Part shown: in pieces, positions 1 through 64,000 of the stretch | Numbering within the stretch: position 1 is the stretch's first letter | Layout of the letters: each line of letters starts with the position of its first letter | Origin: Rahnella sp. AA | Lineage (GTDB): Bacteria > Pseudomonadota > Gammaproteobacteria > Enterobacterales > Enterobacteriaceae | Assembly (NCBI RefSeq): GCF_002834385.1 | Contig: NZ_PITQ01000001.1 | Location: 434,001 to 498,000 of the forward strand | Length of the DNA: 64,000 nt | Reading direction: 5' to 3' | Notes under the pieces: generated by a model | Told to the model about the DNA's origin: nothing | Database searches by the model: none | What the model saw: the letters and a program-made list of their open reading frames with translations, nothing else | Position numbers and translations under genes: made by a program

Positions 1-1
1 T

Positions 2-2605
2 ACTGACGAGCAACTGAGAGCTAAAACTGATGAGTTCCGTGAGCGTCTGGCAAAAGGCGAAGTTCTGGAGACCCTGATCCCGGAAGCGTTTGCAGTGGTT
101 CGCGAATCCAGTAAACGTGTGTTCGGCATGCGTCACTTCGACGTCCAGTTGCTCGGCGGTATGGTACTGAACGAGCGTTGCATCGCAGAAATGCGCACCG
201 GTGAAGGTAAAACGCTGACCGCAACGTTGCCGGCTTACCTGAACGCACTGAGCGGTAAAGGTGTTCACGTTGTCACCGTCAACGACTACTTAGCTCAGCG
301 TGACGCCGAAAATAACCGCCCATTGTTCGAGTTCCTCGGTCTGAGCATCGGGATTAACCTGCCGGGCATGCCTTCTCCGGCTAAGCGCGCTGCTTACGCT
401 GCCGACATCACTTACGGTACAAACAACGAATACGGCTTTGACTACCTGCGCGATAACATGGCTTTCAGCCCGGAAGAACGCGTTCAGCGTAAACTGCATT
501 ACGCGCTGGTGGATGAGGTTGACTCCATCCTGATCGATGAAGCACGTACTCCGCTGATCATTTCCGGTCCGGCAGAAGACAGTTCAGAAATGTACACCCG
601 CGTTGACAAACTGATCCCTAAACTGATCCGTCAGGAAAAAGAAGACTCCGACACCTTCCAGGGTGAAGGCCACTTCTCTGTGGACGAAAAAGCGCGTCAG
701 GTTCATCTGACCGAACGTGGCCTGGTTCTGATTGAAGAAATGCTGGTTGATGCAGGCATCATGGAAGAGGGCGAATCTCTGTATTCCCCGACCAACATTA
801 TGCTGATGCATCACGTGACCGCCGCACTGCGTGCGCACGTGCTGTTCACCCGCGATGTCGATTACATCGTGAAAGACGGTGAAGTTATCATCGTTGACGA
901 ACACACCGGTCGTACCATGCAGGGGCGCCGCTGGTCTGATGGCTTGCATCAGGCAGTGGAAGCGAAAGAAGGCGTCGATATTCAAAACGAAAACCAGACG
1001 CTGGCTTCTATCACCTTCCAGAACTACTTCCGTCTGTATGAAAAACTGGCCGGTATGACCGGTACTGCGGATACTGAAGCGTTCGAATTCAGCTCCATCT
1101 ACAAGCTGGATACCATCGTTGTGCCAACGAACCGCCCTATGGTGCGAAAAGACATGGCCGACCTGGTGTACATGACCGAAATGGAAAAAATTGGCGCGAT
1201 TATCGAAGATATCCGTCAGTGTACTGCCAAAGGCCAGCCGGTTCTGGTGGGGACTATTTCGATTGAGAAATCCGAAGTCGTTTCCAACGAACTGACTAAA
1301 GCAGGCATCGCGCACAGCGTGCTGAACGCCAAGTTCCACGCAAAAGAAGCAGATATCGTCGCACAGGCGGGCCAGCCGAGCGCGGTAACCATCGCCACCA
1401 ACATGGCCGGCCGTGGTACGGATATCGTGCTGGGCGGCAGCTGGCAGGTTGAAGTTGAAAACCTGGGCGAAGAAGCCACCGACGAGAAAATCGCTGAAAT
1501 TAAAGCGGCATGGCAGATTCGTCACGATGCCGTATTGGCTTCCGGTGGTTTGCATATTATCGGTACCGAGCGTCACGAATCTCGCCGTATCGATAACCAG
1601 TTGCGTGGCCGTGCAGGTCGCCAGGGTGATGCCGGTTCATCCCGCTTCTATCTGTCCATGGAAGATGCCCTGATGCGCATTTTTGCTTCTGACCGTGTGT
1701 CGAGCATGATGCGTAAACTGGGTATGAAACCGGGCGAAGCGATTGAGCATCCTTGGGTGACCAAAGCGATTGCCAATGCTCAGCGTAAAGTTGAAAGCCG
1801 TAACTTTGATATTCGTAAGCAATTGCTGGAATATGATGATGTTGCCAGCGATCAGCGTCGCGCGATCTACAGCCAGCGTAACGAATTGCTGGATGTGTCC
1901 GACGTGAGCGAAACCATCGCCAGCATCCGTGAGGACGTGTTTAAAGCGACTATCGACAGTTACATTCCACCGCAGTCTTTGGAAGAAATGTGGGATGTGC
2001 AGGGCCTGGAAGAACGCCTGAAAAAAGACTTCGAGCTGGAAATGCCGATTGCAGAATGGCTGGATAAAGAGCCTGAACTGCATGAAGAAACCCTGCGCGA
2101 ACGTATTATGGAAATCGCGAAAGAATCTTACGCCCGTAAAGAAGAAATAGTTGGCGCAGAAATGATGCGTAACTTCGAGAAAGGTGTGATGCTGCAAACG
2201 CTTGATTCCCTGTGGAAAGAACATCTGGCAGCGATGGACTATCTGCGTCAGGGTATCCATTTACGTGGCTATGCGCAGAAAGATCCTAAGCAGGAATACA
2301 AACGCGAATCCTTTGCTATGTTTGCCGCCATGCTGGAATCACTTAAATATGAAGTGGTCAGCGTGCTGAGTAAAGTTCAGGTTCGTATGCCTGAAGAAAT
2401 TGAAGCAATGGAGATTCAGCGCCGCGAAGAAGCCGAGCATCTGGCCCGCCAGCAGCAGCTAAGCCATCAGGATCAGCAGGAAATTGAAGTGGCTGAAGCT
2501 GCACGACTTGCCGCATCCGGCGAGCGCAAAGTGGGTCGTAACGATCTCTGCCCATGTGGTTCAGGCAAAAAATACAAACAATGCCATGGCCGCCTGCAAA
2601 AGTAA
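2..2605 (+). CDS. secA: Protein translocase ATPase SecA (5' end missing)
   Basis: SecA is the ATP-driven motor that pushes preproteins through the SecYEG channel at the inner membrane. The frame is open from the first bases of the window, so the start lies outside; about 867 residues are present against about 901 in E. coli, so roughly 34 N-terminal residues are missing. Visible are the Walker A region (MRTGEGKT), the DEAD-type Walker B (DEVD then IDEARTPL), the second RecA-like domain with [10 protein letters not shown] and [10 protein letters not shown], and the C-terminal SEC-C zinc motif [14 protein letters not shown] that binds SecB and phospholipid. A clear terminator follows and separates it from mutT. 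No damage is seen. The identification is essentially certain. Confidence 0.98.
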
Positions 2606-2635
2606 GATCTCAGGCTAAGTCATCGTGTTAATCTA

Positions 2636-2664
2636 AAAGGCGGCTAATCACCGCCTTTATTTTT
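2636..2664 (+). terminator. Rho-independent terminator after secA
   Basis: An 8-bp stem (AAAGGCGG paired with CCGCCTTT, 7-nt loop) is followed by a T-rich run. It lies 30 bases past the secA stop and before the mutT ribosome binding site, so it ends the secA transcript. Confidence 0.85.
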
Positions 2665-2717
2665 GTCTAAAAATTCTTATATAAGATAGTCATTACAGTC
2701 AGTCAATAGGTGGAAAA

Positions 2718-3119
2718 GTGACGCTTAAACAACTGAATATCGCAGCCGGTATTATCCGGAATTCAGCTAAAGAAATCTTTATCACTCAGCGTGATGCGTC
2801 ATCGCACATGGCGGGTTTTTGGGAATTTCCGGGCGGTAAAATCGAAGCTGGCGAGACGCCTGAGCAGGCTGTTATTCGTGAGTTGCAGGAAGAAGTGGGT
2901 ATTGACGCAGAAGCGCCCGTGTTGCTGAAAACCCTTGAACACCGGTTTCCGGATCGTATTATCACGCTTTACTTCTTTTTGGTGGAAGAATGGCAGGGCG
3001 AGCCATATGGAAAAGAAGGACAACCAAAGCGCTGGGTTAAACAGTCCGAACTGAAAGCGGAAGAGTTTCCTCCTGCCAACGAAGCCATCGTGAACGCGCT
3101 TAAAAACAGCCAACTCTGA
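2718..3119 (+). CDS. mutT: 8-oxo-dGTP diphosphatase MutT
   Basis: MutT hydrolyses 8-oxo-dGTP to the monophosphate in the cytoplasm and so prevents A:T to C:G transversions. The 133-residue product has the full Nudix box, beginning GGKIEAGETPEQA and ending RELQEEVGI, with the metal-binding REXXEE core intact. The start is GTG, preceded by AGGTGG at about 4 bases; no ATG lies nearby in frame. It sits just downstream of secA as in E. coli, but a terminator between them means it probably has its own promoter in the short gap. Length matches the family (about 130). Confidence 0.96.
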   Translation: MTLKQLNIAAGIIRNSAKEIFITQRDASSHMAGFWEFPGGKIEAGETPEQAVIRELQEEVGIDAEAPVLLKTLEHRFPDRIITLYFFLVEEWQGEPYGKEGQPKRWVKQSELKAEEFPPANEAIVNALKNSQL

Positions 3120-3145
3120 TGATTTGAGAATGAGATTGTTCACAA

Positions 3146-3168
3146 AAAAAGGGGCTATGCCCCTTTTA
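3146..3168. terminator. Bidirectional terminator between mutT and yacG
   Basis: The hairpin arms AAAAGGGGC and GCCCCTTTT flank a 3-nt loop. A-tract on one side and T-tract on the other let it serve both converging genes, mutT and yacG. Confidence 0.85.
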
Positions 3169-3187
3169 TCGTTACTGAATGCCAGCG

Positions 3188-3385
3188 TTAAATCTCTTCT
3201 TCGCTCCACTCGTCCAGATCGTTCACATCCCCTTTGCTCGGAATGCGTTTTTCTTCATCTGCCCACTCGCCGAGATCGATAAGCTGACAGCGTTTCGAAC
3301 AAAAAGGGCGGTAAGGGCTTTCTTCGCCCCAGACAACTGTTTTGTTACAAGTCGGGCAATTTACTTCAATAATTTCGGGATCCAT
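3188..3385 (-). CDS. yacG: DNA gyrase inhibitor YacG
   Basis: YacG is a small zinc protein that binds GyrB and inhibits gyrase. The 65-residue product has the four-cysteine zinc site as CPTC followed by CSKRC, then QLIDLGEW, all family hallmarks, and an acidic tail. The ATG at 3385 is preferred over a TTG two codons upstream because AGGAG lies 6 bases before the ATG but directly abuts the TTG. It is last in the zapD-coaE-yacG run on the minus strand and follows zapD closely, so the genes are likely co-transcribed. Confidence 0.95.
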
Positions 3386-3394
3386 TTGCAACTC

Positions 3395-4147
3395 CTAGCA
3401 GCAGGCAAGTTCAAAATTCAGTCGTGCCGGAACCACGCCATGTTCGCTGTCGAGTGGTAAGAAACGAATGGCATAACGGGTTTTGTGCCCGGAAACTTGC
3501 GGGTAAAGCTGGTTTTCCATCGAGAGGCGCAAGCGTAACAGGTCTGCGCCTTCTGCGTTATCCTGGAAAAAGCCATTCAGGCTGATTTGGTTACGGAAAG
3601 CGCCGGACTGGCGAATTAAACCCAGTACCATGGTGAGCGAGTTGTTGAGTGGCGCCAGTGCTTCAAGCCAGTTCTGAACTTCATTGTCACGCTGGGATTG
3701 TGCCAGATGCAGCCAGATATGCAGCGTCGGTAAATCAAAACTGCAACAACCACCGGGAATACTCAGGCGCTGTCGAACCAGCGCAATCAGACGATCTTCT
3801 TTCAGTGCCTGTCCAATTCTCGGTGCTTTCATCAGCACAGAGGCACACTGTTTTAGTTCGGAACGCAATCCGTCAATCCGTGATGGATCCACACCCGGAA
3901 CATCCTGCCATTGAGATAATTTCTGTTGCTGACGTTCCAGCTCTTTCAGCAAATCGGTGCGGACTTCTCCACGTTCCAGCACGTCCAGCAAGTCAGACGC
4001 AGTGCGGAAAAACAGGAGTGCCGAAGCCGCAGCAGTGATTTGTGCATTAGCATGCATCTGCTGTAGCAGAAATTCGATACGCAACCAGGTACGCATTTTT
4101 TCATTCAGAGGATGTTCAAAAAGAACGGTTGCAGCTACATCAGTCAT
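3395..4147 (-). CDS. zapD: Cell division protein ZapD
   Basis: ZapD crosslinks FtsZ filaments and stabilises the Z ring. The 250-residue product carries the family's conserved N-terminus [17 protein letters not shown] and is the usual length. The ATG at 4147 is taken as start; a TTG three codons upstream is possible but has no better ribosome site. The start overlaps the end of coaE by 8 bases, which suggests translational coupling, and yacG follows 9 bases after the stop. Gene order coaE-zapD-yacG is conserved across Enterobacterales. Confidence 0.95.
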
Positions 4148-4769
4148 GCTCAGCAATATCCTGTCTGTTTTCGCCCGCCGCCAGTTTCAGATAAAGGCGA
4201 TGTAATTGGGCTACACGCGGTTCGATCATATGGGGATCTCCGCTGTTATCAATAACGTCATCTGCGCAGGCCAGGCGTTTTTCACGGCTTACCTGCGCGG
4301 CAATAATATTTTCAGCTTGCTGGCGGTCAACGCCGTCACGCAGCATAGTGCGGGAAAGCTGAATGTGTGGCTCGACGTCCACCACCAGAACGCGATCGGC
4401 CTGCGTTTGTAATCCATTTTCAAGCAGCAATGGGACGACCCAAAGCACATAAGGCGTATCCGCCAGTGCAATGAGTTGCTGCGTCCGGGCATGAATAATA
4501 GGGTGCAATAATTTATTAACCCACTCTTTTTCAAGCGGATGACTAAAGATGCGCTCCCGCAATGCCGGACGGTTCAGCGAGCCATCGCCAAGAATAATAC
4601 TTTTGCCAAATTTTTTGACCAGTTCCTCCAACGCCTGTTCACCCGGAGCAACGACCTGGCGGGCAATAATATCTGCATCGACAATGGTTATTCCATGTTG
4701 GGCAAAGCTTTCAGCAACGGTACTCTTACCGCTACCGATACCTCCGGTCAATGCAACGATATAGCTCAT
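4140..4769 (-). CDS. coaE: Dephospho-CoA kinase
   Basis: CoaE phosphorylates the 3'-hydroxyl of dephospho-CoA, the last step of coenzyme A synthesis. The 209-residue product has the P-loop GGIGSGKST at residues 9-17 and the CoaE region ADIIARQVV. Its 3' end overlaps zapD by 8 bases. The divergent gene is guaC, so the promoter lies between 4770 and 5010. Pantothenate synthesis, the start of the same pathway, is encoded 50 kb downstream in this window. Confidence 0.96.
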
Positions 4770-4908
4770 ACGGGCGCTCTGATAAAATTAGTCAGGTAAA
4801 TGATAAAGAGATTATGAGTAAGTGCAAGCCGCCGTCGTCTTGGTTTTGATGCGGAAAATTATTCATCAGTGCAATCAAAAGTCTGTGATGTGCGTTATAA
4901 AAGCCATC

Positions 4909-4936
4909 TTGCCGTTGTCATTTTCCTGTGTATGAT
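4909..4936 (+). promoter_or_regulatory. Candidate guaC promoter
   Basis: TTGCCG (4909-4914) and TATGAT (4931-4936) are separated by 16 bp, about 70 bases before the guaC start. This is a plausible sigma-70 promoter judged by eye only. Confidence 0.45.
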
Positions 4937-5010
4937 AAAACCACTGGAAAGGGTGTCTAAAATTTTTTGTATGCCCTAGCGATCCGTCGCCAAACCAGGA
5001 CAAAACCGTA

Positions 5011-6054
5011 ATGCGTATTGAAGAAGATTTGAAATTAGGTTTTAAAGACGTACTTATCCGCCCTAAACGCTCCACTCTCAAAAGCCGTTCCGAAGTTGAA
5101 CTGGAACGCACATTCACATTCAAACACTCTGGTATCAGCTGGTCCGGCACCCCGATTATCGCTGCCAATATGGACACTGTGGGTACTTTTCGCATGGCAA
5201 CGGTATTAGCGTCCTTTGGTTTGCTGACTGCAGTACACAAACATTACAGCGTCGAACAATGGCAGGCTTTTATCACTTCCGCTGACGAGTCAGTATTACG
5301 AAATGTGATGGTATCAACCGGGACGTCTGAAGCTGATTTTGTGAAAACACTGCGAATTCTCGCACTTTGTCCGCTGCTGAAATTTGTCTGCCTTGACGTC
5401 GCTAACGGTTATTCCGAACATTTCGTTGGTTTCTTGCAACGTGTTCGTGAAGCCTGCCCGGACAAAGTTATTTGCGCCGGTAATGTGGTCACGGGCGAAA
5501 TGGTCGAAGAGCTGATTCTCTCCGGCGCAGATATCGTTAAAGTTGGTATCGGCCCGGGGTCGGTATGTACTACCCGTGTGAAAACCGGTGTGGGCTACCC
5601 GCAACTTTCTGCCGTTATCGAATGCGCAGATGCCGCTCACGGGCTGGGCGGGCAAATCGTCAGTGACGGCGGTTGTGCAGTTCCTGGCGATGTAGCGAAA
5701 GCTTTTGGCGGCGGTGCAGACTTCGTGATGCTTGGCGGTATGCTGGCAGCACACGAAGAATGTGAAGGCACCGTTGTTGAAGAAAATGGCGAGAAATTTA
5801 TGCTCTTCTACGGCATGAGCTCAGAATCTGCCATGAAACGCCACGTTGGCGGTGTCGCCGAATATCGCGCTGCGGAAGGCAAAACCGTAAAACTGCCTTT
5901 GCGTGGCCCGGTTGAGAATACTGTGCGCGACATTCTTGGCGGCCTGCGTTCTGCCTGTACCTATGTCGGTGCAGAACGCCTCAAAGAGCTGACAAAACGT
6001 ACTACCTTTATTCGTGTCGCAGAGCAGGAAAACCGCCTGTTCGGCACTAAATAA
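5011..6054 (+). CDS. guaC: GMP reductase GuaC
   Basis: GuaC converts GMP to IMP with NADPH, releasing ammonia, and lets the cell turn guanine nucleotides into adenine nucleotides. The 347-residue product contains the IMPDH/GMPR signature [11 protein letters not shown] with the catalytic cysteine near residue 186, and the phosphate-binding stretch [19 protein letters not shown]. There is no CBS domain, which separates it from IMP dehydrogenase. It is a single-gene unit, divergent from coaE and convergent with hofC, as in E. coli. Confidence 0.97.
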
Positions 6055-6070
6055 ACCGGAAAAATGACCC

Positions 6071-6104
6071 GCGGCGGAACGTATTTTCGCCGCCTTTATT
6101 TTGC
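6071..6104. terminator. Terminator between guaC and hofC
   Basis: GCGGCG (6071-6076) pairs with CGCCGC (6088-6093), followed by CTTTATTTTG. It lies 16 bases past the guaC stop. Confidence 0.7.
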
Positions 6105-6115
6105 CCGCGCCACCG

Positions 6116-7336
6116 TCATCCCATTACTGAGCCCAGCTGAAAAATGGGCAAATACATCGCAATGACTAGCCCGCCAACAATTACCCCCATTACCGCCATC
6201 AGTACCGGCTCAATCGTCTGAGATAACGTATCCGCCAGCGAATTGGCTTTTTCATTATGCAAATGTGCAAGCTTGAGCATCAGATCATCCAAAGAACCTG
6301 ACTCTTCACCTATTTTTATCAGTTGATGACACAAAGCCGGGAATCTGGGGGATCCGGTAAAGGCTTTATGCAAAGGGACTCCTTGCATAATTTGCTCACG
6401 TATCTGGATCAGGGATGCTTGAAAATGAAGATTGGAGATTGAAGAAGATGCTGCGGCCAGGCCTGAAATCAATGTCATTCCTGCCTGTTGTGTCATTGCC
6501 AGTGTCTGAAAGATCTGGCTGAGGCAACTGTCTGTAACCAGTCGTGAAGCCAGTGGTAATCTGAGTAATAACATTTGTTCACGCAGTTTCCAACGCGGGT
6601 GCGGATGTAGTTTTCGCAAATAGCCAAAACAGCAGAGCGACACAATTCCTGCCAGCCATGGGCCAATGTGAATTAGAACATCGGATGTGTTAATCAGCAT
6701 GCGTGTAAACCAGGGAAGTTCGGCATCAAAAGAAGCATAGATTTTAGCAAATTCAGGCAGAACTAAAGTCAGCATCAACAGAGTAACTATTGTGGCTATG
6801 ACGCTGACGATTAGCGGATAACGCAGTGCCTTTTTCACTTTTACCCTAAGCGCCATCTGTTGTTCCTGCTGGGTTGCCAGCTGTAAACAGCACTTGTCCA
6901 GCTGACCGGTCAGTTCACCAATTGAAATTATTTGTGGGTAGATATCTGGGAAAACGTCCGGATAAACCAAAATCATCTCTGATAAAGGTTTCCCTTCCCT
7001 GACTCCTTTGGCGATATTTGACAATACGCAATGCCATGCCGGTTTTGAGTGCTCATTCGCCAGTAACGTCAAACTATTAACCAGCGGCAGGCCCGCCTGT
7101 AAGAGTGTTGAAAGTTGTCTGACAAAGGCCACGCGCTCCTGGTTTTTCCAGAAGCGTTTTGTCAGACGTTGCTTCATCCGGATGTTTAGCGGTTGTAAAC
7201 CCGCAGTAAAAAGCTCCTGATAAATGTTTTTTTTATTCTGCTCAATGATGTTGCCTTGCTGGATGCACCCGGAGGGGTCAATAGCCTGCCACTGGTAAAG
7301 CCGCCATTTGTAAGAAAGTGCTGTCGCTTCTTTCAT
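6116..7336 (-). CDS. hofC: Type IV pilus inner-membrane platform protein HofC
   Basis: HofC belongs to the GspF/PilC family, the inner-membrane platform on which pilins are assembled. The 406-residue product has two repeated T2SSF domains, each with the pattern of an amphipathic helical bundle followed by membrane helices (around residues 170-195, 210-240 and 375-400). It is last in a ppdD-hofB-hofC operon: its start overlaps the hofB stop by 4 bases (ATGA). No other pilus genes (prepilin peptidase, secretin, PilM-P) lie in this window, so the machine must be completed elsewhere. Known E. coli homologues are poorly expressed in the laboratory. Confidence 0.93.
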   Translation of the reverse strand: MKEATALSYKWRLYQWQAIDPSGCIQQGNIIEQNKKNIYQELFTAGLQPLNIRMKQRLTKRFWKNQERVAFVRQLSTLLQAGLPLVNSLTLLANEHSKPAWHCVLSNIAKGVREGKPLSEMILVYPDVFPDIYPQIISIGELTGQLDKCCLQLATQQEQQMALRVKVKKALRYPLIVSVIATIVTLLMLTLVLPEFAKIYASFDAELPWFTRMLINTSDVLIHIGPWLAGIVSLCCFGYLRKLHPHPRWKLREQMLLLRLPLASRLVTDSCLSQIFQTLAMTQQAGMTLISGLAAASSSISNLHFQASLIQIREQIMQGVPLHKAFTGSPRFPALCHQLIKIGEESGSLDDLMLKLAHLHNEKANSLADTLSQTIEPVLMAVMGVIVGGLVIAMYLPIFQLGSVMG

Positions 7337-8823
7337 GCACCAGCACCTTCTTCACCGGTGACACGATAGAGTTCCTCAAGAGATGTGATTCCTTGTTCCA
7401 CCAGTAGCATCCCCGCTTCCTGCAAGGTTTTTTGCCCTTGCTCCCGGGCTATTTTGCTAAGTTCATTAACATTTGCCTCTGCCACCAGTGCCTGCTGTAA
7501 GCGCGGAGTGACGTTCAGGATTTCATAAATTCCGATTCGGCCGTAATAGCCGGAAAAACATTGGTGGCAGCCTGAAGGGAGCCACAGTTGCATATGTCCG
7601 CCCTGACCATCGGGCGTTTTTTCAACCAGTGAGATATGCGGCTTCCTGCAATGCGGGCAGAGTTTACGCACCAGACGTTGAGCAATCACAAGACGCAAAC
7701 TGGCTGCGATGTGAAAGCCTTCAATGCCCATTTGCCGAAGCCGGATCAGCGTTTCGCAAGTCGAATTAGTATGCAACGTTGAAAGTACCAGATGCCCGGT
7801 TTGGGCTGCTTTCACCGCGATTTCCGCAGTCTCTTTATCCCTAATCTCACCGACCATAATTACATCGGGATCCTGTCGTAGCATTGCGCGCAGCACACTG
7901 GCAAAGCTGAGATCTGTTTTGCTGTTGATTTGAGTTTGATTGATACCGCTAACTGGAATTTCGACAGGATCCTCCACACTGCAAATATTGCGAGAAATGG
8001 CATTCAGGTCTCGTAATCCACTGTAAAGTGTCACCGTTTTCCCACTCCCTGTCGGACCGGTGACCAGAATCAGCCCTTGCGGGTGTTTGAGTGCAGCTCT
8101 GAAATATTCCAAATCCCTCAGCGTAAATCCCAACTGTGACATTGGCAGATCTTGCTGAGCCATGTGCAAAATGCGCAATACTATTTTTTCTCCATGCAGT
8201 GTGGGCAGGGAGGAAACACGCATTGAATAACGTTGATTTTGCAGCATGACCGAAAGCTGCCCATCTTGCGGCAATCTGCGTTCAGCAACGTTGAGTTGCC
8301 CCATAATTTTCAGCCGCGCGCACACGCTGGGAGCCATTGAAAATTCAGGGCCAGATAGTTCCTGCAAGACTCCATCAATCCGTATTCGTACCCTAAAACT
8401 GTGTTCGTAAGGCTCAAAATGTATGTCAGAAGCCCTGCGGAGGATCGCCTGTCTCAATATCTGATTGAGAATGTTAATCACGGGGGCATCGCTTTGGTCA
8501 CTCAGCTCATTATTAGCGTCAATTCCTGAAGATACCTGGGAGGTTTCTGCTGATATTTGCTCCTTTACCTGCGGGCTCCCTTTTTCTATGACTTGTTCCA
8601 GACGTGCTTGTGGCCAGCGTTCGAGCTGAACTTTAAGGCCAGTGGCAAAACGCAGCATGTTGCCTAACGCTTCCGTTTCTGGTTCCGCTTCGTGACAGGC
8701 AACATGAATTGTCTGGCTGTCTCGATGCAAGATAACGGCTTTGTAGCGCTGGCAAAGTGCTTCGAGTGCGTCTTCATTCTGCAGCCCTTTTTGTGCAAAA
8801 GGGTTAAGTGGCATATCACTCAT
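7333..8823 (-). CDS. hofB: Type IV pilus assembly ATPase HofB (GspE/PilB family)
   Basis: HofB is the cytoplasmic hexameric ATPase that powers pilin assembly. The 496-residue product has the GspE features in order: an N-terminal domain, Walker A GPTGSGKT, the Asp box region ICSVEDPVE, Walker B around DPDVIMVGEIRD, the His box HTNSTCETLIRL, and the tetracysteine zinc motif (CPHC near residue 394, then CHQC). All catalytic elements are present, so it looks functional. It overlaps ppdD and hofC by 4 bases each, a tightly coupled operon. Confidence 0.94.
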   Translation of the reverse strand: MSDMPLNPFAQKGLQNEDALEALCQRYKAVILHRDSQTIHVACHEAEPETEALGNMLRFATGLKVQLERWPQARLEQVIEKGSPQVKEQISAETSQVSSGIDANNELSDQSDAPVINILNQILRQAILRRASDIHFEPYEHSFRVRIRIDGVLQELSGPEFSMAPSVCARLKIMGQLNVAERRLPQDGQLSVMLQNQRYSMRVSSLPTLHGEKIVLRILHMAQQDLPMSQLGFTLRDLEYFRAALKHPQGLILVTGPTGSGKTVTLYSGLRDLNAISRNICSVEDPVEIPVSGINQTQINSKTDLSFASVLRAMLRQDPDVIMVGEIRDKETAEIAVKAAQTGHLVLSTLHTNSTCETLIRLRQMGIEGFHIAASLRLVIAQRLVRKLCPHCRKPHISLVEKTPDGQGGHMQLWLPSGCHQCFSGYYGRIGIYEILNVTPRLQQALVAEANVNELSKIAREQGQKTLQEAGMLLVEQGITSLEELYRVTGEEGAGA

Positions 8824-9269
8824 TTTGGCGCCCCTGAGGTATCAAAGCGGAAAACGCTTTCACAGGCTTCGACCATTGACGTATTGCTGGCGTTTGTACA
8901 ATTTCGGCTCCAGATAATGCCGCCTGCCTGATTGTCGAGAACCGGTGTCATCAACACCATCAGGCCACTCAACGCCTGCTGGCCGGTGAGTGAAATAACA
9001 CCTGAGTTCACTTGTATCAGGCTGACGTAACGGCTGGTGGCAGCAGCCGGGATCCCCTGACTCCCGGCGTTGCAACCTGTCAACGCCCCCGCATCGATCA
9101 CACATAATTCGACACCAGTTTTGTAGGGCACCATCGCTTGCAGCATGTCGGTCATCGCTGCTTTCTGGATATAGCTTTGATAGGCGGGGATACCGATGGC
9201 GCTTAGGATCGCAATAATCGCGATCACGACCATCAGTTCAATGAGGGTAAATCCTTGTTGCCGGTGCAT
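8820..9269 (-). CDS. ppdD: Type IV major pilin-like protein PpdD
   Basis: PpdD is the prepilin of the enterobacterial type IV pilus. The start at 9269 is chosen because GGAGA sits 6 bases upstream of this ATG; a second ATG 12 bases earlier overlaps that ribosome site. The resulting short leader ends in glycine before the class III signal GFTLIELMVVIAIIAIL, with the invariant Glu at mature position 5. The 149-residue preprotein has a cysteine pair in the C-terminal half consistent with the pilin D-region loop. It heads the ppdD-hofB-hofC operon. Maturation needs a prepilin peptidase that is not in this window. Confidence 0.94.
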   Translation of the reverse strand: MHRQQGFTLIELMVVIAIIAILSAIGIPAYQSYIQKAAMTDMLQAMVPYKTGVELCVIDAGALTGCNAGSQGIPAAATSRYVSLIQVNSGVISLTGQQALSGLMVLMTPVLDNQAGGIIWSRNCTNASNTSMVEACESVFRFDTSGAPK

Positions 9270-9564
9270 GGCGTTCTCCATTTATAGGGCTGCGTGTTTG
9301 TTGCTCGGCAGCAAACTAAATGGGGAAGAAATTTTCTTCCAGCGCCTTTGATGAGTTTTCCATTATGCCTTCCACGGTCTTTACCGGAGACGGCAAGCAC
9401 GTCAAAATTTTTGCGGCATGTCTCGCAGCAATGAAAGGTCAATGCAAAAGAGGCTGGCGGTCAGAAGTGATGAGTGGGAGGGTAGCTCGGCAAGATGAAA
9501 TAGACCGGAAAGAAGTCGTGTTGCCCCCGAAATGGAGTTCAGGGGCAATAGCGCAGAAATGTGA

Positions 9565-11125
<1,561 letters not shown>

Positions 11126-11177
11126 GTGAAAGGTCGCCGGTTATTGTTTTAAGAATATGTAGAGAGAGTGATAGGCG

Positions 11178-12032
11178 ATGACGTTATTTACTTTGCTGCT
11201 GGTACTGGCCTGGGAACGATTGTTCAAACTGGGTGAGCACTGGCAGTTGGATCATCGGTTTGAGATCATATTCCGCCGCGGGCGGCAGACTTCTTTAGTC
11301 AAAACGCTGGCGATCATGATTGTCTGGATGGCCGTTATTTGGGGCATTCTGCGAGCCCTGCACGGGGCGTTTTTTGGTGTACCGTCCCTCGTTATCTGGG
11401 TGATTTTGTGCCTGCTGTGCATTGGCGCCGGGATCAAACGTAAGCATTACCGTGCCTATCTTAAATCAGCCCGTCAGGGGGATACGGATGCCTGTAAAGA
11501 AATGGCGGAAGAGCTGGCGCTGATCCACGGATTACCGAGTGATTGCACGGAAGAAGCTCGTTTGAGAGAACTGCAAAACGCGCTCTTGTGGATCAACTAC
11601 CGTTACTATCTGGGGCCACTGTTTTGGTTTGTGGTCTGTGGCCCGTTTGGGCCTGTCGCGCTGGGCGGATATGCCGTTCTGCGTGGCTACCAGACATGGC
11701 TGGCGCGTCACATGACGCCGCTCAAACGCTCACAGTCCGGTGTCGACAGCCTGCTGCATGTTCTTGACTGGATCCCTGTTCGCCTTGCCGGTGCGGCGTA
11801 TGCACTGCTCGGGCACGGCGAAAAAGCCTTACCGGCGTGGTTTGCGTCATTGGGTGATATTCATTCTTCGCAATATCAGGTGCTGACGCGGCTTGCACAG
11901 TTCTCTCTGGCGCGTGATCCGCATTTGGATCCCGTACAAACGCCTCGCGCCGCAGTAAGTCTGGCACGTAAAGTCACCATGATTATTCTGGTCGTTGTGG
12001 CACTTTTGACGATTTACGGCGCACTGATTTAA
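11178..12032 (+). CDS. ampE: Beta-lactamase regulator AmpE
   Basis: AmpE is an inner-membrane protein of the CobD/CbiB-like class encoded with ampD; its precise role in the ampC signalling route is unsettled. The 284-residue product matches the family length and has membrane segments near residues 42-60, 64-85, 150-175 and 265-283. It opens with [20 protein letters not shown], typical of AmpE. It ends the ampDE operon, and a strong terminator follows 28 bases later. Confidence 0.93.
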
Positions 12033-12060
12033 GACGTGATTATCGCGAAGTGAAAATTGA

Positions 12061-12098
12061 AAAGCCCGGCACATTTCTGTTGCCGGGCTTTTTGTTTT
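12061..12098. terminator. Terminator between ampE and the GH43 gene
   Basis: An 11-bp stem (AAAGCCCGGCA with TGCCGGGCTTT) is followed by TTTGTTTTTT. It serves ampE and, with its A-rich other side, probably the converging glycosidase gene. Confidence 0.88.
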
Positions 12099-13079
12099 TT
12101 ATTGCACAGTGTTTTTCTGCAACGTCAGCGGGCGGTTATCTGGCCCGGGAACACCAAAATCCGGTAGCCCGTTTTCGCCCCAGACGAAGGTTTTAATCCG
12201 GGTATGACGGTTCGGGTCATACAGCGGGTCGCCCTCAATTTCAGTGTAATTTCGGGCATGGTAAACCAGCACGTCTTCGCCCTGTTCGTTGCGCGTAAAG
12301 CTGTTGTGACCGGGGCCAAACTGCCTGTTCTGCTTATGTGTGGTGAATACCGGTCGTGGCGATTTATGCCACGCAGCTGCGTCGAGCAGATTGCTGCCGG
12401 TGTCTGCCGAGAGCAGCCCGATACAGTAATTTTCATCGGTCGCGCTGGCGGAATAAGTAATGAAAATCTTATCGCCGTGCTTAATCACTGCCGGGCCTTC
12501 ATTTACCCAAAAGCCGATAATTTCCCAGTCCAGTTCAGGTTTGCTGAGCATGACGGGCGGTGATTTCAGCGTCCACGGATCCTCCATTTCGGCAATGTAC
12601 AAATTAGAGTTACCCCGAATAGCCGGGTCTTTTTGCGCCCACAGATAATAGCTTTTTCCCTGATGTTCAAAGTGCGTTGCATCAAGCGAGAAACTGTCGA
12701 TTGGCGTCTGAATCCGGCCTTTCTCCACCCATTCCCCTGACAGTGGATCGGCATCTTCACACACCAGCGCATACATTCGGTGCTGGAATAAGCCATCAAC
12801 GATGTCCTGTGAAGGCGCAGCCGCGTAATAAATAACCCATTTACCGCCGATGAAATGCAGTTCAGGCGCCCAAATCAGTGCGCTCATCGGGCCGGCATCG
12901 GGTTTATGCCAGACCACAGTGGCAGGTGCGTCGGCCAGCCCCGTCAGCGTTGACGAACGCCGGATTTCGAGCCGGTCATATTCCGGAACCGAGGCAATAA
13001 AGTAATAGTGGCCATCGCTGTGCAGCCAGATATGAGGATCCGCGCGCTGTTCGATCAGCGGATTCGGGTAATTACTCAT
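12099..13079 (-). CDS. Family 43 glycoside hydrolase (arabinosidase/xylosidase type)
   Basis: This 326-residue protein has the GH43 five-bladed propeller layout with the three catalytic acids visible: base Asp14 in RADPHIW, the pKa-modulating Asp133 in SFSLDATHF, and the acid Glu194 in VNEGPAVI. No signal peptide is present, so it acts in the cytoplasm on oligosaccharides already imported. GH43 members mostly cleave alpha-L-arabinofuranosides or beta-D-xylosides of plant cell walls; the exact substrate cannot be read here. Its start overlaps the stop of the upstream GPH transporter by 8 bases, so the pair is one import-and-hydrolysis operon. It is absent from this place in E. coli, where ampE faces aroP directly. 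Confidence 0.88.
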   Translation of the reverse strand: MSNYPNPLIEQRADPHIWLHSDGHYYFIASVPEYDRLEIRRSSTLTGLADAPATVVWHKPDAGPMSALIWAPELHFIGGKWVIYYAAAPSQDIVDGLFQHRMYALVCEDADPLSGEWVEKGRIQTPIDSFSLDATHFEHQGKSYYLWAQKDPAIRGNSNLYIAEMEDPWTLKSPPVMLSKPELDWEIIGFWVNEGPAVIKHGDKIFITYSASATDENYCIGLLSADTGSNLLDAAAWHKSPRPVFTTHKQNRQFGPGHNSFTRNEQGEDVLVYHARNYTEIEGDPLYDPNRHTRIKTFVWGENGLPDFGVPGPDNRPLTLQKNTVQ

Positions 13080-14508
13080 GTTTCAGCTCCTTGCTGTGAA
13101 GGGGGGCAGAGGCAGGCTCCTGCGCCTGTTTTTCATCATGATATTCATTGAGTTCGCGGTAGTTGCGGCGGCGAATTTCCAGGTCAGCCTGAATCGTCCG
13201 CATGGTTTCACGATCCACTTTCAGTAAGCGTACAACCCCCGCCGTAATGAGATAACCGACGCCGGGAATAACGGTAAACAGCAGCACAATCCCGTTGATT
13301 GCATGGTCACTTTGCTGCGCCGCACCGGCGTTGTAGCCGTAAGCGGAGAGCAGGAATCCGACCATCGCACCGGCCACGGCCAGCCCGCATTTGAGGAAGA
13401 ACAGGTTGCCGGAGAAGCTGATCCCGGTGACGCGTTTACCAGTTTTCCATTCACCATAGTCATCCACGTCGGCCATCAGCGACCAGTGCAGCGGGGAAGG
13501 GAGCTGATGCATGATGTTCAGAACAAAGTAAGCAATCAGGATAAGCGTGGTGGCGTGCGGGTCGAGGAAATAGAATCCGCAGGAGAAAATGGTCAGAATG
13601 ATATTGGCCCAGAAGAAGACTTTCAGTTTGCAGTATTTGTCCGTCAGCGGTTTCGCCAGCGCACTGCCAATCATCATGCCGACCACGCCGAGGCTGATAA
13701 ACATACTGGCGAATGACGTCGATTTTTCCATCACCCAGGTAACGTAATACATGGTGGCCGCCATGCGGATAAAGCCGGGGCAGACGTTGCAAAAAGTCAG
13801 CAGCAGAATGCGAACCCACTGGTCGTTTTTCCATACATCTTTCAGGTCAGATTTTAAGGCGTGTTTGGACGGTACGGCAGGCTGGATGCGTTCTTTCACT
13901 GAGCTGAAGCAGAACAGGAACATAAACAGTGCGATGATCGCCATGACGCCCATAGACATCTGGTAGCCTTTGGCTTTGTCCGCCCCCCCAAAGAAATCGG
14001 CCATGGGCAGCAGGGTGGATGACAAAATCAGTGTGGCAATACCGACCATAAAGAAGCGATAAGACTGGCATGCGACGCGCTCGTGCGGGTCGGCGGTAAT
14101 CACGCCGCCGAGCGAGCAATACGGAATGTTGATGGCAGTATAGGTCAGCGACATCAGAAAATAAGTGACAAAAGCATAGATAACTTTGCTGTTGTAGCTC
14201 CACTCTGGCGTGGTAAACATCAGCACGCTAAACAGAACGTAGGGCACCGATATCCATAACAGATACGGGCGGAACCGGCCCCAGCGGGTGGTGGTGCGGT
14301 CAGCAATTGCCCCCATTATCGGGTCGGTGACGGCGTCGATAATGCGCACCGACAGCAACAGTACGCCGACCAGCGCGGGTGCCAGGCCGAACACGTCGGT
14401 ATAGAAATAATTGAGAAACAGCATGATGGCACCGCCAATCATATTGCAGCCCGCATCTCCCATTCCGTACGCTACTTTCTCTTTGAACGACAGCGCGCCT
14501 TCCTTCAT
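13072..14508 (-). CDS. GPH-family glycoside/pentoside:cation symporter
   Basis: The 478-residue protein is a 12-helix transporter of the glycoside-pentoside-hexuronide family (MelB/XynT/YicJ relatives). The N-terminal KVAYGMGDAGCNMIGG, then DAVTDPIMGAIADRT and GRFRPYLLW, are the standard GPH signatures, including the MelB-like cation-site aspartates. It presumably imports the arabino- or xylo-oligosaccharide that the GH43 partner cleaves. The start follows CGGAGAACATCC. A promoter should lie in the 218 bases before it, where no regulator gene is found, so control probably comes from a distant regulator. Confidence 0.9.
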   Translation of the reverse strand: MKEGALSFKEKVAYGMGDAGCNMIGGAIMLFLNYFYTDVFGLAPALVGVLLLSVRIIDAVTDPIMGAIADRTTTRWGRFRPYLLWISVPYVLFSVLMFTTPEWSYNSKVIYAFVTYFLMSLTYTAINIPYCSLGGVITADPHERVACQSYRFFMVGIATLILSSTLLPMADFFGGADKAKGYQMSMGVMAIIALFMFLFCFSSVKERIQPAVPSKHALKSDLKDVWKNDQWVRILLLTFCNVCPGFIRMAATMYYVTWVMEKSTSFASMFISLGVVGMMIGSALAKPLTDKYCKLKVFFWANIILTIFSCGFYFLDPHATTLILIAYFVLNIMHQLPSPLHWSLMADVDDYGEWKTGKRVTGISFSGNLFFLKCGLAVAGAMVGFLLSAYGYNAGAAQQSDHAINGIVLLFTVIPGVGYLITAGVVRLLKVDRETMRTIQADLEIRRRNYRELNEYHDEKQAQEPASAPLHSKELKHE

Positions 14509-14660
14509 GGATGTTCTCCGGCTATTGGTTGAAAAGGTGAGTTGTTAAAAAACTGTTTGATAGCGTTGAGTATTGGCTGGAGAGGCGAAGAGGAGTCAGG
14601 AGGTAAGAGTCATGAAGATGGACGATTTGGTCATGTCGGACAAACTGTGACGCATATAAC

Positions 14661-14705
14661 AAAGCGCCCCGGTAAGTGAAACTTAGCCGGGGCGCTTTAC
14701 GTTTT
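14661..14705. terminator. Strong hairpin downstream of aroP
   Basis: AAAGCGCCCCGGTAAGT (14661 on) pairs with ACTTAGCCGGGGCGCTTT around a GAA loop, with one bulged base. Its position, 20-60 bases past the aroP stop, fits transcription ending from aroP. Confidence 0.75.
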
Positions 14706-14726
14706 TAGCGGTTTAAAATCGGAAGA

Positions 14727-16097
14727 TTATGCGTTGACCGATTTTCCGTTTTGCTGATTTTTGATCCAGTAACCCACACCAAGAATGACCAGCCAGACAG
14801 GGATCAGCCAGACGGAAATCGCCATGCCCGGCGTGATCGCCATAATCACCAGGATTGCGGCCATGAACAGCAGGCAGATGTAGTTGCCCAGCGGATAAAG
14901 CAGCGCTTTGAACTTGGTTTCCACACCCTCACGACGTTTCGCCTGACGGAATTTGATGTGTGCGAGGCTGATCATCGCCCAGTTGATTACCAGTGCGGAA
15001 ACCACCAGCGCCATCAGCAGGCCGAAAGCTTCGCCCGGCATCAGGTAGTTAATCAGTACGCAAAGTGCAGTGGTCACGGCAGACACGAGGATTGATGCCA
15101 CCGGAACGCCGCGCTTGTCGACATTGAGCAAGGCTTTTGGCGCGTTGCCTTGCTGAGCCAGACCAAACAGCATGCGGCTGTTGCAGTAAACGCAGCTGTT
15201 ATAAACCGACAATGCCGCTGTCAGGATAACCACGTTAAGAGCGTTGGCGACCAGCGCATCACCCAGATCATGGAAAATCAGAACAAACGGGCTGGTGTCT
15301 GGCCCGACGCGGGTCCATGGCATCAGCGAAAGCAGAACCGCCAGTGAGCCCACATAGAAAATCAGGATGCGGTAGATAACCTGGTTGGTTGCTTTCGGAA
15401 TGCTGACTTCAGGATTATCCGCTTCTGCTGCAGTAATACCGACCAGCTCAAGACCACCGAACGAGAACATGATGATAGCCATCATCATCACCAGCCCGGT
15501 CATTCCGTGAGGCAGGAAACCGCCTTGTTCCCACAGGTTACGAACTGTGGCCTGCGGGCCTGCGGTGTCACTAAACAGTAACCATCCGCCGAACAGAATC
15601 ATGGCGACAACGGCAACCACTTTAATGATCGCAAACCAAAACTCCATTTCCCCGAACACTTTTACGTTGGTCAGGTTGATGGCGTTAATCACCACAAAGA
15701 AAACGGCCGCTGAAGCCCAGGTTGGGATCTCCGGCCACCAGAACTGAATGTACTTACCGACTGCTGTCAGTTCAGCCATCGCGACCAGAACGTAAAGCAC
15801 CCAGTAATTCCAGCCGGAAGCAAAACCGGCAAATCCGCCCCAGTATTTATAGGCAAAATGGCTGAATGACCCGGCGACCGGCTCTTCAACCACCATTTCA
15901 CCCAACTGACGCATAATTAAAAATGCAATAAATCCAGCGATAGCGTAGCCAAGAATAATCCCAGGGCCCGCGGACTGGATGACGGAGGCGCTGCCCAGAA
16001 ACAGACCTGTTCCGACAGCCCCCCCCAGCGCGATCAACTGAATATGACGGTTTTTCAGGCCGCGCTTCAGCTCTTCGCCTTTTTGTTGATCAACCAT
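14727..16097 (-). CDS. aroP: Aromatic amino acid permease AroP
   Basis: AroP is a proton-coupled APC-superfamily importer for phenylalanine, tyrosine and tryptophan in the inner membrane. The 456-residue product has the amino-acid permease opening (NRHIQLIALGGAVGTGLFLG), GSFSHFAYKYWG and about 12 membrane segments. PheP is the nearest alternative, but the location between ampE and pdhR and the tandem TyrR-like boxes upstream support AroP. It is divergent from pdhR. Confidence 0.94.
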   Translation of the reverse strand: MVDQQKGEELKRGLKNRHIQLIALGGAVGTGLFLGSASVIQSAGPGIILGYAIAGFIAFLIMRQLGEMVVEEPVAGSFSHFAYKYWGGFAGFASGWNYWVLYVLVAMAELTAVGKYIQFWWPEIPTWASAAVFFVVINAINLTNVKVFGEMEFWFAIIKVVAVVAMILFGGWLLFSDTAGPQATVRNLWEQGGFLPHGMTGLVMMMAIIMFSFGGLELVGITAAEADNPEVSIPKATNQVIYRILIFYVGSLAVLLSLMPWTRVGPDTSPFVLIFHDLGDALVANALNVVILTAALSVYNSCVYCNSRMLFGLAQQGNAPKALLNVDKRGVPVASILVSAVTTALCVLINYLMPGEAFGLLMALVVSALVINWAMISLAHIKFRQAKRREGVETKFKALLYPLGNYICLLFMAAILVIMAITPGMAISVWLIPVWLVILGVGYWIKNQQNGKSVNA

Positions 16098-16153
16098 TTA
16101 CCTGTCCTCTGTCATTGGGGCAAAAGCCATAACATTCTGTATGTTAGGCAGGA

Positions 16154-16194
16154 TGTAAGGCGATAATTACACTTTTTGTATCTAATTATTTACG
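16154..16194 (-). promoter_or_regulatory. Tandem TyrR boxes upstream of aroP
   Basis: Two 18-base matches to the TyrR consensus TGTAAA-N6-TTTACA lie side by side: TGTAAG-N6-ATTACA (16154-16171) and TGTATC-N6-TTTACG (16177-16194), 5 bases apart. They sit 57-97 bases before the aroP start, as expected for TyrR repression of aroP. Confidence 0.75.
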
Positions 16195-16461
16195 GCTGAA
16201 TTGTGCCTAAAAATCAGCATCATCTACCGTTCGGGCAAGAATAATGTTATGCGCAAAAGTTTGCACGGGGTTTATGCGTCATCTGCATAACAAATAGCCA
16301 AATTGGCTGGAAATTTGTTCAGGATCTAAAAAATGTGATCTGACGCAGAGAAAAATCGAGAGATGATAAGAATTTGTTAAAATGTGCGGGGTCGACGCAT
16401 TTACTGGGTAGCCATATGGACACAAGGTGAATACTTTGTTACTTTACGGCCACGTTTTTTA

Positions 16462-16478
16462 AATTGGTATTACCAATT
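16462..16478 (+). promoter_or_regulatory. PdhR operator
   Basis: AATTGGTATTACCAATT is a perfect match to the PdhR palindrome ATTGGTnnnACCAAT. It lies 47 bases before the pdhR start, so PdhR should repress pdhR-aceEF here, with pyruvate as the inducer. The wider 428-base pdhR-aroP gap holds this operator, the TyrR boxes and no gene. Confidence 0.9.
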
Positions 16479-16525
16479 GACTCCGGCAACTTACAGAGTC
16501 GCTACTCGCAGAGAACAGCACAGAT

Positions 16526-17296
16526 ATGGCTTACAGCAAAATCCGACAGCCTAAGTTATCCGATGTGATCGAGCAGCAACTTGAGTTCCTGATCCTCGAA
16601 GGCACCTTGAGACCCGGGGAAAAGCTTCCGCCAGAACGCGAACTGGCCAAACAGTTTGATGTTTCGCGACCTTCTCTGCGTGAGGCAATCCAAAGCCTCG
16701 AAGGGAAGGGACTACTCCTGCGCCGCCAGGGTGGTGGTACTTTCGTCCAAAGTAATCTGTGGCAAAGCGTGAGTGACCCGCTGGCTGAGTTACTGGCCGA
16801 CCATCCTGAATCACAATTCGATCTCCTTGAAACACGACATGCCCTTGAAGGGATCGCTGCGTATTACGCGGCGCTTCGTGGCACAGAGGAAGATTTGCAG
16901 CGTATTCGCGATTGCCATGTGGTCATTCAGACCGCACAAGACAGCGGAGATCTGGACGCAGAAGCCGATGCGGTTATGCAGTATCAGGTCGCTGTAACAG
17001 AAGCAGCGCATAATGTGGTGCTGCTGCATCTGGTCCGTTGTATGGGACCGATGCTTGAGAAGAACGTTCGACAGAACTTTGAATTGCTTTACTCACGCCG
17101 GGAAATGCTGGCCACGGTAAGCAACCACCGCGCCAGTATTTTCGAGGCGATTGTTGCACGGGAACCAGAAATAGCGCGTGCCGCATCACACCGTCACCTG
17201 GCGTTCATTGAAGAAGTTTTGCTGGATCTCAGCCGGGAACACACCCGGCGGGATCGGTCTTTACGACGGCTCCAGCAACGAAAAGATGAAAGTTAA
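16526..17296 (+). CDS. pdhR: Pyruvate-sensing repressor PdhR
   Basis: PdhR is a GntR-family (FadR subfamily) repressor that releases DNA when pyruvate accumulates; it controls the pyruvate dehydrogenase complex and respiratory genes. The 256-residue product has the winged helix at residues 10-75 ([20 protein letters not shown] then [15 protein letters not shown]) and an all-helical FCD sensor domain afterwards. It carries its own operator upstream and is followed by aceE after 163 bases that contain an elaborate stem-loop. Length and gene order match E. coli. Confidence 0.97.
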
Positions 17297-17353
17297 CCTT
17301 CGGGATTAATTTTTAGAGCCTTCATTTGAGGGCTCACGGCAACTACATGACGG

Positions 17354-17416
17354 GCCTGTCTTCGTGCGTTTTGTTCGTGACGAAGAGTGTTGTAGAAAGA
17401 GCGCAGGAAGACAGGC
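17354..17416 (+). other. Long stem-loop in the pdhR-aceE leader
   Basis: GCCTGTCTTC (17354-17363) pairs perfectly with GAAGACAGGC (17407-17416). After one mismatch the stem continues with TGCG/CGCA, and a small TTCG/CGAA hairpin sits inside. There is no T-run after it, so it is not a classic terminator; it ends 43 bases before aceE. It may be an RNA stabilising or processing element. Confidence 0.6.
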
Positions 17417-17459
17417 TCCAGATAAACCAACGTATTAGATACAGATAAGGAAAAGCACC

Positions 17460-20123
17460 ATGTCAGAACGTGTAAATAATGACGTGGATCCGATCGAAAC
17501 TCGCGACTGGCTACAAGCGATCGAATCGGTCATCCGTGAAGAAGGTGTTGAGCGTGCACAGTTCCTGATCGATCAGGTTCTGAGTGAAGCGCGCAAGGGC
17601 GGCGTAAGCGTCGCTGCTGGTGCAGCCAGCCGTAACTACGTCAATACCATCGCTGTTGAAGACGAACCGCAATACCCGGGTAACCTGGAGCTGGAACGTA
17701 ATATTCGTACCGCAATCCGCTGGAATGCGATCATGACCGTTCTGCACGCCTCTAAGAAAGACCTGGAACTGGGCGGTCATATGGCTTCCTTCCAGTCTTC
17801 TGCGACCGTGTATGAAGTTTGCTTCAACCACTTCTTCCGTGCGCGTAATGAGAATGACGGCGGCGATCTGGTGTACTTCCAGGGCCACATCTCTCCGGGC
17901 GTGTACGCGCGTGCTTTCCTTGAAGGCCGCCTGACCGAAGACCAGATGAACAATTTCCGTCAGGAAGTTCACGGTAAAGGTCTGTCTTCTTATCCGCACC
18001 CTAAACTGATGCCTGAATTCTGGCAGTTCCCGACCGTTTCCATGGGTCTGGGTCCGATCGGTGCAATCTATCAGGCTAAATTCCTGAAGTACCTGGAACA
18101 CCGCGGTCTGAAAGACACCTCCGCGCAGCGTGTTTACGCGTTCCTGGGCGACGGTGAAATGGACGAACCAGAATCCAAAGGGGCGATCACCATCGCGACC
18201 CGTGAGAAACTGGACAACCTGTGCTTCATCATCAACTGTAACTTGCAGCGTCTTGATGGCCCGGTGACCGGCAACGGCAAAATCATCAACGAACTGGACG
18301 GCATCTTTGCAGGCGCTGGCTGGAACGTGATCAAAGTGATTTGGGGCGATCGTTGGGATGCTCTGCTGCGTAAAGATACCAGCGGCAAACTGATCCAACT
18401 GATGAACGAAACCGTGGACGGCGACTACCAGACCTTCAAATCCCGTGACGGTAAATACGTTCGTGAACACTTCTTCGGTCGTTACCCTGAAACCGCTGCT
18501 CTGGTCAAAGACATGACCGACGACGAAATCTGGGCACTGAACCGTGGTGGTCATGATCCGAAGAAAGTCTTTGCAGCGCTGAGCAAAGCACAGAACACCA
18601 AAGGCCAGCCTACCGTAATCCTTGCGCATACCATCAAAGGTTATGGCATGGGTGATGCGGCCGAAGGTAAAAACATTGCGCACCAGGTGAAGAAAATGAA
18701 CATGGATGGCGTGCGCTATATCCGTGATCGTTTCAGCGTGCCAGTTTCCGATGAAAATCTGGAAAAACTGCCGTATATCACTCTGGAAAAAGACTCTGCA
18801 GAATACAAATACCTGCATGAGCGTCGTGCTGCGCTGAAAGGCTACCTGCCGACCCGTCTGCCAAAGTTCACACAGAAGCTGGAAATGCCTGCGTTGTCTG
18901 ATTTCGCTCAACTGCTGGAAGAGCAGAAGAAAGAAATCTCTACAACCATCGCTTTCGTTCGTGCCCTGAACGTGATGCTGAAAAACGACTCCATCAAAGA
19001 CCGTCTGGTCCCCATCATCGCCGATGAAGCGCGTACATTCGGTATGGAAGGTCTGTTCCGTCAGATTGGTATTTACAGCCCGAACGGCCAGCAGTACACC
19101 CCGCAGGACCGTGAGCAGGTTGCTTACTATAAAGAAGACGAGAAAGGTCAGATCCTGCAGGAAGGTATCAATGAACTGGGTGCCGCGTCTTCATGGCTGG
19201 CCGCAGCGACTTCCTACAGCACCAACGATCTGCCAATGATCCCGTTCTACATCTACTACTCCATGTTTGGTTTCCAGCGTATCGGCGACCTGTGCTGGGC
19301 AGCGGGTGACCAACAGGCGCGTGGCTTCTTGATCGGCGGTACTTCAGGTCGTACGACCCTGAACGGTGAAGGTCTGCAGCACGAAGATGGTCACAGCCAC
19401 ATTCAGTCTCTGACTATCCCTAACTGTATTTCTTACGACCCGTCTTACGCTTACGAAGTTGCTGTCATCATGCATGACGGTCTGGTTCGTATGTACGGCG
19501 ACGCGCAGGAAAACGTTTATTACTACATCACTACGCTGAACGAAAACTACCACATGCCGGCAATGCCGGAAGGCGCTGAAGAAGGCATCCGTAAGGGTAT
19601 CTACAAGTTAGAAACTCTGGAAGGTAGCAAAGGTAAAGTACAGCTTCTGGGCTCCGGTTCTATCCTGCGTCACGTTCGTGAAGCGGCTGAAATCCTGTCC
19701 AAAGAGTACGGCGTAGGCTCTGACGTTTACAGTGTAACCTCCTTCACCGAACTGGCCCGTGACGGTCAGGACTGTGAGCGCTGGAACATGCTGCACCCAA
19801 CCGAAACTCCACGCGTTCCGTACATTGCTCAGGTGATGACCGACGCGCCAGCGGTTGCGTCTACTGACTACATGAAACTGTTTGCTGAACAGGTTCGTAC
19901 TTACGTTCCGGCCAGCGATTATCGCGTTCTGGGTACGGATGGCTTCGGTCGTTCAGACAGCCGCGAAAACCTGCGTCACCACTTCGAAGTGGATGCTTCC
20001 TACGTTGTGGTTGCTGCGCTGGGTGAATTGGCTAAACGCGGCGAAATCGAAACTTCTGTAGTGGCTGAAGCCATTAAGAAATTCGATATCAATCCAGAAA
20101 AAGTTAACCCGCGTCTGGCATAA
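17460..20123 (+). CDS. aceE: Pyruvate dehydrogenase E1 component
   Basis: AceE is the homodimeric thiamine-diphosphate E1 subunit that decarboxylates pyruvate and passes the acetyl group to the lipoyl arms of AceF. The 887-residue product is full length. The TPP/Mg site GDGEMDEPES followed by the NC pair (CFIINCNLQ) is intact, as are the active-site stretches GHMASFQSSA and NGEGLQHEDGHSH. The start follows AAGGAAAAGCACC. aceF begins 13 bases after the stop, so the genes are co-transcribed with pdhR. Confidence 0.98.
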   Translation: MSERVNNDVDPIETRDWLQAIESVIREEGVERAQFLIDQVLSEARKGGVSVAAGAASRNYVNTIAVEDEPQYPGNLELERNIRTAIRWNAIMTVLHASKKDLELGGHMASFQSSATVYEVCFNHFFRARNENDGGDLVYFQGHISPGVYARAFLEGRLTEDQMNNFRQEVHGKGLSSYPHPKLMPEFWQFPTVSMGLGPIGAIYQAKFLKYLEHRGLKDTSAQRVYAFLGDGEMDEPESKGAITIATREKLDNLCFIINCNLQRLDGPVTGNGKIINELDGIFAGAGWNVIKVIWGDRWDALLRKDTSGKLIQLMNETVDGDYQTFKSRDGKYVREHFFGRYPETAALVKDMTDDEIWALNRGGHDPKKVFAALSKAQNTKGQPTVILAHTIKGYGMGDAAEGKNIAHQVKKMNMDGVRYIRDRFSVPVSDENLEKLPYITLEKDSAEYKYLHERRAALKGYLPTRLPKFTQKLEMPALSDFAQLLEEQKKEISTTIAFVRALNVMLKNDSIKDRLVPIIADEARTFGMEGLFRQIGIYSPNGQQYTPQDREQVAYYKEDEKGQILQEGINELGAASSWLAAATSYSTNDLPMIPFYIYYSMFGFQRIGDLCWAAGDQQARGFLIGGTSGRTTLNGEGLQHEDGHSHIQSLTIPNCISYDPSYAYEVAVIMHDGLVRMYGDAQENVYYYITTLNENYHMPAMPEGAEEGIRKGIYKLETLEGSKGKVQLLGSGSILRHVREAAEILSKEYGVGSDVYSVTSFTELARDGQDCERWNMLHPTETPRVPYIAQVMTDAPAVASTDYMKLFAEQVRTYVPASDYRVLGTDGFGRSDSRENLRHHFEVDASYVVVAALGELAKRGEIETSVVAEAIKKFDINPEKVNPRLA

Positions 20124-20136
20124 GAGGTAAAGACAG

Positions 20137-20990
20137 ATGGCTATTGAAATTAACGTACCGGACATCGGTGCAGATGCAGTGGAAGTCACCGAAATCATGG
20201 TGAAGGTGGGCGATAAAGTCGAAGTTGAACAATCGCTGATCACCGTTGAAGGCGACAAAGCTTCTATGGAAGTGCCTTCTCCACAGGCAGGCGTGGTCAA
20301 AGAAATTAAAGTTGCGGTCGGCGATACCGTTGAAACCGGCAAACTGATCATGATCTTCGAAGCCGCTGACGGTGCTACTGATGCAGCACCTGCGAAACAG
20401 GAAGCGAAAGCAGAAGACAAACCTGCTGCTGCCGCACCTGCTTCCAGCGAAAGCAAAGAAGTGAACGTGCCAGATATTGGCGGCGACGAAGTTGAAGTCA
20501 CCGAGATCATGGTCAAAGTGGGCGACACCGTGTCAGCTGAACAATCGCTGATCACCGTAGAAGGCGATAAAGCTTCTATGGAAGTCCCTGCTCCGTTCGC
20601 GGGCAAAGTCAAAGAAATCAAAATCGCTGCGGGCGACAAAGTCAGCACCGGTTCTCTGATTATGGTCTTCGAAGTCGCAGGTTCTGGTGCAGCAGCACCG
20701 GCAGCAGCAGAAGCCAAATCAGAAGCGGCTCCGGTGGCTCCTGCACAAACCGGCAGCAAAGAAGTGAACGTGCCTGATATCGGCGGCGACGAAGTTGAAG
20801 TCACTGAAATCATGGTTAAAGTGGGCGACAAAATCAGTGCTGAACAATCACTGATCACCGTTGAAGGCGACAAAGCTTCAATGGAAGTCCCGGCTCCGTT
20901 CGCGGGTACCGTGAAAGAAATCAAAATCGCTGCGGGCGACAAAGTCAGCACCGGCTCTCTGATCATGGTCTTCGAAGTTGAAGGCGCTGC
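20137..20990 (+). repeat. Triplicated lipoyl-domain coding repeat inside aceF
   Basis: Three direct repeats of about 240 bases (near 20137-20380, 20455-20690 and 20757-20990) encode near-identical lipoyl domains. The second and third are the most alike, sharing long identical runs, which suggests recent exchange between them. Confidence 0.85.
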
Positions 20991-22026
20991 GCCTGCTCCG
21001 GCGGCGAAGAAAGAAGAAGCTGCTGCCCCTGCGAAACAGGAACAAAAAGCTGCTGCACCTGCTGTTAAAGCAGAAAGCAAAGGCGAGTTCGCTGAGAACG
21101 ACGCTTATGTTCACGCCACGCCGGTTATCCGTCGTCTGGCCCGTGAATTCGGCGTTAATCTGGCGAAAGTGAAAGGGACAGGCCGTAAAGGTCGTATCCT
21201 GCGCGAAGACGTTCAGACTTACGTGAAAGACGCGGTCAAACGCGCTGAAGCCGCGCCGGCTGCTGCCACTGGCGGCGGTATTCCGGGCATGCTGCCTTGG
21301 CCGAAAGTTGATTTCAGCAAGTTCGGCGAAATCGAAGAAGTGGAACTGGGCCGTATCCAGAAAATCTCCGGTGCAAACCTGAGCCGTAACTGGGTGATGA
21401 TCCCGCACGTTACACACTTCGACAAAACCGATATCACTGAGCTGGAAGCGTTCCGTAAACAGCAAAATGACGAAGCTGCGAAGCGCAAGCTGGATGTGAA
21501 ATTCACCCCGGTAGTCTTCATCATGAAAGCCGTTGCGGCTGCCCTTGAGCAGATGCCACGTTTCAACAGCTCTCTGTCCGAAGATGGCCAGAAACTGACG
21601 CTGAAAAAATACATCAATATCGGTGTTGCGGTTGATACGCCTAACGGCCTGGTTGTTCCGGTCTTCAAAGACGTGAACAAGAAAGGCATCGCTGAGCTGT
21701 CCCGTGAACTGATGGCTATCTCCAAGAAAGCCCGTGATGGTAAGCTGACTGCCGGCGAAATGCAGGGCGGTTGCTTCACTATTTCCAGCCTTGGTGGTAT
21801 CGGGACAACCCACTTTGCGCCAATCGTCAACGCGCCTGAAGTGGCTATCCTGGGTGTTTCTAAATCAGCCATCGAGCCGGTCTGGAACGGTAAAGAGTTC
21901 GCTCCGCGTCTGATGATGCCAATGTCGCTCTCCTTCGACCACCGTGTTATCGACGGTGCGGATGGTGCGCGCTTTATCACCATCATCAATAACGTGTTGT
22001 CTGACATTCGCCGTCTGGTGATGTAA
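20137..22026 (+). CDS. aceF: Dihydrolipoamide acetyltransferase E2 with three lipoyl domains
   Basis: AceF forms the 24-mer core of the pyruvate dehydrogenase complex and transfers acetyl groups to CoA. The 629-residue product has three lipoyl domains, each with the EGDKASMEV lipoylation motif (first modified Lys at residue 41), joined by mobile Ala/Pro-rich linkers. A peripheral-subunit-binding domain ([20 protein letters not shown]) and the catalytic domain ending in [13 protein letters not shown] follow. Three lipoyl domains is the usual enterobacterial number. A terminator follows, so lpd needs its own promoter for full expression. Confidence 0.98.
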
Positions 22027-22032
22027 GTGAGA

Positions 22033-22056
22033 AGCCGGCCAAACGGCCGGCTTTTT
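22033..22056 (+). terminator. Terminator after aceF
   Basis: AGCCGGCC and GGCCGGCT-type arms with an AAAC loop are followed by TTTTT, 7 bases past the aceF stop. Confidence 0.88.
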
Positions 22057-22120
22057 GCAGGTCAATCTCATGCCGTTGTTTGGGATTTTCGGGCGCTAGG
22101 CACAAATCGTATGCCGTTTG

Positions 22121-22152
22121 TTGTTTCAAATTTGTTAACAATTTTGTAAACT
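22121..22152 (+). promoter_or_regulatory. Probable lpd promoter and ArcA-like site
   Basis: An AT-rich stretch holds the palindrome TTGTTAACAA (22132-22141) followed by TTTTGTAAAC, which resembles ArcA direct repeats (TGTTA spaced about 11 bases). The same arrangement precedes lpd in E. coli, where ArcA represses. The exact -10 cannot be fixed by eye. Confidence 0.5.
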
Positions 22153-22239
22153 GCGGGCGGATAAAACGACCCGGTGGATGATGGGCGTTACGACATAAAA
22201 ATAACGTCAGACCAGCCGGAAATAAATTAAGAGGTCATG

Positions 22240-23664
22240 ATGAGTACTGAAATTAAAACTCAGGTCGTGGTACTTGGGGCGGGCCCTGCGGGCTATTCTG
22301 CTGCTTTCCGTTGCGCTGATTTAGGTCTTGAAACCGTTCTGGTTGAACGTTATTCCACTCTGGGTGGCGTGTGCCTGAACGTTGGCTGTATCCCTTCTAA
22401 AGCTCTGCTGCACGTCGCGAAAGTGATCTCTGAAGCAAAAGCACTGGCTGAACACGGTATTGTTTTCGGTGAGCCGAAAACCGATATCGACAAAGTCCGT
22501 CTCTGGAAAGAAAAAGTCATCAACCAACTGACCGGTGGTCTGGCCGGTATGGCGAAAGGCCGTAAAGTCAAAGTCGTTAACGGCTTGGGCAAATTTACCG
22601 GTGCGAATACCCTGGTTGTTGAAGGCGAAAATGGTCCAACGACCATCACTTTCGACAATGCAATCATTGCGGCGGGTTCCCGTCCAATCAAACTGCCATT
22701 CATTCCTCATGATGACCCACGCGTATGGGATTCCACCGACGCGCTGGAACTGAAAACCGTCCCTGAGCGTCTGCTCGTGATGGGCGGCGGCATCATCGGT
22801 CTGGAAATGGGCACCGTTTACCACGCGCTGGGTTCTCAGATTGACGTGGTAGAAATGTTTGATCAGGTCATTCCTGCGGCTGATAAAGACGTGGTGAAAG
22901 TCTTCACCAAGAAAATCAGCAAGCAATTCAACCTGATGCTGGAAACCAAAGTGACTGCTGTAGAAGCCAAAGAAGATGGCATTTACGTCACTATGGAAGG
23001 TAAAAAAGCGCCATCTGAGCCACAGCGTTATGACGCCGTGCTGGTGGCTATCGGCCGCGTACCTAACGGTAAGCTGCTGGAAGCCGGCGCTGCAGGCATC
23101 GAAGTTGACGACCGTGGTTTCATCCATGTCGACAAACAGATGCGTACCAACGTGCCGCACATCTTTGCTATCGGCGACATCGTCGGTCAGCCAATGCTGG
23201 CGCACAAAGGTGTTCACGAAGGTCACGTGGCAGCCGAAGTTATCTCCGGCAAAAAACACTACTTCGATCCGAAAGTCATTCCGTCAATTGCCTACACTGA
23301 GCCAGAAGTTGCCTGGGTTGGCCTGACTGAGAAAGAAGCGAAAGAAAAAGGCATCAGCTACGAAACCGCCACCTTCCCGTGGGCAGCTTCAGGCCGTGCT
23401 ATCGCTTCTGACTGCGCAGACGGTATGACCAAGCTGATCTTCGACAAAGAATCTCACCGTGTTATCGGTGGTGCGATTGTCGGTACCAACGGCGGCGAGC
23501 TGCTGGGCGAGATTGGTCTGGCAATCGAAATGGGTTGTGATGCAGAAGATATCGCGCTGACCATCCATGCTCACCCGACTCTGCACGAGTCTGTGGGTCT
23601 GGCAGCAGAAATCTACGAAGGCAGCATTACTGACCTGCCAAACCCTAAAGCGAAAAAGAAATAA
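22240..23664 (+). CDS. lpd: Dihydrolipoamide dehydrogenase (E3)
   Basis: Lpd reoxidises the dihydrolipoyl groups of the pyruvate and 2-oxoglutarate dehydrogenase complexes and of the glycine cleavage system, passing electrons through FAD and a disulfide to NAD. The 474-residue product has the FAD motif VVLGAGPAGYSAA, redox disulfide GGVCLNVGCIPS, NAD fold VMGGGIIGLEMG and the catalytic HAHPTLHE at the C-terminus. The second of two adjacent ATGs is taken as start because GAGG lies 5 bases before it and only 2 before the first. Confidence 0.98.
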   Translation: MSTEIKTQVVVLGAGPAGYSAAFRCADLGLETVLVERYSTLGGVCLNVGCIPSKALLHVAKVISEAKALAEHGIVFGEPKTDIDKVRLWKEKVINQLTGGLAGMAKGRKVKVVNGLGKFTGANTLVVEGENGPTTITFDNAIIAAGSRPIKLPFIPHDDPRVWDSTDALELKTVPERLLVMGGGIIGLEMGTVYHALGSQIDVVEMFDQVIPAADKDVVKVFTKKISKQFNLMLETKVTAVEAKEDGIYVTMEGKKAPSEPQRYDAVLVAIGRVPNGKLLEAGAAGIEVDDRGFIHVDKQMRTNVPHIFAIGDIVGQPMLAHKGVHEGHVAAEVISGKKHYFDPKVIPSIAYTEPEVAWVGLTEKEAKEKGISYETATFPWAASGRAIASDCADGMTKLIFDKESHRVIGGAIVGTNGGELLGEIGLAIEMGCDAEDIALTIHAHPTLHESVGLAAEIYEGSITDLPNPKAKKK

Positions 23665-23684
23665 TTCAGCTTTAACGGTTTGAG

Positions 23685-23713
23685 AACGGCGCCGAAAGGT
23701 GCCGTTTTTTTAT
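23685..23713 (+). terminator. Terminator after lpd
   Basis: AACGGCGCC and GGTGCCGTT form a 9-bp stem around a GAAA tetraloop, followed by TTTTTTT. It lies 20 bases past the lpd stop. Confidence 0.92.
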
Positions 23714-23927
23714 GTCTGAAAAACGGCGCCCGATATATTGGAAAGCATCTCGCAAAGACAATCTTTAGGATTGTTTTTCACGCGGTTTTTTGTGCCTTTT
23801 TTCTCCCTTTTCTGCCATTTATTCCCTTGTGCCAATATGGTTGTTGTGATGATCTAGAAGGCGAATTGGGATGAACAGCCGATCCGTCTGTGCTCAACGA
23901 TTCAGCAAAGATTTAATGTTGCTTTTA

Positions 23928-23966
23928 TGTGAACGAATTAACAAGCGGGCAAAATCCTGCTATGCT
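23928..23966 (+). promoter_or_regulatory. Candidate acnB promoter with CRP-like site
   Basis: TGTGA-N6-TAACA (23928-23943) is a near match to the CRP consensus. An extended -10 (TGCTATGCT, hexamer 23961-23966) follows at a spacing that would put CRP over the -35 region. E. coli acnB is CRP-activated, which supports the reading. The 474-base lpd-acnB gap holds this, the lpd terminator and no convincing gene. Confidence 0.55.
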
Positions 23967-24138
23967 GCTTCGGCGCTAAAGGGCACTGTGCTCAGGTTCA
24001 GGACGATCGAGAAACCCTCTTACCCGCAGTGTCCCCGAGTCATCAGACAGCTTGAATTCCCCTGTCCCTACAGGCATAACGTGATGCTGATGATGGAAGC
24101 CAGGCATAATAAATGACAATGAGAGCGAGGAGAATGTC

Positions 24139-26736
24139 GTGCTAGAAGAATACCGTAAGCACGTAGCCGAGCGTGCTGCAGAGGGCATCGTCCCTAAGCC
24201 ACTTGATGCTTCACAGATGGCAGCGTTGGTTGAGTCCCTGAAAAATCCGCCAAAAGGCGAAGAAGAAACTCTGTTAGACCTGCTGATTAATCGTGTTCCG
24301 CCGGGCGTCGACGAAGCCGCCTATGTAAAAGCCGGGTTCCTGGCTGCCGTCGCCAAAGGCGAAACTACCTCCCCGTTGGTCACTCCTGAAAAAGCCATTG
24401 AACTGTTAGGCACCATGCAAGGTGGCTACAACATTCATCCGCTGATCGACGCACTCGAAAACGAAACGCTGGCGCCGATTGCTGCCAAAGCGTTGTCCCA
24501 CACGCTGCTAATGTTCGATAACTTCTACGACGTGGAAGAAAAAGCGCACGCAGGCAACGAACACGCTAAAAAGATTTTGCAGTCCTGGGCGGATGCCGAA
24601 TGGTATCTGTCACGCCCGCAGCTGGCTGAAAAAATCACCGTCACCGTCTTCAAGGTGACCGGCGAAACCAACACCGATGATTTGTCACCGGCTCCGGATG
24701 CCTGGTCCCGTCCAGATATTCCACTGCACGCGCTGGCCATGCTGAAAAATGAACGCGAAGGTATCCATCCGGATCAACCTGGCAGCGTTGGCCCGATCAA
24801 ACAGATCGAAGAACTGAACAAAAAAGGCTTCCCGCTGGCCTATGTCGGTGACGTGGTCGGTACCGGTTCTTCCCGTAAATCTGCGACAAACTCCGTGCTG
24901 TGGTTCATGGGCGACGATATCCCTCATGTGCCGAACAAACGCGGCGGCGGCGTCGTGCTGGGTGGCAAAATTGCGCCAATCTTCTTCAACACTATGGAAG
25001 ATGCCGGTGCGTTGCCGATTGAAGTGGACGTTTCTAACCTGAATATGGGCGATGTGATCGACATCTATCCGTACAAAGGTGAAGTGCGTAACCACGAAAC
25101 CGGTGAAGTGATTGCCACTTTCGAATTGAAAACTGACGTTCTGCTGGACGAAGTTCGCGCCGGTGGCCGTATTCCGCTGATCATTGGCCGTGGTTTAACC
25201 ACCAAAGCCCGTGAATCGCTGAAACTGCCTCAGAGCGAAGTATTCCGCATCGCGAAGCCGGTGGCTAAAAGCAACAGAGGCTTCTCGCTGGCGCAGAAAA
25301 TGGTGGGCCGCGCCTGTGGCGTTGCCGGTATTCGTCCGAACGAATATTGCGAACCAAAAATGACGTCTGTGGGCTCTCAGGACACCACCGGCCCGATGAC
25401 CCGTGACGAGCTGAAAGATCTGGCGTGCCTGGGCTTCTCCGCTGATTTAGTGATGCAGTCATTCTGTCATACCGCCGCGTATCCTAAGCCGGTTGACGTG
25501 ACCACGCACCACACGCTGCCGGACTTCATCATGAACCGCGGCGGTGTTTCCCTGCGTCCGGGCGACGGTATCATCCACTCATGGCTGAACCGTATGCTGC
25601 TGCCGGATACTGTCGGCACCGGCGGTGACTCCCATACCCGCTTCCCGATCGGGATTTCGTTCCCTGCGGGTTCCGGTCTGGTGGCGTTTGCCGCAGCGAC
25701 CGGCGTAATGCCGCTGGATATGCCAGAATCTGTTCTGGTGCGTTTCAAAGGTGAAATGCAGCCGGGTATCACCCTGCGTGATCTGGTCCATGCGATCCCT
25801 TACTACGCCATCCAGGAAGGTCATCTGACCGTTGAGAAGAAAGGTAAGAAAAACCTCTTCTCTGGCCGTATTCTGGAAATCGAAGGCTTGCCGGAACTGA
25901 AAGTGGAACAGGCGTTTGAACTGGCGGATGCGTCTGCAGAACGTTCAGCGGCCGGTTGTACGATCAAACTGGATCAGGCGCCAATCAAAGAATACCTGAG
26001 CTCCAACATCGTGCTGCTGAAGTGGATGATCTCTGAAGGTTACGGCGATCGTCGTACCATCGAGCGACGCATCAAAGGCATGGAGGAGTGGCTGGCGAAC
26101 CCAAGCCTGCTCGAAGCCGATGCCGATGCCGAATATGCTGCGGTGATCGAAATCGATCTGGCGGATATCAAAGAGCCGATCCTTTGTGCGCCAAACGATC
26201 CGGACGATGCGCGTCTGCTGTCTTCTGTTCAGAACAGCAAAATCGATGAAGTGTTCATCGGTTCGTGCATGACCAACATCGGTCACTTCCGCGCTGCCGG
26301 TAAACTGCTCGACAGCCATAAAGGCGCGTTGCCAACCCGTCTGTGGGTTGCGCCACCGACCAAAATGGATGCCGCACAGCTGACGGAAGAAGGCTATTAC
26401 AGCGTCTTTGGTAAGAGCGGTGCACGTGTTGAAATCCCGGGCTGTTCACTGTGCATGGGGAACCAGGCGCGTGTGGCCGACGGTTCTACCGTGGTTTCGA
26501 CCTCAACGCGTAACTTCCCGAACCGTCTGGGCAACGGCGCCAATGTTTATCTGGCTTCCGCTGAACTGGCGGCTATCGCGTCTCTGCTGGGTCGCCTGCC
26601 GACACCAGAAGAATATCTTGGCTACATGGCTGAAGTGGATAAGACTGCGGTGGATACTTACCGTTATCTGAACTTCGACAAGCTGAGTGAATATACGGAT
26701 AAAGCTGACGGCGTGATCTTCCAAACCGCAGTCTAA
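24139..26736 (+). CDS. acnB: Aconitate hydratase B
   Basis: AcnB is the main growth-phase aconitase of the citric acid cycle and also handles 2-methylaconitate; without its cluster it binds mRNA. The 865-residue product begins [20 protein letters not shown] exactly like the E. coli protein. It has the AcnB domain order: N-terminal HEAT-like domain, swivel domain before the catalytic domains, and iron-sulfur cysteines in SCMTN and CSLCMGNQ. The start is GTG, preceded by GAGGAG; no in-frame ATG competes. A strong terminator follows. Confidence 0.98.
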
Positions 26737-26761
26737 ATCGTTATATTTGCGCGATTGACGG

Positions 26762-26787
26762 AAAGGAGGCTTCGGCCTCCTTTTTTA
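26762..26787 (+). terminator. Terminator after acnB
   Basis: AAAGGAGGC and GCCTCCTTT form a 9-bp stem around a TTCG tetraloop, followed by a T-run. A textbook intrinsic terminator 26 bases past the acnB stop. Confidence 0.95.
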
Positions 26788-26813
26788 TTTTCATTTTTCC
26801 AGAGGGCTGAGCC

Positions 26814-27179
26814 ATGGATTACGATTTTCTGCGCGATATCACCGGTGAGGTCAAAGTGCGCTTTTCTATGGGCCACGAAGTACTGGGTCACTGGCTGAAT
26901 GAAGAAGTAAAAGGCGACCTGAGCGTGCTTGATTCCGTTGAAGCGGCGCTGGCTGAGCTTAAAGGCAGCGAGCGCCAGACACAAATGGTCGGCCACGAAT
27001 ACACGTTGCTGCTGGCGGATGACGAAGTGATGATCCGCGCGAATCAGCTGGATTTCGACGGCGATGAAATTGAAGAAGGCATGAGCTATTACGACGAAGA
27101 GAGCCTGGCGTTTTGCGGCGTCGAGGACTTTCTGCAAGTCCTCGCCAAATACCGCACCTTTGTTACCACCAACCGCTAA
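26814..27179 (+). CDS. yacL: UPF0231 family protein YacL
   Basis: YacL is a small acidic cytoplasmic protein of unknown function conserved in gammaproteobacteria. The 121-residue product opens [20 protein letters not shown] and has the family's [17 protein letters not shown] stretch. In E. coli it sits between acnB and speD; here it is followed instead by the 11.5 kb accessory block. Its stop is only 3 bases from the converging transporter gene, with no terminator between them, so transcripts from the two strands probably overlap. Confidence 0.92.
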
Positions 27180-27182
27180 GTT

Positions 27183-28061
27183 TTACTTCCCGCGTGAGGC
27201 GGTCCAGCACAACAGCGAGCCGCCGACCACCATCAGCACACCCGGCCAGAAACTTGCGCCCGGCAGCGTGTGCAGCCACAATCCGGCAATCACAATCGAT
27301 GACAGCGGCGTGAAATACGACAGCGCCGCGACCAGTGTCGCATTGCCTTTTTTCATCGCCAGATCCCAGCACTGATAAGAGATTGCCGTCACCGCCCCCA
27401 TTGCCAGTAACTCAAGAATGGCCGGTAATTTCAGGCTGATCCGGTTCGATGAATAGGTGAAATACAGCACCCACAGCACAGCACCGGTCGCCAGCAAAAA
27501 CAGCGGCAGCACGCCTTTGCCTTTACACAGTATGCGGACCAGATTGGAATACAGTGCCCACGACACCGCCGCGCCCAGCGCCAGACTGTAGGCTACCGGA
27601 TTGCCACGCACATTACGCATCAGCTGATGAATATCCAGCCCGTGACCGCCACTGATCGCCCATAACACACCGATAAAAGCCAGCACGACGCCCGGCCAGA
27701 TCCACCAGCGCACCCGCAGTTTTAATAACGGAACGGCAAAGAGCAACGTCAGGCTCGGCCAGAGATAGTTGATAAGCCCGAGTTCCAGCGTTTGCTGGCG
27801 GGTATGCGCCAGACCAATCGCCAGCGAAAACGCCACCATATAAAAGACAAACAGCAGGCCACAGACGATCAGATAAGACGCAGATTCTCCGCGCAGCGAC
27901 GGTTTCCCGCCCGCCATCCAGACCATAATTCCACTGACGGTATAAATTGACGCGGCGGCACCGAAAGGCCCCAGCGATTCAGACAGGCTGCGGGTGAGCG
28001 CCACGCTCATGCTCCACAGCAAAATAGCGAGAACGCCAAATAGCGTAGCAAAACGATCCAT
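27183..28061 (-). CDS. yddG: DMT-superfamily exporter resembling aromatic amino acid exporter YddG
   Basis: The 292-residue protein has ten predicted membrane helices in two EamA halves. Whole-length similarity to YddG is visible: FGVLAILLWSMSVALTRSLS, a NYLWPSLTLLFA segment (YddG has NYLWPSLTILFA) and the ending MVVGGSLLCWTASR. YddG exports phenylalanine, tyrosine, tryptophan and some toxic cations in E. coli. The match in conserved segments is good but not enough to fix the substrate, so the symbol is provisional. A ribosome site lies close upstream. It is downstream of the outer-membrane barrel gene, separated by a hairpin, and may not belong to the catabolic cluster. Confidence 0.75.
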   Translation of the reverse strand: MDRFATLFGVLAILLWSMSVALTRSLSESLGPFGAAASIYTVSGIMVWMAGGKPSLRGESASYLIVCGLLFVFYMVAFSLAIGLAHTRQQTLELGLINYLWPSLTLLFAVPLLKLRVRWWIWPGVVLAFIGVLWAISGGHGLDIHQLMRNVRGNPVAYSLALGAAVSWALYSNLVRILCKGKGVLPLFLLATGAVLWVLYFTYSSNRISLKLPAILELLAMGAVTAISYQCWDLAMKKGNATLVAALSYFTPLSSIVIAGLWLHTLPGASFWPGVLMVVGGSLLCWTASRGK

Positions 28062-28102
28062 CGGAAAGGGTAGCCTCAGAAGAAGAAGGCTTTAAAGATA
28101 AG

Positions 28103-28135
28103 CGATTGTTGCGTTGGTGGAAACCGCAACAATCG
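28103..28135 (-). terminator. Hairpin after the outer-membrane barrel gene
   Basis: CGATTGTTGCG (28103-28113) pairs perfectly with CGCAACAATCG (28125-28135), an 11-bp stem. On the minus strand it is followed by CTTATCTTT, a weak T-run, so it probably ends the barrel-gene transcript before the YddG-like gene. Confidence 0.65.
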
Positions 28136-28162
28136 ACTTAACAGGCTCTTTAGGAGAATGCA

Positions 28163-29038
28163 TTAAAAATAGAAACCGACTTCGAGACCCAGTGTGGACG
28201 TGGTGGTCGCAGGCTGGTAATAGCCGACGGTGCTTCCGTTCAGGTCGCCCTGTTTCTCGTCCGATTTACCGTATTTCTGGTGCACATAGCTGGCTTTCAC
28301 AAAGACATCTTTGTTGATATTCCAGGTCAGGCTGGTAAAGGGCGCAAGCTTTGATTTCGGCTCCAGCCAGACCGCGCCCTGATTGCTGTGCGTCCAGGTT
28401 TTAATCGGGTACAGCGCGCCGCCTTCCAGGCTCAGTCGTGAATCGTCGGTCAGTTGCCAGTTTGCACCGAGCGAGGCTTTGGCATATGGCTGCAAAGACA
28501 CTTCAACCGCGGTGTATTGTCGTGTGGCGTTTTCAGAGGCTATATACACGTTGTCAGAACGGATATTTCGCAACCAGACCTGGCCACCGAGCGCACCTTT
28601 CATATCGAAAGAAACGCTGTCGGATGCCCGGTAACGGTAGCCGCGAGTCATGTCCGCGCTGTAGCCGGTGTAATAGGTTTTCCCTTTCAGCGTTCCGTTC
28701 GGCACATTGGCCTGATCGTCAAGCGTACTGCCTTTATAATTGACGATCCCGAACATAACGCTCATGTCCCAGGCTTTTAATAAACCTTCTTTGGCATCGA
28801 GATAATTATTAGATCCGAAATTAACGCGCAGGCGCGGGCCATGTTCAGCAACATATTTACCGTCCATATTATCGACGGTTTCGTCCCACTTATAATATTC
28901 AGCACCATAACTGACATAGTGCCGCATCCCTTCAGTATTATTGCTTAACAAACTTTCCCCGGCCCGGGAAACCCCGGAAACCAATAAAGAGCTCGTGACC
29001 AGCAGGCTGGATACGGTCTTTAATTTACTCATTGTCAT
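28163..29038 (-). CDS. Outer-membrane beta-barrel protein, possible porin
   Basis: The 291-residue product has a Sec signal peptide (about residues 1-26, likely cleavage after GVSRA) and a mature part made of alternating amphipathic strands. It ends in LGLEVGFYF, with the terminal aromatic residue expected by the BAM machinery. I do not recognise the family: it does not resemble KdgM/NanC porins, OmpF-type porins or OmpT in its visible motifs. It is transcribed in the same direction as the sialidase-like/anomerase unit but 334 bases further on, behind a region with four copies of a 12-base motif, so it likely has its own regulated promoter. By position it could be the outer-membrane entry route for that pathway's substrate. 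That role is inference. Confidence 0.72.
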   Translation of the reverse strand: MTMSKLKTVSSLLVTSSLLVSGVSRAGESLLSNNTEGMRHYVSYGAEYYKWDETVDNMDGKYVAEHGPRLRVNFGSNNYLDAKEGLLKAWDMSVMFGIVNYKGSTLDDQANVPNGTLKGKTYYTGYSADMTRGYRYRASDSVSFDMKGALGGQVWLRNIRSDNVYIASENATRQYTAVEVSLQPYAKASLGANWQLTDDSRLSLEGGALYPIKTWTHSNQGAVWLEPKSKLAPFTSLTWNINKDVFVKASYVHQKYGKSDEKQGDLNGSTVGYYQPATTTSTLGLEVGFYF

Positions 29039-29166
29039 TTTTTATTTCTACTTGCAGGTGGATGGAGCTGGTTGCTTAGTAAGCAATAAGGCGATGCTAA
29101 TGAACCGGAGGGGATAGATAAAGTAATTTATCGTTTTTTAAGAAAAAATCGATCTTTTGATCTGTG

Positions 29167-29314
29167 TTAAGTCAAATTAATGGATATATATAAGATGTAT
29201 TTGATTTATAGTCTGTATATTAGTTTTGTTATTTGACTTAATTTGTAGATCTTTGATCGGATAATTTGACTTAAATAAGGTTTTTATTGCTGGTTAAATA
29301 TTAATTTGTCTTAA
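29167..29314 (-). repeat. Four copies of AATTTGACTTAA upstream of the barrel gene
   Basis: Copies lie at 29167-29178 (exact, inverted), 29231-29241 (ATTTGACTTAA), 29263-29274 (exact) and 29303-29314 (AATTTGTCTTAA). Centre spacings are about 64, 32 and 40 bases, close to whole helical turns. They fill most of the AT-rich 334-base gap 29039-29372, which holds no gene. A multi-site operator for an unidentified regulator is the simplest reading. Confidence 0.65.
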
Positions 29315-29372
29315 GGAGTATAGCCGGTTTTCACACCGGCAAATATATTTTACTTAAGTAATGCTTATTGAG

Positions 29373-30062
29373 TCACAAGGACGCACCGCCACAAATGACT
29401 AATTGTTGACCGGTAATGGCGGCCGCTGAAGGAGTGAGCAAATAGCAGATTAAATCGGCGACTTCCTGTGGCTGAATAAAGCGCCCAATCGGCGGTAATT
29501 TAGGGGGGGAGCTTTTGCGCTGTGGATTATCCAGCATGGGCGTTTGCGTCGCGCCGGGTGCCACGATATTCACGGTAATTCCGCGCGGTGCCAGCTCCGC
29601 CGCCCAGCTTCTCGCCATCCCGATCATGGCCGATTTGGTCGCGACATACTGGCTGCGACCGGCAACGCCTGCAGACGTGCGGCTGCCAAGCAATACGATG
29701 CGACCGCCATCGGGCATCTTATCCACCAGCCGGTCGGCCAGTACTTCGGCAACGCCAATATGCAACTGCCACAGCGCCGCGCTGGCCTGCGTATCCAGCT
29801 GCCCCAGCGGTGCCGCTTTCATCATGCCTGCCGCGTGGATCAGCGCGTCAACGGCGGGCAGTGTTTCCAGCAGTGCGGTCAGTTTTGCCGTATCGGTGAT
29901 ATCGAGCGAGATTCCGCTGAAATTAGCGTGCGGGAAACTCACCTCCCGGCGCGCAAGCCCGGTGACCTTCCAGCCCTGTGCCAGCAATGTCAGGCACACC
30001 GTTTCGCCGATACCGGAACTGCAACCGGTCACCAGCGCATGTCTGACGGGAGTCTGATTCAT
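29373..30062 (-). CDS. SDR-family oxidoreductase
   Basis: The 229-residue product is a classical short-chain dehydrogenase: cofactor motif TGCSSGIG at residues 13-20, the NAG-like HAAGMM, catalytic Ser in LLGSRTS and the YVATK catalytic pair, then PGATQTPM. The Arg residues just after the first strand (LARREV) suggest NADP preference. The substrate is unknown. It is the last gene of the minus-strand catabolic unit, 3 bases after the YhcH-like gene. In a deoxy-ulosonate pathway it could reduce the aldehyde or keto acid released by the aldolase, in competition or series with the Fe-type dehydrogenase. Confidence 0.85.
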   Translation of the reverse strand: MNQTPVRHALVTGCSSGIGETVCLTLLAQGWKVTGLARREVSFPHANFSGISLDITDTAKLTALLETLPAVDALIHAAGMMKAAPLGQLDTQASAALWQLHIGVAEVLADRLVDKMPDGGRIVLLGSRTSAGVAGRSQYVATKSAMIGMARSWAAELAPRGITVNIVAPGATQTPMLDNPQRKSSPPKLPPIGRFIQPQEVADLICYLLTPSAAAITGQQLVICGGASL

Positions 30063-30065
30063 GAT

Positions 30066-30545
<480 letters not shown>

Positions 30546-30550
30546 CTAAT

Positions 30551-30576
30551 TAAAAAGGCCCGCGGTAAGCGGGCCT
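30551..30576 (-). terminator. Intrinsic terminator between the sialidase-like gene and the anomerase gene
   Basis: On the minus strand AGGCCCGC and GCGGGCCT (8-bp stem, 5-nt loop, 30556-30576) are followed directly by TTTTT. It lies 8 bases past the sialidase-like stop and 15 before the next start, so it should lower expression of the two downstream genes or mark an operon boundary. Confidence 0.8.
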
Positions 30577-30583
30577 GCGGGGA

Positions 30584-31762
30584 TCAGCCTTTTACCCAGG
30601 ATTCATCGACGCAGACGTATTTGATCGCCTGACGGTAGTAGGTGAAGGCGATATGCAGTTCACCGTTCAGCCCCTGTTTGATGCTGGGATAAGAGAATTC
30701 GCGGTTCAGTTTTTGCTGCGAATTGTTGGTCATGCAGTAGCCGTCGCCGGTTTCCAGGTCCCGCTGGTGCGGCCATGTGCGGCCACCGTCCTCAGAAATC
30801 GCCAGCGTCATCGGCGCACGCGGTGCGCCCCAGAACGCGCTGCGACCGCCGGTTTCCACCGGTGTTTCAGCCCGCGCATCGTCTTCTTCATCTTCAATTT
30901 CATCATACAAAGACGCACGACGTTCACTGGCATCTGCCGCGCTCATCTTGTTAAACACCAGCGCCAGATGGCCGTTGGCGAGCGTGGTCACCTGTATGGA
31001 CGAATTATTATTGGGCAATTCCGTTGGCTGCGGCGCACTCCACGTATTGCCGCCATCGACCGACCTGCTCTGGTAGATAAAGTCTGCCCAGCGGCTGCGG
31101 TACAGCGCCAGCAGGCTGCCGTCGTGCAGCGGCGTAATATTCATGTGTACGCAGCCGGTGCTTTGCAGCACAGCGACATCGCGCCAGCTTTTGCCTTTAT
31201 CGCTGGAAATTTTGACCGCGCTGTCATCATTGTTGCCGACCCATTTTTCACCGGGTTGCGTCCGGCAATAAAACACCGGCAGCAGCCAGTCGCCGTTCGC
31301 AAGTACCGTTACCGGCTGGCGAATAAACGTGCCGGGCTGACCGAGCAGCGTGCCAATTTCGCCCCAGCTTTTGCCCAGATCCTGCGACTGACGGAAACGC
31401 ACAATCGCGGTGTCCTGATTCCCCGATTTCTGCGCGGTGTACATCAGCCAGAGCACATTATCAGGGGCGAGAAACAGCACCGGATTCTGTTCGGAACGGC
31501 TGGCATCCTCGGAGAGTTTTACCGGTTGGCCCCAGACCTGCGCACCTTTTTCCAGGCGTGACAGATAAATCGAGATATCCGCAATCCCTTCCTGAGTTCC
31601 GGCAAACCACGTACACAGCAGGCTGCCGTCGGGCAAAGGCAGAAGATTGGCGGCATGATTTTGCGGACAATCAGACGGCAACATGGCGTCCCGACGTGCG
31701 GTGTCGTTTTCCGGAATGTGGACTCTTCCGCTGCGTTCGACGGTTAGCGTTTCAGTGGTCAT
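30584..31762 (-). CDS. Cytoplasmic sialidase-fold (BNR repeat) enzyme
   Basis: The 392-residue protein is a six-bladed sialidase-type propeller of the BNR_2 kind. Four Asp boxes are visible: SQDLGKSW (126-133), SSDKGKSW (186-193), SVDGGNTW (234-241) and SEDGGRTW (323-330). The C-terminal block REFSYPS then AFTYYRQAIKYV is typical of this subfamily. There is no signal peptide and no obvious FRIP motif of secreted sialidases, so it works inside the cell and need not act on sialic acid. An unusual acidic loop (DEIEDEEDD, about 286-294) interrupts a late blade. Its gene starts 2 bases after the symporter stop, so import and processing are coupled. Hydrolysis of a glycoside of a 2-keto-3-deoxy acid is the favoured guess. 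Confidence 0.82.
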   Translation of the reverse strand: MTTETLTVERSGRVHIPENDTARRDAMLPSDCPQNHAANLLPLPDGSLLCTWFAGTQEGIADISIYLSRLEKGAQVWGQPVKLSEDASRSEQNPVLFLAPDNVLWLMYTAQKSGNQDTAIVRFRQSQDLGKSWGEIGTLLGQPGTFIRQPVTVLANGDWLLPVFYCRTQPGEKWVGNNDDSAVKISSDKGKSWRDVAVLQSTGCVHMNITPLHDGSLLALYRSRWADFIYQSRSVDGGNTWSAPQPTELPNNNSSIQVTTLANGHLALVFNKMSAADASERRASLYDEIEDEEDDARAETPVETGGRSAFWGAPRAPMTLAISEDGGRTWPHQRDLETGDGYCMTNNSQQKLNREFSYPSIKQGLNGELHIAFTYYRQAIKYVCVDESWVKG

Positions 31763-31764
31763 CT

Positions 31765-33180
31765 TTAAGCTCCAGACTTTTGAATAATTTGTGCATTTTT
31801 ACTTTTCACGTTGCGCTGAGGGATCAAGCGGTCAATCACCATGATGGCGGCCGGAGTGACCAGCGCGATGTACATATTGTTGATACCAAAAGGATCACCC
31901 AGCACGTACCACACTGAGGTTACGACGCAGGCACCAATCAGGCCGGCATTTGCACCGCGTGCACTTTTGAAAAACGGCAGGTAGAAAGCCATGACCGCGA
32001 CCACGGAAATTGAGAGGCGGATTGCGCGGGTGAAGAAGGAGAGTTTCAGCACTTCCGGCACCAGCAGTACAAAAATCAGCGGCAGGAAACCAATCAGCAG
32101 CGACAGCCAGCGGGTCATTTTGAATTCGCGCTCAGGCGTCGGATTGCGGTAAGGCACATAGAAATCTTTCACAATCAGCGAAGCGATAGCCAGCGCCACG
32201 GTACTGACGCTGACGAAAATCGATGCCACCAGCGACGTGGTCACCAGGCCCGCCAGCCACGGATTCATGTCCTGAATAAAGACCGGCAGCGCGTACAGGC
32301 TGTTCATGTCCGGATGCAGGAATTTCGCCGCCACGCCGATCATGCCAATCGCCAGCGCAATCGGTACGCAAAAGAAGAATGCGACCCAGGTTGCACGCTT
32401 GGCGGATTCCGCGCTTTTGGTGGAGGAAATGGCCTGAATGACGAATTGCGTACAGAAAATAGAACCGATGGTGCCGATCAGCCAGGCGAAGATGGTGCTG
32501 GCGCCGACGCTGCCGTCCCATGTCCAGTAGAAGTCAGGCATCTCTTTGACCATCGGCATTACGCCACCGGTCATGTGCAACGCGATACCTAAAATCACCA
32601 GTACGCCGATGTACTTGATAGCGCTGTGCAGCATCGTCACCCACGCCATGCCTTTCATGCCACCGAACGCGAAGTAGAACGTACTAACGACTGCGGTGAT
32701 AAAGGCTGCCACCGGCAGATTGACTTTCAGCACCGTGGAAATAGCCGCAGCGCCGCTCACATAGTTCCCGACGTTCACCAGCAGCAGGGCGTAAATCATG
32801 ATGATCGAAATGATATTTTTGGTGGTATTGCCGTACTTCTCGGCGATCGCACCGGAAATCGTGATTTTGCCGGTGTTATAAATGCGTTTGACCAGCAAAA
32901 TCCCAAAAATCGGGAAGCCGATGGCCGCACCCAGAATCGACCATGACGCCGCAAAACCGGTTTCGAAAGCCGCCTGCGCCGTCCCGATGGTAGATTTTGC
33001 GCCGATATATTCCGACATCAGCAGCACGCCGACGATAAACGCCGGCATCGCCCGCGAGCCTTCCATGAAATCGCCGCTGGTTTTGCTGCGTAACCGGTAC
33101 GTCAGCCAGGTAGTGAACAGGATGTAGGCGAGCACAATGCCAATAATAATTAACGTATCTGATGAGCTAAATTCTTTCAT
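31765..33180 (-). CDS. Sodium:solute symporter (SSS family)
   Basis: The 471-residue inner-membrane protein has the 13-14 helix SSS layout. GSRAMPAFIVGVLLMSEYIGAKSTIGTAQAA is the helix 1-2 region where SSS proteins bind sodium, and the SVSTVALAIASLIVKDFYVP segment is the conserved helix 8-9 region. SSS transporters include sialic-acid importers (SiaT) as well as proline and sugar carriers; substrate cannot be read from sequence alone. Its place between the aldolase gene and the sialidase-like gene argues it imports the pathway's sugar acid or its glycoside. Confidence 0.88.
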   Translation of the reverse strand: MKEFSSSDTLIIIGIVLAYILFTTWLTYRLRSKTSGDFMEGSRAMPAFIVGVLLMSEYIGAKSTIGTAQAAFETGFAASWSILGAAIGFPIFGILLVKRIYNTGKITISGAIAEKYGNTTKNIISIIMIYALLLVNVGNYVSGAAAISTVLKVNLPVAAFITAVVSTFYFAFGGMKGMAWVTMLHSAIKYIGVLVILGIALHMTGGVMPMVKEMPDFYWTWDGSVGASTIFAWLIGTIGSIFCTQFVIQAISSTKSAESAKRATWVAFFFCVPIALAIGMIGVAAKFLHPDMNSLYALPVFIQDMNPWLAGLVTTSLVASIFVSVSTVALAIASLIVKDFYVPYRNPTPEREFKMTRWLSLLIGFLPLIFVLLVPEVLKLSFFTRAIRLSISVVAVMAFYLPFFKSARGANAGLIGACVVTSVWYVLGDPFGINNMYIALVTPAAIMVIDRLIPQRNVKSKNAQIIQKSGA

Positions 33181-33211
33181 TTTTTCCTCACACAGCGCGT
33201 AGGGGACCCTG

Positions 33212-33233
33212 CCTGCGCACTTTCATGCGCAGG
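33212..33233 (-). other. Intergenic hairpin between aldolase and symporter genes
   Basis: CCTGCGCA and TGCGCAGG form an 8-bp stem with a 6-nt loop and no T-run. It may stabilise the upstream part of the message rather than end it. Confidence 0.5.
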
Positions 33234-33263
33234 TGATCGGTAGATTCGTTCGGTAAGGCGCGT

Positions 33264-34151
33264 TTAGCCGCGCAAATTAAATGCTTTTATGACGGTCAGG
33301 ATCTTCTGTGTATCGTCCTGCGTGAATTCCACCGGATACCGGCTTTCACCCACGTTAAACCCGAGCAGATTCACGGCTTTTTTAACCACGGCCGGCGAAA
33401 ACGCAATGCTGTACAAATCAGTGCGGATCTTATTGATGTCTGCCTGCACCGCTTCGGCGGCGGCAGCGTTGTTTTCCTGCAGATGGCGGTAAACGGCGTT
33501 CACCTGTGCGGGGATAATATTGGCGATACCGGAAATACAGCCGGCGCTGCCTTCGGTGAAACCACGATAAATCAGAGAGTCCGGCCCGGTCAGTACGTCA
33601 AAATCAGTAAACTGGCGGCTGACTTCATGGAAACCGTGCAGGCTCTCATAAGAACCAGCGCTGTCTTTAATCCCTCTGATATTAGGGTGATCGGCCAGTA
33701 CGCGTACCACATCTGGCGTCAGCGTATTGCCGGTTCTGGCCGGAATGTTGTAGAGATACACCGGCACTGTCAGCGCATCCGCGACGGCGCGGAAATGCGC
33801 AATCAACTCCTGCGGACGCAGCGCCGCAAACCACGGCGTAATCACTGACACGGCGCGCACGCCGAGTTTTTCAATCTGTTTTCCCAGACGAATGGTGTCG
33901 CGGGTAGAAATCTCGCCGACATGTGACATCACGCCGGTGTCATCACCTGCGGCCTCGAGACAAATCTCTGTGACCTGAATTTTTTCCTGCTCGCTGAGCA
34001 TAAAAAATTCGCCGTTGGTGCCGTTACAAAAAATATTATTCCCTGCCTGTTTCTGGCGTTTTACCTGCTGGCGCAAGGTGTCGCCGTCGAGTTTTCCGTT
34101 AGCGGAAAAGGGCGTCACAATGGCGGTATAGACTCCGGTAATATTATTCAT
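33264..34151 (-). CDS. DHDPS/N-acetylneuraminate lyase family aldolase
   Basis: The 295-residue TIM-barrel protein is a class I pyruvate aldolase of the DapA/NanA superfamily. The Schiff-base lysine is Lys162 in GIKDSAG and the catalytic tyrosine is Tyr134 in YNIPARTG; NGTNGEF near residue 43 is the pyruvate-carboxylate loop. True dapA in Enterobacterales lies elsewhere and has GTTGES, so this paralogue is catabolic. The family cleaves 2-keto-3-deoxy acids to pyruvate and an aldehyde, or dehydrates them. It follows the Fe-type dehydrogenase gene by 43 bases. In this cluster it is the likely carbon-splitting step. Confidence 0.88.
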   Translation of the reverse strand: MNNITGVYTAIVTPFSANGKLDGDTLRQQVKRQKQAGNNIFCNGTNGEFFMLSEQEKIQVTEICLEAAGDDTGVMSHVGEISTRDTIRLGKQIEKLGVRAVSVITPWFAALRPQELIAHFRAVADALTVPVYLYNIPARTGNTLTPDVVRVLADHPNIRGIKDSAGSYESLHGFHEVSRQFTDFDVLTGPDSLIYRGFTEGSAGCISGIANIIPAQVNAVYRHLQENNAAAAEAVQADINKIRTDLYSIAFSPAVVKKAVNLLGFNVGESRYPVEFTQDDTQKILTVIKAFNLRG

Positions 34152-34194
34152 TTTATTCTCTTTACGTCGTTGTAATCGGATACGAAATAAGGGG

Positions 34195-35331
34195 TTAACG
34201 AATGCTGCGGTAAATTTCCGCTATTTGATTTTTGTCGACCGGCATCGGTACATTTTTAATTAAACGTTGTACCTCTATTGCCCCCTGCGACAAATAAGGA
34301 ATGTCGTCAGGTGTGATATTCAGCTGGCTTAATTTGACCGGCAAATCCAGGCGATGGACCAGCGCGTCAAAATACTCCACCAGCGCATGGGATTTTTCTT
34401 CTTCACGTAATGTCGGGTCAGCGCCGGGAATTAAGTCATAGGCTTGCGCAAATTTATTCACGGCGGAAGGCCTGACAAAAGCCATACAAGGCGCGAGCAG
34501 AATGGCATTCGCGACCCCGTGAGGAATGTGATATTTGCCGCCGAGCGGATAGGACATAGCGTGAACCAGATGGGTGCCCGCATGGGCAATTGATGCGCCG
34601 CCGTAATATGACGCCCACAGCATATTCAGCCGCGCCTCCAGATTTTCCGGTTCGGCAACGGCCGTTTCGAGGCTTGCAAACAGCTTCTTCATGCCGACCA
34701 GCGCGAAGTTATCACTGACCGGGTTAGCAATGACCGACGTGAAGCATTCGAACAGATGGCACAGAGCATCGATGCCGGTAGACGCCGCGATGCGCGCGGG
34801 CATGCTGGTGGTCAGTTCAGGCACCAGCGCAACATAATCGGGCAGCATGACCGGCGTGATAATGCCTGTTTTGGTTTCCTTTTCGGGGATCGCCAGAATC
34901 GCGTTTGGCGTGGCTTCTGAGCCGGTGCCTGCGGTGGTTGGGATCAGTAACGACGTCGTACGGCGTTGCGGTTTTTCGCCCGCCAGCAGAGTGTCGAGCG
35001 TGACGGTTTCATCACCGGCGCACAAAATCGAAAGCAGCTTTGCGACGTCCAGCACGCTTCCGCCGCCGACGCCAATCACCAGATCGACCTGCGGCTGATT
35101 CAGCGTTTTCAGGATGGCGGCGACGTCATGCTGGCTCGGTTCCGGCGGCACACTATCAATAATGCTCACCTCGCAGCCTGCGTTATTCAGCTGGCCTGTC
35201 AGCGATTGCACCGGCGGCAGGCCAATAATGTTTTTGTCGCTGACCAGCAGAACCTGACGTTTCCCGGCCAGCAAGTAGCCGATGTTCTGTAATGACTGAT
35301 AACCGCTGATGATCGTGCTGTCTATATTCAT
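34195..35331 (-). CDS. Iron-containing (group III) alcohol dehydrogenase
   Basis: The 378-residue product has the Fe-ADH NAD-binding stretch GVGGGSVLDVAKL, TAGTGSEATPNAIL, and the metal-binding histidines in CHLFECF, HAGTHLVHAMSYPLGG and HIPHGVANA. Members reduce aldehydes or oxidise alcohols, often on short polyol or sugar-acid substrates. It is the first gene of the minus-strand unit, divergent from the kinase gene across a 195-base control region with a perfect palindrome. Reduction of a four-carbon aldehyde-acid to threonate would link the aldolase to the kinase; this is inference. Confidence 0.87.
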   Translation of the reverse strand: MNIDSTIISGYQSLQNIGYLLAGKRQVLLVSDKNIIGLPPVQSLTGQLNNAGCEVSIIDSVPPEPSQHDVAAILKTLNQPQVDLVIGVGGGSVLDVAKLLSILCAGDETVTLDTLLAGEKPQRRTTSLLIPTTAGTGSEATPNAILAIPEKETKTGIITPVMLPDYVALVPELTTSMPARIAASTGIDALCHLFECFTSVIANPVSDNFALVGMKKLFASLETAVAEPENLEARLNMLWASYYGGASIAHAGTHLVHAMSYPLGGKYHIPHGVANAILLAPCMAFVRPSAVNKFAQAYDLIPGADPTLREEEKSHALVEYFDALVHRLDLPVKLSQLNITPDDIPYLSQGAIEVQRLIKNVPMPVDKNQIAEIYRSIR

Positions 35332-35370
35332 GCCTGTTTCCTGCCGTCTGAGTCTTTAGTAAGAGTGAGT

Positions 35371-35473
35371 TCAATCATTAAAGATCGACACTCCTCACAT
35401 CGTCAGGGCAATTTATAGGCGAAATTGAAGTTGAATAATTTGAACTTGCTCACATATAATCAATCATGATTGA
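35371..35473. promoter_or_regulatory. Divergent control region with palindromic operator
   Basis: TCAATCATGATTGA (35460-35473) is a perfect 14-base palindrome that begins at the last base of a -10 hexamer TATAAT (35455-35460). TTGAAT (35431-35436) lies 18 bases before that hexamer as a -35. A half copy, TCAATCAT, recurs at 35371-35378 near the divergent dehydrogenase gene, 89 bases away. The DeoR-type regulator encoded at 37882 is the obvious candidate to bind both. Confidence 0.7.
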
Positions 35474-35526
35474 ATATAATCATATCCAGCAAGATTAACC
35501 TGACCTGAATTTTTCACGGAGCCAAG

Positions 35527-36873
35527 ATGGCCGAAACAGCAGCACCCGCAGACTCTCATCACACAGCCGGATTGCTGGTGATTGCCGACGATTTTACCGG
35601 CGCGAATGACACCGGCGTAGCGTTGGTGGCGCAGGGTATGGCGGTTTGCGTGCAGCTTGATGTCACTGATAGCGCGGCAGAAGCCCGCGCCGGTCGCGCT
35701 CTGATTTACAGCACGGACAGCCGGGCCATGAGCGCAACTGATGCCGCGCAGAAAGTTACGCAGGCAGTGCAGGCAGGATTACCCGTTCCCGGTGGGAAAG
35801 GTTGGGTATTCAAAAAGATCGACTCCACGCTGCGTGGGAATCTGGGGGCAGAAACCGAAGCCGCGCTGATGGCGCTTGACTGCCCGCTGGCGATTATCGC
35901 GCCCGCCGTGCCGCAACTCGGGCGTGTGATAAAAGACGGGCTTTGCTACGTGAATGACCGTTTGCTGACAGAAACTGAATTCGCCACAGACCCGAAAACG
36001 CCGGTCAGCACCGCCAGTGTCGGCGGGCGTCTGGCGGAGCAAACGGCGCTGCGCCAGCATCATGTCAGCCTTGAGGTGCTGCGCTCCGCTGATTTTCAGG
36101 CACAGCTTTTTGCACTGGCGGCCTCCGGTGTGCGCATTGTCGTGGCCGACTGCCAGACCCCGGAAGATTTAAATCTGATTATCCGGGCCGCAGAAAGTTT
36201 GCCATTCAGACCGCTGCTGGTCGGCGCTTCCGGCCTGAGCCACGCGCTGGCGCAGCATTGCCTGGCGCCACAAATTTTGCCCCGGCAAACGGCTACACGC
36301 ACAACCGCGCCGTTACTGGCGGTTGTCGGCTCAATGAGTGAAATCGCTGCGCAGCAGATTGCTTTTGTACAACAACGCCGCCCCGTTTCGCTGGTTGATA
36401 TTGACGTACTTCGGCTCTTTTCTGCGGATTCAGGCGAACTACTGGCGGCGCTTTCTGCTGAAATCCGCCATGCCGTCGGGGAGGGCAAACATTGTTTTAT
36501 CCGTACCCGACAGAGTGAAGAGCAGCGGCATTCCGTTGCCCTGTTTTGCCAGCAAAAAAACATCAGCCGCCTGCAAATGGGTGAGCGCATTGCCGCCTTT
36601 CTCGGACAACTGATTCAGCACGTTTTACAACAACCGGAGACAAAACCGGGCGGCCTTTATCTGTCCGGCGGAGATATTGCGCTGGCCGTCGCCCGGGCGC
36701 TGGGTGCGAAAGAATTTGAAATCAAAGGACAGATCGCAGGCTGTGTTCCCTGGGGATTTTTGCCCGACAGCCCGTTTCACCGGTTGCCGGTCATGACCAA
36801 AGCGGGCGGGTTCGGTACTGAAAATACGCTACTTGAAGTTTTACGCTTTATTGAGGAGAAGTTGAGTGACTAA
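35527..36873 (+). CDS. dtnK: DUF1537 four-carbon acid sugar kinase, probable D-threonate kinase
   Basis: The 448-residue product is a DUF1537 kinase: the N-terminal substrate domain has IADDFTGANDTGV and FKKIDSTLRGNLGAE, and the C-terminal ATP domain has GGLYLSGGDIALAV and PVMTKAGGFG. The family phosphorylates D-threonate, L-threonate-derived and erythronate-derived four-carbon acids at O4. A kinase paired with PdxA2 and lacking an LtnD/DenD dehydrogenase or OtnC is the arrangement reported for D-threonate use (DtnK-PdxA2). The start follows CGGAG. It overlaps the next gene by 8 bases. The symbol rests on context. Confidence 0.82.
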   Translation: MAETAAPADSHHTAGLLVIADDFTGANDTGVALVAQGMAVCVQLDVTDSAAEARAGRALIYSTDSRAMSATDAAQKVTQAVQAGLPVPGGKGWVFKKIDSTLRGNLGAETEAALMALDCPLAIIAPAVPQLGRVIKDGLCYVNDRLLTETEFATDPKTPVSTASVGGRLAEQTALRQHHVSLEVLRSADFQAQLFALAASGVRIVVADCQTPEDLNLIIRAAESLPFRPLLVGASGLSHALAQHCLAPQILPRQTATRTTAPLLAVVGSMSEIAAQQIAFVQQRRPVSLVDIDVLRLFSADSGELLAALSAEIRHAVGEGKHCFIRTRQSEEQRHSVALFCQQKNISRLQMGERIAAFLGQLIQHVLQQPETKPGGLYLSGGDIALAVARALGAKEFEIKGQIAGCVPWGFLPDSPFHRLPVMTKAGGFGTENTLLEVLRFIEEKLSD

Positions 36874-37846
36874 AATTATCGCAGTAACCATGGGTGATCC
36901 TGCCGGTATCGGCCCTGAAATTATCATTAAAGCGTTAGCTGAAGGTGAGCTTTCCGGCACACCGGCGGTGGTGGTCGGGTGTGCGGCGACTTTCCGCCGG
37001 ATCCTGGCGCTCGGCGTCACGCCAGCCGCTGAACTGCGCATTATCGATGAAGTTTCACAGGCGCATTTCGCGCCGGGTGTGATCAACGTGATCGACGAGC
37101 CGCTGGCGGATCCGCAAGCGCTGGTACCCGGGAAAGTGCAGAAAGAAGCGGGAGATCTGGCGTATCGCTGTGTGAAACGCGCCACCGAACTGGCGATGGC
37201 CGGGCACGTTCATGCCATCGCCACTGCGCCTCTGAATAAAGAAGCCCTGTATTCTGCCGGGCATATTTATCCGGGCCATACCGAGTTGCTGGCAAAACTG
37301 ACCCACAGCCGCGACTACGCGATGGTGCTTTACACCGATAAACTGAAAGTCATTCATGTCAGTACGCACATCGCCCTGCGTAAGTTCCTTGATACGCTGA
37401 ATCACGAGCGCGTGGAAACCGTGATTCAGATGGCAGACACGTTCCTCCGTCGCGTGGGTTATGAAAACCCGCGCATCGCGGTGGCGGGTGTGAATCCGCA
37501 TGCCGGTGAAAACGGACTGTTCGGCGATGAGGAAATTAAAATTGTCGGGCCGTCGGTTGAAAAAATGAAAGCCAAGGGCATTAATGTCACCGGACCTTGC
37601 CCGCCGGATACCGTGTTCCTGCAAACCTACGAAGGGATGTATGACATGGTGGTGGCGATGTATCACGATCAGGGGCATATTCCGCTGAAACTGATGGGGT
37701 TCTATGACGGCGTGAACATTACGGCGGGCCTGCCATTTATCCGGACGTCGGCAGACCATGGCACCGCATTTGATATTGCGTGGACAGGAAAAGCCAAGTC
37801 TGAGAGCATGGCAATCTCCATACAGTTAGCCGTACAGTTGGCGTAA
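36866..37846 (+). CDS. pdxA2: PdxA2-type 4-phospho-D-threonate dehydrogenase
   Basis: This 326-residue paralogue of the vitamin B6 enzyme PdxA keeps the three metal-binding histidines: His168 in HVSTHIAL, His212 in [11 protein letters not shown] and His267 in [10 protein letters not shown]. PdxA2 proteins oxidise and decarboxylate 4-phospho-D-threonate to dihydroxyacetone phosphate and CO2. The pairing with a DUF1537 kinase, with overlapping reading frames, shows it is the catabolic form; the biosynthetic pdxA lies with ksgA/surA elsewhere in enterobacteria. The start is GTG after TGAGGAGAAG. Confidence 0.87.
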
Positions 37847-37881
37847 TCTTACGCCAGCGGCGCAAGGAAAAAGGAATCACG

Positions 37882-38640
37882 TTGACCGGACAAAGCCGTC
37901 TCGATCAGATTATGGATTATCTGAAAAGCCATAATCTGGTCACCGTCGAACAGCTGGTTGCCGCCATTGCGGCATCACCCGCGACCATCCGCCGCGACCT
38001 GATAAAACTGGACGAGCAGGGCGTCATCAGCCGCAGCCACGGCGGCGTGACGCTCAACCGTTTCATCCCCAGCCAGCCGACGACCAATGAAAAGCTTCAG
38101 CGCAGCCTGCAGGAAAAACAGGCTATCGCCGAAGTTGCCGCTGCCATGGTAAAACCGGGCGATGCCGTTGTTCTCGATGCGGGTACCACAATGCTCGAAC
38201 TGGCACGCAATCTGACCCATTTGCCTTTGCGGGTGATCACCGCCGATTTGCGTATCGCACTGTTTTTGTCGGAATTTAAACAAATCGAAGTGACCATTAT
38301 TGGCGGGCGTATCGACGACAGCAGCCAGTCGTGCGTGGGCGAACATGGCCGCCGGTTGCTGCGCAGCGTCTATCCGGATATCGCGTTTATCAGTTGTAAC
38401 TCGTGGAGCCTGGACAAAGGCATCACCACGCCGACAGAAGAAAAAGCCGGGCTCAAGCAGGATCTTGCCGCTAACGCGCGCCGCCGGGTGTTGCTGGCTG
38501 ACAGCAGTAAATATGGTGCGTACTCGCTGTTTTGCGTCATGCCGCTGACCGGGATGACTGACATCATTACCGATAAAGGTCTGAACGTCGAAATCCGGCA
38601 ATCGCTCGACGATCAGCCGTTTACGCTGACGCTGGCCTGA
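37882..38640 (+). CDS. DeoR/GlpR-family regulator of the cluster
   Basis: The 252-residue product has a DeoR-type N-terminal helix-turn-helix (about residues 6-58, with [17 protein letters not shown] then SRSHGGV) and a C-terminal sugar-phosphate-sensing domain with [11 protein letters not shown]. It probably represses the divergent units and responds to a phosphorylated intermediate such as phospho-threonate. The start is TTG, preceded by AAGGAA; no ATG or GTG fits the family N-terminus. It is the third gene of the kinase operon, 35 bases after pdxA2, and is followed by a terminator. Confidence 0.88.
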
Positions 38641-38669
38641 AACCCGCCGCGGATTCGCGATAAAACAAA

Positions 38670-38707
38670 AAAAGGCCGGACATCCCGCGATGCACGGCCT
38701 TTTCTTT
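38670..38707. terminator. Bidirectional terminator between the DeoR gene and speD
   Basis: AAAAGGCCG (38670-38678) pairs with CGGCCTTTT (38695-38703), with an inner CATC/GATG stem. A-run and T-run on either side fit both converging transcripts. Confidence 0.85.
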
Positions 38708-38717
38708 TATGCGACGA

Positions 38718-39512
38718 TCAGACGGCAGGGAGGTTCCGGCCGTAGTAGATTTCCTGCATTTCTTTGTACAGCAGATCGGTGATTTCCTTGCGCTCCTGCG
38801 CGCTCAGTTCTTCCGGATTTGCATTGAACAGGTAATGCTTCAGATCGAATTCTTTCAGCAACATCTTGGTATGGAAGATATTTTCCTGATACACATTCAC
38901 GTCCATCATCTTGTACAGCCCTTTCATGTCCTGCGACATAAAGTTCTGAATCGAATTGATGGAATGGTCGATGTAGTGCTTCACGCCATTAACGTCACGG
39001 GTAAAACCGCGAACGCGGTAATCGATGGTGACGATGTCCGATTCCAGCTGGTGGATTAAGTAGTTCAGCGCTTTCAGCGGTGAAATCACGCCACAGGTGG
39101 AGACTTCGATGTCGGCGCGGAACGTACACAGCCCGCCTTCTGGATGGCTTTCCGGATAGGTATGCACGCAGATGTGGCTTTTATCGAGATGCACCACCAC
39201 GGAGTTAGGCAGCGGGCCCGGATGTTCGGTGGTATCGACATCACTGGGGTCAATCGGCTCTTCGCTCACCAGAATCGTGACGCTGGCACCCTGTGGTTCG
39301 TAATCCTGCCGCGCAACGTTAAGAATGTTTGCACCAATAATCGAACAGGTTTTGGTGAGGATCTCGGTCAAGCGGTTGGCGTTATATTCTTTGTCAATGT
39401 AGGCAATGTAGCCGTCACGATCGGCTGCGCTTTTGGCGTAGCAGATATCGTAGATACAAAAACTCAGGCTTTTGGTCAGGTTATTGAAGCCATGCAGTTT
39501 TAGTTTTTGCAA
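38718..39512 (-). CDS. speD: S-adenosylmethionine decarboxylase proenzyme
   Basis: SpeD decarboxylates S-adenosylmethionine to supply the aminopropyl group for spermidine. The proenzyme cleaves itself before Ser112 ([14 protein letters not shown], Lys111-Ser112), turning that serine into the pyruvoyl cofactor. The 264-residue product is collinear with the E. coli protein. The start is TTG, with an exceptionally strong AAGGGGGTGA before it; E. coli uses the same weak start codon as I recall. It lies 27 bases after speE in the usual speED operon. Confidence 0.97.
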
Positions 39513-39539
39513 TTTAGTTCACCCCCTTACGGATGCGTA

Positions 39540-40415
39540 TCAGCGCGCAGCTGACAGGGCATTCAGTAAATACTGCGGCAAGGCAAAGCTGCCGTGATGA
39601 ATCGCCGGATTGTAATAACGACAGGTAATGCCTGCGGCATCGAAGCGTGCCTGCAATGTCTGGCTGTCGATCTGGCGGTAAGCCGGGTTATTGGTCGCCC
39701 AGGCGAAGGTCATGATGCCGCCGTAATAGGTCGGGATCGCGGCCTGATAGAAACTGACATCACTGAAATAGTGGCTCAGTTTGGTGTGGCTGTTAACCGC
39801 TTCATCCTGCTGAAGGAAGCAGACGCCGTTTTGCGCCACGAAAATGCCGCCCGGATTCAGGCAACGTGCACAACCTTCGTAGAAGGCCGAGGTGAACAGG
39901 CTTTCTCCCGGACCGATCGGATCGGTGCAGTCGGAGATGATCACATCAAACGTTTCGGTGGTCTGATTCACGAAATTTACGCCGTCTTCAATCACCAGAT
40001 TGAAACGGCCATCGTCGTAAGCACCGGCATTATGGTTGGGCAGATACTGGCGGCAAAATTCCACCACGCCGGCATCAATCTCCACCATCGTGACCGATTC
40101 CACGCCTTTATGACGGCAGACTTCGCGCAGCATTCCGCCGTCGCCGCCGCCGATGATCAGCACTTTTTTGGCATCGCCGTGCGCCAGTAGCGGGACGTGC
40201 GTCAGCATCTCGTGATAAATGAATTCATCACGTTCGGTGGTTTGCACCACGCCGTCGAGCGCCATCACGCGGCCCAGCGCCGCATTCTCAAAAATCACCA
40301 GATCCTGGTGTTCGGTTTTCTCACGGTACAACTCTTTTTCGACGCTGAAGTACTGGCCAAAATGGGCGTGCAGCGTCTCATACCATATTTCTTTGGGTGA
40401 CGAGTTCCGGGACAT
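39540..40415 (-). CDS. speE: Spermidine synthase
   Basis: SpeE transfers the aminopropyl group from decarboxylated S-adenosylmethionine to putrescine. The 291-residue product has the family motifs [47 protein letters not shown] and [14 protein letters not shown], with the catalytic Asp. The ATG at 40415 is chosen from homology and the AGGAG upstream; the frame runs 29 codons further without similarity. It heads speED. Confidence 0.96.
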
Positions 40416-40606
40416 GTCGTTGTTTCTCCTGAGCATTCGCAGCCATAAAAATGGGCGCACATGATAGCTAACTCTGCCTGCGCATGCACGGTTGAATTTC
40501 AAACAGATGAGTTTAGGTTAAGTGTAGCTGAGTCAGGTGTGGTGCGGATTACAGCGGGGAGGGGATAAGCTCCGGCATTATTTCGACGGAGCGATAACAT
40601 GAAGAT

Positions 40607-40954
40607 TTAGTTGGTATACGCCAGCAAACTCAGGGAATCACGCGCCAGAGACTTGCATTTGGTCGGTTTGGGAATAGCAATGCCGCTCAGATCACGGTAG
40701 CTGTCTTCGCCCATCGCCTGCATATTAAAACTATTGTAGTTAGCCAGATCCCAGCGGTTTTGCTGCGCAAAAAACACGATCGCCCGTTTGATTTGCGTAT
40801 TCGGCAGTTGTTCATAACCACAATTATTTTTCAGATAGACGAAAACCGCGGTCAGATCCGCCAGATCTTCCGCTTCGGATTCGCTCAGCGCCTGACTGGC
40901 CGAAGAAAAACCGAGAAGTGACAGTAACAGCAAACACAGTGTTGTTCTTTTCAT
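40607..40954 (-). CDS. yacC: Exported protein YacC (pilotin-like)
   Basis: YacC is a small periplasmic protein; its fold family is reported to resemble type II secretion pilotins, but its role is not established. The 115-residue product has a Sec signal peptide (about 1-22, cleavage after SQA) and the conserved LSESEAEDLADLTAVFVYLK opening of the mature part. Two cysteines (NNCGYEQLP and PTKCKSLARD) probably form a disulfide. It ends LARDSLSLLAYTN like the E. coli protein and keeps its place between speE and cueO. Confidence 0.93.
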   Translation of the reverse strand: MKRTTLCLLLLSLLGFSSASQALSESEAEDLADLTAVFVYLKNNCGYEQLPNTQIKRAIVFFAQQNRWDLANYNSFNMQAMGEDSYRDLSGIAIPKPTKCKSLARDSLSLLAYTN

Positions 40955-41068
40955 GGACGTGTTCTTGTTCTTTTAGATAGAAAGTTAAATGACTTGGCTC
41001 AAAGAATTAAAATGACGTTACCATATTTACATTGAGGGGCACCAAATTTCTTTTCCCGCGCTGGTGGC

Positions 41069-41099
41069 TTGACCTTCCCCTAAGGAGAGGGTTTAGGCT
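41069..41099 (+). promoter_or_regulatory. CueR-dependent cueO promoter
   Basis: TTGACC (-35, 41069-41074) and TAGGCT (-10, 41094-41099) are 19 bp apart, the overlong spacer of MerR-family promoters. The spacer holds the dyad ACCTTCCCC-TAA-GGAGAGGGT, matching CueR sites before copA and cueO. Copper(I) should activate it. Confidence 0.88.
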
Positions 41100-41161
41100 G
41101 TCCTGCTATTATGGCATACCCGCGCCATTTGTCTGATTATTACCCACCATAAGGACTGAGA

Positions 41162-42772
41162 ATGAACCGTCGCGATTTCGTGAAGTGGACGACCCTGATG
41201 GGCGCGGCCACCACGCTCCCTGGCTGGAGCTGTTTTGTCCTCGCCGCCGAACGTCCTGCATTGCCTATTCCTGCTCTGCTGGAACCGGATGCGCGTAACG
41301 CCATTTCTCTGACGCTGCAGCGCGGGCAGAGCCAGCTTCTGCCCGGCGTGAATACCGAAACCTGGGGTGTGAACGGTAATCTGCTCGGCCCCGCGCTGCG
41401 CATCCGTCGCGGCAAACCGGTGAATGTCACCATCAATAACCGACTGAGCGTGGCCAGTACGGTTCACTGGCATGGTTTGGAAATTCCGGGTGATGTCGAT
41501 GGCGGCCCGCAGGGCGTGATTGAGCCGGGTCAGGATCGTAAGGTCAGTTTTCAGCTCGATCAGCCCGCATCAACCTGCTGGTTTCACCCGCATCCCCATC
41601 AGACCAGCGGCTATCAGGTGGCGATGGGGCTGGCCGGATTAGTCCTCATTGAAGACGAAGACAGCGACGCATTACAGATCCCCAAACGCTGGGGCGTGGA
41701 TGATATTCCGGTGATTTTGCAGGATAAACGTCTGAACGATGCCGGGCAGATTGATTACCAGATGGATGTGATGACCGCCGCCGTCGGCTGGTTCGGCCAG
41801 CATATGCTGACTAACGGCGCAGTGTATCCGCAGCACGGTATTTCGCGCGGCTGGGTGCGTTTTCGTCTGCTCAACGGCTGCAATGCGCGCTCGCTGCACA
41901 TCGCCACCAGCGATCAGCGGCCAATGTACGTGATTGCGAGCGACGGCGGTTTTCTCCCTGAGCCGGTGAAAGTCAGCGATTTGCCGTTGCTGATGGGCGA
42001 ACGATTTGAAGTGCTGATTGATTGCAGCGACGGTAAAGCGTTTGATCTGGTCACATTGCCGGTGAAACAAATGGGCATGACGCTGGCACCGTTCGACAAA
42101 CCGTTGCCGGTGTTGCGTATCCAGCCGACGCTGACGCAAAGCGGCGGTGCGCTGCCCGATTCCCTGATCAAACTGCCGGCGCTGGTGTCTGTCGATAATC
42201 TGCCTGCGCGCTGGTTGCAACTGATGATGGATCCGCAGCTGGATCAGCAGGGCATGGCCGCGCTGATGAAACGCTACGGGCACAACGCGATGGCCGGAAT
42301 GAGCATGGATCACGGCGGCGGTGATATGGATATGTCGGCGATGCCGGGGATGTCCGGTTCAGGCCATGACGGCCACGGCGGTATGGCCGGAATGGATATG
42401 GGCAAAGCCGCCGGAAGTTACGATTTCATGCAGGGCAATAAAATCAACGGTAAAGCCTACGACATGAACGTTCCGGCGTTCGATGTGAAACAGGGGCAAT
42501 ACGAGAAATGGACGATCTCAGGCGAAGGCGACATGATGCTGCATCCGTTCCATATCCACGGCACGCAGTTCCGTATTCTTTCTGAAAACGGCCAGCCGGT
42601 CGCGCCGCACCGTCAGGGCTGGAAAGATATCGTCCGCGTCGAAGGTGCCCGCAGTGAATTGCTGGTCCGCTTCAATCATCTGGCTGACAAACAACACGCG
42701 TATATGGCGCACTGCCACCTGCTCGAACACGAAGATACCGGCATGATGCTCGGGTTTACGGTGTCGGCGTAA
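41162..42772 (+). CDS. cueO: Multicopper oxidase CueO
   Basis: CueO oxidises copper(I) in the periplasm and protects against copper and catechols. The 536-residue product has a twin-arginine signal ([10 protein letters not shown]) and the four copper-ligand blocks: [27 protein letters not shown] and [14 protein letters not shown] methionine- and histidine-rich insert (about residues 378-418, with [20 protein letters not shown]) covers the copper site, as in E. coli. It is a single-gene unit with a CueR promoter and a strong terminator. Confidence 0.97.
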
Positions 42773-42814
42773 GCGGCGTCCCTGATTTTCTTTCTGTAAT
42801 TTCTTAAAAATCAG

Positions 42815-42847
42815 TGGCCCGGAGAGTCTGCTCCGGGCCATTTTTTT
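42815..42847 (+). terminator. Terminator after cueO
   Basis: A perfect 10-bp stem (TGGCCCGGAG with CTCCGGGCCA, 6-nt loop) is followed by seven T residues. Confidence 0.95.
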
Positions 42848-42902
42848 CTCCTGCCATTCCCGCGCTTTTCACTCTTCTGCTAACACTTGCTTATCAATAT
42901 TT

Positions 42903-42930
42903 CACTTTGAAAGATAAATCTTTCAAAGTG
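42903..42930 (+). promoter_or_regulatory. Palindromic SrlR operator upstream of srlA
   Basis: Two perfect 13-base arms, CACTTTGAAAGAT and its complement, are separated by AA. It lies about 100 bases before srlA, and a degenerate copy precedes srlR, so the DeoR-type repressor SrlR is the likely ligand. Confidence 0.8.
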
Positions 42931-43032
42931 TGATCAATATGGAATTATTATAAATTCATAATGATTATGTTTTCAGCGTGGAGTGACAAAACATGAAAGC
43001 TTAAATCCCACGTATCCCTACAGGAGAACAAA

Positions 43033-43581
43033 ATGATTGAAGTGATTACACACGGTGCCGAGTGGTTTATCGGCCTGTTTCAAAAAGGGGGAGAGGTTTT
43101 TGTCGGGATGGTCACCGGCATTTTACCGCTCTTAATCAGTTTACTGGTGGTCATGAATGCGCTGATCGTTTTTGTGGGTCAGCGCAGGATCGAACGTCTG
43201 GCGCAGCGCTGTGCCGGAAACCCGGTTTCACGTTATCTGTTGTTGCCGGTCATCGGTACATTTGTTTTTTGCAACCCGATGACGCTGAGCCTCGGGCGCT
43301 TCATGCCTGAAATCTACAAGCCGAGTTACTACGCGGCGGGTTCATACAGCTGCCATTCCATGAACGGATTATTCCCACACATTAACCCGGGCGAACTGTT
43401 CGTTTATCTCGGCGTGGCCAGCGGGCTGACCACCCTGGGATTACCGCTCGGGCCACTGGCGGTCAGCTATTTCCTGGTCGGCATGGTGACCAACTTCTTC
43501 CGGGGCTGGGTGACCGATCTCACCACGCGCATCTTCGAAAAGAAGATGGGTATTCAGCTTGATCGTCAGGTTCAACTTTAA
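43033..43581 (+). CDS. srlA: Glucitol/sorbitol PTS component IIC (SrlA)
   Basis: SrlA is the membrane IIC part of the sorbitol phosphotransferase system. The 182-residue product is collinear with E. coli SrlA, with [18 protein letters not shown]-type helices and the conserved [20 protein letters not shown]. It begins the srlAEBDMR-gutQ operon; srlE follows after 14 bases. Expression should be set by SrlR, SrlM and catabolite control. In E. coli the operon is far away, near 61 min. Confidence 0.96.
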
Positions 43582-43595
43582 ACGCGGAGCAGAAA

Positions 43596-44576
43596 ATGAG
43601 CGTTACCATTCGAATTAACCGGGGTGAAGGTGGCTGGGGCGGTCCGTTACTGATTGAGGCCGTACCAGGCAAAAAAATTGTGTATATCACGGCGGGCACG
43701 CGCCCGGCGATCGTCGACAAACTGGCGGAGCTGACGGGCTGGGAAACCGTTGATGGTTTTAAAGAAGGTGAGCCACCGGCGGAAGAAATCGGCGTGGCGG
43801 TGATCGACTGCGGCGGAACGCTGCGCTGCGGTATTTATCCAAAACGTCGGATCCCGACCGTGAACATCCATTCGACCGGCAAATCCGGCCCGCTGGCGCA
43901 GTTTATTACGGAAGACATTTATGTCTCCGGTGTGCGGGAGCACGACATTGTTTTCGACACCGCTGAACGCGCTCCAGCGGATGCGAAACCCGCGCCAGTA
44001 GCGGCGGGACGCGACTATGACACCACCAAAAAAATCACCGAGCAAAGCGACGGACTGCTGGCAAAAGTCGGGATGGGCATGGGGTCGGGCGTCGCGGTGC
44101 TGTTCCAGGCGGGGCGCGATACCATTGATACCGTGCTCAAAACTATCCTGCCGTTTATGGCCTTCGTGGCGGCGCTGATCGGCATCATTATGGCGTCCGG
44201 TCTTGGCGATTTGGTGGCCCATGGTCTGACGCCGCTGGCGAAAAGCCCGGTCGGGCTGGTGATGCTGGCGCTGATTTGTTCCTTCCCGCTGTTGTCTCCT
44301 TTCCTCGGCCCCGGCGCGGTGATCGCGCAGGTGATCGGCGTGCTGGTGGGTGTTCAGATCGGGTTGGGTAACATTCCTCCGCATCTGGCTTTACCGGCGC
44401 TCTTTGCGATTAACGCGCAGGCGGCTTGCGACTTCATTCCGGTCGGGCTTTCACTGGCAGAAGCCAAGCAGGACACCGTTCGCGTCGGTGTGCCGTCCGT
44501 GCTGGTCAGCCGTTTCCTCACCGGTGCCCCGACGGTGCTTATCGCCTGGGCCGCGTCCGCTTTCATCTATCAGTAA
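43596..44576 (+). CDS. srlE: Glucitol/sorbitol PTS component IIB-C2 (SrlE)
   Basis: SrlE carries the IIB phosphorylation domain and a second membrane part. The 326-residue product opens with the conserved [20 protein letters not shown] block and has the candidate phospho-cysteine in [12 protein letters not shown]. Membrane helices follow after residue 180, with [21 protein letters not shown] slightly longer linker than E. coli (326 against 319) is the only difference seen. srlB follows within 10 bases. Confidence 0.96.
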
Positions 44577-44585
44577 GGAGCCACC

Positions 44586-44948
44586 ATGCAAACTATCTAT
44601 CAAACCACGATTACACATATCGGTGACTTTGCCCGCGAGGCGTTATCCGAGCAGATGCTGATTACCTTCCGCGAAGGCGCACCGGCCGATATTCAGGATT
44701 ATTGCTTTATTCATCAGCACGGCCAGACCGAAGGCGAACTGCATCGCGGAGCCTGCATGGAACTGGCGGATGTGCGTTATCCGGTGACCGCCGTGGGCGA
44801 GGTGGCGATGCAAAACCTGCGCGAACTCGGGCATATCACGCTGCGTTTTGACGGCAGTGCGGAAGCGGAATATCCCGGCTGCGTTCATGTAAAAGGCGTG
44901 ACGCCTGAAGACATTCCGCTGGGCAGCATATTGAAATTTATCGATTAA
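44586..44948 (+). CDS. srlB: Glucitol/sorbitol PTS component IIA (SrlB)
   Basis: SrlB is the soluble IIA protein that passes phosphate from HPr to SrlE. The 120-residue product has the His-containing DYCFIHQHGQTEGEL motif, where the phosphorylated histidine lies, and the HVKGVTPEDIPLGS C-terminal block. Spacing to its neighbours is short, consistent with one message. Confidence 0.95.
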   Translation: MQTIYQTTITHIGDFAREALSEQMLITFREGAPADIQDYCFIHQHGQTEGELHRGACMELADVRYPVTAVGEVAMQNLRELGHITLRFDGSAEAEYPGCVHVKGVTPEDIPLGSILKFID

Positions 44949-44969
44949 CACTAAAGTCAGGAGTCAGTT

Positions 44970-45749
44970 ATGGAACAGGTTGCAGTCGTGATCGGCGGTG
45001 GTCAGACGCTGGGCGCATTTCTCTGTCAGGGGTTGGCTGAATCCGGATATCGGGTTGCGGTGGCAGATCTGAATGAAAAGAATGCCGCAGAAGTTGCGGC
45101 GCAGATTAATCAGCAGTTTGGAGACAAAAGGGCATTTGGATTTGTGGTCGATGCCACGAATGAAAGCAGTGTTGAAGAGCTGGCGAAGGCGGTGGATCAG
45201 ATGTTTGGCGGCGTCAGTTTGCTGGTCTATAGCGCGGGAATGGCGAAGGCCTCGCCAATTACCGACTTTGCCCTCAATGATTTTGATCTCTCACTTCAGG
45301 TGAACCTGGTCGGGTATTTCCTTTGTGCCCGCGAGTTTTCACGTCTGATGATCCGCGACCGCATTCCGGGGCGCATCATCCAGATCAACTCCAAATCGGG
45401 CAAAGTGGGCAGCAAACACAACGCCGGTTACAGCGCGGCGAAATTCGGCGGCGTGGGGCTGACGCAATCTCTGGCGCTGGATCTGGCGGAATACGGTATT
45501 ACCGTCCATTCGCTGATGTTAGGGAACCTGCTGAAATCGCCGATGTTCCAGTCATTATTGCCGCAATACGCAAAGAAACTCGGTATTCAGGCCGACGAAG
45601 TAGAACAGTATTACATTGATAAAGTGCCGCTCAAACGCGGTTGTGACTATCAGGATGTGCTGGATATGCTGTTGTTTTACGCCAGTGATAAAGCGTCCTA
45701 CTGTACCGGCCAGTCAATCAATATTACCGGCGGGCAGGTCATGTTCTGA
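44970..45749 (+). CDS. srlD: Sorbitol-6-phosphate 2-dehydrogenase
   Basis: SrlD oxidises imported sorbitol 6-phosphate to fructose 6-phosphate with NAD. The 259-residue SDR protein has VVIGGGQTLGAFLCQGLAE as cofactor loop, the Asp of VADLNE that selects NAD, catalytic Ser in INSKSGKVGSKHNAGYSAAKFG and the YSAAK pair, and the C-terminal SINITGGQVMF. Confidence 0.96.
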   Translation: MEQVAVVIGGGQTLGAFLCQGLAESGYRVAVADLNEKNAAEVAAQINQQFGDKRAFGFVVDATNESSVEELAKAVDQMFGGVSLLVYSAGMAKASPITDFALNDFDLSLQVNLVGYFLCAREFSRLMIRDRIPGRIIQINSKSGKVGSKHNAGYSAAKFGGVGLTQSLALDLAEYGITVHSLMLGNLLKSPMFQSLLPQYAKKLGIQADEVEQYYIDKVPLKRGCDYQDVLDMLLFYASDKASYCTGQSINITGGQVMF

Positions 45750-45799
45750 TGCCATCCGCCCTTGTCTGAGACCGGGGCGGATTTTTTAAGGAGAAAACG

Positions 45800-46162
45800 A
45801 TGACCCCGACTTCAGCACTGATTGTTTGCGCCATTCTGGCCTGGGCGGCTCAGATTGTTTTGGGCTGGTGGCAGTTACAACGTTTCAACCGCGCGTTTGA
45901 TGAGTTGTGTTTACGCGGTTCGGTGGGTGTCGGGCGTTCGGGGGGCCGCTTCAAACCACGCGTGGTGCTGGCGCTGGCTTTCGACAAAGAAGAAAAAGTC
46001 TGTGCCGGTTTTATTCTGCGCGGGCTGACCATTTTTGCCCGTCCTCAGTCTTTTACAAGCCTCAACGGAATGAAACGGGAACAATTGATGACAGGTGTGA
46101 TCTTCCCGAAAGATCCGAATATTCAAACTGCACTATCATTAGCGATTGAACCGAAATCATGA
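45800..46162 (+). CDS. srlM: Sorbitol operon activator SrlM (GutM)
   Basis: SrlM is an accessory activator of the sorbitol operon. The 120-residue product has an N-terminal membrane-like helix (LIVCAILAWAAQIVLGWWQL), then LQRFNRAFDEL and GVGRSGGRFKPRVVLALAFD, all GutM hallmarks. How it activates transcription is unclear. It lies just before the internal operator and srlR. Confidence 0.92.
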   Translation: MTPTSALIVCAILAWAAQIVLGWWQLQRFNRAFDELCLRGSVGVGRSGGRFKPRVVLALAFDKEEKVCAGFILRGLTIFARPQSFTSLNGMKREQLMTGVIFPKDPNIQTALSLAIEPKS

Positions 46163-46168
46163 TATTTT

Positions 46169-46197
46169 CACTTTAAAAGCTATTATCTTTCAAAAAG
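46169..46197 (+). promoter_or_regulatory. Degenerate second SrlR operator before srlR
   Basis: CACTTTAAAAGC followed 5 bases on by ATCTTTCAAAAAG aligns with both arms of the palindrome at 42903-42930. It lies 43 bases before srlR, which suggests autoregulation or a repression loop over the operon. Confidence 0.6.
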
Positions 46198-46239
46198 AAT
46201 GATGGCGAGTGAATTTATCTGAAAATTTGAGCGGAAATC

Positions 46240-47016
46240 GTGATGAAACCTAAGCAACGGCAGGCGGCGATACTGGAGCATTTGCAGCAATTTGGTAAGA
46301 CGGCGGTGGAAGATCTGGCAGCGCATTTTGCCACGACCGGCACCACCATCCGCAAAGATCTCACGCTGCTGGAAGAGGAAGGTGCCGTGATCCGCACCTA
46401 CGGCGGCGTGGTTCTGAGCCGCGAAGAAGGCGACCAGCCTATCGACCGTAAAACACACATTAATACCGGTAAAAAGCTGCGCATTGCCCGCGCCGCGATT
46501 AGCGAAATTCAGGACGGCGATTCACTGATTTTCGACGCAGGCAGTACGGTCATGCAGATGGTGCCTTTCCTCAGTCAGTTCAATAACATCACGGTTATGA
46601 CCAACAGCCTGCATATCGTCAATGCACTGGTCGAGCTGGATAACGATCAAACCATTCTGATGCCGGGCGGCACCTACCGTAAAAAATCCTCTTCTTTCCA
46701 TGGCAGCCTGGCGGAAAGCGCTTTTGATCAATTCAACTTCGACAAACTGTTTATCGGCGCCGATGGTGTTGATCTGAACGGAGGTGTCACGACGTTCAAC
46801 GAAGTTCACGGCGTCAGCCAGGCGATGTGCAACGCCGCCGAACGTATTTTCCTGCTGGTGGATTCCTCAAAATTCGGCCGTAAAAGCCCGAATGTGGTCT
46901 GCAATTTGGGTAAGGTCGATACGTTGATCACGGACAGCGGATTAACGACTCCTTATCGTGAGGCCATCGAAAAACTGGGGATCCGCATTATTTTAGTCGG
47001 GGAAGACGATGAATGA
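46240..47016 (+). CDS. srlR: Sorbitol operon repressor SrlR
   Basis: SrlR (GutR) is a DeoR-family repressor relieved by a sorbitol phosphate signal. The 258-residue product opens [20 protein letters not shown] with the HTH at about 17-40 ([20 protein letters not shown]), then RTYGGVV and a DeoR sensor domain with [11 protein letters not shown]. Its stop overlaps the gutQ start by 8 bases. Confidence 0.95.
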
Positions 47017-47974
47017 TTCATTACTGAACTACGCACGCGAAACATTGGAAATTGAGATTGAAGAAGCGAAACGTTTACTGACGCGGCTTGATGATAATTT
47101 CCTTTGCGCGTGCCGCTTATTGCTGAACTGTACCGGCAAAGCGGTGGTTTCTGGCATGGGGAAATCCGGCCATATCGGTAAGAAAATCGCGGCATCGCTG
47201 GCCAGCACCGGGACGCCTGCGTTCTTTGTCCATCCCGCTGAAGCCTTGCACGGCGATCTGGGGATGATTGGCAGCAATGATGTGCTGATTTTCATCTCTT
47301 ATTCCGGTCGTGCAAAAGAGCTGGATACGATTTTGCCACTGCTGAAAGAAAATCAAATACGCCTGATTGCCATCACTGGCGGGAAAGATTCCCCGCTGGC
47401 GCTGGCGGCAGATTGTGTACTCGACATCAGCGTTGAACGCGAGGCCTGTCCGATGGGGCTCGCACCGACGTCCAGCGCGGTGAATACGCTGATGATGGGT
47501 GATGCACTGGCGATGGCTCTCATGCGCCACCGTGGTTTTGGCGCTGAAGATTTCGCGCGGTCACATCCGGGTGGGAGTCTGGGCGCTAGATTGCTCAACC
47601 GCGTCCATCATCTGATGCGCACCGGCGACCGATTGCCGGTTGTCGACAGCCAGAAAAACGTCATGGATGCCATGCTGGAACTGAGCCGCACCGGTCTGGG
47701 GCTGATTGCAGTGTGCGATGCCAGTCTGCATGTCGTGGGCGTTTTCACCGACGGTGATTTGCGCCGCTGGCTGGTGAAAGGAAATAGCCTGAATGATCCG
47801 CTGGTGAGCGCGATGAGCCGTCCGGGATATCAGCTTCCTGCCCAATGGCGGGCGGGTGAAGCGTTGGAAGCCTTGCACGAACAGCACATCAGTGCCGCAC
47901 CGGTTGTCGACAGCGAGGGCATTTTGGTGGGCGCCATCAACCTGCATGACCTGCACCAGGCGGGTATTGGCTGA
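47009..47974 (+). CDS. gutQ: D-arabinose 5-phosphate isomerase GutQ
   Basis: GutQ interconverts ribulose 5-phosphate and arabinose 5-phosphate, a precursor of Kdo in lipopolysaccharide; it duplicates KdsD. The 321-residue product has a SIS domain ([20 protein letters not shown], then [15 protein letters not shown]) and two C-terminal CBS domains. It is the last gene of the srl operon and overlaps srlR by 8 bases, as in E. coli. Confidence 0.95.
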
Positions 47975-47976
47975 CA

Positions 47977-48003
47977 CCGGCGTTACCCATCGCCGGGTTC
48001 TTT
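47977..48003 (+). terminator. Weak hairpin after gutQ
   Basis: CCGGCG (47977-47982) pairs with CGCCGG (47991-47996), followed by GTTCTTT. The stem is short and the T-run poor, so it may be leaky toward hpt. Confidence 0.45.
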
Positions 48004-48085
48004 GATATAATCCTTACCACTATATGGTCGCCGTTCTTTCCAAAAACGGCGATAAATATTCTTAAATCAGGTGGTTAGTCTTTAT

Positions 48086-48622
48086 ATGAAACATCGTGTT
48101 GACGTCATGATTTCCGAGCAGGAAGTCAAAACCCGAATTGCCGAATTAGGCCGTGAAATCACCGAACATTATCGCGACAGCGGCAGTGAGATGGTGCTGG
48201 TTGGGCTGCTGCGCGGTTCCTTCATGTTTATGGCTGATCTGTGTCGCGCCGTTGATGTCCCGCACGAGGTGGACTTCATGACGGCATCCAGCTACGGCAA
48301 CGGCATGTCCACTACCCGCGACGTCAAAATTTTGAAAGATTTAGATGAAGACATTCGCGGTAAAGACGTCCTGATCGTCGAAGACATTATCGATTCCGGC
48401 AACACGCTGAGTAAAGTCCGTGAAATCCTGCAACTGCGCGGCCCGAAATCACTGGCGATTTGTACCCTGCTTGATAAACCAGAGCGCCGTGAAGTTGACG
48501 TGAAAGTGGAATATGTCGGTTTCCCTATTCCTGATGAATTCGTCGTGGGCTACGGCATCGACTATGCCCAGCGCTATCGCCACCTGCCGTACGTCGGCAA
48601 AGTGGTCATGCTGGACGAGTAA
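48086..48622 (+). CDS. hpt: Hypoxanthine phosphoribosyltransferase
   Basis: Hpt salvages hypoxanthine (and guanine less well) with PRPP. The 178-residue product has [16 protein letters not shown], the PRPP loop [14 protein letters not shown] and the C-terminal [20 protein letters not shown]. The ATG at 48086 is used, as in E. coli, with AGGTGG 11 bases upstream; an in-frame GTG five codons earlier lies inside that ribosome site. A TATAAT at 48006-48011 could be its -10. Confidence 0.96.
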
Positions 48623-48864
48623 TTCAGCGGAAAGCTGACCGGCACCTGGAGAGATTGTTGTTGATGTTTGTCCAGGTGCAGCAGCGCAGCATGAAGCGTT
48701 CCTGGTTCAACAATGATGCCAGCAATGTGCCCACGGGTTTTGAACATACACCTGCAAGGCGACCTTCTCCGCAAATTAATACAGCTGGAATTACAGTTTT
48801 TTCATTGCAACATAATAGTAACAACCCTATAAAGAATAACTCTGCTTATTGAATGGGATGTTTT

Positions 48865-49278
48865 ATGACGGTTTTGATTAAAAAGTTGCTTCCTTCAGAA
48901 TGGGAACGCGCATTCCCGGTTGTTTCTCAACTAAGAAACATTACTAAAGACGAGTTTTTAAAAAGCGTTAGAATTCAAACTCTGAATGGGTATGAACTTA
49001 TTGCTGCGGTACTTGAAGAGAGAATTATCGGTGTGATGGGGATAAGGCCTGTACACACGCTTGCACGAGGTTCTCATTTACATATTGATGATCTTGTCGT
49101 TGATGAGAATCAGCGTCATTCAGGAACAGGCAGATTACTTCTCGATTTTGCTGTCAGTGAAGCTAAAAGCAGGCAAATGAATTTTGTCTTCCTTGACGCA
49201 AGGAAGGAAGCCATTCCATTCTATGAAAGAAATGATTTCATTTTTCACCCTTCTCCTTCTATGAAAAAAATCCTCTAA
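48865..49278 (+). CDS. GNAT-family N-acetyltransferase
   Basis: The 137-residue protein has the GNAT core: LHIDDLVVDENQRHSGTGRL provides strand beta4 and the acetyl-CoA pyrophosphate loop (RHSGTG), followed by AVSEAKSRQMNFVFLDARKE and FYERNDFIFHP, the usual C-terminal motif B. The acceptor is unknown. The ATG at 48865 follows GGGATG; an earlier ATG adds four residues. Base composition is clearly more AT-rich than hpt or can, and the gene is absent from this place in E. coli, so it may have been acquired. The 242 bases before it contain no convincing gene. Confidence 0.82.
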   Translation: MTVLIKKLLPSEWERAFPVVSQLRNITKDEFLKSVRIQTLNGYELIAAVLEERIIGVMGIRPVHTLARGSHLHIDDLVVDENQRHSGTGRLLLDFAVSEAKSRQMNFVFLDARKEAIPFYERNDFIFHPSPSMKKIL

Positions 49279-49647
49279 TTTTACCTGTTCGCTGACATGT
49301 TCATTCCGTACTGCCACAATGGAAGCGAACATGCCTGATTTCATGTGCTGCGTTGTTGTTTAGGGAATGCCGCATTATGGCCCACATCTGGCAGCAACAC
49401 CTCCACGCTTACATGTAGATTGTATGTAAATTGCTCTATAAGATAAATCCTGGTCGTTGTAAATTACGCCGATGCCTAATCATTACCGTCAGCGTGATGA
49501 ACTAATAATCCCGGACAAGTTATTAGAAATCTAATGAATGAAGTGGCATAGAAGATCATCGAAGGATATTCCCCGGAAGTGGCTAGTTCAGACCCTTTAA
49601 ATATCTGTTTAATCTGAACCGCACTATTCGTATCTGACACCAGCCAG
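49279..49647. other. Non-coding stretch with decayed coding traces
   Basis: No intact gene is seen. Short open bits occur (for example from 49377), and near 49535-49615 a frame in line with the diguanylate cyclase remnant runs up to a TGA, so this is probably the eroded 5' part of that gene. Confidence 0.4.
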
Positions 49648-50168
49648 ATGATGAAGATGCAGGATATTGAAGATAGTTTTGAGCAATTGCGTCCATTAGC
49701 CGTTGGCAGCGAAGTCTTCGCAACAGTAATTTGCTTTGCCGTACTGGTGCTCACGGATGTATCCACGGCATCCCGTTATAGCTCTACATTTTCTGCCTGA
49801 TAGAAGCCACCGCGACTTATCTTACCTACAAGTCCACGAATACCCAACAGTTCTGGCTAACCGGTTTTCTGCTGGTTTGCTCCTGAGCCGCGTGCCTGGG
49901 TTCGTATGCAAACGTTATTGGCAGCCCGGTTTTCTGGTTTTTACCGATAGGTATGGTCATTAGCCTGCCAGTGTCGGTCAGCATCGGGTTGGTAGAGCGT
50001 GAAGTTGATGAGTCTGTTTTCAGCCTGATGCGCCGGGCCGACAGGGCCCTGTACGATGCGAAAAGCAGTGGCAAGAACCGCTACGCAATGGCTGCTCCCC
50101 TGTGGTCAGTTGAAGAAGGTGCTTTGGCTAATTTTAATGCCGTTATTCCGGTCGGGCACCACACTTGA
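49648..50168 (+). pseudogene. Remnant of a membrane-anchored GGDEF diguanylate cyclase
   Basis: The 3' part encodes the end of a GGDEF domain: VSVSIGLVEREVDESVFSLM then RRADRALYDAKSSGKNRYA, which matches the family's final strand and the ADxALYxAKxxGRNR helix. Just upstream, in the same frame, comes a membrane-like LGSYANVIGSPVFWFLPIGM, and before a TGA stop FWLTGFLLVCS. Further up, another frame has EVFATVICFAVLVLTDVS. The GGDEF active-site motif itself is missing and several stops and shifts intervene, so the gene is dead. It once was a multi-helix (MASE-like) cyclase; the exact parent cannot be named. Confidence 0.7.
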
Positions 50169-50203
50169 ATTACTGAATTCTTTATGGGTTTCGCTGACGT
50201 TTC

Positions 50204-50722
50204 CTACCTGAAACTCCATTGCACGCTGACGACGAACACTGACGGGATAATGATCCCGGTTTCTACGCCGAAGTAGCTGGTGAAATTGTACTGGAAGGCA
50301 TGGTAGATATACGGGGAGAATCCGACGCCGGTGACTTTCTTGAAATCGTTATAGGAACCTTCATCACCGCAGTGCTTGAAGGCATCAAAAAAGAACTCGC
50401 CAGTATATCCGTAGACGCCTTTAAATACCCAGTTGGAATCCCATTGGATCCAGTCCCTCCGCAGCCCGAGTGCAATACAGCGGTCACCGAAGCTGTTGTT
50501 CATGGTACCGATCAGTGCGCTGTATTTGGAGTCTTCGGAGAATTTACGCTCTACCGACATAAACTTATTATCGAAAAACTCGTTATATTGCCCGTAGTTG
50601 CCAGTCAGATGATAAACAAACGAACCTGTGTTGAAGGAGTATAAATTGATTTCATCTGCGTGGAGGCAAACAGAAATAAGAAGTAAAAAGAAACACAGAA
50701 CCCGGCTTGAATGTTTTAGCAC
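50204..50722 (-). CDS. Exported protein of unknown function, probable small barrel
   Basis: I do not recognise this 172-residue protein. It has a signal peptide (about 1-22, cleavage after CLHA) and a mature part rich in aromatic residues with alternating patterns (WVFKGVYGYTGEFFFDAF, YIYHAFQYNFTSYFGVETGI). It ends FVVSVQWSFR, which looks like barrel or lipocalin-type strands. Two cysteines (DRCIALG and KHCGDEG) may form a disulfide. The start is GTG with only a weak ribosome site. It converges on the cyclase remnant and shares the patch's AT-rich composition. An outer-membrane or periplasmic location is inferred. Confidence 0.6.
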   Translation of the reverse strand: MLKHSSRVLCFFLLLISVCLHADEINLYSFNTGSFVYHLTGNYGQYNEFFDNKFMSVERKFSEDSKYSALIGTMNNSFGDRCIALGLRRDWIQWDSNWVFKGVYGYTGEFFFDAFKHCGDEGSYNDFKKVTGVGFSPYIYHAFQYNFTSYFGVETGIIIPSVFVVSVQWSFR

Positions 50723-51089
50723 TTATATAATCTCTGTATTTAATTAATATGCTTACATAGAAATTCTGCCAGCAATGAACTTCTATATAGGGAATAACTT
50801 CCGGCGATAAACCCAGTAAAATTATCCTAATTGCACAAGCATTTAATCCATGAGTGACTTTTATCTATGCCGTTATAAATGAAATTATAGCCCGTTTTAT
50901 TCAGTGCACCACCGCCGTGATTTTTGTGCGAGTGGCTTCGGGAGCCAGTCGTACCGCCACTGTTCAAATGTTGTGGATCACATAGTGTCCACACCTGAGT
51001 ATCTTTATAGGGTTTGTAGCGGCTTACACCGAATATAACTCATTGATTTATAGTGATCGCGTTGTAAGTACAGGAAAAATAAATGGGTA
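50723..51089. other. AT-rich gap before the can terminator
   Basis: No gene or RNA is recognised. The part next to 50722 should hold the promoter of the exported protein. Confidence 0.5.
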
Positions 51090-51120
51090 AAAAGGCACAT
51101 TTTTGTGCCTTTTGTTTTTT
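51090..51120. terminator. Terminator downstream of can
   Basis: AAAAGGCACA pairs with TGTGCCTTTT around a T4 loop, with T-runs available on both strands. It lies 26-57 bases past the can stop. Confidence 0.85.
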
Positions 51121-51146
51121 GAATTTCTGTAGAGTGGGGCGGCTTG

Positions 51147-51803
51147 TTATAGCGGATGGCCGTTCAGCAGGGCAGAAACACCCTGACGGTAACGTTGTTC
51201 CAGCGTTTCGCGGCTGGTCGCATCGACTTCAAGGTTGCGCAGCCGTCCGTCCTGAATGCCGTAGACCCAGCCGTGCAGGGTGACTTTCTGGCCGCGTTTC
51301 CAGGCCGATTGCATCACGGTGGAGTGGCCCAGGTTATAGACTTGTTCCACCACGTTCAGTTCGCACAATTTATCGAGACGCTGATCGGGGGACAGTTCGC
51401 CCAGCAGGGAGCTGTGTTTGTACCAGATGTCCCGGATATGCAATAACCAGTTATTAATCAAACCCAGTTCAGGGTTTTCAACCGCCGCCTGTACACCACC
51501 GCAACCATAGTGACCGCAAATGATGACATGTTCCACTTCCAGCACGTCGATTGCATATTGCACAACGGACAGGCAATTGAGGTCAGTATGGATAACCAGA
51601 TTGGCGACGTTACGGTGAACAAACAGTTCGCCCGGCTCAAGCCCGGTCAGTTGCTCAGCGGGAACGCGACTGTCGGAACAGCCAATCCAGAGAAAGCGGG
51701 GTTTTTGGGATTCGGAAAGACGCTCAAAGAAACCAGGATCTTCTTCGATCATGGTTTTAGACCACAAGGCGTTGTTACTGATGAGTGCGTCAATGTCTTT
51801 CAT
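51147..51803 (-). CDS. can: Beta-class carbonic anhydrase Can
   Basis: Can hydrates CO2 to bicarbonate for carboxylation reactions and is needed for growth in air. The 218-residue product has the zinc ligands in [10 protein letters not shown] (Cys, Asp) and [12 protein letters not shown] (His, Cys), as in E. coli. The start at 51803 matches the family ([16 protein letters not shown]); the open frame runs 22 codons further upstream without similarity. It is divergent from yadG. Confidence 0.96.
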
Positions 51804-51931
51804 GGAGCTAATAACCTGTAACGGGCAAACTGCGATGGGGTAATATAGGGTAATACCCCGTATTTTCAAACCGATTCAGCACTCTCATTCATTCTTACAA
51901 CAGGGTTTTCACTACAAGGTACGCTTCCTTT

Positions 51932-52855
51932 ATGAACTATGCATTGGAACTGGAAAAGTTAACCAAAACTTACGCCGGTGGTGTACAGGCTTTGCGTGGT
52001 ATCGATCTGCGCGTAGAAGCCGGCGATTTCTATGCCCTGCTGGGGCCGAACGGTGCGGGTAAATCGACGACGATTGGCATCATCAGTTCTCTGGTCAATA
52101 AAACCGCCGGTAAGGTGCAGGTTTTTGGCTATGACATTGATAAAGATATCGTCAACGCAAAGCGTCAGCTTGGGCTGGTGCCACAGGAATTTAACTTCAA
52201 CCCGTTTGAAACGGTGATGCAGGTTGTCGTCAATCAGGCGGGTTATTACGGCGTGCCGCGCCCGCTGGCGCTTCAGCGTGCCGAAAAATATCTGACCCAG
52301 CTGGATCTGTGGGGTAAACGCAACGAGCGTTCTCGCATGTTGTCCGGCGGTATGAAGCGCCGTCTGATGATCGCCCGCGCACTGATGCACGAACCGAAAC
52401 TGCTGATCCTCGATGAGCCGACGGCCGGTGTAGATATCGAACTGCGTCGTTCCATGTGGGGCTTCCTGAAAGAGCTCAACGCGCAGGGCACGACCATTAT
52501 TCTGACCACGCACTATCTGGAAGAAGCCGAAATGCTGTGCCGCAATATCGGCATTATTCAGGGCGGTGAACTGGTGGAAAATACCAGCATGAAGGAACTG
52601 CTGTCTAAGCTGAAATCCGAAACCTTTATTCTGGATTTAGGGGCGAAAAGCCCGCTGCCGGTGCTGGAAGGATACCGCAGCCAGCTGACAGATACGTCGA
52701 CGCTGGAAGTAGAAGTCATGCGCGAACAGGGCCTGAATTCCCTGTTCAGCCAGCTGAGCAAGCAGGGCGTGCAGGTATTGAGTATGCGTAACAAAGCCAA
52801 CCGTCTGGAAGAGCTGTTTGTCACGCTGGTGAACGGCAGCGGGGAAAAGAAATAA
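51932..52855 (+). CDS. yadG: ABC transporter ATPase YadG
   Basis: YadG is the ATP-binding subunit of a two-gene ABC-2 exporter with YadH; the cargo is unknown. The 307-residue product has Walker A LLGPNGAGKST, Q-loop LVPQEFNFNP, signature MLSGGMKRRL, Walker B LLILDEPTAG and the H-loop TTHYLEEAE. The stop overlaps the yadH start by one base (TAATG). Confidence 0.95.
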   Translation: MNYALELEKLTKTYAGGVQALRGIDLRVEAGDFYALLGPNGAGKSTTIGIISSLVNKTAGKVQVFGYDIDKDIVNAKRQLGLVPQEFNFNPFETVMQVVVNQAGYYGVPRPLALQRAEKYLTQLDLWGKRNERSRMLSGGMKRRLMIARALMHEPKLLILDEPTAGVDIELRRSMWGFLKELNAQGTTIILTTHYLEEAEMLCRNIGIIQGGELVENTSMKELLSKLKSETFILDLGAKSPLPVLEGYRSQLTDTSTLEVEVMREQGLNSLFSQLSKQGVQVLSMRNKANRLEELFVTLVNGSGEKK

Positions 52856-53625
52856 TGTCGCAACTGTATTGGATAGCACTCAAAAGCATCTGGATGAAAG
52901 AGATCAACCGGTTTGGCCGGATTTGGATCCAAACGCTGGTTCCGCCGGTGATCACCATGACGCTTTATTTCATCATCTTCGGTAATCTGATTGGTTCACA
53001 AATCGGCAGCATGCATGGTTTCACCTACATGCAGTTCATCGTGCCGGGCCTGATCATGATGGCGGTAATCACTAACTCTTACGCCAACGTAGCGTCGTCT
53101 TTCTTTAGCGCAAAATTCCAGCGTAATATTGAAGAGCTGCTGGTTGCTCCTGTACCCACGCATGTGGTGATCGCCGGCTATGTCGGCGGCGGCGTGGCGC
53201 GTGGGATCTGCGTGGGGATCCTGGTCACGGCGATTTCACTGTTCTTCGTGCCGCTGGTGATCCATTCCTGGTGGGTGATTGCGCTGACGCTGCTGCTGAC
53301 TGCGATCCTGTTCTCGCTGGGCGGCCTGCTGAATGCGGTGTTTGCCACCACGTTTGATGATATCAGCCTGATCCCGACGTTTGTGCTGACGCCGCTGACG
53401 TACCTGGGCGGCGTGTTTTACTCGCTGTCGCTGTTGCCGCCCATCTGGCAGGCGATTTCGAAGCTGAACCCGATCGTCTACATGATCAGCGGCTTCCGCT
53501 ACGGATTCCTGGGGATCAGTGATGTTCCGCTGATCTTCACGATGAGCGTGCTGGTGGCGTTTATCGCGGTGTTTTACTTGCTGGCGTGGTATCTGATTGA
53601 GCGCGGGCGTGGTTTACGTAGTTAA
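52855..53625 (+). CDS. yadH: ABC-2 type transporter permease YadH
   Basis: YadH is the six-helix membrane partner of YadG. The 256-residue product has the ABC-2 membrane pattern, with FIVPGLIMMAVITNSYANVA and the conserved FVLTPLTYLGGVFYSLSLLP. In E. coli yadI and yadE separate it from panD; here panD follows directly in convergent orientation. Confidence 0.95.
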   Translation: MSQLYWIALKSIWMKEINRFGRIWIQTLVPPVITMTLYFIIFGNLIGSQIGSMHGFTYMQFIVPGLIMMAVITNSYANVASSFFSAKFQRNIEELLVAPVPTHVVIAGYVGGGVARGICVGILVTAISLFFVPLVIHSWWVIALTLLLTAILFSLGGLLNAVFATTFDDISLIPTFVLTPLTYLGGVFYSLSLLPPIWQAISKLNPIVYMISGFRYGFLGISDVPLIFTMSVLVAFIAVFYLLAWYLIERGRGLRS

Positions 53626-53649
53626 TGCCGTTAGGATTATAAAATGAGA

Positions 53650-53677
53650 AACGGGGCAATCCATGCCCCGTTTTTTT
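53650..53677. terminator. Terminator between yadH and panD
   Basis: AACGGGGCA pairs with TGCCCCGTT around a 5-nt loop, followed by seven T residues. Confidence 0.93.
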
Positions 53678-53691
53678 GGCCTGATTCGGGC

Positions 53692-54072
53692 TCAAGCCAC
53701 CTGAACCGGCACGGCTTTCGCGGTGCGTTTCAGCTGGTTTTCACCTTCAAAATAAGCCACTTTCGGTTTGTGCTGGCGGGCATCAGCGTCAGACATCTGC
53801 ACGTATGAGCAGATGATCAGCAGATCGCCGACACAGGCGCAGCGCGCAGCAGCGCCGTTGACCGAAATAATACGCGAACCGCGTTCTGCCGCGATGGCGT
53901 AAGTTGAGAAACGCTGACCGTTATCAACGTTATAAATATCAATCGCTTCGTACTCTAAAATGCCTGAAGCATCGAGAAAGTCCTGGTCGATGGCGCAGGA
54001 ACCTTCGTAGTGCAAATCTGCCTGAGTCACGTGAACCCGGTGCAGTTTGCCTTGCAGCATAGTGCGGATCAT
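53692..54072 (-). CDS. panD: Aspartate 1-decarboxylase proenzyme
   Basis: PanD makes beta-alanine for pantothenate. The 126-residue proenzyme cleaves itself between Gly24 and Ser25 (HYEGSCAID) to form the pyruvoyl cofactor. The ATG at 54072 is used; a GTG directly before it is less likely. It is downstream of panB-panC on the same strand, 103 bases from panC. Confidence 0.96.
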
Positions 54073-54178
54073 CACATATACCTTACTTGCGTAAAAAATC
54101 AGGGTGCCCGCCGGGCGGAGATAATAAAATTCCGAGATTTCCGGCGGCCAACATAGTTGCCGATTTGAGCAGCGCTGT

Positions 54179-55033
54179 CTACTGCGTCAGATCAACCTCC
54201 TGGTTATCAATCAGACGGGCTTTCCCTAACCATGCCGCCATCAGGATCACCGCAGACGTGCTGTCGACGGATAAATCCTGCAAGGTTTTCGCATCACGGA
54301 TAAACAGTTCATCCGGTGTAAAACCTGCTTCGCGAAGCTGCTGTGCGGTTTCCTGCAGCATCTCTTCGATGTGACGCTCGCCCTGGCTCAGACGTTCCGC
54401 CAGCGCGTTCATGATTTTGTTCAGCTGTGGCGCGATTTTACGTTCTTCAGCCGTCAGATAGCCGTTGCGTGAACTCAGCGCCAGGCCATCTTTGGCGCGC
54501 ACAATCGGTACGCCAACGATTTCAATGTCGTAGCCCATGTCTTCCACCATGGTGCGCAGCAGCGCCAGTTGCTGGAAGTCTTTCTGACCAAAGCAGGCCA
54601 CCTGCGGTTGCACCAGATTGAACAACTTGCTGACAATCGTCGATACGCCACGGAAATGTCCCGGACGGCTCGCGCCTTCCAGAATGGTGGAAATCACCGG
54701 CACATCGACCTGGGTTTGCGTTGCCAGGCCTTTCGGGTAAACCTCTGCCGGAGACGGTGCAAACACCAGATCCACGCCGCGTTTGTTCAGTTTTTCGCAG
54801 TCTTCCTGCAAGGTGCGCGGATAACGCTCGAGGTCATCCGGGCGTTCGAACTGCATCGGATTGACGAAAATCGTCACTACCACTACGTCGCCGCGCGCTT
54901 TCGCTTCTTCCACCAATGTCATGTGGCCTTCGTGCAGATTGCCCATCGTCGGCACCAGCGCGATACGCTTATTGTTTTTGCGAAAATCACGGATTTCGCG
55001 ACGCAGCAGCGCCACGCTGTCAATTATTAACAC
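54179..55033 (-). CDS. panC: Pantothenate synthetase
   Basis: PanC joins pantoate and beta-alanine with ATP. The 284-residue product has the nucleotidyl-transferase motif [39 protein letters not shown] and [12 protein letters not shown]. The start is GTG after CGGGAG; no nearby ATG fits. It follows panB by 14 bases in the usual panBC pair. Confidence 0.97.
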
Positions 55034-55047
55034 CAGCTTTCTCCCGA

Positions 55048-55842
55048 TTATTTAAAGGAATGCTCTTCGCCCGGATACACACCCTGCGCGACCTGATCGA
55101 CATAAAGGCGTACGGCACTGCGGATATCGCCCGCTTCGGCTAGGAAATCTTTGGCGAATTTTGGCGTATGACCGCCGGTAATGCCGAACGCGTCATGCAT
55201 CACCAGAATTTGTCCGTCGGTCACGTTACCGGCACCGATGCCGATGACCGGAATGCTCAGTTCTTCCGTCACGCGGCGTGCCAGATCGACCGGGACACAT
55301 TCCAGCACCATCAGTTGCGCACCGGCTTCTTCGAGCATCATCGCATCTTTGATGAGCTGATTGGCCGCCACTTCATCGCGTCCCTGAACTTTATAACCGC
55401 CAAAAATGTTCACTGACTGTGGCGTCAGCCCCAGATGGCCGCACACCGGCACGGCGCGCTCAGTCAGCATTTTAACCGTATCACATAACCAACTGCCGCC
55501 TTCGAGTTTGACCATATTTCCGCCTGCGCGCATCAGTACCGCAGCGCTGTCAAACGCCTGTGCAGGCGTGGCGTAACTCATGAATGGCAGGTCAGCCAGC
55601 AACAGCGCATGAGGCGCGCCGCGGCGCACACAGCGTGTATGGTAAGCAATTTCTTCGACCGTGACGGGCAGGGTCGAATCCTGGCCCTGAACGACCATGC
55701 CCAGCGAGTCACCAATGAGCATGACGGTAATTCCCTGCTCAGCAAACAGCTGCGCAAAGCTGGCGTCATACGCGGTAATGGTCGCAAATTTATGTTTTTC
55801 CTGCTTCCATTGGCGAAGCTGGCTCAGCGTTGTTGGTTTCAT
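55048..55842 (-). CDS. panB: 3-methyl-2-oxobutanoate hydroxymethyltransferase
   Basis: PanB adds a hydroxymethyl group from methylene-tetrahydrofolate to ketoisovalerate, the first step to pantoate. The 264-residue barrel protein has the metal-site [26 protein letters not shown] and ECVP(V)-type catalytic region. The ATG at 55842 follows AGGAAAG; a GTG two codons earlier is less likely. In E. coli folK is next upstream; here a two-component system intervenes. Confidence 0.97.
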
Positions 55843-55948
55843 GAACACTTTCCTTTGAATAATTCATCGGATGAATATGATGCGGGTATTCTACTGTATG
55901 AGCCGAAATGCAGACAGCAAGATCCGCAACGGACTCCTTGATCAAGGT

Positions 55949-55981
55949 CTTAAGAAGTGATTAAGAAGCTTCGCCTATAAT
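55949..55981 (+). promoter_or_regulatory. QseB/PmrA-type box and qseBC promoter
   Basis: CTTAAG-N5-ATTAAG (55949-55965) matches the PmrA/QseB box. It ends 10 bases before TATAAT (55976-55981), so a bound regulator would replace the -35 contact. This predicts positive autoregulation of qseBC. Confidence 0.8.
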
Positions 55982-56000
55982 GGAAAAAACGGAGGGCATC

Positions 56001-56687
56001 ATGCGAATTTTATTAGTCGAAGACGACAAAATGATTGGCGACGGCATTAAAGCCGGGCTGACAAAGCTGGGTTTTACGCTTGACTGGTTTACCGACGGGC
56101 TGACAGGCAAAGCGGCTATCGACAGCGCGCCGTACGATGCGGTGATCCTCGATTTAAGCCTGCCAGGCATGGACGGCATGCAGATGCTGCGCGAATGGCG
56201 GAAAGCCGGCCGTGACACACCGGTGTTGATCCTTACCGCGCGTGATGCGCTAGAGCAGCGTGTCGGCGGCCTCCAGGCGGGAGCCGATGATTACCTGTGT
56301 AAGCCTTTTGCACTGGTCGAAGTGGCGGCGCGTTTACAGGCACTGATCCGGCGGCGTCACGGTGTGGTGACGCCGAAAGTCACACACGGTGCTGTGGAAT
56401 TTGATCCCGCTGCGCGCAGTGTGACGCTCAACGCAGAGGCCGTTACGCTGACCCCGCGGGAAGTCGCCGTGCTTGAATTGCTGCTCAATAACAAAGGCCG
56501 TGTGCTGGCTCGCACCCTGATTCAGGAAAAACTCTACAGCTGGGATGACGATGTCAGTAGCAATGCGGTAGAGGTACATATTCATCACCTGCGCAGCAAA
56601 CTCGGCAAAGGTTTCATCCGTACCGTGCATGGTGTGGGATATACGTTGGGTGACGAAATCAAACCGAATGAAGGGGCGGTGGAGTGA
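56001..56687 (+). CDS. qseB: OmpR-family response regulator QseB
   Basis: QseB is the DNA-binding partner of the QseC sensor. The 228-residue product has a receiver domain with the acidic pair EDD (residues 7-9), phospho-acceptor Asp51 in [12 protein letters not shown] and the conserved Lys in DDYLCKPF, then a winged helix (about 125-220, [19 protein letters not shown]). The ATG at 56001 follows CGGAGGG; a longer frame adds seven unlikely residues. PmrA is the nearest alternative, but the whole length follows QseB. It overlaps qseC by 4 bases. Confidence 0.9.
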
Positions 56688-58069
56688 GGCAACTGAAGAA
56701 ACTGAACAGTTTTAAAAATCTGAGCCTGCGCCTGCGTCTGATCCTGCTTTTCTCTGTGCTTGCGTTACTGACCTGGCTGATTGCCAGCGGCGTGGCATGG
56801 CACCAGACCCGTAAACACATCAATGAAGTTTTCGACACCCAGCAGATGTTGTTCGCCAAGCGTCTTTCCGCCACGGGGCTCGGCGACCGCCTTAATCAGC
56901 AAAAAGATACAGAATTACCCGATACCAGCAAGCTGGTGCGTAAAGGCTCACGCGGGCATACCGATGATGACGCGCTGACGTTTGCCATCTTTAATCTTGA
57001 AGGCAAAATGCTGCTCAATGACGGTGAAAACGGCAAACGTATCCGTTTTGACGGTGAGACGCAGGGGTTTAACGATGTGGAGCTACGGGGAAACAGCGAT
57101 GCCTGGCGTATGGTCTGGCTGACCTCTCCTGATGGCCAATATCGCGTGGCGGTCGGGCAGGAATATGATTACCGAAATGATATGGCATGGAGTGTGGTCA
57201 GCGGCCAGCTGACACCGTGGTTATCTTCGTTGCCGGTACTGCTGCTTGCATTGATTATCATGGTGACGCTGGAGCTTCGCCCACTGCGCCGCGTGGCAGA
57301 AGGGCTGCGCCAGCGTTCACCGGAAGATGCGACGCCGATTGTGACCGACCAGTTGCCCGGCGAAGTGCTTCCTCTGGCCAATGCGCTGAACTCCCTGTTT
57401 GGCCGCACCAGTGAAATGCTGGTGCGTGAACGCCGGTTTACCTCCGACGCGGCGCATGAATTACGCAGTCCGCTGGCGGCATTGCGCGTTCAAACCGAAG
57501 TCGTACAGCTTTCCGGTGACGATACTCAGATGCGCGAACATGCGCTGGAAAACCTGACGACCAGCATAGACCGGGCGACCCGGCTGGTGGATCAGCTGCT
57601 GACGCTTTCCCGGCTGGAAAGCTTTTCCACGCCTGAAGAACTTGAGCGTATCGACTGGCCTTCTCTGGTCTCACAAAGTCTGGCTGAGCAGGATTATCGT
57701 GCGCACAGCAAGGGTATTGAACTGCGTTTCGAAGAGCAGGGCACACCGCCTGAAATGCGCGGACAGTCGCTGCTCCTTTCTCTGATGGTTCGTAATTTGC
57801 TGGACAACGCGATTCGCTATTCACCCGCAGGAACCCGTGTCACGGTGCGGCTCGATACGTGGGGCATTACGGTGGAAGATCAGGGCCCTGGCATAACCGA
57901 AGAGCACCTGGCGCGGCTTGGGGAGCGTTTTTACCGGCCACCCGGGCAGGAACAAACCGGCAGCGGTCTGGGGATTTCGATTGTGCAGCGGATCGCGCAG
58001 TTACACCATTTGCGGGTGGTCTATCGCAACAGGGCAAAAGGCGGTTTAGAAGTGCGGGTAAGTCGCTAA
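56684..58069 (+). CDS. qseC: Sensor histidine kinase QseC
   Basis: QseC is an inner-membrane kinase reported to respond to autoinducer-3 and adrenergic signals in E. coli. The 461-residue product has two membrane helices (about 19-40 and 177-197) around a periplasmic sensor, an H-box [19 protein letters not shown], an N-box [13 protein letters not shown] and the G-box region ([19 protein letters not shown]). The start is GTG inside the end of qseB. It is a few residues longer than the E. coli protein (461 against 449). It converges on folK with only 5 bases between stops and no terminator. Confidence 0.9.
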
Positions 58070-58074
58070 GCGAC

Positions 58075-58554
58075 TTACCATTTCGTCAGGCCATTAAGCG
58101 GAACGCGCAACAGCAGGTTTTGCAGCTTTTCACCATCCGGGAAGACCAGTTCGGGGGCCAGATCCGCCAGCGGGTACAACATAAACTCGCGATTCTTCAT
58201 GTCGTAATGCGGCACGGTCAGGCGTTCGGTGTTGATCTCCTGATCGCCATAAATCAGCATATCAAGATCTAACGTTCTCGGCCCCCAGCGTTCAGCCTTG
58301 CGAACACGTCCCTGATTTTGCTCAATTGCCTGTGTGCAATCGAGCAATTGTTCCGGTGGCAGTAAGGTATCAAGCGCCACGACGGCGTTGAGATAGTCTG
58401 GCTGATCTTGTGGCCCCAGCGGTTTACTGCGGTAAAACGGCGACGCGGCCACAAACCGGGTGCGCGGCAAATGTGCCAGCGCTTCCAGCGCACAATTTAC
58501 CTGGTCAAGAGGGCGGGCAAGATTACTGCCCAGAGCCAGGTAAACGCGGATCAC
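58075..58554 (-). CDS. folK: Dihydropterin pyrophosphokinase FolK
   Basis: FolK transfers pyrophosphate from ATP to 6-hydroxymethyl-dihydropterin in folate synthesis. The 159-residue product has [27 protein letters not shown] and [15 protein letters not shown] with the metal-binding aspartates. The start is GTG overlapping the pcnB stop by 4 bases, so its translation is coupled to pcnB, as in E. coli. Confidence 0.96.
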
Positions 58555-60308
58555 TGACCGCCATCCTTACGCGGAACCCGTTTGCGCGGGCGACGTGGTC
58601 GCGCACGACGGGCGGGCGCAGCATCATCGCCAAGCGTACCGAGCATGCTTTTCTGTGAAGCCGGCGTGGCTTCCTGGAACTCGCCCCACCATTGCGCCAG
58701 GCTCTGCAATTCACGGTGTTGCTCCACTTCAGCACGCAGCACCAGTAAATCATAAGCTGCACGGAACTTCGGATGTTCCATCAGCTTGTGAGCCCGTTTG
58801 CCCTGACGACGTGACAGGCGCAGTTGCAGCGCCCAGATATCACGCACCAGCGTGGTAATTCGTTTTGGAATTGCCAGCGTACGGCACTGTTCATCCAGCA
58901 CATCGTTCATGGCCAGCGCGAAAGCGTCGTAATACGTCAGGCCGCCTTCTTGTGCCAGTTTCTGCGCATGTTCAATCACCGGATACCATAACATTGCCGC
59001 GAACAGGAACGCCGGATTGACGCGCTGATCGTTTTGCAAACGCTGGTCGGTATTTTTCAGAACCTGCAACAGAATATGTTCCATCGGGCTGTCACCCTGC
59101 TCAGTAAACTGGCGGGCGATTAGCGGGAACAACGGCTGGAACAACTGGTATTCACAAAGCTTTTTATAGGTCTCGTAACCGTAACCGGCCTGCAAGAGTT
59201 TCAGGGATTCTTCAAACAGACGCGCGGGCGGGATTTCCTGTAACAGGGTCGCCAGACGCGGGATAGGTTCGGCCGTTTCCGGGCTGATTTTCATATCCAG
59301 CTTGGCGGCGAAACGCACGGCACGCAGCATACGGACCGGGTCTTCGCGGTAACGGGTTTCCGGATCACCAATCAGACGGATGATACCGTTTTCCAGATCA
59401 CGCAGACCGCCGGTGTAATCACGCACCGTAAAATCGGCAACACCGTAATACAGGCTGTTGATGGTGAAGTCGCGACGCTGGGCATCATCTTCAATCGTGC
59501 CGAAGATGTTATCCCGCAGCAGCATGCCGTTCTGAGCCTGTTGGGAGACATTTTTGTCTTCAGTCTCTTCATGCTGTTCATGATGCCCACGGAATGTGGC
59601 CACTTCGATAATTTCCGGTCCAAACATGACATGAGCCAGGCGGAAACGACGGCCAACCAGACGGCAGTTACGGAACAGTTTACGCACCTGATCCGGCGTG
59701 GCATTGGTAGTGATATCGAAATCTTTCGGTTTTTTATCCAGCAGCAAATCACGCACACCGCCGCCGACCAGGAAGGCTTCAAAGCCAGACTTGTTCAGGC
59801 GGTACAGGACTTTCAGGGCGTTTTCACTGATATCACGACGAGAGATGTTGTGCTCATCGCGGGGAATAATGGTCATCGCACGGGTTTCGCCCGCGTAATC
59901 AAAGGACGGACGCGGTTTCTGTTCGTGTTCGACAAAGGGGCGCGGTGTGCGCTGTTCGTTGCGGTCGCTGCGTTGTTCGTTATTACGATCGCCACGTGAA
60001 TCGCTACGTTCGCCACGCGCCTGATAAGGCGAGGAGGAACGGCGGTTGCTATTGTTGCGGCGTTCGCCTCTGTTCGCGTTGTCTTCCCGACGGCCGCGAT
60101 TTTCACGGCGTTGCTCGTAATCACGACGTTCAGGATTTTTTGCCTTCACATTGCCTTCGGCCACAGGAGACGGATCACGTTGGGAATTTCCCTCGCGATT
60201 AGCTTCTCCGGGAAGCGCGGCTTCGTTATGAACAGCCTTTTCTTCACGAACGACTTTATCTTCACGGACCAGCACCTTACGGCAAAAATTGGCTACTCGG
60301 GTAAAAAT
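58551..60308 (-). CDS. pcnB: Poly(A) polymerase I with AUU start and long disordered N-terminus
   Basis: PcnB adds poly(A) tails to RNA and promotes decay. The start is placed at ATT (60306-60308): from there the frame reads [12 protein letters not shown], identical to the E. coli N-terminus, and GAGGTG lies 4 bases upstream; E. coli pcnB is known to start with AUU. The next usable codon, a GTG at 60275, would delete those residues. The 585-residue product then has an Arg/Asn/Glu-rich, low-complexity stretch (about 15-145) that is about 116 residues longer than the E. coli region. The nucleotidyltransferase core follows ([10 protein letters not shown] and [13 protein letters not shown] with catalytic Asp), then the RNA-binding helical part and a basic tail. 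Confidence 0.93.
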
Positions 60309-60318
60309 GGTACACCTC
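60306..60318 (-). promoter_or_regulatory. Ribosome site and AUU start codon of pcnB
   Basis: GAGGTG (60313-60318) is followed after 4 bases by ATT (60306-60308). The rare start keeps PcnB synthesis low and subject to IF3 discrimination. Confidence 0.8.
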
Positions 60319-60398
60319 GATAGTGACTGAAAAAAATGGCGTGACGCAAAAACAGCGGCTAATCATAGCTCACGACAGGCGCTTTGAGAATGCCGAAG

Positions 60399-61280
60399 TC
60401 ACATCTGCCGCGCATTAGCGCACTGGCGCGGTATCTCTGACGGCGTCCAGCGTGTTATCGCCCAGCGTAATAATAAAGGCAAAGTGTAATCCTGCCAGTT
60501 TTCTGGCGGTCTTTGGCCTAAAAATTTCAGTGCGTTAATGATAACCGGCCGCGGATCGCCTTCAGGCAGCGCCGGTGCATGATTTTGTTTGGAAAGCTTG
60601 TCGCCATTTTCATTTACTGCCAGCGGCAAATGCAGGTAGCCCGGTTGCGGATATCCCAGATGCCGGTACAGCGAAATCTGGCGCACGGTCGGCTCGATGA
60701 GATCTGCCCCGCGCACAATATGATTTACGCCCTGAAAATGGTCATCGACGACCACCGCCAGATTGTAGGCAAACAGCCCGTCGCGGCGGCGGATAATAAA
60801 ATCTTCTTCAGCCAGCTGGCTGTCGGCCTGCAAATGCCCCTGGAAATCATCATCAAAACCGTAAACCGGCAAAGTCTGATGCAAGCGGATCGCCGCGTTC
60901 TGCGCACCCAAATTCAGGTCACGGCAGTGCCCGTCGTAGAACCCGCCGGTTTGCGAAATCCTCTGGCGGGTGCAGGTGCAGTAATAGCTTTTTTGTTGCT
61001 GATACAGCCAGTCCAGCACGTCGCGGTAGGCATCATGGCGTTTGGACTGCCAGACGACTTCACCGTCCCATTCCAGCCCGTAGCGTTCGAGCGTGGCTAA
61101 AATACGATCGGCAGAACCGGGGATTTCGCGTGGTGGATCGATATCATCGATACGAACTAACCATTGTCCGTTTTGCGAGCGGGCATGCAGATAACTGCCG
61201 AGAGCGGCAATCAGCGAACCAAAATGGAGGTCACCGGAAGGTGAAGGGGCGAAACGACCTGTGTAGAGTTCTTGTGGCAT
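60399..61280 (-). CDS. gluQ: Glutamyl-Q tRNA(Asp) synthetase GluQ-RS
   Basis: GluQ-RS attaches glutamate to the queuosine base of tRNA(Asp). The 293-residue product resembles the catalytic half of glutamyl-tRNA synthetase: [15 protein letters not shown] (HIGH-type motif), KLSKQN (KMSKS-type) and a zinc site with YYCTCTR and DGHC. There is no anticodon-binding domain, as expected. It follows dksA after 63 bases that contain a hairpin. Confidence 0.95.
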
Positions 61281-61308
61281 ATCAAGTGGGATACTGCGTT
61301 AAAAGGGA

Positions 61309-61331
61309 ACGCGGTGCATGACACACCGCGT
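61309..61331 (-). terminator. Hairpin between dksA and gluQ
   Basis: ACGCGGTG pairs with CACCGCGT (8 bp, 7-nt loop); on the minus strand CCCTTTT follows. It probably acts as a partial terminator that lowers read-through from dksA to gluQ. Confidence 0.6.
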
Positions 61332-61343
61332 AGAACCCGGAAC

Positions 61344-61799
61344 TTAGCCAGCCATCTGCTTTTCGCGGATTTCTGCCAGAGTCTTACAGTCGATACACAA
61401 ATCAGCGGTAGGACGTGCTTCAAGACGGCGGATGCCAATCTCAACGCCACAGGAATCGCAATAACCGAAATCCTCGTCTTCCACTTTTTTCAGTGTTTTT
61501 TCAATCTTTTTGATCAGCTTACGTTCACGGTCACGGTTACGCAGTTCGAGGCTGAATTCTTCTTCCTGAGCGGCACGGTCGACCGGATCAGGGAAGTTTG
61601 CAGCTTCATCCTGCATGTGCGTAACGGTACGATCTACTTCATCCCTGAGCTGATTGCGCCATGCTTCAAGAATCTTTTTGAAGTGAGCCAGCTGAGCGTC
61701 GTTCATGTACTCTTCGCCCGGCTTCTCTTGATACGGCTGCACCCCAGCGATAGCGAGAATGCTCAAGGACGACGTCTTACGGGTTTGGCCTTCTTGCAT
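61344..61799 (-). CDS. dksA: RNA polymerase-binding regulator DksA
   Basis: DksA enters the polymerase secondary channel and, with ppGpp, represses rRNA and activates amino-acid promoters. The 151-residue product has the coiled-coil tip with [14 protein letters not shown] (the two functional aspartates) and the four-cysteine zinc finger CDSC and CIDC. The ATG at 61799 follows GGAGAAG. Near identity to E. coli. Confidence 0.98.
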
Positions 61800-62043
61800 G
61801 ATGCTTCTCCTACATAACACGCACTATGCTCATCCACCTGCAGGTTTGCGATGTTGCTACAACTTGCAGGGTTTCGAGCATTTCGATCCCCAAAGGGGAA
61901 AAATCAGGCCGCTATAAATAACAGAAGGCAACGAAGTTGGCAATTATTCCTCGCAGGTGCTTGACAAGGCTGTGAGGAAAAGCGTATTCGCGACCTGTTT
62001 TTTATGCCGCCGACGGCTAATAACAGGGTTATCCGAACTGGGT

Positions 62044-62763
62044 TTATCCGTTAAGTGTTTTCGTGACCAGCGGTAATCGTTCTGTGAGGCGGATACCCTC
62101 AGCAGAAAGTTCAGCACCGTAGCACATCACTTCTACACCTTTTTTCTGAACCTGCGTCAGCAATTCTGTGTAACGGGGATCAATATGGTGTGCAGCGGAC
62201 ACGCTTTCAATGCCTGAATGTAAAACAGCGAAGAAAAGTACGGCTCGCTGCCCCTGTTCTGCCATCGACTGTAACTCGCGTAAATGTTTCTGACCGCGCA
62301 GTGTGACTGCATCCGGGAAGAAACCCAGCCCGGATTGCAGCAACGTGACAGATTTCACTTCAATATAGCAGTCAGGTTGATTTTCTGCCTGTAACATCAA
62401 GTCTATACGGCTATTTTCGGTGCCGTATTTTACTTCTGCGGTCAATTTACTGTAACCGGATAATTCCGCTATACGCCCTTCTTCTATCGCTTCACGAACC
62501 AGCTGATTTGCCCGCAGCGTGTTCACGCAAATCCAGTGCTTTTGTTGCGTTTCGGTAAGCTCCCAACTGTGAGCATATTTCCGTTTAGGGTTATCGGATG
62601 TGGAATACCAGACGGTATCGCCCGGTGTGGCGCAGCCGGTCATTGCGCCGGTGTTGGCGCAGTGCAGCGTGAGCTCGCGGCCATCGGGGGTGATGACGTC
62701 AGCGAGAAAACGTTTGTAACGTTTGATCAGGGTCGCGGGTTGAAGCGCTGGCTCGAAATGCAT
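62044..62763 (-). CDS. sfsA: Sugar fermentation stimulation protein SfsA
   Basis: SfsA is a conserved protein with an OB-like N-terminal part and a nuclease-like C-terminal part; it was linked to maltose gene expression, but its biochemical role is unsettled. The 239-residue product has [38 protein letters not shown] and [11 protein letters not shown], which looks like a PD-(D/E)XK core. The ATG at 62763 matches the family; the frame continues upstream into thpR without similarity. Confidence 0.95.
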
Positions 62764-62785
62764 GAGAGTTTCCGTATTAAAAAGT

Positions 62786-63328
62786 TCAGGTGGCCGGAAC
62801 ATCAGCCAGAGGCCAGCTTTGCAGGCAGCGGTAACGGGTTCGCCCGCGTTCATAAGTGGATTCGTACAGACTGAATTCTTCGGCGTCGAGTTGCCAGTTG
62901 GGCGTGGCGGGCGGGATCGCCACCGGCCGCGTGGCGCTGCGGTACAGCGATACGTGCGGATGAAACGGCAGCGTACTTTGGTGGCAACCGTTGCGGGCGG
63001 CGTGAGAACGCAGCACGGAAGCCAGCTGCAGCAGCGCATTCGGCGCGCGTTTCGTGCCAATCCATACCACCCCGGAACCCGGCCAGTGGCCGATATCGTC
63101 CAGACACAGGCTGAATTTCTGCGCCTGAATACGTCCGGCCACGCGGGTCAGCGCCTCTGCCTTGAGCTCGCTGATTTCGCCCAGAAACGCCAGCGTAATG
63201 TGCAGGTTTGCCGCCGCGACGGGGCGGCCGGTGTCCTGGGGGAAATTATCGGCACGCCATTTGATAACCTGCTTTTGCAACTTTGCAGGTAACGATAAAG
63301 CAAAAAACAGGCGGCGCTCGACAGACAT
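62786..63328 (-). CDS. thpR: RNA 2',3'-cyclic phosphodiesterase ThpR (LigT)
   Basis: ThpR is a 2H-family phosphoesterase that opens 2',3'-cyclic phosphates and can ligate RNA ends in vitro. The 180-residue product has the two HxTx-type motifs, HITLAFLG and HPHVSLYR. The ATG at 63328 is chosen because AGGA lies 6 bases upstream of it but directly abuts the ATG two codons earlier. sfsA follows after 22 bases; hrpB is divergent. Confidence 0.94.
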
Positions 63329-63421
63329 ATTCATTCCTGGTTGAAAAAATCACGACATACCGGATCTGGCGCTAAATGCTACAATGCCCGCCGTTTAAAG
63401 TTAACTCTCATGGAGAATTCA

Positions 63422-64000
63422 TTGTCTTCTTTGCCGGTCAGCGCCGTACTTGAACCGCTTTTAATCGCCCTTAAGCAGGCACCGCAAGTGTTACTGCTCG
63501 CGCCGACCGGTGCCGGTAAATCGACCTGGCTGCCGTTGCAGTTGCTCAAACAGGGCAATCTGCCGGGGAAAATTCTGTTGCTGGAACCGCGTCGTCTGGC
63601 GGCCAAAAATGTCGCTTTCCGTCTGGCACAGCAGTTGGGCGAAACGCCTGGGCAAACCGTCGGTTACCGTATGCGTGCCGAAAGCAAAACCAGCGCGGCG
63701 ACGCGGCTTGAAGTCGTGACCGAAGGCATTCTCACCCGTATGGTGCAGGCAGATCCTGAACTGACCGGCGTTTCGCTGGTGATCCTCGATGAATTCCATG
63801 AGCGCAGTTTGCAGGCCGATCTGGCGCTGGCGCTGCTGCTCGATGTGCAAAATGCGCTGCGCGATGATCTGAAATTGCTGATCATGTCCGCGACGCTCGA
63901 CAATCTGCGTTTGTCGCCGCTGCTGCCCGACGCACCGGTGATCGTCTCCGAAGGCCGCAGTTTTCCGGTTGACCGGCAGTATCTTTCCCTCGCCACCCAC
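63422..64000 (+). CDS. hrpB: ATP-dependent helicase HrpB (3' end missing)
   Basis: HrpB is a DEAH-box helicase of uncertain cellular role. About 193 N-terminal residues are present of roughly 810. Visible are Walker A LLAPTGAGKSTWLPLQLL, motif Ia LEPRRLAAKNVA, motif II DEFH (a DEAH variant usual in HrpB) and motif III MSATLD. The start is taken as TTG at 63422, with GGAG 6 bases before it and the SSLPV N-terminus of E. coli. An in-frame ATG at 63410 is possible but has no ribosome site. The gene runs off the right edge. Confidence 0.95.
   Translation, partial: MSSLPVSAVLEPLLIALKQAPQVLLLAPTGAGKSTWLPLQLLKQGNLPGKILLLEPRRLAAKNVAFRLAQQLGETPGQTVGYRMRAESKTSAATRLEVVTEGILTRMVQADPELTGVSLVILDEFHERSLQADLALALLLDVQNALRDDLKLLIMSATLDNLRLSPLLPDAPVIVSEGRSFPVDRQYLSLATH

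Follow-up and report, generated by a model that had tools for sequence, protein, structure and literature searches.

A conserved gene cluster that most likely cleaves a seven-carbon acidic plant sugar to pyruvate and D-threonate

We analyzed a 64,000-nucleotide stretch of the Rahnella sp. AA genome (the window), in which two divergent gene units occupy positions 28163 to 38640, between what we take to be acnB-yacL and speD-speE-cueO. The open reading frames of this cluster are all intact and, together with the Pfam assignments, bear out the gene positions of the original prediction. The rightward unit (+ strand) encodes DtnK, a predicted D-threonate kinase of the DUF1537 family (35527 to 36873; SBD_N and NBD_C domains), PdxA2, a predicted D-threonate 4-phosphate dehydrogenase (36866 to 37846; PdxA family in Pfam), and a DeoR-family regulator (37882 to 38640). 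Reading outward from the control region, the leftward unit (- strand) encodes an iron-containing alcohol dehydrogenase (Fe-ADH; 34195 to 35331; PF00465/PF25137), a pyruvate aldolase of the DHDPS family (33264 to 34151; PF00701), an SSS sodium:solute symporter (SSF; 31765 to 33180; PF00474), a sialidase-fold (beta-propeller) enzyme (30584 to 31762; BNR_2, PF13088), a YhcH/NanQ-family protein (YhcH/DUF386; 30066 to 30536; PF04074), an SDR oxidoreductase (29373 to 30062; PF13561/PF00106) and a putative secreted outer-membrane protein (28163 to 29038), for which we noted by eye a signal-peptide-like start and a terminal Phe. The aldolase, Fe-ADH, DtnK, PdxA2 and the regulator make up the core of the cluster.

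Both enzymes of the rightward unit scored above their NCBIfam equivalog cut-offs: DtnK reached 515 bits against the D-threonate kinase model (NF047819; cut-off 450), and PdxA2 reached 667.7 bits against the D-threonate 4-phosphate dehydrogenase model (NF002891; cut-off 583). Their PDB relatives include 4xfm for DtnK (the top relative, 421 bits) and 6e85 for PdxA2 (E=3e-173), and the solved kinase 4xfm/4xgj and the DtnK of a Pectobacterium copy of the cluster (L104) have nearly the same sequence from end to end. The Azospirillum proteins matched the D-threonate models poorly (kinase, 114.5 vs 450; PdxA, 288.7 vs 583). The chemistry is established for the two families: DtnK and PdxA2 convert D-threonate to DHAP and CO2. 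This catabolism, with its link to DUF1537, was reportedly described by Zhang et al. in 2016. Passages of PMC10971088 also set out D-threonate catabolism by DtnK and PdxA2 (DUF1537). As judged by these scores, the right half of the cluster is the D-threonate pathway, as originally predicted.

The aldolase of the left half belongs to the DHDPS/NAL superfamily of class I pyruvate aldolases (PF00701, 197 bits). Alignment to E. coli DapA and NanA revealed the Schiff-base lysine (K162), Y134 and the GxxGE motif (GTNGE). The protein fell below the equivalog cut-offs for both nanA (121.4 vs 382) and dapA (184.9 vs 206.15), and the genome carries a separate dapA-like gene. Its nearest named relatives, at 94%, are from Rahnella; in a viral collection, one contig matched the Agrobacterium aldolase. 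Arg139, kept in 32/32 aldolases, lies in a DapA-like motif (YNIPARTG; YNxPxRTG in DapA). This arginine is missing in YagE, in YjhH and in NanA, which has Leu at this position (PALSG vs PARTG), and Lys replaces it in a distant aldolase (L175). In DapA, the arginine binds the carboxylate of the C4 aldehyde-acid partner; its conservation here thus fits an acid aldehyde as the product.

The relatives of the Fe-ADH include lactaldehyde reductase, 1,3-propanediol oxidoreductase and 4-hydroxybutyrate dehydrogenase, with no equivalog cut-off reached, and the Kdo 8-oxidase 5k8c is a distant relative (E=5e-14). Because methanol dehydrogenase (the best PDB relative) and the regulatory protein ErcA are also among the top-scoring relatives, we infer the direction of reduction rather than read it from the sequence. 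A known route uses the same types of reaction on a 5,6-dideoxy analogue: HpaI (4-hydroxy-2-oxoheptanedioate aldolase) cleaves a C7 2-oxo-diacid to pyruvate and a C4 aldehyde acid, which 4-hydroxybutyrate dehydrogenase converts to a C4 hydroxy acid. NCBIfam models of both names match the enzymes of the cluster, but below threshold (126.1 vs 396.7 and 193.4 vs 500).

The two halves, on whose joint occurrence the original prediction depended, are found together: all five core genes are present in 76 of 84 loci, where they never span more than 6.2 kb and follow one another directly in 75. Among 246 genomes of the family, PdxA2 occurs in 34 of the 35 that carry the aldolase and in 26 of the 211 others (Fisher p=3.6e-24, uncorrected for relatedness). 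The two genes lie within 6 kb of each other in 32 of these 34 genomes and apart in two; Pfam analysis of the neighbors of the separated aldolases (L076 and L171) found no sugar-acid dehydratase upstream, where L076 has a regulator, an SDR and an ABC transporter and L171 has iron-uptake, peroxidase and peptidase genes. The core set recurs in Azospirillum, Agrobacterium and S. meliloti, and also in one genome each from the same phylum and the same class, and in small genomes belonging to the same order; distant lineages show other gene orders. A KdgT-type permease is present in all 17 examined DtnK-PdxA2 loci that lack the aldolase; among 83 aldolase loci, only 2 have one. Its role in D-threonate uptake is suggested by context, since the permease next to DtnK in L154 scores too low for the 2-keto-3-deoxygluconate transporter model (291.3 vs a cut-off of 453.8).

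The 195-bp control region that separates the two units (35332 to 35526) contains an exact TGATT-N6-AATCA palindrome (35467 to 35482), the proposed DeoR operator, beside a TGTGA-N6-TCAAA sequence (35439 to 35454, - strand) that we take to be a CRP-type site. We found the palindrome in 77/77 divergent control regions, and the 10-mer ATGTGAGCAA in 64 of these 77. The same palindrome precedes DtnK-PdxA2 in all 17 aldolase-lacking loci examined, and the DeoR regulators of the KdgT-type loci are 71-85% identical to that of the window (16 of the 17 loci, where one was called). The pattern by itself is unspecific, with five matches in the window (at most one mismatch) versus 2.5 expected; the operator argument rests on conserved position and not on counts. 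The Rahnella sp. AA genome holds 17 exact sites, including that of the cluster. Seven of the other 16 were examined; three of these lie upstream of a gene (for a 729-aa protein without a Pfam hit, a sugar MFS transporter and Wza-type polysaccharide export), and no such gene showed a link to pectin. The regulator of the window matched DeoR-family models, reaching no equivalog cut-off, and we propose that it alone may bind the operator and repress both divergent units. The co-occurrence, the common operator and the reappearance of the set in remote lineages, where the genes are ordered differently, support the prediction that the two halves are one system. Moreover, the near-exclusive distribution of the KdgT-type permease and the aldolase, together with the common operator, suggests that a cell either takes up D-threonate or produces it itself by aldolase and Fe-ADH. 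The cluster resembles the KdgT-linked version of D-threonate catabolism in its kinase and dehydrogenase (by equivalog score), its similar DeoR-type regulator and its identical operator sequence, but differs in that D-threonate would be made in the cell rather than imported by the permease.

The left half is an aldolase and Fe-ADH core with an interchangeable front end. SLC13, TRAP, TTT, ABC and MFS transporters replace the SSS symporter elsewhere: SLC13/CitMHS occurs in 7 of 84 loci, TRAP in 3 of 84 and in distant loci, and TctA/TctC in distant loci. Because SLC13/CitMHS, TRAP and TctA/TctC are di/tricarboxylate families, we counted them in favor of a diacid substrate; the galactonate-type MFS and peptide-type ABC transporters are uninformative on this point. 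The sialidase-fold enzyme is present in 57 of 84 loci, the window included. In 24 of the 84, the sialidase module gives way to a second front end that the original prediction did not anticipate, consisting of an MFS transporter and a 2-hydroxyacid dehydrogenase. A TRAP transporter had been expected 3' of the aldolase in many loci; Pfam identified MFS and 2-hydroxyacid dehydrogenase genes there. In Gilliamella, two loci (L108 and L111) have similar flanks and differ only in the front-end cassette.

The best PDB matches of the sialidase-fold model (pLDDT 86.5) were GH33 sialidases (1wcq_C; Z 37.5, 309 aa, rmsd 2.1, 18% identity), and no signal peptide was seen on this enzyme. Sialidases rely on an Arg triad, a Tyr-Glu nucleophile pair and an Asp acid/base. 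The profile alignment did not find this canonical GH33 set: invariant H206 sits at the Glu position, E58 falls at the Asp position in a weakly aligned 8-bit stretch, R222 is aligned, R315 and Y358 were placed by motif, and H36 lies at the first Arg by extrapolation. The predicted cytoplasmic sialidase-fold enzyme thus has the sialidase fold but lacks the canonical catalytic residues. A profile match to 5mqr covered 45 residues only (E=0.09); we take this structure to be BT1020, the GH143 hydrolase that releases Dha (3-deoxy-D-lyxo-2-heptulosarate) from rhamnogalacturonan II (RG-II). The YhcH protein, a probable anomerase opening the ring form, belongs to the anticipated family (TIGR00022, 94 > 45.5; 36% to E. 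coli NanQ) but falls short of the N-acetylneuraminate anomerase model (NF040884, 90.1 vs 160). Both YhcH and the SDR, which many SSS modules include and others lack, are accessory, and to find a place for every gene class was too strong a claim, as the SDR has no clear step. The outer-membrane protein, also counted originally as part of the system, falls outside the conserved set: of 108 loci, just the window and Rahnella rivi (L039) have it. It matched no Pfam family up to E=10 (best PDB E=0.68), and these searches gave no support for a KdgM-like porin (KdgM/NanC).

From the gene content, the co-occurrence, the common operator sequence and the near mutual exclusion of permease and aldolase, we conclude that the most likely function of the conserved cluster is to split an acidic plant sugar of seven carbons into pyruvate and D-threonate, both of which would be consumed. 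The transporter would bring in the free or conjugated acid, and the sialidase-fold enzyme and YhcH would deliver its open keto form. The aldolase would then release pyruvate and a C4 aldehyde acid, D-threuronate, which the Fe-ADH would reduce to D-threonate, the predicted substrate of DtnK and PdxA2 on the way to DHAP and CO2. Because the route ends in D-threonate, the substrate should be a 3-deoxy-2-heptulosarate with D-threo configuration at C5/C6. With some reserve, we favor 3-deoxy-2-heptulosarate catabolism as the function of the locus, with Dha of RG-II as the leading candidate. The computed stereochemistry and atom balance fit the Dha scheme, and the stereochemical bookkeeping of the original prediction is correct; the computation also gave an identical product for the C4 epimer, so the scheme leaves C4 free. 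According to passages of PMC12168206 and PMC10762512, Dha occurs both in RG-II, a pectin domain, and in scales that certain green algae bear. Among the matches listed, no literature title named a microbial route for Dha use. If the sugar is Dha, this may be the first described microbial way to use a rare pectin component; if the scheme is true, an internal source of D-threonate is explained.

The same logic would hold for another diacid that yields D-threuronate, either the epimer at C4 (3-deoxy-D-xylo-2-heptulosarate) or a 3-deoxy-heptarate reduced at C2, which the 2-hydroxyacid dehydrogenase would first oxidize; Dha would then be incidental. We consider this unlikely, though far from negligible: C4 is unfixed, many loci carry the 2-hydroxyacid dehydrogenase with MFS (or tricarboxylate transporters) in place of the sialidase module, the Gilliamella pair differs in just this cassette, and Dha by itself does not explain the 24 loci with that front end alone. 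However, the prevalence of the sialidase-fold enzyme suits a cyclic ulosonic-type sugar, and Dha is the sole natural 3-deoxy-2-heptulosarate named in the literature passages that we drew on. It is improbable that the aldolase product is a different aldehyde (D-threose or a longer aldose), with the Fe-ADH or SDR as oxidants and D-threonate arising indirectly. The direction of these enzymes is not readable from sequence, and the Kdo 8-oxidase and methanol dehydrogenase relatives would allow such a role; against it, the core lacks an aldehyde dehydrogenase (Pfam), the SDR is dispensable, the Fe-ADH has lactaldehyde reductase and 1,3-propanediol oxidoreductase among its close relatives, and the conserved Arg of the aldolase fits an acid aldehyde.

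Catabolism of sialic acid or Kdo, in which the D-threonate genes would have some other role, would account for the sialidase fold, the NanQ relative and the NanA-related aldolase, and the E. coli nan operon (NanA-NanQ-transporter) likewise combines a transporter, an anomerase relative and a pyruvate aldolase of one superfamily. We judge it very improbable, since both the nanA and the anomerase equivalogs are missed, the aldolase has PARTG in place of PALSG and, as predicted, NanE and NanK are not among the genes of the cluster (Pfam), whose product would lead to D-threonate and not ManNAc. The stereochemical computation confirmed that Kdo would yield arabinose, not threonate, and the aldolase and the D-threonate unit go together. 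An equally slight probability attaches to vitamin B6 repair, in which DUF1537 and PdxA2 would recycle 4-hydroxythreonine into the PLP pathway. A section of PMC12928451 (2026, PLoS One; section 14) puts the pair in PLP synthesis, and a passage of PMC10971088 has Salmonella STM0162 phosphorylating 4-hydroxy-L-threonine; but this leaves the aldolase, Fe-ADH, transporter and sugar enzymes of the divergent unit unexplained, and PdxA2 scores as a D-threonate 4-phosphate dehydrogenase.

We weighed pectin genes both for and against our preferred reading. GH28 pectinase genes are present in 23 of the 35 aldolase genomes (missing in 12), versus 33 of the 211 others and 4 of 26 PdxA2-only genomes. A GH28 gene directly adjoins the cluster in 4 of 84 loci (L056, L089, L097 and L110), and no RG-II-specific enzyme was found among the neighbors submitted to Pfam; a literature search on Dickeya/Pectobacterium returned nothing. 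Against our reading, E. coli, some strains of which carry the cluster, is not known to degrade pectin. Extra-intestinal E. coli has the same core genes in its region GR6 (nagE-glnS; PMC12928451; L034, L035 and L213 in detail), where an SLC13 permease and TerC stand in place of the SSS symporter of the window. The section of that paper on the E. coli copy proposes PLP metabolism and names no substrate; our scheme, if true, would give a function to this conserved region, now guessed as vitamin B6 metabolism. More tentatively, and at somewhat less than an even chance, the cluster may be the first Dha catabolic pathway, in plant-, gut-, marine- and human-associated Proteobacteria and in as many as one in five complete E. 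coli genomes. Its aldolase/Fe-ADH/D-threonate core would be fed by either of two interchangeable front ends, a His-substituted sialidase-fold enzyme with anomerase or a 2-hydroxyacid dehydrogenase. With its candidate regulator and operator, the five-gene core makes the question testable with few assays. DNA matches to the cluster of the window occur in 1044 of 5426 E. coli genomes; of 40 rows sampled along the ranking, 39 have a match that includes both the aldolase and the sialidase gene, and the weakest row covers dtnK/pdxA2 only.

The genes named in the original prediction proved correctly placed, with unbroken reading frames, and family searches bore out their classes. The kinase DtnK (35527-36873, plus strand) scored 515 bits against the NCBIfam equivalog cut-off of 450 for D-threonate kinase, and PdxA2 (36866-37846, plus strand) 667.7 bits against 583 for D-threonate 4-phosphate dehydrogenase. 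The solved kinase 4xfm/4xgj, which we take to be the D-threonate kinase that Zhang et al. 2016 described, is nearly identical to a Pectobacterium DtnK encoded within such a cluster (L104). No family matched the supposed outer-membrane protein at 28163-29038. An EamA-family transporter gene (27183-28061) adjoins the cluster; it has relatives in only two of 107 other loci (L039 and L162) and is probably unconnected with it.

Searching named genomes with the window's aldolase (33264-34151, minus strand) gave at least 557 relatives. We retained the best 80; adding the window, a Pantoea plasmid locus and two from E. coli brings the set to 84 loci, which are related by descent and not independent (L094 and L095 are one strain). 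We found all five core genes (DeoR, PdxA2, DtnK, Fe-ADH and aldolase) in 76 of the 84, within at most 6.2 kb in every case and consecutive in 75, the odd one being L091. The incomplete loci are without DtnK and DeoR (L036), a called Fe-ADH (L069), the kinase unit (L076, L109 and L078, which begins at Fe-ADH), DeoR (L094, L095) or a called DtnK (L098). In a survey of 246 family genomes, the aldolase (E<=1e-60) was present in 35, PdxA2 (E<=1e-110) in 60 and both in 34 (Fisher p=3.6e-24, uncorrected for relatedness). The two genes lie less than 6 kb apart in 32 of these 34 genomes, 58 kb apart in one and on separate contigs in one; in G236, the sole aldolase genome without PdxA2, the aldolase gene adjoins a kinase gene at a contig end (L181). 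The five-gene core and the pairing in 34 of 35 aldolase genomes uphold the prediction that the two halves are one system, and we rate it well supported and highly probable that the aldolase/Fe-ADH unit is coupled to D-threonate catabolism.

PdxA2 occurs without the aldolase in 26 of its 60 genomes, and neighbourhoods were retrieved for 17 of the 26. A KdgT-type permease accompanies DtnK and PdxA2 in 17/17 of these aldolase-lacking loci versus 2/83 aldolase loci (L052 and L091); the 17 permeases share 39-100% identity with the copy in L154, a PF03812 match at 415 bits. The palindrome TGATT-N6-AATCA, whose bare pattern lacks specificity, occurs with at most one mismatch in 77/77 control regions between divergent FeADH and DtnK genes, and 17/17 KdgT-type loci have it no more than 1.9 kb upstream of DtnK. 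A CRP-like site adjoins it, and a DeoR relative 71-85% identical to that of the window (37882-38640, plus strand) is found in 16/17 KdgT-type loci. On the simplest reading, one regulator senses the D-threonate route, and the cell obtains D-threonate either by import or from the aldolase and Fe-ADH. The Mixta locus L091 is a hybrid: next to the KdgT-type permease, DtnK, PdxA2 and DeoR stand aldolase, SSS and a short Fe-ADH ORF.

In the proposed scheme, a pyruvate aldolase would perform a retro-aldol cleavage and reduction of the aldehyde would end in D-threonate; the substrate would then be a 4,5,6-trihydroxy-2-oxoheptanedioate with D-threo C5/C6. By stereochemical bookkeeping only, the D-lyxo form, Dha, and the D-xylo form, its C4 epimer, both fit, and the D-arabino and D-ribo forms are excluded; the same bookkeeping agrees with the earlier statement that Kdo would give arabinose. 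Arg139 of the aldolase, in YNIPARTG, is invariant in 32/32. Among 91 called aldolases, the Arg was found by pattern in 89 and also in L101, which has ARTG in its sequence, the sole exception being a 32%-identical paralogue; one distant aldolase (L175) has Lys instead. DapA has a matching Arg; there it binds the carboxylate group of a C4 aldehyde acid, aspartate semialdehyde. The equivalent is absent from NanA, YagE and YjhH and, among seven of the genome's own eight aldolase paralogues (L209 left out), occurs only in the dapA-like L003 and in one other, L002. As judged from sequence, the aldolase residues agree with the proposed chemistry. Like reactions take 4-hydroxy-2-oxoheptanedioate to succinate semialdehyde and then 4-hydroxybutyrate; this route is the dideoxy analogue of the scheme, and models named for its enzymes matched below cut-off. 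Among the relatives of the Fe-ADH (34195-35331, minus strand) are lactaldehyde reductase and 1,3-propanediol oxidoreductase, both reductases; the top PDB match of the Fe-ADH is a methanol dehydrogenase and its top NCBIfam match ErcA. We consider a C7 3-deoxy-2-ulosarate the probable substrate; that it is Dha itself we propose tentatively, with slightly more doubt than confidence.

Passages in PMC12282258, PMC12168206 and PMC10762512 place Dha in RG-II side chain D and prasinophyte scales, and one in PMC9960968 lists it by mass in a Hibiscus drink. We found GH28 in 23/35 aldolase genomes versus 33/211 without aldolase (p=3e-9) and 4/26 with PdxA2 but without aldolase (p=1e-4), both values uncorrected for relatedness. 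GH28 is absent from 12 of the 35. A GH28 gene directly adjoins the cluster in 4/84 loci, all Pantoea/Erwinia (L056, L089, L097 and L110; two verified with Pfam, two by clustering). The cytoplasmic sialidase-fold enzyme of the original prediction is sialidase-like in its fold (model pLDDT 86.5; best structural match GH33 sialidases, Z 37.5) but is not a canonical sialidase: in a profile alignment, the conserved Glu of NanB/NanC is matched by an invariant H206 and their Asp, in a weak stretch, by E58, with R222 aligned. Our guess is a putative glycosidase acting on a Dha conjugate.

Module A (SSS, sialidase-fold, YhcH and SDR) occurs in exactly this form in 33/84 loci, alongside several partial forms; the sialidase-fold gene is in 57. 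Module B (MFS and 2-hydroxyacid dehydrogenase, in some loci also a PF04199 cyclase; called with Pfam) is alone in 24 loci and together with module A in 6. SLC13/CitMHS with TerC is found in 7 (three Escherichia, three Klebsiella, one Brenneria) and TRAP in 3 (Vibrio). In Gilliamella, two loci whose flanks are alike, L111 with module A (SSS, sialidase and YhcH) and L108 with module B, represent a cassette swap. Transporters of the SLC13, TRAP and tricarboxylate types speak for a di/tricarboxylate substrate; SSS, the peptide-type ABC transporters and the MFS (whose match to the galactonate-transporter subfamily is below cut-off) have no bearing on that question. Speculatively, module B may import a C2-reduced form. 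The cluster's TerC-family gene is annotated as frameshifted in E. coli UTI89 (L213:5593-6343); copies in other strains (L034, L035) carry no such mark. In one Symbiopectobacterium, the cluster is followed at L055:14961-18849 by a pair of hydantoinase/oxoprolinase genes (PF01968/PF05378 and PF02538), and in L116 by ORFs of similar size.

Rahnella species are the closest named relatives of the window aldolase (94%), and an aldolase group at 66-87% (Rouxiella, Tolumonas, MAGs) falls with Rahnella among the best 80 of at least 557 relatives. The window type is just 53-60% identical to aldolases of other family genomes, in which SSS identity is 76-88%; from these identities, the cluster seems to be served by two types of aldolase. 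Among the literature matches listed, a part of all matches from a collection lacking most subscription journals, no title concerned Dha catabolism. Section 14 of PMC12928451 refers to this E. coli locus as genomic region 6, draws a comparison with S. meliloti and proposes PLP metabolism, naming no substrate. The window's cluster matched DNA of 1044/5426 E. coli genomes; in a sample of 40 rows from along the ranking, 39 cover both aldolase and sialidase and the weakest covers dtnK/pdxA2 only.

The gene set recurs in distant lineages with different gene orders and regulators. Azospirillum has the order kinase-PdxA-FeADH-aldolase-SSS-sialidase; Agrobacterium and S. meliloti carry kinase, Fe-ADH, PdxA, exo-alpha-sialidase, a peptide-type ABC transporter and aldolase, with a GntR regulator annotated at the Agrobacterium locus. 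At L175, from a same-class genome, aldolase, Fe-ADH, kinase, PdxA2, 2-hydroxyacid dehydrogenase, MFS, SSS and sialidase are lined up one after another, with no DeoR relative. The core set stands together with parts of tripartite tricarboxylate and TRAP transporters in a genome from the same phylum (L174) and in two small ones from the same order (L179, in which no separate kinase ORF was called, and L180). Counting against recurrence, a Roseomonas stretch (L118) holds Fe-ADH, aldolase and hydroxyacid dehydrogenase, with kinase and PdxA not found there, and the Azospirillum kinase (114.5 vs 450) and PdxA (288.7 vs 583) fall below the D-threonate cut-offs. A contig from a viral collection (L183) encodes a relative (86%) of the rhizobial aldolase and is perhaps a mis-binned chromosomal piece.
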